The notes under the pieces: model-generated
Database searches by the model: none
What the model saw: only the letters and a program-made list of their open reading frames with translations
What the model was told of the DNA's origin: nothing
In this document: positions 1 through 33,519 of the stretch, in pieces
Layout of the letters: each line of letters opens with the position of its first letter
How positions within the stretch are numbered: position 1 is the first letter of the stretch
Assembly (NCBI RefSeq): GCF_010672385.1
Contig: NZ_JAAHGT010000028.1
Span: forward strand, 1-33,519
DNA length: 33,519 nucleotides
Source of the DNA: Okeania sp. SIO2F4
GTDB taxonomy: Bacteria; Cyanobacteriota; Cyanobacteriia; Cyanobacteriales; Microcoleaceae
Reading direction: 5' to 3'
Program-made: the position numbers and the translations under genes

Positions 1-261
1 CCTCTTGCCAAATTATAACTATCTTTTTTGAATTTTGTCTGATTCTTATTAAGATGCTAAATAATATCAATTAGATAAAAGTTTACTTCCCTAACTCTCC
101 TATCATAACAACAATTTTGAAGGCAAATCTCACCTACTTATTCAAAATTAATCTGCTTTTTGGCTAGTTTAGATTTTGTCTGGATAAAATGTTGAAATTT
201 TTGTAAAAATTAAAAGTGATTCGAGTAAGATGAGGAATACTGTGATAGGATTACTAATCTA

Positions 262-400
262 TGTTGGATCTAACGGGGGTCAGTCGTTAGAGGTAAGGGG
301 GAAAGTTTGGTGCAAATCCAACGCTGTCCCGCAACTGTGAAATAATTTTTGATTTTATTTTTTAAAAATAAAAAATTTATTGAAGCCAGAATGCCCGCCA
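262..400 (+). promoter_or_regulatory. Cobalamin (adenosylcobalamin-type) riboswitch
   Basis: The core at about 301-340 (GAAAGTTTGGTGCAAATCCA followed by a GCTGTCCCGCAACTGTGA stretch) matches the conserved cobalamin riboswitch core. The B12 box is at 382-399 (AAGCCAGAATGCCCGCC). A variable AT-rich stem (about 341-381) separates the two. The element ends about 35 bases before the Shine-Dalgarno of the downstream hupE-like gene, so B12 is expected to repress the transporter, most likely by hiding the ribosome binding site or by early termination. Which mechanism applies cannot be read from the sequence. HupE-type genes under B12 riboswitches are known from other cyanobacteria. The exact 5' boundary is approximate. 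Confidence 0.9.
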
Positions 401-444
401 ACATTAAAACAAAATCATTAAAACAATACATCTGCGAGGTACGG

Positions 445-1125
445 ATGATATATAAACATAGCAAATCTACAAAACTTAGGGCGGGAAATCAGTTTAAGAC
501 AATCAGGTCTATTGTAATATTTACCTGTGCAAGTTTAATTTTCTTCAGCACAGTAGAATTAGCAATGGCTCATCATCCAATGGGGGGTACAACACCAGCT
601 AATTTTTGGGAAGGTTTACTTTCTGGTATGGGACATCCCATAATTGGAATCGATCATTTGGCTTTTGTGGTGGCAGTGGGATTAATAGCAGCAATAATCC
701 CTAATTGTATATTAATATTAGCATCTTTTCTCGCTACAGCAATGCTAGGAACAGGTATTCATCTTCTCAGTATTGATTTGCCTTTAACAGAAATAGCGAT
801 CGCTATTTCTGTAGTTGCTTTTGGTGCAATGTTAGCTTTCAAACAAAAGCTAAATACTCTTTTACTAATTATCTTTGCTGGTCTTGCTGGTATATTTCAC
901 GGTTATGCTTATGGAGAAGCAATTATTGGTGCAGAAATGACTTCATTATTAGCATATTTGATAGGTTTTACTGCTATTCAATTATTCATAGCATTATTGG
1001 CAATGAAGTTTGCTCAATTAATAAGTAATTATTGGCAAAATCAATTCTTTTATTTAATCCGTTTTTTTGGTTTAGCCATAAGTGCTATTGGAGTAGTGTT
1101 TTTAACAAGCGCTATCTTGAGCTAA
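445..1125 (+). CDS. hupE: HupE/UreJ-family transporter, probable cobalt uptake
   Basis: Membrane protein of 226 residues. An N-terminal hydrophobic segment (about 20-38) looks like a signal peptide ending at AMA (42), which would leave mature HHPMGG. Several further TM segments follow. The family motif HX5DH is present as HPIIGIDH (64-71), followed by the AVGL stretch typical of HupE. I chose the ATG at 445 because GAGG at 436-439 sits five bases upstream. The earlier TTG at 349 and ATG at 391 lie inside the riboswitch and would translate the B12 box. HupE proteins are Ni or Co permeases. Control by a cobalamin riboswitch and the nearby DUF1636 and cobW genes make cobalt the likely substrate. 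No partner transport genes are visible in the window. Confidence 0.88.
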   Translation: MIYKHSKSTKLRAGNQFKTIRSIVIFTCASLIFFSTVELAMAHHPMGGTTPANFWEGLLSGMGHPIIGIDHLAFVVAVGLIAAIIPNCILILASFLATAMLGTGIHLLSIDLPLTEIAIAISVVAFGAMLAFKQKLNTLLLIIFAGLAGIFHGYAYGEAIIGAEMTSLLAYLIGFTAIQLFIALLAMKFAQLISNYWQNQFFYLIRFFGLAISAIGVVFLTSAILS

Positions 1126-1722
1126 GATTGTGCTTTTTAAGTTAGTAAGGTACATTGGTTTTAACATTGCTGAATGACGGTACAATTTGATAATTCAGGA
1201 GATAGAAAAAACTATTTTCTTAACCCTTTGGTAGTTACTCTATTTCACTGATTAATTACTCTGAATTTATCAAAATAATTGTCTGGAAAACCACACATTC
1301 TAAGGAAAAATATTTTTCTAGGGTTGTTCAAAATCTCTGTTATAAAAATAACTTCTGACTGGGTTAATAAACATCTCAGTTATCATTGCTCAAATCAGCA
1401 AAGCAGTTATTTTTCTTCTCTTACATTCCTTGTGAATATCTTTAATTGAAGAAACTTTTAGGTTGTATATTTACTTGATTCGCCGTTTCATTGTGAATCA
1501 ATTTTATAAACCGCAAGTGACTATAAAGTTTTTGAATAGATTACTCTGAAACAATATTAGGAAAAATATATTTCCTACACCTAATACCTCAGAAGCTACG
1601 GTTATTAAAAAATCAGACCAGAGCAAAAATAAAAGCTAAAATTTTGTACCTAACTACTTATATGTATGAGAATAGCTGTACCACAATTCAATTAATTCCT
1701 ACAAATTATCAAAAGAAACAAA
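1126..1722. other. Gene-free spacer between hupE and the DUF1636 gene
   Basis: About 600 bases of AT-rich sequence with no convincing reading frame, hairpin terminator or known repeat. The DUF1636 gene must have its own promoter here or depend on read-through from hupE. I see no second riboswitch. Confidence 0.5.
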
Positions 1723-2121
1723 ATGTCAACGCCACATATTATATTTGTTTGTACTACCTGTGCTAGTGTTTGGCAAGATGGAAAAAGACAGGGTATTAGT
1801 GGGGGAGAAAAACTACTACAACAACTTTTCCAACAACATAAAAATTGGCAATTGAGTAATAGCTTTTCCATTAAACCAGTGGAATGTATGAGTGCTTGTA
1901 GTCACTTTTGCGCTGTTTCTTTTGCTGCTCCTGGTAAGCATACTTATGTGTTTGGGGATATACCTTATCAAACTGAAACTCTCTCTGAAATGTCAGCAGC
2001 AGTATTAGAATGTGCAAGCCTTTATTATTCTAAACCTGATGGGTTATTGTCTTGGTCAGAACGACCTGAAAAACTAAAAAAAGGTGTTTTGGCAAGAGTT
2101 CCACCGTTAACTTTTGCATAG
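1723..2121 (+). CDS. DUF1636 protein, predicted Fe-S/metal-binding, thioredoxin-like ferredoxin fold
   Basis: Protein of 132 residues with two cysteine clusters: CTTC at residues 10-13, and C55, C59 and C63 in ECMSACSHFC. The spacing resembles the [2Fe-2S] thioredoxin-like ferredoxin arrangement of DUF1636 proteins, which are annotated as metal-binding and often lie next to cobW. Here it is between the riboswitch-controlled hupE and cobW, so a role in cobalt handling or cobalamin synthesis is a reasonable inference. No experimental role is known to me. There is no signal peptide, so it should be cytoplasmic. The start at 1723 has no clear Shine-Dalgarno, but the CX2C motif begins at residue 10, so little room remains for a later start. 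Confidence 0.82.
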   Translation: MSTPHIIFVCTTCASVWQDGKRQGISGGEKLLQQLFQQHKNWQLSNSFSIKPVECMSACSHFCAVSFAAPGKHTYVFGDIPYQTETLSEMSAAVLECASLYYSKPDGLLSWSERPEKLKKGVLARVPPLTFA

Positions 2122-2264
2122 ACTTCAGAAATATTTTTTAAATGTTTGTTTTCTTTCTCTTAGAATGAGTTTATATGACTATATTTGAAGAAATTCAAAA
2201 GTCAGAAGTTAAATTTAGCAATTCCAAATAGGTTGTGGAAACTTTTATCAAAGTTTTGGCAGAA

Positions 2265-2310
2265 GACCCGCGCTCTCCCGTAGGGGAGCGTCGTATGGGA
2301 ATGCCAACCC
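2265..2310 (+). repeat. Hairpin resembling the right end of the TnpB element
   Basis: CCCGCGCT, a short spacer and AGCGTCG form an imperfect palindrome followed by GGGAATGCCAA. It resembles the hairpin downstream of the tnpB pseudogene at 3664-3706 (CCCGCGCT...AGCGTCGGGAGGATGTCAA). It may be a solo remnant of an older element end, or part of the left end of the present element. The rest of 2122-2355 shows nothing recognisable. Confidence 0.5.
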
Positions 2311-2355
2311 ATGCTATGATAATACTACGAACGTGTTAGTAATAGGTCGAAAACA

Positions 2356-3655
2356 TTGAAAGCTAGATATCGATATCGCATATATCCTAATCATATCCAA
2401 ATAACGCGCATTAATCAACTATTTGGATGCTGTCGATATGTTTGGAATCAAAGTTTAGCATATTGTAATCAATTGTATGTTTCAGGACAAAAGAAGCCTT
2501 CATATACTGATTTAACTAAGCAATTCATAACACAAGCTAAGAAAGAATTAGTTTGGCTAAAAGAAGTAGCTTCTACTCCATTACAACAATGTTTAAAAGA
2601 CTTAGACCAAGCTTACAAAAACTTTTTTAATAGTTGTTCTGGAAAACCCAAGGCTATTAAAGTTAAACATCCTAAGTTCAAAAGCAGAAAGTCTAGACAG
2701 ACTGCTAGATTTGTAGGAGCTAATTACAAGGTTGGTCAAGATAAACTATATCTTCCCAAAGTAGGCAAGATTAAAATAGTTTGGTCGAGGCCATTAGCTA
2801 GTCAGCCTACTTCTGTAACTATCATCAAAGATTCAGATAATAGATATTTTGCTAGCTTTGTAGTAGAAACTTTACCAGAACCATTACCTAAAACTGAAAA
2901 TTCGATTGGTATTGATTTAGGTATTAGTACATTTGCTACATTGAGTAATGGAGACAAAATTGAAGGTCCCAAACCACTCAAACAAAACCTTAAGAAATTA
3001 GCTAAATTTCAACGTAAGCTGGTTCGTACTGAAAAAGGCAGTAAACCTATACGAAAGACGTAGATTAAGAGTAGCTAAACTTCATGCTAAAGTCAAAGAC
3101 ATTCGTACAGATTTTCTACACAAACTATCAACTGATTTAGTCAAAAAATACGACACTATCGTATTAGAAGATTTAAATGTTTCCGGTATGGTTAAAAACC
3201 GTAAATTATCTAAAACAATTAGTGATTTAGGGTGGAGAAAATTTAGGATTTTAACTGAGGCTAAGTGCGAGAAATATGGTAAAGAATTTAGAGTCATTGA
3301 TAGATGGGAACCCACTTCTCAAAAATGCAGTTGTTGTGGATTCAAAGGAGGTAAAAAAGAACTGAATGTTAGGGAATGGACTTGTTTGAGTTGTGGGGCA
3401 CACCATGACCGCGATATAAATGCTGCTGTCAATATTTTAGAAGTTGTTCAACCGAAAACCAAGGTTAAAGCAGTTAAAGAAACAGTAGCAGAAAATCCGA
3501 TTCAACTATCACTTTTTGAAGAAGTCGCCGAGGGTCAACGGTCGATTATTTATCGGACATGGAGCCGACGTAATTCTACCCGTAAAAAGGTAGTTGATGG
3601 CAATGATGTGTCAACCCGCCCTGAGTTTTTCAAGCAGCTTAGTCTGTTTGATTAA
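2356..3655 (+). pseudogene. tnpB: TnpB (IS200/IS605 OrfB), frameshifted
   Basis: RNA-guided nuclease of the TnpB family, broken by one frameshift. The first frame runs from the TTG at 2356 (KARYRYRIYPN, the usual TnpB N-terminus) through RuvC-I (IGIDLGIS) to a stop at 3061-3063. The second frame picks up at about 3047 (LYERRRLRVAK) and carries RuvC-II (IVLEDLNV), the zinc finger CSCCG...CLSCG, RuvC-III (HDRDINAAVNIL) and a C-terminal tail. Joining the frames by skipping one base near 3046 restores about 432 residues, the normal length. All three acidic catalytic positions survive, so the break looks recent. No TnpA transposase is nearby. The element sits in the cobalt locus between the DUF1636 gene and cobW. 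Sequencing error at the short run near 3043-3047 cannot be excluded. Confidence 0.88.
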
Positions 3656-3706
3656 TGGATGGGAATCCCGCGCTGTCTCGCAGAGCAGCGTCGGGAGGAT
3701 GTCAAA
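3656..3706 (+). ncRNA. Probable right end / omega RNA 3' region of the tnpB pseudogene element
   Basis: A GC-rich hairpin directly after the tnpB stop (CCCGCGCTG...CAGCGTCGGG, about 3666-3694) is followed by AGGATGTCAA, ending near 3705. In TnpB systems the omega RNA overlaps the 3' end of tnpB and ends at the element's right end, with the guide taken from the flank. The same layout (GAATCC, hairpin, GGAGNANGTCAA) occurs at the intact TnpB copy on the other strand (18139-18175), which supports the boundary. RNA production is inferred. Confidence 0.55.
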
Positions 3707-3843
3707 ATACTTGATTTCAACTGAAAGCCTTTCAAATTATGACTCTTGTACGGGTGAATAGCCATTCGCCCCTACTATTCCTGACTTTTAACTACCACCA
3801 AAATCTTATACCAAATTCATGCATACTTAGTTACATCTTAATT

Positions 3844-3953
3844 AGACATCTCCAAAAATTAAAAAGAAAATCAATTCTTATGGAGAAATTATCAATTATT
3901 TCTCCCTGTTACCACTGCGTGTGTTCTCTGTTCCCTCTTTTCTGGAGATATCT
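3844..3953. repeat. MITE family C, copy 1
   Basis: Inverted ends AGACATCTCC (3844-3853) and GGAGATATCT (3944-3953). The interior resembles copies at 11278-11366 and 33374-33469 (AAAATCAATTCTTAT, AATTATCAATTA and CCCTCTTTTCTGGAG blocks). No coding capacity. Confidence 0.65.
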
Positions 3954-4052
3954 ATTTGTGATTTATTCTTACAATAAAAACATTCTCAATTCCATAAAGT
4001 CTAAAAATTCAACCTTTTTTCCTCTTTTTTATAATGTTTGTATTTCCCTGTT

Positions 4053-4203
4053 ATATCAAATCCGTTTAATTGGACATAAAAAAATTCTCCAATCGCCATA
4101 ACTACGCTCATCTTTCTAATTCTTTCTTCTCCTGACTCGGTCCTCCTGACTCGGTCCTCCTAAACAGTTAACCTATCTATAACTGTTTAACCGGATTTGA
4201 TAT
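4053..4203. repeat. MITE family D, copy 1
   Basis: Inverted ends ATATCAAATCCG (4053-4064) and CGGATTTGATAT (4192-4203), a perfect 12-bp pair, enclose a pyrimidine-rich interior with a doubled TCCTGACTCGG block. Related copies are at 30747-30888 and 20658-20811. Confidence 0.7.
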
Positions 4204-4693
4204 TAAGTGTTAAGTGTTCCCAGTTAAGTGTTTCTTAACTGTAGTAATATTTTATGAAATTGGTATTACAACTAAAATTAGGATTGCTATTGATAGTTGG
4301 AGATGTTGACCACCAACTCTAAAAAATTAGGAGGAAGATTAGCTAATATGCAATGAACGTAACTTTTAATTTTCCCTCAATTTTTTATTATGATTTATCT
4401 GGCGTTTGTGAATCAAGCTATGAAATAATCGCGAGCATGTTATTAAGAAACCGGGTTTGTTCATGATAGATATTAGTATGGTAAAACATTTAATATTTTC
4501 CCCGGTTTGTAGGCTTTAGAAAAATCATAGTCAAAATCACCAATGCCTGATTTATCTTTCTAAGGCAATAAGTTAATGGCTAAGAAGCTTATAGCTGAAA
4601 GCTAAATGCTTACTTAATTTATTTATTTTTTTTCTCTCCTTTTTCCTGATTCTCAGTTTTGTCAAAAAACGTTCAATAAATAGTAATAAAATT
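4204..4693. other. Spacer upstream of cobW
   Basis: AT-rich sequence of 490 bases. It holds small direct repeats near 4204-4245 (TTAAGTGT type) and no recognisable gene. The cobW promoter must lie here, because two inverted-repeat elements and the TnpB element separate cobW from DUF1636. No cobalamin riboswitch is visible in front of cobW. Confidence 0.45.
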
Positions 4694-5740
4694 ATGAGTG
4701 CTAAAATTCCAGTTACTGTAATTACAGGTTTTCTCGGTAGTGGTAAAACTACGACAATTCGACATTTCTTACAAAATAATCAAGGTCGTCGTATTGCTGT
4801 TTTAGTTAATGAATTTGGGGAGGTTGGTATAGATGGAGAGTTACTACGTTCTTGTCAAGTTTGTGATGATGAAGATGTTAATAATAATATTGTTGAACTA
4901 ACAAATGGTTGTCTTTGCTGCACTGTGCAAGAAGAATTTTTTCCGACTATGCAAGAACTATTAAAACGTCGAGAAAAAATTGATTCTATTTTGATAGAAA
5001 CTTCTGGGTTGGCATTACCAAAACCTTTGGTACAAGCATTTCGTTGGCCGGAAATTAAGACTTCTGCTACGGTTGATGGAGTTGTTACTGTTGTTGATTG
5101 TGAGGCGGTGGCAAATGGTAGTTTGGTTGGAGATATTGATGCTTTGGAAGCTCAACGTCAAGCTGACCCAAATTTAGACCATGAAACTCCTATTGAGGAA
5201 TTATTTGAAGACCAGTTAGCTTGTGCTGATTTGGTTTTATTAACTAAGGTTGATATGGTGGATGAAGTTACTTCTGATAAAGTGCAAAGTTGGTTAAAGG
5301 AACAGTTACCTAAAACTGTCAAAATAGTTCCTTGTATTGGAGGAGAAATTAATCCAGATTTATTGTTGGGTTTTAATGCTGCTGTTGAAGATAATTTAGA
5401 TTCTCGTCCTAGTCACCATGATACAGAGGAAGAACACGAACATGATGATGAAATTAATTCTGTAAATTTAATTTTGGAGCAAGAATTTGAACCGAAGGAG
5501 TTAGTTGAAAAGTTGAAGGGTTTAGTGGCAAATTATGAGATTTATCGGATTAAAGGTTTTGTCGCAGTGCCAAATAAGTCTATGCGTTTGGTTTTGCAAG
5601 GGGTGGGCGATCGCTTTGATTATTTCTATGACCGTCTCTGGCAAAAAGAAGAGATTAGGGAAACTAAGTTGGTGTTAATTGGTCGTTATCTCAAAGTAGA
5701 AAACATTCAGTTGGAGTTGGGTAATAATTTATCTAATTAA
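4694..5740 (+). CDS. cobW: CobW-like GTPase / metallochaperone (COG0523)
   Basis: G3E-family GTPase of 348 residues. Walker A is GFLGSGKTT (12-20). The CXCC metal motif is GCLCC (72-76). The Walker B region is SILIETSGLALP (98-109), and TKVD (184-187) stands for NKxD. A His/Asp/Glu-rich linker lies at 241-252 (HHDTEEEHEHDD). The C-terminal CobW_C domain covers about 255-345. The CXCC motif binds Zn or Co in the family, and CobW members are proposed to deliver cobalt for cobalamin synthesis. The riboswitch-hupE and DUF1636 genes upstream fit that role, although a zinc role is possible for other COG0523 proteins. Its 3' third is copied in tandem immediately downstream. A hairpin terminator follows the stop at 5752-5772. 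Confidence 0.9.
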   Translation: MSAKIPVTVITGFLGSGKTTTIRHFLQNNQGRRIAVLVNEFGEVGIDGELLRSCQVCDDEDVNNNIVELTNGCLCCTVQEEFFPTMQELLKRREKIDSILIETSGLALPKPLVQAFRWPEIKTSATVDGVVTVVDCEAVANGSLVGDIDALEAQRQADPNLDHETPIEELFEDQLACADLVLLTKVDMVDEVTSDKVQSWLKEQLPKTVKIVPCIGGEINPDLLLGFNAAVEDNLDSRPSHHDTEEEHEHDDEINSVNLILEQEFEPKELVEKLKGLVANYEIYRIKGFVAVPNKSMRLVLQGVGDRFDYFYDRLWQKEEIRETKLVLIGRYLKVENIQLELGNNLSN

Positions 5741-5751
5741 GTGAAATATTT

Positions 5752-5776
5752 TATCCCCTTTTTTCGGGGATATTTA
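5752..5776 (+). terminator. Hairpin terminator of cobW
   Basis: TATCCCC and GGGGATA form a 7-bp stem around a T-rich loop, followed by TTTAAT, 12 bases after the cobW stop. The downstream tandem units keep only the right half of this hairpin (CTTTTCGGGGATATTTAAT), which helps place the recombination joints. Confidence 0.6.
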
Positions 5777-5785
5777 ATATATATA

Positions 5786-6055
5786 ATGTTTGATTCTCGG
5801 CATTTAATTTTCGCGCAAGAGTATAAACCGAAGGAGTTAGTTGAAAAGTTGAAAGGTTTTGTGGCAGTGCCAAATAAGTCTATGGGTTTGGTTTTGCAAG
5901 GGGTGGGCGATCGCTTTGATTATTTCTATGACCGTCTTTGGCAAAAAGAAGAGGTTAGACAGACTAAGTTGGTTTTAATTGGTCGTTATCTCAAAGTAGA
6001 AAACATTCAGTTGGAGTTGGGTAATAACTTATCTAATCTTTTCGGGGATATTTAA
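5786..6055 (+). CDS. CobW C-terminal fragment, tandem copy 2
   Basis: An 89-residue open frame starting MFDSRHLIF. From residue 14 it copies the CobW C-terminal domain (PKELVEKLKG...VENIQLELGNNLSN) and ends LFGDI. Compared with cobW residues 265-348, twelve residues (277-288, LVANYEIYRIKG) are missing in frame, as if 36 bases were deleted between two AAGGGTTTA/AAAGGTTTT sites. There is no GTPase part, so it cannot hydrolyse GTP. It could only be a free CobW_C-like domain, or be untranslated. The ATG has no good ribosome site; GGGGA lies about 16 bases upstream. An in-frame GTG at 5741 is less likely as a start. It is nearly identical to the next unit, so the duplication is recent or the copies are kept homogeneous. 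Confidence 0.6.
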   Translation: MFDSRHLIFAQEYKPKELVEKLKGFVAVPNKSMGLVLQGVGDRFDYFYDRLWQKEEVRQTKLVLIGRYLKVENIQLELGNNLSNLFGDI

Positions 6056-6063
6056 TATATATA

Positions 6064-6333
6064 ATGTTTGATTCTCGGCATTTAATTTTAGGGGAAGAGT
6101 TTGTACCGAAGGAGTTAGTTGAAAAGTTGAAAGGTTTTGTGGCGGTGCCAAATAAGTCTATGGGTTTGGTTTTGCAAGGGGTGGGCGATCGCTTTGATTT
6201 TTTTTATGACCGTCTTTGGCAAAAAGAAGAGGTTAGACAGACTAAGTTGGTTTTAATTGGTCGTTATCTCAAAGTAGAAAACATTCAGTTGGAGTTGGGT
6301 AATAACTTATCTAATCTTTTCGGGGATATTTAA
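6064..6333 (+). CDS. CobW C-terminal fragment, tandem copy 3
   Basis: An 89-residue frame, MFDSRHLILGEEFVPKELVE through to LFGDI, offset exactly 278 bases from copy 2. It carries the same 12-residue deletion relative to cobW and the same upstream sequence (half terminator, then an ATAT run before ATG). The few differences from copy 2 sit mainly in residues 9-15 (ILGEEFV for IFAQEYK) and at one Tyr-to-Phe change. The frame is intact, which argues for recent origin, gene conversion or selection. Whether it is expressed is unknown. Confidence 0.6.
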   Translation: MFDSRHLILGEEFVPKELVEKLKGFVAVPNKSMGLVLQGVGDRFDFFYDRLWQKEEVRQTKLVLIGRYLKVENIQLELGNNLSNLFGDI

Positions 6334-6341
6334 TATATATA

Positions 6342-6664
6342 ATGTTTGATTCTCGGCATTTAATTTTAGGGGAAGAGTTTGTACCGAAGCAGTGACTAGA
6401 AAAGTTGAAAAAAATTAATGCTAAATTCTCAGATTTATCGGATTAAAGGTTTTTTCGTAGTGCCAAATAAGTCTATTGATTTTGTTTTTGAGGAGTTAGA
6501 GCGCCCTCTGATTATTTTTATGAAAACTGATAACTGATAACTTTTGATTGATATGACAATCTCTGCCAAAAAGTAGAGGTTAGGCAAATTCAATTAGTTT
6601 TTATTGGTCGTTGTTTACCCATAGAAAAAATTCAGTCATATTTTTCTTTTTTGTAGATATATAA
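6342..6664 (+). pseudogene. CobW C-terminal fragment, decayed tandem copy 4
   Basis: It begins with the same ATG TTT GAT TCT CGG as copies 2 and 3 but hits TGA after 17 codons (GAAGCAGTGA). It keeps the segment CAGATTTATCGGATTAAAGG, which is present in cobW and missing in copies 2 and 3. It is therefore not a degraded version of the shortened units. An ACTGATAACTGATAAC short repeat interrupts it at about 6526-6541. Later sequence (GTTTTTATTGGTCGTTG) still aligns with the cobW end. Confidence 0.75.
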
Positions 6665-6733
6665 ATGTTTGATTATCGGCATTTAATTTTAGAGGTCGAA
6701 ATTTCAACTAAAAGAGTTAAAAGAGTTAGTTGA
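6665..6733 (+). pseudogene. CobW C-terminal fragment, truncated copy 5
   Basis: A stub beginning ATGTTTGATTATCGGCATT. It matches the start of the 278-bp units for about 45 bases, then passes through AAAAGAGTTAGTTGA into the first unit of the next tandem array at the HIP1 site (6734). Confidence 0.65.
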
Positions 6734-7799
6734 GCGATCGCACTTATTTTTTTCTTTCTACTTTAATTTTTTTTGCGTTGAATAAAAAGTCTAGTACAGG
6801 GCCGAACGACCCCCATTAACATGATACTATCAGAATTAGTTTGAAAATGCAACCTAATTTCCCTTTCTCCCCAGGCAAATTTTAGAGCTTCAGAAAATGA
6901 CAATTTGTGTCTGTCAACGATCGATTTTTCTGTTCTCATCATATAGAGGTAGGGTTGGCACATTTCTCTGGATTAACTAACAAGAGTGAGTAATTACTCT
7001 TTGGGTATCTCAGAGGATTTACTTTTCCTTTCTTAAGAGCGATCGCGCTTATTTTTTTCTTTCTACTTTAATTTTTTTTGCGTTGAATAAAAAGTCTAGC
7101 GTATGGGCGAGCATCTCCCAATAACATAATAGTATCAGAGTTTATTTGAGCATGCAAGCCGATTTTCCTTCCCACGCGGGCAAATTTTTTAGAGCTTTCA
7201 AAAATGATAATTCTCATTATATAGAGATAGGGTCAGCATATTTCTATGGATTAACTACAAGACTGAGTAATGACTATTTGCCTTGAGAGGATTTACTTTT
7301 CCTTTCTTAAGAGCGATCGCGCTTATTTTTTTCTTTCTACTTTCATATTTTTTGCGTTGAATAAAAAGTCTAGTGTATGGGCGAGTATACCCCAATAACA
7401 TAATAGTATCAGAGTTTATTTGAGCATGCAAGCCGATTTTCCTTTCCACAGGGGCAAATTTTTTTAGAGCTTTAGAAAATGAAAATTTGTGTCTGTCAAC
7501 GATCGATTTTTCTGTTCTCATCCTATAGAGGTAGAGTCGGCACATTTCTCTGGATTAACTAACAAGAGTGAGTAATTACTATTTGGGTATCTCAGAGGAT
7601 TTACTTTTCCTTTCTTAAGAGCGATCGCGCTTATTTTTTTCTTTCTACTTTCATATTTTTTGCGTTGAATAAAAAGTCTAGTGTATGGGCGAGTATACCC
7701 CAATAACATAATAGTATCAGAGTTTATTTGAGTATGCAAGCCGATTTTCCTTTCCACAGGGGCAAATTTTTTTAGAGCTTTAGAAAATGAAAATTTGTG
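6734..7799. repeat. Tandem array of about 305-bp units (three and a half copies)
   Basis: Units begin at HIP1 octamers at 6734, 7039, 7313 and 7621, with spacings of 305, 274 and 308. The second unit is shortened by about 33 bases, and the last is cut at about 7799. Each unit shares the T-rich block after the octamer, TTGCGTTGAATAAAAAGTCTAG, a CCCCAATAACATAATAGTATCAG block and (except unit 2) GTCAACGATCGATTTTTCTG. Open frames of 66-96 codons on the minus strand run across unit joints (IGLHAQINSDTIMLLGYTRPYTRLFIQRKKYE type). I recognise no family in them, and the frame changes between units, so I do not call genes. Confidence 0.85.
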
Positions 7800-7970
7800 A
7801 TTGTACTTTAGTAATCTGGGTTTTGTAAGGTAGTGAAGCTTAACCTACTGCTAATTTTTGTCTTGATTTTTTCAGAAATTGAAAAGAATCAGAGAATCTT
7901 TCGACAAACCTACTAAGTAGAACAAATTTCTCCTCAGTTTCATAAATTTCAAATTAGCAGAAATTAAAAT

Positions 7971-8459
7971 TTACTGTTTGATATAAGGTGATAGTTCATC
8001 CCACAAATTCGGAAAACTAGCTTTAAAAGAATCAGGTTTAGCTATTTCCATATCTTGATACTCAAAACCTGGAGCAACAGATTCTCCCAGTAAACCAAAT
8101 TCACCTTCTTCAAGTATTGCTGCTTTCCAACAATCTTTTGGTACTAATAGTTGAGGAGTGTGACCTTTAGCAACATCAAAGCCAAGTTTAAATTTTGACA
8201 ATTTTCCTTGTGGGTCAACAATTAAATAAGTTATGGGAGAACCAATGTGAAAATAATGAATAACATCTGATTCATTCTTATGAAAGTGGTTAATTGGGTG
8301 GTCATCAGTGAGCAGATAATAAATGGAAGTAAGCAACTTTCTTTCACCTCCTTCTCTATCAGTATTTACAGTTAGATCGGAACGGTAGGTTTCTTTAAAA
8401 TAACCTCCTTCGATATGTTTAACTAGAGATAATTTTTCAATTATATTTTGCTTGTTCAT
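7971..8459 (-). CDS. Cupin superfamily protein, DUF985 (cupin_5)
   Basis: Protein of 162 residues matching the DUF985/cupin_5 pattern: IEGGYFKETYRSD near the N-terminus, TSIYYLLTDDHPINHFHKNESDVIHYFHIGSPI in the middle, and PQLLVPKDCWKAAILEEGEFGLLGESVAPGFEYQDMEIA near the end. This is a double-stranded beta-helix fold related to yeast YML079w, with no established reaction. The HFHKNESDVIHYFHIG stretch supplies the usual cupin histidines and an acidic residue. AGAGG lies 11 bases upstream of the ATG at 8459. It is transcribed towards the tandem arrays. No partner gene is close, so its substrate cannot be inferred. Confidence 0.85.
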   Translation of the reverse strand: MNKQNIIEKLSLVKHIEGGYFKETYRSDLTVNTDREGGERKLLTSIYYLLTDDHPINHFHKNESDVIHYFHIGSPITYLIVDPQGKLSKFKLGFDVAKGHTPQLLVPKDCWKAAILEEGEFGLLGESVAPGFEYQDMEIAKPDSFKASFPNLWDELSPYIKQ

Positions 8460-8600
8460 TAATAATTAAACCTCTGAAAGTAGTATAGAGAAAATTAAGT
8501 AGGTATTTCTTTGAGGCAAAGAGGAAGTTAGTAATATAAAAAATATTGGTAACTTTTTGCTATTACTATCATTTACTATCAGCACTTCCAACAAAGAGAA

Positions 8601-8725
8601 GTCATTTCAGTTATCAGTTATCAGTTATTATTATCTCCTCCTAAAGTTGGAGGTTTGAAATCCGAAATTTCCTTTTTTATCCCCTTGAAAGAGGAGACTT
8701 GACACCTTATTTCTTGGTCAAAATA
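8601..8725. repeat. Dispersed repeat with short tandem ATCAGTT run and hairpin, copy 1
   Basis: It starts GTCATTTCAGTTATCAG and contains CCTCC (8637-8641) paired with GGAGG (8649-8653). It then runs through TTTCCTTTTTTATCCCCTTG. A second copy is at 24182-24315. The paired arms differ in both copies in a compensating way (CCTCC/GGAGG here, CCTCT/AGAGG there). The rest of 8460-8840 holds no gene. 8715-8840 is the downstream part of the EF-hand duplication. Confidence 0.65.
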
Positions 8726-9480
8726 ATATTTGACAAAATACTTTAGTAGTTCTATGGAGATAGTTAGGCAGGTCGGTATAACTTCTTTCTAGGAGAAATA
8801 TTCCGACCAAAACTGCTACTTGTTTATCATTACTAAAGTTTTATGAATCTACTAATACTCCATAGGGAAGGGGAGAATTGTCTTTATCACCCCCAATTTC
8901 AAACCAGTAACGTCTATGAGCTTCAACAAACTCCTCTCGACTGATGGAACCTGACTTATCTAAGTCAATACTATCAAAAGCTTGGTCAGCATGTTCAGGC
9001 TGTTGTGAGCCAGTGTATACTGCTAGGTACTTTCGGTACTCTTCGCGAGATATTTGCCCAGAATTATCGGTGTCAATGATATCGAAGAAAATTTCGTTTT
9101 TACGTCTGGCTACTTCAAGTATTTTATCTGGTGATTCAATCAAGGATACAGTCTTTGCAACTTTAGCAATCAAATCTTCTTCGGTAATTCGAGTGGTACT
9201 ATCAACTGGTTCCCCTCCAGCAATGAAATACTGAAATAGAGAATGGCACATCTCGCGAATTTCTTCATTCTTTGATGAATCATTTTGAAGTTGAATTAAA
9301 CGATTTGCAATTTCTTCAAAGTCGGAGAGGGTTAAAACCCCATTTTGATCGACATCCATGAGTTTGAAGTAAGTCTTCATTCTGGTACGCCAAACACTGG
9401 ATGATAAAAATTGTTCTGGAGACATTGTTACTAATAATTCAAGAAAACTATATGAATGTCTTGATATTATCATTATCTAT
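8715..9480. repeat. Segmental duplication, copy 1 (EF-hand gene plus flanks)
   Basis: The gene, about 55 bases upstream (TCAAGAAAACTATATGAA block) and about 125 bases downstream (GTCAAAATAATAT to TTGTTTATCATTACTAAAG) match 9796-10711. This copy has the uninterrupted CTTGTTTATCATTACT site (about 8819-8834), where the other copy carries a MITE. Confidence 0.85.
8841..9425 (-). CDS. EF-hand calcium-binding protein, calerythrin-like, paralogue 1
   Basis: Protein of 194 residues with three good EF-hand loops: D24-VDQNGVLTLSD35, D118-TDNSGQISREE129 and D154-LDKSGSISREE165. A degenerate second hand (about 73-85) gives the four-hand layout of calerythrin and sarcoplasmic calcium-binding proteins, which act as Ca2+ buffers or sensors. 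I start at the ATG at 9425 because the paralogue at 10074-10655 begins with the same MSPEQFLSSSVW; a start 16 codons earlier (9473) is open but not conserved. There is no signal peptide. Both paralogues and their flanks are part of one segmental duplication. The neighbours give no clue to a partner. Confidence 0.85.
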   Translation of the reverse strand: MSPEQFLSSSVWRTRMKTYFKLMDVDQNGVLTLSDFEEIANRLIQLQNDSSKNEEIREMCHSLFQYFIAGGEPVDSTTRITEEDLIAKVAKTVSLIESPDKILEVARRKNEIFFDIIDTDNSGQISREEYRKYLAVYTGSQQPEHADQAFDSIDLDKSGSISREEFVEAHRRYWFEIGGDKDNSPLPYGVLVDS

Positions 9481-9559
9481 ACAGAACGAAGAATTCATTA
9501 ATTGATAATGGATAATTACAAGAAGGTTAAAACCGTTACGGAATTGAAGATTAAGGAAA

Positions 9560-9690
9560 TATTATTTCTTCTCTTGGTCTCATGGATATGGCTCCGAGAA
9601 CTCCCCATCCCATCCTAAGGTCATGCTCTGCTTTCCGACCGCTTTTTTTTTCCTTGAAAGGGAAGGCTAATAAAGCTGAATTGTGTAATT
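9560..9690. repeat. GC-rich mosaic repeat (family E), degenerate copy 1
   Basis: It contains GGATATGGCTCC, CCATCCCATCCT and GCTTTCCGACCGCTTTTTTT, diverged forms of the modules at 11688-11990, 15149-15285, 15520-15800 and 30690-31120. It is followed by TTAATAATTATTAATTATT. The rest of the gap between the EF-hand genes shows no gene. Confidence 0.65.
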
Positions 9691-9927
9691 AATAATTATT
9701 AATTATTCGGTAAAGTTATAAGCTTTTGATTCTCAAATTTCCCCTGATTTTAGGACAAGTCCTCAGAAATGAATTAGTCAAAACTACCATGCTCAAAGTC
9801 AAAATAATATATGACAAAATAATTGTGTTGTGAAAAAAATTTAGTAGTTTTATGGAGATAGTTAGGCAGGTCGGTAAAACTTCTTTTTTAGAAAAATATT
9901 CCGACCAAAACCGCTACTTGTTTATCA

Positions 9928-10050
9928 GGCGTTGGTAAATCAAGAGATGAAACTTTAAAAGTAATCTGTTTTAATTCCTCTAAATATTTAACCAGAGTAA
10001 CTGGTGGGTATCACCCCTAGTCGAAAATCATCCCACCAATTACCAACGCC
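9928..10050. mobile_element. MITE with perfect 11-bp terminal inverted repeats and 8-bp target duplication
   Basis: Ends are GGCGTTGGTAA (9928-9938) and TTACCAACGCC (10040-10050). GTTTATCA flanks both sides (9920-9927 and 10051-10058). The duplicated locus at 8820-8830 has a single GTTTATCA, the empty site. The element is 123 bp and non-coding. An 8-bp duplication with GG-starting ends fits several families, ISL3 among them. The parent transposase is not in the window. Confidence 0.92.
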
Positions 10051-10073
10051 GTTTATCATTACTAACTAAAGTT

Positions 10074-10655
10074 CTATGAATCTACTAATACTCCATAAGG
10101 AAGGGGAGAATTATCTTTTTCATCGCCAATTTCATACCAGTAGAGTCTATGAGCTTCGACAAATTCCTCACGACTGATGGAACCTGACTTATCTAAGTCA
10201 ATACTATCAAAAGCTTGGTCAGCACGGTCAGGTTGTTCTACTCCCGTGTATACTGCCAGGTACTTCCGGTACTCTTCGCGGGATATTTGTCCAGAGTGAT
10301 CGGTGTCTATAATATCGAAGAAGAGTTCGTTTTTGTGCCTAGATAATGCAAGTGCTTTATCTAGTTCAGTTAAGGATACGATCTTTGCAACATTAGCAAT
10401 CAAATCTTCTTGGCTAATTCGAGTGTTACTATCAACTGGTCTCCCTGCAGCCATAAAATTTTGAAATAGAGAATGACACATCTCGCGAATTTCTTCGTTT
10501 CTTGATGAATCATTTTGAAGTTGAATTAAACGATTTGCAATTTCTTCAAAGTCGGAGAGGGTCAAGACGCCATTTTGATCGACATCCATGAGTTTGAAGT
10601 AGGTCTTGATTCTGGTACGCCAAACACTGGATGATAAAAATTGTTCTGGAGACAT
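10074..10655 (-). CDS. EF-hand calcium-binding protein, calerythrin-like, paralogue 2
   Basis: Protein of 193 residues, closely similar to the product of 8841-9425. It has the same start (MSPEQFLSSSVWRTR), the same three EF loops (DVDQNGVLTLSD, DTDHSGQISREE, DLDKSGSISREE) and the same C-terminus (NSPLPYGVLVDS). The variable part is the helix between hands two and three (SLTELDKALALSRH for SLIESPDKILEVARRK), where one residue is lost. Ca2+-binding positions are unchanged, so both copies should bind calcium. Upstream sequences are also conserved for about 55 bases, so the promoters may be shared in kind. A MITE lies between this gene's stop and its ancestral downstream sequence, 24 bases from the gene. 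Confidence 0.85.
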   Translation of the reverse strand: MSPEQFLSSSVWRTRIKTYFKLMDVDQNGVLTLSDFEEIANRLIQLQNDSSRNEEIREMCHSLFQNFMAAGRPVDSNTRISQEDLIANVAKIVSLTELDKALALSRHKNELFFDIIDTDHSGQISREEYRKYLAVYTGVEQPDRADQAFDSIDLDKSGSISREEFVEAHRLYWYEIGDEKDNSPLPYGVLVDS

Positions 10656-10721
10656 TTCTACTTATAAGTCAAGAAAACTATATGAACGTCTTGATATTAT
10701 CATTATCTATAACGATTTAGT

Positions 10722-10901
10722 AGGACTGAGACAATTTCTGGGCAGAAAAATGCTTGAAAGTTAGTCTAGATAAAGGAATAACGTCAGAGCAATAAAAATG
10801 GCTATAACCCGTGCTTATAAAGGAATTACACCTTTTCGACGTAAAAGCCTGTAGCTGTCTATATTTGAGCTTATTTTTTGCTGCTTTTTTGTGTCAGTCC
10901 C
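10722..10901 (-). repeat. MITE family A, 180 bp, copy 1
   Basis: Ends are AGGACTGAGACA (10722-10733) and TGTGTCAGTCCC (10890-10901). The reverse complement aligns along its length with 16957-17136, which is also 180 bp. TTAGT lies at 10717-10721 and again at 10903-10907. No coding capacity. Confidence 0.75.
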
Positions 10902-10987
10902 GTTAGTTATAATTACTGATTAGCCGATCGTACTTTGATACTTTTGACAGTTAAAATGGCTTCAAACCTGATACAGATAACGGAAAT

Positions 10988-11076
10988 AGGACTTACGCAT
11001 AGACCATATATGTAGAGTTCAAAAACTATAACGTTATAGTTTTTTGCGCTATATGTAGTACCCATCCGTAAGTCCT
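10988..11076. repeat. MITE family B, 89 bp, copy 1
   Basis: Ends are AGGACTTACG and CGTAAGTCCT, a perfect 10-bp pair. In the centre is the perfect palindrome AAAACTATAACGTTATAGTTTT. Other copies are at 32770-32858, 33018-33060 (cut), 33199-33288 and from 33504 at the window edge. Confidence 0.85.
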
Positions 11077-11277
11077 GGGAAATACATTAATAGGGTAAAA
11101 ATGGCTCAAAGCTAAATATATGAACAAACAGTTTAATTTGAGGTAAAATCATTCCTGTATCAGCTTTTGATGCTGTTTTGAAGGTATTTTTTACTAAAGT
11201 CTGGCTATCAACAGGTTAAATATCTATAACGTCTTCTCTAGTTACAACTATTGATTGCTTTACCAGTTACCATCAAT

Positions 11278-11366
11278 AGACATCTCTAAGAATAAAAAAT
11301 CAAATCAATTATCGAACATAAATTATCATTCCCCTACTCCCTACTCCCTCTTTTCTGGAAATGTCT
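11278..11366. repeat. MITE family C, copy 2
   Basis: Ends are AGACATCTCT and GGAAATGTCT, with the interior shared with 3844-3953 and 33374-33469. It lies between two similar 23-base stretches ending TATAACGTCTT (11214-11236 and 11370-11392). Confidence 0.6.
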
Positions 11367-11475
11367 AATAGGTCAAATATTTATAACGTCTTAGTATTTA
11401 GGATCGTCAATATTTCATTATTCAAGAGTCGGCAGTTAAAATTGAAAAATTAAATATGCCTCAGCTAATAATTAC

Positions 11476-11598
11476 CTAAGTAGGTTGGGATTAAACATTA
11501 TTGTTATAACTAGGCAAGAGGAAAAAGGCAAGAGAGGAAGGATGTTGAGCAATTCTAGTTTTCTTGACATACTTTTGTTTTCCAACCTACTTACTTAG
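11476..11598. repeat. Candidate inverted-repeat element
   Basis: CTAAGTAGGTTGG at 11476-11488 and CCAACCTACTTACTTAG at 11582-11598 form imperfect inverted ends around about 90 non-coding bases. There is a single copy in the window, so this is weaker than the other families. Confidence 0.4.
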
Positions 11599-11619
11599 AC
11601 AAAATTATTTGTATATTTG

Positions 11620-11990
11620 CGAATCAATTATAACAATTATTAATAATTAATAATTAATTATTAATTATTCAGCTTACTCTGCCTCCCCAATAAAGGGGAA
11701 AAAGCGGTCGGAAAGCGGAGCATTCCGTCAGGATGGGATGGCGAGGAAACCTCGCCATATCCAATCGACCAAGAGAGCAGTCGGAAAGCGGAGCATGAGT
11801 AGGATGGGATGGCGTTAGCGCACTTCGGAGCTCCTCTGCAAGAGGCAGCGGGTCCGTAGGAGCGGGTTTCCCGAAGAAAGCAGAGCCGCTCCGCAATTCA
11901 AGTCGCTCCGCGTTTCGCTGCGCGACATGAAAAACGCGCGTTGTGCGGAACGCTAAACGCCATATCCAATCTCCCAAAAGAGAAAAGTGC
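11620..11990. repeat. GC-rich mosaic repeat (family E), copy 2
   Basis: An AT-rich palindromic lead (TTAATAATTAATAATTAATT) is followed by AAAAAGCGGTCGGAAAGCGG, AGCATTCCGTCAGGATGGGA and GCGAGGAAACCTCGCC, then a second, altered round of the same modules and a CGCGACATGAAAAACGCGCG block. Its base composition is far richer in GC than its surroundings. A 102-codon frame across it is an artefact of the repeat. The rest of 10656-12166 has no gene. Confidence 0.75.
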
Positions 11991-12166
11991 TCTTGAATTT
12001 CCTGATATTCAATTCCCTCACGGTTTTAACCAGAAGTAATTATCGATTATCCATTAATGAACTCTTGCCTACCTCTTCCAAATATGAAATTAGTTCTGTC
12101 GAGGGTGCTTAGTTTACCGTTGAATGCTTACTATTTTATCTGCACAAAATCCGGAGATATGAATAT

Positions 12167-13915
12167 TTACTTCTCTGCCATTTTGTCTAATTTTTCTCTA
12201 ACAGATAACTGAAAGCCTGACTTGAACATTAATATCAATCCCAAGGCTGATAAGACAAAAACGATAATTGCACCTTCTATATAACCCCCTGTTAATAAAA
12301 CAGAACCTGATAGAAAGGTAAAACAAGTTATACAAGTAAAAATCAAAGTTTTTAAAGCTAAATTAATCCGTTTTAATAACCGATCGTTTTCAATAGAACG
12401 AACTCTAAATTGAATTTCACCATCTTCAATTCTTGTTTCTAGTTGGCGGATTAAAATTTCACTTTTATTTGGTTGTTGCAATTTATATTTAATAAAATCT
12501 CTTGTTTGTTTTGCCAGTTCACCTACTATTCTACTTCTGCCTTGAGCAACAGTTAAGCTTTTGACAAAAGGTTGAGAACAACTAACTAAACTATAGTCAG
12601 GGTCGAGTTCTCTAGCAATACCATCTAGAGTAGTTAGTGATTTAAGAATAAAAGTCATTTGAGAAGGCAGACGAAATGGTTGTTGTTCAAATAACACATA
12701 AAGTTCTTCCTTTATTTCATCAAAATTATAAAAATCAACAGGTTTATCGGTGAAATTTTCCAATAAAAAATTAACTAATCTTCTTACAGGCATCATATCC
12801 GGCATTGGTTCAATTAAACCAATGGTAATTAAAGTATTCAACACCCGATCGACATCTTTTTTTAACACAGCAAAAAATGTTTGAATCATTTGGTCTTTTG
12901 TCAATGACTTTACCTCAGCCATCATGCCAAAATCATAAAAAATCACCTCACCATCTAAACTAACTGCTAAATTTCCTGGATGAGGATCGGCTTGAAAAAA
13001 ACCATCCAATAATAACTGTTTTAAATAACAACAAACTCCTATTTGATTAATCCGCTTCGGATTAAGATTACAAGCTTCTATTCGCATCCGGTCATTAATT
13101 TTAATTCCAGGTAAATACTCAAGAGTTATAACTTTTTCTGTAGTGTGAGTCCAATAAACACGAGGTACTATTATTTCTGGATACCCTTTAAAGTTTTCCC
13201 GAAAGCGGTCAGCATTTTTCCCTTCATTCACATAGTCAATTTCTTGATAAAGAATGGTAAAAAAATCATAATAAATAGCATCTAAATCATACCTCTTAGC
13301 CCAAGCAAAATATTTTTGACAAAAACGGATAACATTTTTAACAGCTTTCACATCTAAGTCAAATAAAGGTTTTAACCCAGGACGTTGTATTTTAACTACA
13401 ACTTCTTCTCCCGTTTGTAAATTAGCTTTATGTACTTGTCCAAGACTTGCTGCAGCAATAGGGCGTTCCTGAAAATCTCGATACAGAGAATAAAGAGAAT
13501 TGCCAAGTTCCGACTCAATAATAGCGATCGCTTCTGTAGTCTCAAAAGCAGGCACTTGGTCTTGTAGTTTTCCTAGCTCTTCTACATATTCTTTCGGCAA
13601 TATATCAGCTCGTGTAGATAGAGATTGACCTATTTTAATAAAAGTTGGACCTAAATTGAGCATAGTCTTCACTAACCACTCAGCCCGACGCTTTCTTATA
13701 GAAGAAGATTTATTTTGAAATAAATTATCCCACCATAAAAACAAAAAAAATTTTCCGGCGGCACTAAAAACATCTATTTGTCTGGTCAGGGGAGAATATT
13801 GGGTGCGTTGCCAACGAAGGGACTTAGAAACATTTTTAGTGAGCATACTATATGTAAATCTATCAGAAAATCTTGAAAGAGGACTGCCGTTATAATCTTT
13901 ACTTACAAAAAACAT
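12167..13915 (-). CDS. AarF/ABC1/UbiB-family atypical kinase
   Basis: Protein of 582 residues. The family signature KxGQ is at 94-97 within GPTFIKIGQSLSTRADILP. The Ala-rich loop AAASLGQVHKA is at 154-164, the conserved VVKIQRPG at 173-180, DPHPGN at 310-315 and YDFG at 327-330. The C-terminus has two hydrophobic segments (about 533-573), probably membrane anchors. ABC1/UbiB proteins are ATP-binding and support isoprenoid quinone metabolism. In cyanobacteria the paralogues are linked to plastoquinone and tocopherol lipids, and which one this is cannot be settled here. The start is uncertain: the ATG at 13915 and an internal ATG at 13846 both lack a Shine-Dalgarno. An 80-bp tandem duplication lies about 70 bases upstream. 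Confidence 0.9.
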   Translation of the reverse strand: MFFVSKDYNGSPLSRFSDRFTYSMLTKNVSKSLRWQRTQYSPLTRQIDVFSAAGKFFLFLWWDNLFQNKSSSIRKRRAEWLVKTMLNLGPTFIKIGQSLSTRADILPKEYVEELGKLQDQVPAFETTEAIAIIESELGNSLYSLYRDFQERPIAAASLGQVHKANLQTGEEVVVKIQRPGLKPLFDLDVKAVKNVIRFCQKYFAWAKRYDLDAIYYDFFTILYQEIDYVNEGKNADRFRENFKGYPEIIVPRVYWTHTTEKVITLEYLPGIKINDRMRIEACNLNPKRINQIGVCCYLKQLLLDGFFQADPHPGNLAVSLDGEVIFYDFGMMAEVKSLTKDQMIQTFFAVLKKDVDRVLNTLITIGLIEPMPDMMPVRRLVNFLLENFTDKPVDFYNFDEIKEELYVLFEQQPFRLPSQMTFILKSLTTLDGIARELDPDYSLVSCSQPFVKSLTVAQGRSRIVGELAKQTRDFIKYKLQQPNKSEILIRQLETRIEDGEIQFRVRSIENDRLLKRINLALKTLIFTCITCFTFLSGSVLLTGGYIEGAIIVFVLSALGLILMFKSGFQLSVREKLDKMAEK

Positions 13916-13985
13916 AAGTCAACGGTTTAACGGTTAGATTAATTTCAACCAGAAAGTATTTTCGGGTTGAAGTACAAAACATTTG

Positions 13986-14144
13986 TTTTTGCTTTTTAAT
14001 TGTATCAGGGGAGGGAAATAATTTTAATCATAATCGTGATTAGTTTAACTGTAAATATTCAGCTATTTTTGCGTTTTAATTGTATCAGAGGAGGGAAATA
14101 ATTTTAATCATAATCGTGATTAGTTTAACTGTAAGTATTCAGCT
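13986..14144. repeat. 80-bp direct duplication upstream of the ABC1 kinase gene
   Basis: Units 13986-14064 and 14066-14144 are nearly identical (TTTTAATTGTATCAG, GAGGGAAATAATTTTAATCA, GTGATTAGTTTAACTGTA blocks). Each contains the short inverted repeat AATCA-TAATCG-TGATT. They lie in the promoter-side region of the minus-strand gene, so they could duplicate a regulatory site. Confidence 0.8.
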
Positions 14145-15060
14145 TTTAGTAGTAAACTATCAGCGACTCATAATAATAATTATTTCTGACGGTTAAGGGA
14201 TTGTAGTTTGGCAGTAAATTTTGATTTTCTGTTGATTTGTTAATTGATTTTACCTCCTTAATTAAGAAATAGTTGTTTGTGTAGTATTCCCTAGGATATG
14301 GCTAATACCTGATAGCTGAATATCTATCTTTAATTTACCAGTATAACCTTAAACAAACTCAACTTAAGAGAAGGCAAAGAATAGCTCAATTCAAAGAATT
14401 CATTAATTAATACTTGCTCAATTATTTCCAAATATATTATCCCTGCTCATAACCCTTATTCTAATTATACAGTATATTCCATCTTTGTGAAGTACAACCG
14501 TAGCAAATAAGATGCTATTACTACAAATATCTAATTGTTAATATCTGTAGTTTATATACAACCGAATATGATGTAATTCTCAAGCTAAAAATTTAACAAT
14601 AGCTAAGAAAACTAATATTAGATTAAAGTCAGTAAATGCTTCAGTTTGAAAACTTGTTTGAAAACAGCTAAACAGTAAGCATTCAGCCGTCAGCTAGCCT
14701 CCGGGGTCGGAACTACGCTCTTCAGCTATCAGTTATTAACTGATTCTTACACGCTCAGGAGGAATTCAGGGCTATTTCATTCTAGAATCAAGTGACGATT
14801 TTACTAGCTTTTAGAGATTGGTTGATATAACCTTCAATCTTGCAAAAGGCATATTTTCGTGGTTTGCACAAAAAGTCAGAAATTAGAACGAAATAGCCCA
14901 GGGAGGAATTGGTCTCCAAAGAAAATTAAAAGTTATGAATAAAAAGGTTCCTTTTAGCTAACCTTAGTAAGTTAAGCTCCTACACAGAATTGATTACCTA
15001 CTCTAATTCTCTGTAACCCTTGCAGTAAAAAGGTTTCAATTTTGGAAAATGTTTCAACAA
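14145..15060. other. Gene-free stretch with one inverted-repeat element
   Basis: No reading frame of substance. It holds the element at 14769-14899 described separately. The remainder is AT-rich with short CAGCTATCAG-type repeats near 14690-14750. Confidence 0.45.
14769..14899. repeat. MITE-like element (family F), 131 bp
   Basis: Ends are GGGCTATTTCATTCTAGAAT and, read inwards from the other side, GGGCTATTTCGTTCTAATTT, an inverted pair of about 17 matched bases in 20. The flanks AGGAGGAATT (14757-14766) and AGGGAGGAATT (14900-14910) resemble an imperfect target duplication. One copy in the window. Confidence 0.65.
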
Positions 15061-15290
15061 TTAATAATTAATAATTAATAATTAATAATTAATTATTAAT
15101 TATTACCTCTCCTTGAAAACGGATAGGATTGACTAATCATGAAAAATTTTTTCTTCTCAAGGGGAGATTGGATATGGCGAACTTCGAAGCGGCTCTGCAA
15201 GAGCGGGAGACCTCGCCATCCCATCCTGACGGAATGCTGCGCTTTCCGACCGCTTTTTTCCCCTTAAAAGGGGAGGCGCATACCCACAAT
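15061..15290. repeat. GC-rich mosaic repeat (family E), copy 3, with AT palindrome
   Basis: A TTAATAATTAATAATTAATA run (15061-15107) precedes TTCTCAAGGGGAGATTGGAT. Then come GACCTCGCCATCCCATCCTG, ACGGAATGC and TTTCCGACCGCTTTTTTCCC, closing with AAAAGGGGAGGC. The 69-codon frame here is a repeat artefact. Confidence 0.75.
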
Positions 15291-15519
15291 TTCTCGGTAA
15301 TTAATTTTGTGTACCTGCTTATTACGTTTCAAAGCTGAATGTTAATAGCTGGATGCTTACGCTAAACACAGCATTTACTAAGATGAAATCTTTAGGTAAA
15401 AGTTTTCCTAATTTCAAGAAAAAGATGATAAGTTTTGTATTCCCAGCAATGCTGAAAAATTGTTGGAGAGAACTTTACCAATGGATAATTGATAATTAAT
15501 CAATTAGGCTTTATTGCCT

Positions 15520-15910
15520 TCTATTTCAAGAGAAAAAGCGGTCGTTTAGCTAGCGCACAACTTCGCACTTCAGCTGTCTGTCGCCGACATGAAAAACTTT
15601 TGCGGAGCATTCCCTAGGAAAGTTTCCCGTAGGGTGGGATGGCGAGGTTTCCCGCTCTTACAGAACCGCTCCACAATTCAAGTTGCTCCGCGTTTCGCTT
15701 TCCTACGGAATGCTAACACGCGACATGAAAAACGCGCGTTGTGCGGAGCGCTAAACGCCATATCCAATCGACCAAGAGTAGAAAAAAAATTCCTTGAGCG
15801 CCAATCCTATCTGTTATCAGAAGAAGTAATTAATTATTAATTATTAATTGTTGAAGGTTTTCCTTGAGGTAATTATCCATTATTCATTATCCATTATCAA
15901 TTAATGAACT
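15520..15910. repeat. GC-rich mosaic repeat (family E), copy 4
   Basis: It shares CCGTAGGGTGGGATGGCGAG, AATTCAAGTTGCTCCGCGTT, GACATGAAAAACGCGCGTTG and CGCCATATCCAATCGACC with copy 2, in a different order and with extra pieces. It ends in TTAATTATTAATTATTAATT. An 83-codon plus-strand frame is not a gene. Confidence 0.75.
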
Positions 15911-15915
15911 GCTCT

Positions 15916-16794
15916 CTATTCTCTTCCTAAAATTTTCTCTGCTTCTTTTTTGGCAATTTCACTATTTTTTTGATAAAGTTCAGCCCTATTAACTGCTACA
16001 TCATACCGTGAATAAATAGGTGAAACAGAGGCCATTAGTTCTGCTGCTTTTTGCCATGTCTTGGCGATCGCCACCCACTCTTCTTGAGACTGAGCAACTT
16101 TTCCATCAGCAACAGCTTTTTGAGCAAGTCGTACTGCTTGAGTAAAAGCTGCTTTTGACTTAGCCTCAGTGTCTTCTGAAGATTTTTTATTAGTAGGGGA
16201 TGGAGACTGGGAAATTGTATTTTCTGAAGCTGTTATTTGATCTATTCCGGAGAGGTTGAACCATCTATTAACTTGGATACCTAAAGTTAGCATCAGCAGA
16301 CTTATAAAAAAAATGCCTATTACATCAGGTTGGAATTGATTTGGCTTTGGCATTCCCGTAGAATAAACAGTTTTAGACAAAGGTATTTTAGTTGGTTTAG
16401 GCTTATTTGTCTGAAAATTATTTGCTATTTGTTTTAAAATATTAGGTTTAGTCAAAGTAATTTGCTGAGACCAAAGTAATTGATTTTCTGGATCTTTAGT
16501 AATATCCTCAAGCCAAAGTAATTTTTGTTCTTGAACAATTCTACTATTAATTTTTACTTGCTCAATATTACGAGGTGAAATTTCTTCAAGGGTCTGTTTA
16601 ACCTCTTCTACAATATTAGACTTTTCTAATTGTTTAGCTTTGGATGCTTCACATAAAACTTGCAAAACACCATCAGAAAATATAGCTCTAATTCTGACAT
16701 CTAATGCAGCTAGCTGTTCATTTAGAATTTGAATAATCGCTGCTACGCTACCCCGACGTGCTTGGATAAATATATCATTACTTTGATTTTTCAT
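15916..16794 (-). CDS. Conserved cyanobacterial-type single-TM protein of unknown function
   Basis: I do not recognise an established family with known function. The 292-residue protein has three parts: a cytoplasmic-looking N-terminal region (1-135) opening QARRGSVAAIIQILNEQLAA; one clear membrane segment at about 156-176 (VIGIFFISLLMLTLGIQVNRW) after a Pro/Lys-rich stretch; and an Ala/Lys-rich helical tail (205-292) with AFTQAVRLAQKAVADGK and WVAIAKTWQKAAELMASV, probably alpha-helical hairpins outside the membrane. No catalytic motif, signal peptide or cysteine pair is visible. The start ATG at 16794 has no Shine-Dalgarno. It has no operon partner, because repeats lie on both sides. Confidence 0.72.
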   Translation of the reverse strand: MKNQSNDIFIQARRGSVAAIIQILNEQLAALDVRIRAIFSDGVLQVLCEASKAKQLEKSNIVEEVKQTLEEISPRNIEQVKINSRIVQEQKLLWLEDITKDPENQLLWSQQITLTKPNILKQIANNFQTNKPKPTKIPLSKTVYSTGMPKPNQFQPDVIGIFFISLLMLTLGIQVNRWFNLSGIDQITASENTISQSPSPTNKKSSEDTEAKSKAAFTQAVRLAQKAVADGKVAQSQEEWVAIAKTWQKAAELMASVSPIYSRYDVAVNRAELYQKNSEIAKKEAEKILGRE

Positions 16795-16832
16795 TGATAG
16801 TTAATACTGTTGATTTAATAGTTCCCAGATAT

Positions 16833-16938
16833 TAGACTTCTTGCAGAATTCAGGGAATAGGTATGGAGGAAATAGGGAGATGAAATTGTTAATTTTAGCT
16901 CTTGAATTTATTTAATTAAAACTTTTGCAAGATGTCTA
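16833..16938. repeat. MITE-like element (family H), 106 bp
   Basis: TAGACTTCTTGCA (16833-16845) and TGCAAGATGTCTA (16926-16938) are imperfect inverted ends (12 of 13 matched). The interior includes GAATTCAGGGAATAGG and is non-coding. It lies 18 bases from the family A element. Confidence 0.55.
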
Positions 16939-16956
16939 TTGAATACAATTTTTAGT

Positions 16957-17136
16957 GGGACTTACACAAAACACCAGCAGAAAATAGACTCAAATATAGG
17001 CAGGCAAAGGTTTTTACCTCAAAAAGGCATAAATCCTTAATTATTAAGGGTTTTAGCTATTTTTAGGGCCTCGACGTAATGCCCTTATCTATACTGACTT
17101 TCAGGCATTTTTTCTCCTAGAAAATGTCTAAGTACC
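16957..17136 (+). repeat. MITE family A, 180 bp, copy 2
   Basis: Ends are GGGACTTACACA and TGTCTAAGTACC. The interior aligns with the reverse complement of 10722-10901 (for example CTCAAATATAG and CTCGACGTAATGCCCTTATC). TTAGT occurs at 16952-16956 and 17138-17142. The remaining bases to 17420 hold the leuD promoter and nothing else recognised. Confidence 0.75.
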
Positions 17137-17420
17137 ATTAGTTCATCTAAAGATTATTTCTTTATAGTATTGCTACAGAATTTAGCAGATAAGACTAAGT
17201 AAAAATTCCTATTGCGATATACGCAATAAAAGCAATGAGTAAGTATCTATCAGAAATAGAGAAAGGTACTACAGACAAAAGAAGACATATCTAATTTCCA
17301 TCCATAAAGTTTTTTGTAGCAATTATTTAAAGAAACAGTAAAACGAGGATGACAATGGGAGTCTCACAAGTCTTATGTTAAAATTTGCGACAGCATTAGA
17401 GGGAAAACAGGAAACTTACT

Positions 17421-17972
17421 ATGGCCAAATCCCTAAGTGGCAAAATCTTTGTACTAGATGACAATATAGATACCGACCAAATTATTCCCGCCGAGTATCT
17501 AACATTAGTTCCTTCCAAGCCAGATGAATATGATAAGCTAGGAAGTTATGCTTTGTGTGGGTTGCCTGACCGTTACGGTAAATTTATTGAAGCAGGAGAA
17601 ACGAAAACCCACTATCCAATTATCGTAGCTGGAGAAAATTTTGGTTGTGGCTCTTCACGGGAACACGCACCTATTGCCCTAGGTGCTTCTGGCGTCCAAG
17701 CAGTAGTTGCTCAATCTTACGCTCGTATATTTTTCCGCAATTGTTCCGCCACTGGAGAGCTATATCCTTGGGAATCTAGCGATCGCCTGTGTGAGTTATT
17801 TCAAACTGGTCAGGAAGTTACTATTGATTTTGAAGAAAATCAAATAACTAATCATACTCTTGGTAAAACTTATCAGTTGAAGTCTTTGGGAGAAGTAAGA
17901 CCTGTCATTGATGCTGGAGGTCTTTTTGCCTATGCTCGTCAAACAGGTATGATTTCCCAAAAACAAGGTTAA
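17421..17972 (+). CDS. leuD: 3-isopropylmalate dehydratase small subunit
   Basis: Small (swivel) subunit of isopropylmalate isomerase in leucine synthesis, of 183 residues. It works with the LeuC large subunit, which carries the Fe-S cluster and is not in this window. Diagnostic stretches are DDNIDTDQIIPAEYL (13-27) and NFGCGSSREHAPIAL (73-87), the latter holding the substrate-contacting serine-arginine loop. QSYARIFFRNCSATGELYP follows. AGGAAA lies a few bases before the ATG at 17421. A hairpin terminator follows at 17988-18014. The length and the loop fit the short bacterial/archaeal-type LeuD found in cyanobacteria. A homoaconitase-type small subunit is the only serious alternative. Confidence 0.93.
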   Translation: MAKSLSGKIFVLDDNIDTDQIIPAEYLTLVPSKPDEYDKLGSYALCGLPDRYGKFIEAGETKTHYPIIVAGENFGCGSSREHAPIALGASGVQAVVAQSYARIFFRNCSATGELYPWESSDRLCELFQTGQEVTIDFEENQITNHTLGKTYQLKSLGEVRPVIDAGGLFAYARQTGMISQKQG

Positions 17973-17987
17973 ATTTTTCTTTTAAGT

Positions 17988-18014
17988 AGGAGAAGAAATT
18001 TATCTCTCCTTTTT
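17988..18014 (+). terminator. Hairpin terminator after leuD
   Basis: AGGAGA (17988-17993) and TCTCCT (18005-18010) form a 6-bp stem followed by TTTT, 15 bases past the leuD stop. Confidence 0.65.
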
Positions 18015-18060
18015 GATGTTCAATTTTTCAATAATATTCAATTGTTTAGTTTTGAATTTG

Positions 18061-18138
18061 ATGGAAGCTAAAGCCCCAGAACGTAACAGCCTAAAATTCA
18101 TTATTTTATATAAGGGAATTATTGCGACTGTCATGTTG
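18061..18138 (+). pseudogene. DUF2127 membrane protein, N-terminal part (split by TnpB element)
   Basis: ATG at 18061 opens MEAKAPERNSLKFIILYKG and reads 26 codons to the element boundary, then runs into a stop at 18157-18159 inside the element's right end. FIILYKGIIATVML is the first membrane helix of the cyanobacterial DUF2127 type. The rest of the protein resumes at 19556. Removing 18139-19555 joins the two parts in the same frame to give a 148-residue protein, a normal family length. Confidence 0.8.
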
Positions 18139-18182
18139 TTGACGTTCTCCTCTGCCTAAAGGCAAGAGGATTCTAAATATCA
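18139..18182 (-). ncRNA. Probable omega RNA 3' region / right end
   Basis: Read on the minus strand, GAATCCTCTTGCC and GGCAGAGGAG form a hairpin just after the tnpB stop, followed by AACGTCAA at the boundary. TnpB guide RNAs end here and continue into the flank. The flanking 20 bases, CAACATGACAGTCGCAATAA (18138 down to 18119), would be the guide. This is inferred from known TnpB biology and has no direct evidence of transcription. Confidence 0.55.
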
Positions 18183-19451
18183 CTATTTAGACTTTCTCTT
18201 TCGTCGAGTCGGCTTATCTGTTTGGGTTTCCCCATCCAGACAGAGGCCAGTCTCTCCAGAGATGTTACTTTCCCCGCGCCCCGGGGTAGTTGATAGTTGC
18301 TTGAGAGCAGATTGGAGAATATTAATTGCAGCATTTTCGTCCCTATCTGCTTCATAACCACAGCGGGGACATTTATGAGTTCTAGTGCTTAAAGTTTTGC
18401 TGACTTTTTTCCCACAGTTTGAGCAGTTTTGAGATGTATTGAATGGCTCAACCGCGATAACCGGAACTCCATAAATTCTGCCAAAATATTCCAACCATTC
18501 CCTAAATTTGTACCAAGCTGCATCATTAATTGATTTGGCCAGATGATGATTTTTAACCATGTTACGCACTTTTAGGTTTTCTATCGCTACCAAGTCGTTA
18601 GACCGGATGACGCGCTGCGCTGCTTTGCAAGCCCAATCGTTACGTCTGCGTGATACCTTAAGATGCGTTATACCCAACCGATTCCTTGCTTTTATCCTGT
18701 TTTTGCTACCTTTTTTAGTACGAGATAAACGCTTCTGTAGCTTTTTGATTTGGCGCTCACCCTTTCTAAAAAACCGAGGATTATCGACTTGATTACCTTC
18801 AGAATCGGTGTAGAAATGATTTAAACCTACATCTAATCCCGTTTGTTTTCCTGTTAATTCTTTTTTTTCCTCCCTAGTGTGGTCAATCAAAAACTGGGCA
18901 TAATAGCCATCATGCCTTCTAATTATTCTGACTCGTTTAATTTGTTTGAGTTGATAATAATGAAGGTCTCGACTTCCCCAAAGTTTAAAAGTACCAGCCT
19001 CAAATTTATCAGTTAACACCAAATAACGTCTATCTTCTGAAAGTTTCCAACCCGAAGTTTTGTACTCTACTGATGCTCTAACTTGATACTTTTTAAACTT
19101 AGGATACCCTCTCTTGGTGCGCGTTCCCTTGCGACTGCCGTCGTCGCGGGGTCGCACCGCTTTTTTACTTGGCACTTTAGCTTTACAGTTTTTGTAGAAT
19201 CTTTCAATAGCTGCCCAAGCCCTCTCAGCATGAGCTTGTCTAGCCATTGAATTCAGCTTTTTTGCCCAGGGAAAATCGAGATTATCTGCTAAGATTTTAC
19301 AGTATTTGTAGGCATCATTACGACTCTTAACCTGCCCGTCAATCCATGCTTTGATGATGCTATTGCGGACAAAAAGTCCCGTACGAATAGCCTCATCCAG
19401 CTTTTCGTATTGGACTGTTTCTCCTTCTAATTTCATCTCATAAACCAGCAT
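18183..19451 (-). CDS. tnpB: TnpB RNA-guided nuclease (IS200/IS605 OrfB)
   Basis: Intact 422-residue TnpB. The N-terminal recognition part starts MLVYEMKLEGETVQYEKLDE. RuvC-I is TGLDVGLNHFYT with the catalytic Asp. RuvC-II is LVAIENLKVRNM with Glu. The zinc finger is CSNCG...CPRCG. RuvC-III is DRDENAAINIL with Asp. A basic Thr/Lys/Arg tail (TRRKRKSK) overlaps the region expected to template the omega RNA. TnpB cleaves DNA next to a TAM under omega RNA guidance and favours retention of its element. It is not close in sequence to the frameshifted copy at 2356-3655, whose N-terminus and spacing differ, so the two are separate lineages. Confidence 0.93.
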   Translation of the reverse strand: MLVYEMKLEGETVQYEKLDEAIRTGLFVRNSIIKAWIDGQVKSRNDAYKYCKILADNLDFPWAKKLNSMARQAHAERAWAAIERFYKNCKAKVPSKKAVRPRDDGSRKGTRTKRGYPKFKKYQVRASVEYKTSGWKLSEDRRYLVLTDKFEAGTFKLWGSRDLHYYQLKQIKRVRIIRRHDGYYAQFLIDHTREEKKELTGKQTGLDVGLNHFYTDSEGNQVDNPRFFRKGERQIKKLQKRLSRTKKGSKNRIKARNRLGITHLKVSRRRNDWACKAAQRVIRSNDLVAIENLKVRNMVKNHHLAKSINDAAWYKFREWLEYFGRIYGVPVIAVEPFNTSQNCSNCGKKVSKTLSTRTHKCPRCGYEADRDENAAINILQSALKQLSTTPGRGESNISGETGLCLDGETQTDKPTRRKRKSK

Positions 19452-19555
19452 GGTTTTATTGTTTTTACCTACGATAATGTTGTAGCATTAAAAGCCAGAA
19501 AATGACAACTAACTTGGCAAAAAAGCCCTCCTGAAAGGACGGGGCTTTAAACCCA

Positions 19556-19924
19556 TTTTTTTCGGTAATTTCTTTAATTTCAGCTTGGAGCTGGAGAAAT
19601 TTTGATAATCTCGCAACTTGGGCTGAAATTAATCTGATTAATGGGGAGTTTCAGACAGTAGAATTAATCTTAAAACCAATTCTCAATGCTGATATTCCTA
19701 GTCTTAAGTTAGTGGCTCGTTATACAGCAGTTTATGGCAGTTTGATAATTATCACCTTGGTTGGTTTGTGCTATGAAAAAGTCTGGTCTAAGATTCTTTT
19801 TTTAGGATTAGTTGCTGTACCACTCCCCTTAGAAATCAAGGAATTAATCGATGATTTTTCTATCATCAGATTGACTATTTTTATACTTAATTTAGCTGTC
19901 TTTGTATTTTTAATTATCCGATAA
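19556..19924 (+). pseudogene. DUF2127 membrane protein, C-terminal part (split by TnpB element)
   Basis: The frame is open from the element boundary: FFSVISLISAWSWRNFDNLA and onwards to VFLIIR, 122 codons. Two or more membrane helices are clear (YGSLIIITLVGLCYEKVW; ILFLGLVAVPLPLEIKEL; TIFILNLAVFVFLIIR). The YEKVW...PLEIKELI pattern is typical of DUF2127 proteins, which have unknown function. A GTG at 19712 could start a 70-residue product, but it has no ribosome site and would lack the first half. I read it as the 3' remnant of one disrupted gene. Confidence 0.82.
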
Positions 19925-20657
19925 TTTAAGACTGAAGATTAAATTTTATTTTCAAGAATAAAGAAAGACAAAGATTTTTTTAAGATCAGCAAAAACATTT
20001 TTAAAATACTTGTAATTTTTATCTTGACAAAACACTAGGTTTTAGGGAATAGCTTAACTCGAAATAGAAAATAAGAAACACAAGTTTACCTCACTAACTT
20101 GAGAAACGCTACATTCTACATATTTAGATAGATGATTAAACAAATTGATAAAAAGGAAAACCCTCTGATAAATTTAAAGTGTTTATTTAGGCAATAAAAG
20201 TTTTGTTATTGACAGCTTGTTAGCTAGATTAGCTACATATAGAGCTTTTTATTAACATGGAATATAGCTATCAGGTCTGTAAGTTATCAAACTTCAAAAA
20301 TACTTATATTTTCTCTGTGGTCTACCTTTGTGAAAACCGCTATAATACAAAATTTATAAAATAATTTTACAAATAACAATCTAGGTAATCGAACTCTGAA
20401 AAACTGGATTCAGCCATAGTGGCAACCTATACGATTTACCTACTACCTCACAGCTACCACCTACTACATAAAACTTATTTGTAGCAAGCTAGAGATTAGA
20501 GAAATGTTTCCATTAGAGCTAGGAAAAGGTTTTTGATAACGCGCTTATTCAAACTTGATATTATAAAAATATTGTGATTTTTCCTGCTATCATAAACTCT
20601 TTAACAAATCCTACTTTTGTCTGTTGCCTCAAATATTTTATTTTATTTTCATATCTC
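19925..20657. other. Gene-free stretch
   Basis: AT-rich sequence of 730 bases between the split DUF2127 gene and the inverted-repeat element at 20658. I find no frame, known repeat or clear terminator in it. Confidence 0.45.
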
Positions 20658-20811
20658 ATATCATGTCCGTTGGTATCGTTTGTCTAAAAGCTGAGGAAAT
20701 ATCTACCATCTTTAAGCTTCTTCCTTCTTCCTTCTTCCTTCTTCCTTACCTTTTCCTTCTTCCTTCTTCCTTACCTTTGCTATACAATACCGATGCTACC
20801 GGACATGAGAT
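20658..20811. repeat. MITE family D-like element, copy 3
   Basis: Ends are ATATCATGTCCG and CGGACATGAGAT (11 of 12 matched as an inverted pair), with a CTTCTTCC microsatellite inside (about 20720-20772). The pyrimidine-rich interior and the ATACCGATGCTACCGGA approach to the end match 30747-30888. The 85-codon frame over it is not a gene. Confidence 0.6.
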
Positions 20812-20878
20812 CAAATATAAATCCCATAAAAATATCAACCCTCAGTTACTTCCTGAATTTGAAGAAAGTAAAAGAGGG

Positions 20879-20908
20879 TAAAAAAAAAGCAACAATAAAT
20901 AAGTTGCT
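20879..20908 (-). terminator. Hairpin terminator after the TerB-like gene
   Basis: On the minus strand AGCAAC (complement of 20903-20908) and GTTGCT (complement of 20888-20893) form a 6-bp stem followed by a T run (plus-strand A run, about 20881-20888), 20 bases past the stop. Confidence 0.75.
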
Positions 20909-20927
20909 GCATTTACCATCAATCAAT

Positions 20928-21410
20928 TTAATTTTGCATAAATTGCTGTAGACCACGAGTCATCATCTCAACTATTCCCTCTTCCTGATTAATTTCAGTA
21001 TTTGCCTCAGCTTCTATACGCTCTACTACATCCCGTGAAAGATTAAGCAACTGCTTTAATTTTTGATAAGCAACCTCTTCCTCTTCATTAATATTTGGCT
21101 CATCAGGAGTACGAGCGCTACAAGCAATTACTTCATAACCTAATTTTAATACAAGTTCCCTTTCCTGCTGACTTTCTAATTTGGGAATTGATTCCTCCAA
21201 TGGTATATTTTGCATCAGATAATCCCGTAATTCCTCTTGAAGTTGTTGTTGGGAATCTCCTGTAGCAAATAAACTACTAAAGCGCTTCAACATTAGATCG
21301 ACTTCCTCTTGCGCCAGTTGTCCGTCAGCCCATGCCATATAAGCAACAATCCGCAACAAATTCATCTGGCGTGGAGTAATAGATGGGGGTGGAGGTGGTT
21401 GAACTGCCAT
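20928..21410 (-). CDS. TerB-family (tellurite-resistance-like) protein
   Basis: Acidic all-helical protein of 160 residues. After a Pro-rich start (QPPPPPSITPRQ), LLRIVAYMAWADGQLAQEEVDLMLKRF (about 19-45) carries the W/A-D-G-x-L-x-x-E-E signature of the TerB fold, which holds metal-binding acidic residues in characterised relatives. A second acidic pattern, INEEEEVAYQKLKQLL, is at about 106-121. TerB-like proteins are common in cyanobacteria, and most have no role in tellurite resistance; function here is unknown. GAGGA lies about eight bases before the ATG at 21410. It is probably cytoplasmic and is transcribed alone, ending at a hairpin terminator. Confidence 0.78.
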   Translation of the reverse strand: MAVQPPPPPSITPRQMNLLRIVAYMAWADGQLAQEEVDLMLKRFSSLFATGDSQQQLQEELRDYLMQNIPLEESIPKLESQQERELVLKLGYEVIACSARTPDEPNINEEEEVAYQKLKQLLNLSRDVVERIEAEANTEINQEEGIVEMMTRGLQQFMQN

Positions 21411-21586
21411 AGATTTTTCCTCAATATTTTGCTATTTATAGCTGAACTTTTAACCTATCATCAAGCTAATAGTTATTATCAAATCGTTGATAATTTTTAA
21501 ATATTTCCTTTGAAATAGCTTTATGCAGGCTGTTATTAGGGCAAAATCCTTGTCTGCGTATTTTTATTCTCAGAAGTTCCCGAAAG

Positions 21587-21777
21587 AAAGTAGCCATCGC
21601 CTCTTCCATCAAACTTCCTTTAACTACTCAACCAATTCATTCTCTGAAGCACTCCAGAAAAAAAGCGCCGACTCTCACGGGGTAGAAAGTAAAGTAGCCA
21701 TCGCCTCTTCCATCAAACTTCTTTTAACTACTCAACCAATTCATTCTCTGAAGCACTCCAGAAAAATTCGCGCCGAT
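21587..21777. repeat. Direct repeat of about 85 bp, period 104
   Basis: AAAGTAGCCATCGCCTCTTC through CTGAAGCACTCCAGAAAA to CGCCG occurs at 21587-21671 and 21691-21777 with very few differences. A 96-codon plus-strand frame spans it, but its two halves are in different frames, so I do not call it a gene. Confidence 0.8.
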
Positions 21778-21813
21778 CGGGAAATTAGGCTTGCATCCTT
21801 AAACCAACTGTAG

Positions 21814-22368
21814 TATTATAAAATCAGTAGGAGTCGTTCGCCAATACTCTAGACTATTTATTCAACACAAATTAGATTCAAAAAAACAAAAAAAATCATG
21901 CTTGTGTATCACAAAATCAATATTCTGTCAAAACAGCAAAAAACAGGCATAGAAAAAAAGTCATTTTGAGCAAAGCAAATTTAGGGAAAAATAAACCAAA
22001 ACAACGGCAGAATAGGAAGGAACAGCCATAAAAATCAATCAAGACATAAAATGCCCTAACTATACTCTATGTTCACAGTATCACAAAATCGAAAAAAAGC
22101 GCTAAAAATATTGAAACTTCGTTAACCAACTCAGAAAAAATTCCCTATTTAACAAGCAGGCAAAAATAGTAAAATTTAAAATATTAAAACCAAAAACAGA
22201 AAACCATAACTTTACCTAATTTTCAAACCTGAAAACTAAAAAAGCTGATAACTGCAAAAGCTGATAACTGATAACTGAATTTAACCCCCCAAAACAAAAG
22301 ATTATCAACCAAGGCAAAAATGAAAACCAAAAACATTGAATACAATAGCTTTTAATCCCCTTTGATAA
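21814..22368. other. Gene-free, plus-strand A-rich stretch
   Basis: 555 bases with strong A over T bias on the plus strand (many AAAAA and CAAAA runs) and an AGCTGATAACTG short repeat near 22240-22278. No frame survives. It could be a decayed region downstream of the M61 gene. Confidence 0.5.
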
Positions 22369-24186
22369 TTAACCTTTTCGTGAGGATATCGACTCTAATG
22401 AACTTCCCAACCAACCAGCAAAATTTTCTTGTTGTTTTGCCGTAGGGTTTTTTACTGGTACAACTTGATAACAACTGGGACTAGGGAGAGCCAAAGTTAC
22501 CTGATGAGTAATAAGTTCATCTTGATGGAAAACCGTTACCTCCAAAACATCCCCTGGTTGATAATCCTTGAGGCGATCGCTCAACTTATCTGCATTTACC
22601 CGAAAACCATCTATTGCCAGTAACTCATCCCCTACATCCAATCCCGCCAACTCTGCTGGTCCCTGATGTTGAACAAATTTAATTATTTCTTTTCTATTGT
22701 CACTAACAACATTCATACCTAAATCAGGCCATTCATTATCTTCTTTTTTAAGTTGTAGTCCAAAAGGTCTGAGATATTCATCAAAAGGCAACTCATCTAC
22801 ACCATCAATATACCTCTCAAAGAAATCGCCCAAATCTAATTCTGCTACCTCTTCAATTACACTTTTCAATTCTTCAGGAGTAAAACCTATTTCTGACTTA
22901 CCAAACTTATCCCACATTTGACGCATTACATCATCCAGTGAGTATTTATTTTCATGTTTTTCTCGGATTAACAAATCAAGCAATAAAGATATCATTGCTC
23001 CTTTTAAATAATAGGAAATCTGACAGTTATTACTATTAGCATCCCGACGATATAATTTAATCCAAGCATCCCAACTAGACTCACTTACTGGTTGTACTTT
23101 TCGTCCTATTATTGTTAGCAGAAGTGTAATTTCTTTTCCTAATAATTTGAAGAAAGTTTTCACATCAAAAATACCAGCTCTAAAAGGAATTAATAAATCA
23201 TAATAACTCGTTGTACCCTCAGAAAACCATAGAGAAGGAGTGTAATTTTCCCGTTCATAATCAAAAACTTCTAATGCTTTAGGTCGAATCCGCTTAACAT
23301 TCCATAAGTGGAAAAACTCATGGGCAACTAACTGCATGAAGCGATCGCGTTTTTCCTTATTCCTAAAACCGAATCTCGGATAATTTAAAGTACAACTAAA
23401 CTTATGTTCTAAACCACCAAAACCTTTACTAGAACTATGCAAAATAAATAAATATTCTTCATAAGGCAAACCACCAAAAACCTCTGCTTCTACTTCAATA
23501 ATTTTTTGTATATCTGGAATTAGTTTTTCTGGTTCCGCATTACCCTTTCCCCAAATAGCTAATTGATGTTTTTTTCCTTGTACTTCAAATTGATTTAGTT
23601 GATGACTACCTATCTCAAAAGGACTATCTACTAAAGTATCAAAATCTTCTGCTTCAAACGTATTTTCTGTATCTATAATCTTTGGTAAAGATGTCGTTAC
23701 TTGCCAATCAGATTTAGGTGTAATAACTTTTATACTAATCTTATTTTTCTCACATTCAGGAATATAAAAGAACAAAGCCGCCCCATTAAAATAACCATGT
23801 GTAGAGTCTAAATGATTAGTGCGCACTGTCAATTCATTAGCAAATATTCTGTATTGAACTATTACTTCCGAGACTCCCAATGTTTCGATTTGCCAGTGAT
23901 TTTTGCTAAGTTTTTGCCAAGGTAAAGGTCGTTCATTTTCACCATAGGCGCAGAAATCTTGCAAATGTTTAGCATATTCCCTGACTAAGTAAGAACCAGG
24001 CGTCCATACTGGCATTTTTAAATCCAGTTTTTTAGATGTTTCTAATAATGAGGAGGATAGTTGTTCAACTCTAACAGACAAACTAACCTCAAACAGATGG
24101 GATTCTGGATGAGGCATAGATACTTTATATTTAATTGCTGGGGTTGTAATTGTGGGACTGAGGGGTACTATTCTAGCTTCAGTCAT
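22369..24186 (-). CDS. M61-family metallopeptidase with PDZ domain
   Basis: Protein of 605 residues. The N-terminal beta-rich M61 domain has the usual KMPVWTPGSYLVREYAKH stretch (57-74). Catalytic zinc ligands are HEFFH at 289-293 within VAHEFFHLWNVKRIRP, and the third ligand is E323 in WFSEGTTSYYD. GFGGLEHKFS (256-264) is the substrate-strand motif of the family. A PDZ domain covers about 470-570 (PAELAGLDVGDELLAIDGF). M61 members act as glycyl or related aminopeptidases. No signal peptide is seen, so it is probably cytoplasmic. The start ATG at 24186 falls at the edge of a dispersed repeat (24182-24315), so the 5' leader is repeat-derived. It stands alone. Confidence 0.92.
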   Translation of the reverse strand: MTEARIVPLSPTITTPAIKYKVSMPHPESHLFEVSLSVRVEQLSSSLLETSKKLDLKMPVWTPGSYLVREYAKHLQDFCAYGENERPLPWQKLSKNHWQIETLGVSEVIVQYRIFANELTVRTNHLDSTHGYFNGAALFFYIPECEKNKISIKVITPKSDWQVTTSLPKIIDTENTFEAEDFDTLVDSPFEIGSHQLNQFEVQGKKHQLAIWGKGNAEPEKLIPDIQKIIEVEAEVFGGLPYEEYLFILHSSSKGFGGLEHKFSCTLNYPRFGFRNKEKRDRFMQLVAHEFFHLWNVKRIRPKALEVFDYERENYTPSLWFSEGTTSYYDLLIPFRAGIFDVKTFFKLLGKEITLLLTIIGRKVQPVSESSWDAWIKLYRRDANSNNCQISYYLKGAMISLLLDLLIREKHENKYSLDDVMRQMWDKFGKSEIGFTPEELKSVIEEVAELDLGDFFERYIDGVDELPFDEYLRPFGLQLKKEDNEWPDLGMNVVSDNRKEIIKFVQHQGPAELAGLDVGDELLAIDGFRVNADKLSDRLKDYQPGDVLEVTVFHQDELITHQVTLALPSPSCYQVVPVKNPTAKQQENFAGWLGSSLESISSRKG

Positions 24187-24315
24187 TTCAGTTATCAGTT
24201 ATCAGTTATCAGTTATCATTTCCTCTGGCTGAAGCTAGAGGCTTGAAATTCAAAATTTCCTTTTTTATCCCCTTGAAAGGGGAAACTTAATATCTTAATT
24301 TCTTCCTTTGTCAAA
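24182..24315. repeat. Dispersed repeat with hairpin, copy 2 (overlaps the M61 start)
   Basis: GTCATTTCAGTTATCAG and the following tandem ATCAGTT units, then CCTCT (24222-24226) paired with AGAGG (24237-24241), then TTTCCTTTTTTATCCCCTTG. It matches 8601-8725. Downstream, 24370-24480 shows a weak inverted pair (GTGTAACTTT / AAGTTGCACAC) that I do not classify. Confidence 0.65.
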
Positions 24316-24530
24316 TATACCACATTAATCTGGAATCTGCTATAATTTGAGGAATTTTTAACTTTTTATACGCGATGTGTAACTTTCTACGGAATAATCA
24401 GCGTTTCTGGGTCAAGAGCGGAAAGTCTGGTTCTCACAACTCCCTAAATTTCCTTGGTTGGAAAAAGTTGCACACGGCGTTTTTTATCATAAATTTTAGT
24501 GTGCCAAAAATCATTTTCTATTAATCTAGT

Positions 24531-25214
24531 TTACTGACTAGCTAAATGCATTAAATGTTTGAGATTAAGTAAATGGATTACCTGATGTTCTGAATTTCTA
24601 CTAATCCAACCCTTAGTATGTAATTTTGCCATTATTTTGCTAGTTTCTTCAATTGTGATATCTGTTACATCAGCTAAATCTTGGTCAGGAATATTAAATA
24701 TTTCACAGGTTTTTTCCGTAGTCTGACCGTAATTTTCGGCTAATTCTACTAATGTATTAGCAAGTTTTACTGCTGGAGGTCTATGGCGCAGTTGATAACG
24801 AACGTTTGTCTGCCTGAGACGCTTAACCATCAGTTGGAGCATTCGATGATGTAACTGAGGGTCTTTGAAGAGAGTTTGAATAAATCTTTGAGCCGAAATA
24901 CTAATCAAACGAACTGGTGATAGGGCAACAACATCATTTGAGCGGGGTGATTCATCTAGAATAGCCATTTCACCAAAAAAATCTCCTCTCCCCAGAATAG
25001 CCAATGCAACTGAGTTGTCAGGGGACAACCTGCGTCTTACTTTTACCCAGCCTGATACCAGGAAGTAAACAGCATTACCCCAAGCATCTTCCATTAAGAC
25101 TACTCTGTCTGAGGGATACTCGTGTTTTACTGCAACAGAGAGAAGCCATTCCAAGGTTTCTGGGTTGGCTCCCTTAAATAAAGGAAAAAGCTCGCTGAAA
25201 GCTTCTGTCTGCAT
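24531..25214 (-). CDS. Crp/Fnr-family transcription regulator
   Basis: Protein of 227 residues from the ATG at 25214; a GTG four codons earlier (25226) is the other possible start. The cyclic-nucleotide-binding domain covers about 6-120. It has GRGDFFGEMAILDESPRSND in the phosphate-binding cassette, keeping the Glu and the Arg-Ser pair that bind cAMP in CRP. A winged helix-turn-helix follows at about 145-225 (DQDLADVTDITIEETSKIMAKLHTKGWI). There is no Cys cluster of the Fnr kind and no NtcA-like signature that I recognise, so a cAMP-type or ligand-free CRP-like regulator is most likely. Targets are unknown. No palindromic CRP site is obvious next to the gene. Confidence 0.88.
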   Translation of the reverse strand: MQTEAFSELFPLFKGANPETLEWLLSVAVKHEYPSDRVVLMEDAWGNAVYFLVSGWVKVRRRLSPDNSVALAILGRGDFFGEMAILDESPRSNDVVALSPVRLISISAQRFIQTLFKDPQLHHRMLQLMVKRLRQTNVRYQLRHRPPAVKLANTLVELAENYGQTTEKTCEIFNIPDQDLADVTDITIEETSKIMAKLHTKGWISRNSEHQVIHLLNLKHLMHLASQ

Positions 25215-25388
25215 GAAAATTAGCACTTTTTATTGTATCTTGTGATTGTTAAACTCAACAGCTATCATACTAGAGTTTTTTTAGTTCAGCAAAATTATAT
25301 TTCTATTCGTTTAGAGTTGATAGGAGTATTTCTACCATTCTCAGAAACATACAAAAATCTCATCAAATCTATAATTATCTGATTTTTG

Positions 25389-25563
25389 GCAAATTTTCTG
25401 TTCCTGCTTCATTCTGGCAACGTCGGCGTTATCCAGTCCACAAGGTGTCACGGGGGAACTCCCGGCCATAGCTAGATTGAAGCTAGCATTTAAGTCTCTG
25501 TTCGCGAAGCGAAACGGAAACTCTAAACTGACGCGGGGGAAAGCGCAATTATTAACGCATTAG
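25389..25563 (+). pseudogene. Possible degenerate IS200/IS605-type 3' remnant
   Basis: A plus-strand frame (PQGVTGELPAIARLKLAFKS, then LFAKRNGNSKLTRGK) ends at TAG 25561-25563. It is GC-richer than its surroundings and contains the palindrome TTCGCGAAGCGAAACGG. It reads like the decayed tail of a mobile-element gene, but no catalytic motif remains. The rest of 25215-25717 has no gene. Confidence 0.35.
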
Positions 25564-25660
25564 TTAGCAGCATCCGATGAAACGTCAACCCACTGAAGAG
25601 CTATGGATCGGTTAGTATTATCTACTCCCGGCTTAATACAAGTTCCGATCAAAATAGCTA

Positions 25661-25694
25661 AAAAAACGGGCTAACCCGATTTTGGTTAACCCGC
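25661..25694 (-). terminator. Strong hairpin terminator after ycf35
   Basis: On the minus strand CGGGTTAACC and GGGTTAGCCCG pair over about 10 bp (one G-T) around a short loop, followed by TTTTTT (plus-strand A run 25661-25666), 24 bases past the ycf35 stop. Confidence 0.85.
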
Positions 25695-25717
25695 AAACTT
25701 GGGAACGCGCAAATAGA

Positions 25718-26071
25718 TTACTTCTGCACTACTAATTTGACATTAGCGTTTTGCAGACCACGTTGCTTAACAGCAGCTAAGGTTTTGTTAACGGCATACT
25801 TCTGATTGATGGAATTGATCAACTCAGTTTGATTGTGCTTCTTAGCAACACCCCATAAATCAGCGATTAGGTCAAAGGAACCATCGCTGTTGCAAGACCA
25901 GCCTAAATCATATTCACCTTCGAGAACAGCAACGATATCAGAACGTACACGTTGGCCATTGTAGCCACGAACATCAGCATTAGTTTTCACTGTAACTCCC
26001 AAATCACGCAGGGAAGCTTTTAAGATTTCAGCGTCAGTGATCTTAGTACGTAGTGTGCTGAAGTGAGACAT
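25718..26071 (-). CDS. ycf35: Ycf35 (DUF1257) protein
   Basis: Protein of 117 residues matching Ycf35/DUF1257 along its whole length: MSHFSTLRTKITDAEILKAS at the start, a central GEYDLGWSCNSDGSFDLIAD and the end KQRGLQNANVKLVVQK. The family is conserved in cyanobacteria and in red-algal-lineage plastid genomes. Its role is unknown, and the protein is soluble with no cofactor motif. AGGAGG precedes the ATG at 26071 at ideal spacing, and a strong terminator follows, so it is probably a well-expressed single-gene unit. ycf46 lies 174 bases upstream on the same strand. Confidence 0.92.
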   Translation of the reverse strand: MSHFSTLRTKITDAEILKASLRDLGVTVKTNADVRGYNGQRVRSDIVAVLEGEYDLGWSCNSDGSFDLIADLWGVAKKHNQTELINSINQKYAVNKTLAAVKQRGLQNANVKLVVQK

Positions 26072-26219
26072 TTGGGTTTCCTCCTAAATTTAAAATCAAA
26101 ACAGAAACAACAACGGTTTTTATCTAACAGTACCACAACTCATAATCGTTGAATTGATTTTGAGCGGATGTGGTTTTTTTAGGAACTGCTAGTAACTGTA
26201 TCTAGTTTACTAGCCTTTA

Positions 26220-26238
26220 CTCCTGTCTAAACCAGGAG
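26220..26238 (-). terminator. Weak hairpin after ycf46
   Basis: CTCCTG and CAGGAG form a 6-bp stem between ycf46 and ycf35, without a T run. It may be a partial terminator or an mRNA-end hairpin. Confidence 0.35.
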
Positions 26239-26245
26239 AAAGCTT

Positions 26246-27766
26246 TTAGAACTCCAGTCTTTGATACTCGGCGACTGAAGATGCAGCAGGCCGCGCACGT
26301 TGTCTAGCCCAATCCCGTAGAGCAGTAACTTGCTCTGTCATGGTCTTCGACAACGGTAGTGTAGCTTTAATGGCGGCAATAATATCTAGCTGCGTAAATT
26401 CTCTATCTTGAGCAAATGCTTCATACATAGCAGCGATTATGGCTTGCTCTATTTCTGCACCTGAAAAGCCATCGGATACATTAGATAGTTGATCGAGGTC
26501 GAAGCGTTCAATATCTCGACGTCTTTTTGCTAGGTGAATTTTGAAAATATCTTGGCGTTCTTCTTTGTTTGGTAAATCTACAAAGAAAATTTCATCAAAT
26601 CTACCTTTTCTCAAAAACTCTCCTGGTAGACGTTCTACTCGGTTGGCAGTTGCCATCACAAATACTGGAGAAACTTTTTCTTGCATCCAAGTTAGGAATG
26701 AACCAAATATCCGGCTAGAAGTACCTCCATCAGAGTCGGCTGAACCTGTAGTACCTGCAAAGGCTTTATCCAATTCATCTATAAATAGAATTGCCGGTGA
26801 AATTGACTCGGCTGTTTTGAGAGCATTTCGTAAGTTAGCTTCAGAACGCCCTACCATTGAACCATCGTATACCCGTCCCATATCCAAGCGTAATAAAGGT
26901 AGACCCCAAAGACGAGATGTAGTCTTTGCTATTAGAGACTTGCCACATCCAGGTATTCCGAGAATTAGCATCCCTTTTGGTTGAGGTAGTCCATATTCTC
27001 TGGCACGCTCTGTGAAGGCATCAGAACGTTGCCTTAACCAACGTTTCAGTTCCTCTAGACCACCTACAGCATCTATAGTTTCATCTTCTTCTATATACTC
27101 TAGTATGCCGTTGCGCTTGATTAGCTGTTTTTTCTCAGATAGTACAATGTCTACTTCCTTTTCAGTTAGGCGTCCTGCTGTTACTTGGGCTTTACGATAT
27201 ACTTTTTCTGCTTCATCTTTTGTTAAACCCAAAGTTGCTTTCAGGAGCTTTTCCCTTGTCTCTGTGGAAATACGACGGTTTTTACTATGCTCTAATTGTC
27301 GCGAGAGAACTTGATTCAATTCCTTCATATCTGGCAGTGGGAAGTCAAGGACAACTACTTCCTTTTCCAGTTCTATTGGCACATTTTGCATGGGAGACAT
27401 TAATATAATTGTCTTGTTTGTGCCTTTAAAACTAGCTATCGCATCTCTTAACCACCTGGTAACTGGTGGTGAGTCGATAAATGGGTGCAAATCCTTGAAT
27501 ACATATATTCCAGCACCAGTATTAGGATCTCGCTGCCTAATTGCCCACTCTATAGCTGCCTCTGGTGAGACTGTATTATGCTGAGTTGTGTTTTTGCTTT
27601 GACCATACTCTACAATACCGTGAGTCACTGTCCAAACAAACACTTTCCGTGGGGACTTGGCTTGAGCTAATGCTGCAATTGCCTGCTCTGACCGCTCTTC
27701 CTCGGATGTTACGAGGTAGATCAGAGGATATTGAGCTTGGATGAGAATATTGAGTTCTTCTTTCAT
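26246..27766 (-). CDS. ycf46: Ycf46 AAA+ ATPase
   Basis: Protein of 506 residues. An N-terminal region (1-220) specific to the family is followed by one AAA+ module: Walker A GIPGCGKS (270-277), Walker B LFIDELD (327-333), sensor-1 MATANRVERLP (371-381) and the second-region-of-homology arginine stretch LRKGRFDE (385-392). The lid domain follows (SGAEIEQAIIAAMYEAF). Ycf46 is conserved in cyanobacteria and red-type plastids; links to inorganic-carbon use or photosynthesis regulation have been proposed, and the substrate is unsettled. It has no membrane segment. GAGGA stands just before the ATG. A ribbon-helix-helix gene lies 127 bases upstream on the same strand. Confidence 0.93.
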   Translation of the reverse strand: MKEELNILIQAQYPLIYLVTSEEERSEQAIAALAQAKSPRKVFVWTVTHGIVEYGQSKNTTQHNTVSPEAAIEWAIRQRDPNTGAGIYVFKDLHPFIDSPPVTRWLRDAIASFKGTNKTIILMSPMQNVPIELEKEVVVLDFPLPDMKELNQVLSRQLEHSKNRRISTETREKLLKATLGLTKDEAEKVYRKAQVTAGRLTEKEVDIVLSEKKQLIKRNGILEYIEEDETIDAVGGLEELKRWLRQRSDAFTERAREYGLPQPKGMLILGIPGCGKSLIAKTTSRLWGLPLLRLDMGRVYDGSMVGRSEANLRNALKTAESISPAILFIDELDKAFAGTTGSADSDGGTSSRIFGSFLTWMQEKVSPVFVMATANRVERLPGEFLRKGRFDEIFFVDLPNKEERQDIFKIHLAKRRRDIERFDLDQLSNVSDGFSGAEIEQAIIAAMYEAFAQDREFTQLDIIAAIKATLPLSKTMTEQVTALRDWARQRARPAASSVAEYQRLEF

Positions 27767-27893
27767 AGTCCTCGATCTAAATAGAGACGGTACAAAGTTT
27801 ACGATTGCTTAATTGAACTTATCTTTTTTTCCCTAGCAGTTATGACTTGTTGGAGCTTTGAATTATCTCTTTAATTAAGTCATCAGAATTAAT

Positions 27894-28244
27894 TTAGCAG
27901 GGAACTAACTCTTGTTCTCCCGGTTGAGCTTCAGATTTTTCTGATTCCGGGGTTTGCTTAACTGGAATATTTTTGTCTGCTAGTACACTTGGCTGACTTT
28001 TGAGGGAGAGCAGCTCTCCTTCTCGCATTACAAGTGAACTTGTACAATCTGGACAAGTGTATACCCGGTGGGTCTGTCCATATATTGAACCTGATTCATC
28101 AACTACTTCTGGGTTTTCTAAATAAAATAGGATAGCCCTTTCTGCTATTGATGACATTGGTTCCGAGTCAACTGCAGCCCTTATTTTGAGCTTGCGATGC
28201 AGTTCTGGTTTTATATATAATGTAACTTTTTGCTTGTCTTGCAT
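27894..28244 (-). CDS. Ribbon-helix-helix (CopG/Arc-type) protein
   Basis: Protein of 116 residues. Residues 5-43 (KVTLYIKPELHRKLKIRAAV, then SMSSIAERAILFYLE-like spacing) have the beta-strand and two-helix pattern of ribbon-helix-helix DNA-binding domains. One CxxC (C64, C67 in YTCPDCTSSLV) suggests half of a zinc knuckle, which might be completed in a dimer. The tail is Glu/Gln/Pro-rich and probably disordered. RHH proteins act as dimers on operators. An inverted repeat lies just upstream of this gene (28272-28352), so autoregulation is plausible. It could also control ycf46 downstream. No toxin gene is adjacent, so I do not call it an antitoxin. Confidence 0.75.
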   Translation of the reverse strand: MQDKQKVTLYIKPELHRKLKIRAAVDSEPMSSIAERAILFYLENPEVVDESGSIYGQTHRVYTCPDCTSSLVMREGELLSLKSQPSVLADKNIPVKQTPESEKSEAQPGEQELVPC

Positions 28245-28271
28245 ATGACAGTCAACTTGTTTACCCGGGTA

Positions 28272-28352
28272 TGTATATTACACTAACGGCTCTTTTCGGG
28301 AATGTCAAGCCGTTAAACCGCTTTAACTCTATTATTGTAATATATCTTTACA
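28272..28352. promoter_or_regulatory. Nested inverted repeats upstream of the RHH gene
   Basis: TAACGGC and GCCGTTA (28285-28291, 28310-28316) form a 7-bp palindrome with an 18-base gap. Further out, GTATATTACA and TGTAATATAT form an almost matching outer pair. They lie within about 110 bases upstream of the start at 28244, where an operator would be expected. Confidence 0.4.
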
Positions 28353-28378
28353 TTTACAACAAATAATCAACTGAAAAT

Positions 28379-28417
28379 AAAAGCTGTAAGTATTGATATA
28401 CAATACTTACAGCTTTT
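28379..28417. terminator. Long perfect hairpin, bidirectional terminator candidate
   Basis: AAGCTGTAAGTATTG (28381-28395) and CAATACTTACAGCTT (28401-28415) pair perfectly over 15 bp, 17 with flanking AA/TT, around ATATA. A T run follows. It has no close upstream gene on the plus strand. Confidence 0.7.
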
Positions 28418-28421
28418 TTAC

Positions 28422-28452
28422 TTTAAACCCCGCCCTTAAGGGCGAGGTCTTA
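28422..28452. repeat. GC hairpin resembling an IS200/IS605-type end
   Basis: AAACCCCGCCCTTAAGGGCGAGGTCTTA resembles the left-end hairpin of the TnpB element at 19522-19548 in form (CCCGCCCTT / AAGGGCGAGG). It may be a solo element end. The remaining sequence to 29015 shows no gene. A short palindrome-rich stretch near 28785-28825 is unclassified. Confidence 0.45.
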
Positions 28453-29015
28453 TTGTTTGTTGTTTGACTAAAAAATTCAAACAAGAATCAAAATTCAATT
28501 ATATGTTTTTTCAGTATTTGGACAAAATATTTACAATATATAACCTGAAGAGACTAAAAATAACCTATGTTTTTTCAGATTTATCTAAAGAGGGACTTCC
28601 TATGTATTGACAAAAATCTGTTACCGCTCCACTGGTCTAGCAAAAAGAGTGTAGGGATAATAATTATACAGACTAAATTGATAATACTATCAGTTTTAAA
28701 TAAAAAGTTAACACCCGTCAAAGCTAGGTATTTGCTATAGTTAGTTTATAGAGTATTGTTTGTCAACCCTCTCAAATCGCTAATTCCATACCTCCCCAGT
28801 TGGTAGACTAATGGGGTATCTCGGAGATTTTTTTTGATGAATCAATACTTGTCTACATAGAAAATATAATTGACACGATAATTTTGAACAAACAAGCATC
28901 ATAATTTAGATGGGGAGCAGAACAAACTTCCTGAAAAATCAATAAAAAAAAGAAAGCTGAAATAGTAGTAAATTAAGGTTTTTTTGCATGATAGAGGTAG
29001 GAAATATTAATAATT

Positions 29016-29822
29016 ATGATACAACAAAAGATATTACCTATAGTTTGTCTAGTGGCGATCGCTGCTCAAGTTCTAATCCTAAAAACAAATTCAAGTTTCG
29101 CTCAACTTACAAACTTCAATACTAAATTAGCTCAAATGAGTATGTCTGGAGATGTTCATGAGGACGGTTCCACTGGTTCTGCTAATCCTCAGAATATACG
29201 TTTTAGTCGCCGTTACGCATACAAATATAAGTTTGAATGTACGCCAGACAATCAAACAGAGCTAGCAATATACCAAGCACGTCGTAATCGTCAAGGTGAA
29301 ATAGTTGGAGCATGGAAAAAAGCTGCTAATAGACCTTTAATTCAATGGACACAGACAGGTTCGTTAGAATTTGGTGACAAGTATACTCCAGAAGTTCGTT
29401 GCCAGGCAGTTACAGATAGATTTAATCAGCATTTTCTGAGGGGAGGAAAACCAAAAATGCCTCCTTTAAGTGAAGGAATTCTTAATGATATGGCTGTAGT
29501 TTGTGCAGCTAAAGCAGGAGGTTGTGATTCAAGTAATTTGTTGTGGACTCTTAGAAGTAATAATAGAGGTACTAACGGGAAAATTCTGACTCATCTAGTA
29601 AGTTCCCTGAAAGGCAAAGCTAGTACTATTTTAATATTTGAAAGTAGTGATATTGAAAATGTGGAAAATCAGGGAGATGAATGGGTAGAAAAATTGGTAG
29701 TTATTGATGATAATTTAAAGGCAGCATCAGTAAATCAGGAAAAAATACTGGAAGTAGATATGGAAAATTTGATTTATGAAGTGATAACTGAAGAACAAAA
29801 AAAGCTGGAAAATAAGGATTAA
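29016..29822 (+). CDS. Secreted COP23-domain protein
   Basis: Protein of 268 residues with a signal peptide (hydrophobic 8-22, likely cut after SSFA at 29). The COP23 domain covers about 70-205: YKFECTPD (C75), IQWTQTGS, YTPEVRCQAVTDRFN (C129) and two more cysteines (C163, C170) that could form disulphides outside the membrane. The C-terminal 60 residues are acidic and helical. COP23 was first described as a circadian oscillating, membrane-associated protein in a unicellular cyanobacterium; its function is unknown. The gene is 27 bases from a secreted trypsin-like protease gene, so the two are probably cotranscribed. The start at 29016 has AGGTAGGAA upstream at a loose distance. Confidence 0.82.
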   Translation: MIQQKILPIVCLVAIAAQVLILKTNSSFAQLTNFNTKLAQMSMSGDVHEDGSTGSANPQNIRFSRRYAYKYKFECTPDNQTELAIYQARRNRQGEIVGAWKKAANRPLIQWTQTGSLEFGDKYTPEVRCQAVTDRFNQHFLRGGKPKMPPLSEGILNDMAVVCAAKAGGCDSSNLLWTLRSNNRGTNGKILTHLVSSLKGKASTILIFESSDIENVENQGDEWVEKLVVIDDNLKAASVNQEKILEVDMENLIYEVITEEQKKLENKD

Positions 29823-29849
29823 TTAGACTCAAAATGAGAAGTTAATTAA

Positions 29850-30653
29850 ATGAAAAAATTGATAAGTTTAATGGCAATAATTCCAACTTTTTTGGAGGTT
29901 TGTATTTTACCAGTAGCATCAACCCCACCGAAAGGAATTAATATTCCCAAAATGCAGGAAATTTATACTTTTAAGTCAAATCCTATTGTGGAAGAAATAG
30001 CTCAACCTATTACTGTGAGATTACTAGGAGAAAATATTGCTGGTTCTGGGGTGATTATTTCTCAAGCAGGAAGTGAATATTTTGTACTAACTTGCGCCCA
30101 TGTAATTGATTCTAATCAAGAAGCAAAATTTGTAGTTTTAACTTCAGATGGAAAAGAATATACTGCTCAGAGGGATAGTAGATTTAATTTTAGAGATAGA
30201 GATATAGATTTAGCAGTGGTTAAATTTTCCACCAGTAATCAGTACCCAGTTGCTGTTGTCAGCGATAATTTTATTTTAAGTTTGGGAGAGGAAGTTTATG
30301 TGACTGGATTTCCTAATTATCAGCAAAAACCAGTAAATTTAGTTCCTACTATAGATTTAGGAATTCAATCATATAATTTTACTAAAGGAAAGATTATTCA
30401 TGTACTGAATTTACCTTTGGAGAAAGGCTACAAAATTGGCATGAGTAATGAGATTGAAGTTGGGATGAGTGGAGGACCTGTTTTGAATCAAGATGGTGAA
30501 CTTGTTGGGATTATTGGTCGGACAAAATATGCTTTTGGTGGTTTAGATGCTTATCGATTTTCTGATGGTAGTCAACCTTCAGAAGAGCTAGTGGAAGAAT
30601 TGCTTGTTGCTAGTTGGGCAATTCCTATTGCTAAGTTGAATCTTGTTCAATAA
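29850..30653 (+). CDS. Secreted trypsin-like serine protease (S1 family)
   Basis: Protein of 267 residues with a signal peptide (about 1-24, ending LPVAS). The catalytic triad is visible: H84 in LTCAHVID, D120 in DIDLAVVKF and S207 in VGMSGGPVLNQDG. The HtrA-like elements are there (GSGVIIS, VTGFPNY) but no PDZ domain follows, so it is a stand-alone S1 enzyme acting in the periplasm or outside the cell. It lies 27 bases after the COP23 gene on the same strand, which suggests a shared transcript and a possible substrate or regulator relation. A related, longer protease gene is 492 bases downstream. Substrate specificity cannot be read from the sequence. Confidence 0.88.
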   Translation: MKKLISLMAIIPTFLEVCILPVASTPPKGINIPKMQEIYTFKSNPIVEEIAQPITVRLLGENIAGSGVIISQAGSEYFVLTCAHVIDSNQEAKFVVLTSDGKEYTAQRDSRFNFRDRDIDLAVVKFSTSNQYPVAVVSDNFILSLGEEVYVTGFPNYQQKPVNLVPTIDLGIQSYNFTKGKIIHVLNLPLEKGYKIGMSNEIEVGMSGGPVLNQDGELVGIIGRTKYAFGGLDAYRFSDGSQPSEELVEELLVASWAIPIAKLNLVQ

Positions 30654-31130
30654 TTAATAATTAATAATTACCTCTTATGCAAAAGAAGAGGATTGGTTAA
30701 AAGGAAATTTTTTTCTTCTCAAGGGGAGATTAGGTCTGGTTAGGTAATATCAAATCCGCTTAATTCAGTATAAAAAAATGTTCCATCTTCAGCTATTACC
30801 AAATCTTTCTAGCTCTCCCTATCTCCCCATCTTCCCCACCCTCCCCACACTCTTTATCTAATTACACCAATACTACCGGATTTGATATAACCAATCCATC
30901 CCACCCTACGGGAAATTATCCTACGGAATGCTCCGCAAACGTTTTTGATGTCGGCGACAGCCGAAGTGCGAAGTTGTGCGCTAGCTAAACGACCGCTCTC
31001 AAGGGGAGATTGGAGGCAAGCGTTCGCGTAGCGTCCCGGAGGGAACGGAAACCTCGCCATCCCATCCTGACGGAATGCTCCGCTTTCCGACCGCTTTTTC
31101 TCCTATTAGGAGAGGCTTTAAAACTTTATT
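30654..31130. repeat. GC-rich mosaic repeat (family E), copy 5, containing MITE D
   Basis: An AT palindrome at the protease stop (AATAATTAATAATTAATAAT) leads into TTCTCAAGGGGAGATT. A family D element follows (30747-30888), then CCCATCCCACC, GCTCCGCAAACG, GACATG-less variants, AAACGACCGCTCTC, and the closing CCATCCCATCCTGACGGAAT with TTTCCGACCGCTTTTTCTCC. It separates the two protease genes, and the element inside it shows layered insertion. Confidence 0.7.
30747..30888. repeat. MITE family D, copy 2
   Basis: Perfect 12-bp inverted ends ATATCAAATCCG and CGGATTTGATAT enclose a pyrimidine-rich interior (CTCCCTATCTCCCCATCTTC). It matches 4053-4203 at both ends and nests inside mosaic repeat copy 5. 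Confidence 0.75.
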
Positions 31131-31145
31131 TTTAGGTAAAAAAAT

Positions 31146-32678
31146 ATGATAAACATTAGGCATATATTTATTACTTCTATAGCTGGAATTATTATTAGTA
31201 TTGGTAAGGTAGTAGATGCTGTACCTGCCAAATTAAGAGTAGAAGAAATTAACTCCATAGCTAAACAAACTACTGTTCTAATTGCCCCTAGGTTAACTAA
31301 AGGTGAATTAAAGGATTTATTAAATAGAAAACCTGTAGCAAGATGGACAGTAGGTTCAGGGGTAATTATTGCTAAAGAAGGTAAAACATACTATGTTTTG
31401 ACAGTAACTCATAATTTTAGTCAGGAACAAGTAAGTAAAGATGCAGAATATGGCATACTAACAAGTGACAAAAAAGTTCATCAAGTTACGAAAATCAACG
31501 ATGGTAGAGAATGTACTAATAGATTCTTAGAAGCAATAAAAAATAAAAAAGTAGAAACAGCTTTAGTAAGATTTGGTTGTTTTAACAACCAAGAAATCAA
31601 TGGTTATGATTTAGCAATAGTTAGTTTTGAAAGTAAAAAAAACTATCCTGTTGCGACCTTAGGAGATGCTAATAAATTACAAGAAGAAGATATTGTTTAT
31701 ATTTCTGGGTGGCCGAAAATTGAAGCGGAACCGAAGCTAAAACTTGATGGAAATATGCAATTAGATTCTGAAGGAAAAATAATTTGTAAAGATCCTGTAC
31801 CTGAAAGGCAAAGACGTCTAGCATGGGGACCATTAAAAGCTTCTATTCCTGTTAGTGAAAAGGATAATGGTTATGGTTTATATTACACAGATTATACTCG
31901 TCCAGGGATGAGTGGTGGTCCTGTGTTTAATAGTGGCGGAGAGGTAGTTGGAATTCACGGACGAGGCTCGACAAATAAACCTATTTGCGGACAAATATAT
32001 GAACCAATATCTAATAATAATTCATCCTCAAAGAATCAATTAGAGGTAGAAAATGATTCAGACCCTTTTAATGTGTTTGAGTCTGAAAATACTAGGTTGA
32101 AAAATGAAGAGCAGAAAAAGCAAGGTGATTTCCCAGGTTTTCCAGAATTTGAATCTCAAAATAACTTAGAGAATGACTCAAATCAAAATAAAAATAATTC
32201 TACATTAGACTCGGATAATACTTCAAAATCAATTTATGATTTACAGAAGATGTATAGCAGTGCTCAAAATGTTAATTATTCTCGAAAGTTGATTCAAGCT
32301 AGAGAAATGAATTTATCTTTTAAATTAGAAGCTCCTTCACAAAGGATAATTCAATCAGAAATAACAAAAGTTCCTCAAATTAAGACTCCTAATGTAAGTA
32401 GACAAATAGAAAATTATAGGTCGGGAAATTCAGATATAACAATACTAGAAAATCCTGAATTGATGACTCAAAATCAAACACCTAAATCGCTAGAAAATCC
32501 TGAATTGATGACTCAAAATCAAAGACCTGAATCGATCGATCCAAATCAAACAAAAGAGGGGGGTTTTGAAGACCCTAACGATAAGATAGACAATATCTAT
32601 AAACTTTTTAGTTTTGATGTAGAAAATCTAGGTCGGGATAAACCATCTGGTGGAGATGGGAGTCTTTTGTTAGACTAG
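31146..32678 (+). CDS. Secreted trypsin-like serine protease with long disordered C-terminal tail
   Basis: Protein of 510 residues. The N-terminus is a signal peptide (hydrophobic 7-20, cut near VVDAVPA). The S1 triad is H89 in LTVTHNF, D155 in GYDLAIVSF and S256 in RPGMSGGPVF. Residues 290-510 are low-complexity, rich in Asn, Ser, Gln, Glu and Lys, with a 15-residue direct repeat (ENPELMTQNQTPKSL / ENPELMTQNQRPES; 45-base period at 32445-32534). The tail is twice as long as needed for a linker and has no anchor that I can see. The catalytic half is related to the protease at 29850-30653 in architecture, although it has larger insertions (Cys at 123, 145, 214, 281). It probably belongs functionally with the COP23 and first protease genes. 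Confidence 0.87.
   Translation: MINIRHIFITSIAGIIISIGKVVDAVPAKLRVEEINSIAKQTTVLIAPRLTKGELKDLLNRKPVARWTVGSGVIIAKEGKTYYVLTVTHNFSQEQVSKDAEYGILTSDKKVHQVTKINDGRECTNRFLEAIKNKKVETALVRFGCFNNQEINGYDLAIVSFESKKNYPVATLGDANKLQEEDIVYISGWPKIEAEPKLKLDGNMQLDSEGKIICKDPVPERQRRLAWGPLKASIPVSEKDNGYGLYYTDYTRPGMSGGPVFNSGGEVVGIHGRGSTNKPICGQIYEPISNNNSSSKNQLEVENDSDPFNVFESENTRLKNEEQKKQGDFPGFPEFESQNNLENDSNQNKNNSTLDSDNTSKSIYDLQKMYSSAQNVNYSRKLIQAREMNLSFKLEAPSQRIIQSEITKVPQIKTPNVSRQIENYRSGNSDITILENPELMTQNQTPKSLENPELMTQNQRPESIDPNQTKEGGFEDPNDKIDNIYKLFSFDVENLGRDKPSGGDGSLLLD
32445..32534 (+). repeat. In-frame 45-bp direct repeat in the protease tail
   Basis: CTAGAAAATCCTGAATTGAT and the following 25 bases occur at 32445-32489 and 32490-32534. 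The repeat adds 15 residues in frame to the disordered tail. Confidence 0.85.
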
Positions 32679-32769
32679 GAAATATCAGAAAATATGCAAG
32701 TATTTCCGTACCGGAATGCTCCGCAAACAGCTATTAGCAGTCAGCTCTTAGTTTTTGAATGAATAAATC

Positions 32770-32858
32770 AGGACTTACGCCTATTTACTATATATAGGGT
32801 TCAAAAACTATAACGTTATAGTTTTTAACGCTATATCTGTGGTCTCTTCGTAATTCCT
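32770..32858. repeat. MITE family B, copy 2
   Basis: AGGACTTACG...CGTAATTCCT, 89 bp, with the central palindrome ACTATAACGTTATAGT. Same length as the copy at 10988-11076. Confidence 0.85.
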
Positions 32859-33017
32859 ATAAATAATATCATGTCTCATTGAATAGTTATAAATAACAAG
32901 GGAGGAGTCAGGAGTCAGGAGTCAGAAGGAAATCAGAAAATATGCAAGGATTGTCGTGCCGGAATGCTCCGCAGACAGCTATTAGTAGTCAGCTCTTAGC
33001 TTTTGAATGAATAAATC

Positions 33018-33060
33018 AGGACTTACGCCAATGTACTATATATAGAGTTTAAAAACTATT
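33018..33060. repeat. MITE family B, copy 3 (right half deleted)
   Basis: It starts AGGACTTACGCCAATGTACT and breaks off at AAAAACTATT, at the centre of the palindrome, joining directly to GAATAGTTATAAATAACA. Deletion between short ACTAT/ATAGT-like repeats is likely. Confidence 0.8.
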
Positions 33061-33198
33061 TGAATAGTTATAAATAACAAGGGAGGAGTCAGGAGTCAAG
33101 AGTCAGAAGGGAATCAGAAAATATGCAAGGATTGTCGTGCCGGAATGCTCCGCAGACAGCTATTAGTAGTCAGCTCTTAGCTTTTGAATGAATAAATC

Positions 33199-33288
33199 AG
33201 AACTTACGCCAATGTACTATATATAGAGTTTAAAAACTATAACGTTATAGTTTTTAACGCTATATCTGTGGTCTGGTGCGTAAGTCCG
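33199..33288. repeat. MITE family B, copy 4
   Basis: AGAACTTACG...CGTAAGTCC with an intact central palindrome. It sits in the third tandem unit. A further end, AGGACTTACG, begins at 33504 and runs off the window. Confidence 0.85.
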
Positions 33289-33373
33289 ATAAATAATATC
33301 ATGTCTCATTGAATAGTTATAAATAACAAGGGAGGAGTCAGGAGTCAGGAGGGAAGACGAGAAAGTTATTAGT

Positions 33374-33469
33374 AGACATCTCCAGAAAAGAGGAAACAGG
33401 AAATAGGGGAAGAGTAATTGATAATTTATAGATAAGAATTGATTTTATTTTTCATTTTTGGAGAAGTCT
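33374..33469 (-). repeat. MITE family C, copy 3
   Basis: AGACATCTCC (33374-33383) and GGAGAAGTCT (33460-33469). In reverse complement its interior matches 3844-3953 (CAATTCTTATC and CCTCTTTTCTGGAG blocks). Confidence 0.65.
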
Positions 33470-33519
33470 AGTTATAAGGAGGAGAAAGTTTTTTTATTAC
33501 TACAGGACTTACGCAGAGG

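Follow-up and report, generated by a model that had tools for sequence, protein, structure and literature searches.

The cobW locus and the array behind it

The window, meaning the whole 33,519-nt stretch of DNA analysed here, is contig C714 of the 10.18 Mb draft genome of Okeania sp. SIO2F4 (1512 contigs), a marine filamentous cyanobacterium whose genus relatives include Hydrocoleum sp. CS-953, Okeania SIO3I5 and Trichodesmium MAGs. It carries an intact copy of the vitamin-B12 gene cobW, in which the match to the CobW_C domain spans residues 254-342. Upstream of cobW are a cobalamin riboswitch (248-416) and genes for HupE/UreJ and DUF1636 proteins. Between the DUF1636 gene and cobW, and splitting this riboswitch-hupE-DUF1636-cobW neighbourhood, sits a gene broken into two ORFs (2356-3655), which we take to resemble an IS200/IS605-type tnpB; a whole relative may be present at 18183-19451 on the minus strand.

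Directly behind cobW, the 3' end of the gene recurs as a series of head-to-tail units (Table 1). Tandem Repeats Finder reports the repeat at 5761-6410 with a period of 278 and a score of 1209, and the 186-nt bodies of u2 and u3 are 95.2% and 93.5% identical to cobW; this score and these identities rule out a chance origin. The arrangement, part-gene copies placed head to tail beside an intact parent, is that of a partial tandem duplication.

Table 1. Features of the cobW region, in window coordinates
Feature	Coordinates	Strand	Description
cobW, intact parent	4694..5740	+	TIGR02475 equivalog, 490.7 bits (cut-off 332.1); PF02492 and PF07683 matches
Terminator-like hairpin of cobW	5752..5772	+	complete copy only behind cobW
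u2, 278 bp	5786..6063	+	open 89-codon ATG frame, 5786-6055; lacks a 36-nt segment of cobW; half-terminator at end
u3, 278 bp	6064..6341	+	open 89-codon ATG frame, 6064-6333; deletions as in u2
u4, decayed	6342..6663	+	36-nt segment present; 4 differences from u3 in the first 69 nt
u5, unit-start stub	6664..6735	+	junction shared with CS-953

The initial annotation had described two open short units, a decayed fourth unit and a fifth reduced to a stub, and this architecture was recovered in full. The gap that it placed at residues 277-288 in u2 and u3 is real; the MAFFT alignment sets it at 275-286, and the exact edges can be shifted by a few residues, as KLKG and RIKG, two similar stretches, lie on its flanks. 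The match of u4 to cobW is interrupted by five TGA and three TAA codons, and u5 gives way near its end to an unrelated tandem array of ~305 bp. The claim that each short unit took half of the cobW terminator is also borne out: a 25-nt sequence from its 3' half is found in identical form at 5761, 6039 and 6317. The predicted hairpin is stable only behind cobW (-11.3 kcal/mol, against -1.2 behind the units); the terminator search returned this one hairpin, against a mean of 1.3 in shuffled sequence. Past the TAA of cobW the frame continues without a stop into u2 (ORF 5741-6055), and the units are not fused to each other in frame, as a period of 278 is not divisible by 3.

A wrong copy number would be an obvious concern in a draft of 1512 contigs, as short reads struggle with 278-bp tandem copies. 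However, u2 and u3 differ at 9 sites, u4 is decayed, and relatives that were assembled separately show traces of the same array. Assemblers are likelier to collapse such repeats than to invent diverged copies, and we give an assembly artefact only the slimmest chance.

Traces in relatives and the age of the array

To place the array in time, cobW genes of eight relatives were compared with their own downstream DNA. Two of the eight, SIO3I5 and CS-953, carry decayed traces and six do not, the DNA searched in these six amounting to 69 nt in MAG_R03, 565 nt in SIO2B3 and 1500-3997 nt in the others; an open unit was found in none of the eight. SIO3I5 has a single decayed unit directly 3' of cobW, with the 36-nt segment kept and several stops (80% over 102 nt, E=2e-20; E=7e-22 against its own cobW), and it possesses the same unit-start junction as the array in the window. 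CS-953 retains the stub (78% over 90 nt, E=4e-16), with unrelated DNA between stub and cobW. Because this junction is common to these genomes and absent from cobW itself, the first duplication predates the split from SIO3I5 and CS-953, the branching order of which with this species is not resolved by the cobW tree. The segment-bearing decayed unit of SIO3I5 and the stub of CS-953 also uphold the earlier proposal that several rounds of duplication occurred and that the short units are not ancestral to the decayed one. The array is thus of old origin, with a recent re-amplification in this lineage, and the open frames are a sign of recency, the only one of three readings offered in the initial annotation to find support.

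The units themselves are uneven in their resemblance to cobW. Measured against cobW of the window, the start of u2 has 5 differences in 52 sites and its body 9 in 186; for cobW of SIO3I5 the same regions have 1 in 52 and 20 in 186 (Fisher p=0.028 against the u2 pattern). At sites 5654, 5659, 5660 and 5674 the units share the states of SIO3I5, and cobW of the window those of CS-953. From these few sites, the starts of the units appear old and their bodies more recently copied; exchange between cobW and the array has probably happened. Such exchange is what would be expected if the units were kept as a reservoir that rewrites the C-terminus of cobW by gene conversion, the second of the three readings. 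The mosaic is, however, explained with cobW as donor, and the state private to the units at R298 is not found in cobW, which has Arg here and in 80 of 80 relatives. A donor short of 12 residues would, moreover, usually harm cobW. With no positive evidence in its favour, we regard a reservoir function as very improbable.

Scraps of CobW_C coding sequence occur elsewhere in the genus. In SIO3I5, a second place (L109 5613-6042; G003:C519:99613-100042) contains them twice, interspersed with other sequence in a tandem unit of 310 bp, and one was seen in a T. erythraeum MAG (G001:C25:17222-17302).

Residue loss, constraint and coding capacity

The remaining reading holds that u2 and u3 are expressed as free, shortened CobW_C domains, which would modulate CobW or bind a partner. 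Their frames are open from ATG to stop, and they score above the PF07683 cut-off of 22 (41.8 bits for u2 and 42.2 for u3), albeit with partial coverage (profile positions 28-90 and 32-90 of 94). They clearly descend from the CobW_C domain of CobW GTPases, of which YjiA (1nij) is a solved relative, but they lack the GTPase domain and 12 residues, and an invariant Arg is replaced. Specifically, R298, which is Arg in 80 of 80 cobW relatives, is Gly in both units, and R285, equally invariant, is deleted together with E282, I283 and Y284 (kept in 78, 79 and 79 of the 80). None of these 80 relatives lacks half or more of residues 277-288. A single-sequence AlphaFold2 model of u3 alone reached a mean pLDDT of 50, too low to be informative about independent folding.

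The substitution patterns are mixed. Between u2 and u3 there are 2 synonymous and 7 non-synonymous changes, a dN/dS of 0.89, as expected under neutrality, while the comparison of the units with cobW gives 0.23 and 0.16, and seven pairs of cobW genes give 0.08-0.45. A ratio near one, which the initial annotation named, together with the absence of a transcript, as the mark of neutral debris, was therefore observed between the two units and not between unit and cobW. Together, R298G, the loss of E282-R285 and the ratio of 0.89 indicate relaxed constraint in the copies; the unit-to-cobW values are less clear. Strictly unit-specific changes in the body number two non-synonymous and two synonymous (two and four when ambiguous sites are included), too few to exclude weak constraint. 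The non-synonymous changes are fewer than pure neutrality predicts, which we ascribe to the constrained changes of cobW itself and to recent re-copying, in numbers too small for proof. The open frames are unsurprising in themselves, since a simulated frame often survives this degree of change, with a probability of 0.63 after 9 and 0.53 after 12 random substitutions (substitutions only, without indels).

Further observations disfavour expression. A promoter-like match on the plus strand was not found between 4888 and 6800, which includes the DNA ahead of the units, and the relatives compared have no open unit. Across 59 genomes of the family, the CobW_C matches listed sit in frames of at least 155 aa; u2 and u3 themselves lie beyond this listing. 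The loss of invariant residues, the near-neutral divergence of the two units and the lack of a promoter match make a free CobW_C domain a very unlikely product of this array.

Gene-end duplications across the genome

To establish whether cobW is exceptional, a sample of 66 loci was drawn from this genome by contig number, most of them on long contigs; together they span 1,085,836 bases and carry 504 ORFs of 150 aa or more. This 1.09 Mb contains 10 tandem duplications of gene ends, comprising 8 tails and 2 heads. In four of them (L161, L192, L202 and L215) the second copy lies inside another ORF of at least 120 aa and the pair may be tandem paralogues, leaving 6 in a stricter count; in one further case (L167) the second copy is 1.4 kb away. 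Two more were found on nine contigs picked for earlier matches, and SIO3I5 yielded 5 in 20 stretches (364,079 bases), 17 of them on contigs met in earlier searches. By comparison, there were none in Microcoleus vaginatus (20 stretches of 20 kb, 244 ORFs) and none around cobW in 73 further cyanobacteria (593,258 bases, 397 ORFs). Per ORF, this amounts to 10 of 504 against 0 of 641 in 0.99 Mb of controls (p=0.00026), or 6 of 504 against 0 of 641 in the stricter count (p=0.007). Tandem arrays with a period of at least 100 show a similar distribution: 48 here (44 per Mb) and 37 in the SIO3I5 sample (102 per Mb), against 6 in Microcoleus (15 per Mb) and none at the other cobW loci. The contrast is provisional in magnitude, because one control is a single Microcoleus genome and the other, being drawn from the surroundings of cobW, is gene-rich by design. 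On these samples, gene-end duplications are frequent in this lineage, and the duplication process is not special to cobW. A preference for tails over heads was considered and dropped, as the 8 to 2 among loci chosen by number became 2 to 3 in SIO3I5 and 1 to 1 on the contigs picked for matches.

Among the 10 duplications, that at treZ (malto-oligosyltrehalose trehalohydrolase, TIGR02402) is of the same design as the cobW array and its nearest counterpart; the treZ tail is present in three tandem copies of 272 bp (L199 10353-11138). Each unit comprises the last 236 nt of the gene with its stop and a spacer; copy 2 is open (97.9%) and copy 3 has one stop (94.1%). Matches to the treZ tail in relatives, two in CS-953 (92% and 79%) and one in SIO3I5, point to the same turnover as at cobW, in which ageing copies degenerate and fresh ones appear. 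A JmjC-domain gene (L174) also has tail copies, in part open and in part broken.

Separately, Hormoscilla sp. GUM202 has a copy of its cobW tail ~1.9 kb 3' of cobW (L068, approximately 6901-6996; 76 nt at 98.7%), which begins at a GCGATCGC-rich spot and extends to the stop. The fragment falls outside the definition used in the count above, but its presence means that gene-end copying is not confined to this lineage.

A model for the origin of the array

Since unrelated genes of this genome show the same copying of their ends, harmless debris is the most likely explanation: from the sequence comparisons, the array is very probably the neutral remains of tandem duplications that repeatedly spanned the 3' end of cobW. 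Tail copies first arose behind cobW before the split from SIO3I5 and CS-953, as the shared junctions show, and then decayed. Recombination between cobW and an old copy, suggested by the mosaic identity, may subsequently have placed a fresh body behind an old unit start. Two deletions would have shortened this unit: one of 36 nt between imperfect direct repeats of 15 nt, and one of net 22 nt, through which half of the terminator was lost along with the stop codon. The shortened unit was then duplicated as a 278-bp block, as seen in the window. Unequal exchange or template slippage is the presumed mechanism, later exchange adding copies and mutation breaking them. Selection would not remove such duplications, because each event leaves one complete cobW, and the frames of u2 and u3 would be open because these copies are young. 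Neutral debris of this kind would explain why the decay is graded, why units are partial, why half-terminators are present and why unrelated genes show the same feature.

Genes are known to undergo partial tandem duplication with later decay of the copies into pseudogenes, and the cobW array on its own is an ordinary decaying example. It shares with such systems the head-to-tail gene-end copies, the intact parent, the graded decay and the old copies common to relatives; it differs in the several rounds at one gene and in the many unrelated genes affected in one genome. The array matters as one of several gene-end duplications, a lineage-wide pattern more interesting than cobW. Trichodesmium genomes, the named records of which belong to the GTDB genus of the window, are described as 'repeat rich', with ~40% noncoding DNA and many pseudogenes, and their duplicated gene clusters are attributed mainly to transposases, retrons and group II introns (PMC4649490, PMC9950141). 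The available sections of these accounts make no mention of tandem gene-end arrays, nor did we recognise a description of them among the literature titles and abstracts searched. In a plasmid collection, four records matched, each covering 8-9% of the query. Frequent gene-end duplication offers a testable mutational source of noncoding DNA in these diazotrophs. A more speculative extension, to which we assign a modest chance well short of even, is that a candidate recombination or replication process specific to Trichodesmium, Okeania and Hydrocoleum keeps tandem-amplifying gene ends of ~100-400 bp, the parent being re-copied as older copies decay, and that it is a main source of both the unusual noncoding DNA and short-lived, open single-domain frames. 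Annotators should be wary of short frames that show homology to the end of the upstream gene, since these are probably debris.

Other repeats in the window

The ~305-bp tandem array directly behind the cobW stub is noncoding and unrelated to cobW (6732-7795 and 21781-21868, minus strand). It features a conserved core of ~90 nt, GTTGAATAAAAAGTC...GGGCGA...GAGGATGCAAC. This genome has 32 copies of the core, usually in arrays, at 14 loci, 7 of which were picked for matches. Matches to the core were found in 7 of 7 genomes of the genus and at none of the 73 other cobW loci. RNAalifold returned no consensus structure for 21 non-redundant copies of the 32, and Rfam gave no match within 5400-8000 up to E=1. 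An integron attC site was considered for the core, whose outer heptamers resemble what we take to be the attC GTTRRRY and its inverse; it was rejected, as complementarity does not extend inward by eye and the RNAalifold result offers no support. The elements are spaced at 261-308 bp in 15 of 17 cases, and 12 of 62 arrays with a period of at least 100 fall at 250-299 bp. We considered a link between this spacing and the 278-bp period of the cobW units and make no such claim, because several of the 250-299-bp arrays are that very element in contigs chosen for it.

Elsewhere in the window, two tandem copies each were seen at 32879-33240 (181 bp, 98%) and 13986-14144 (80 bp, 96%). The neighbouring genes at 8822-9481 and 10051-10711 on the minus strand, presumably encoding EF-hand proteins, are 88.6% identical over 664 nt.
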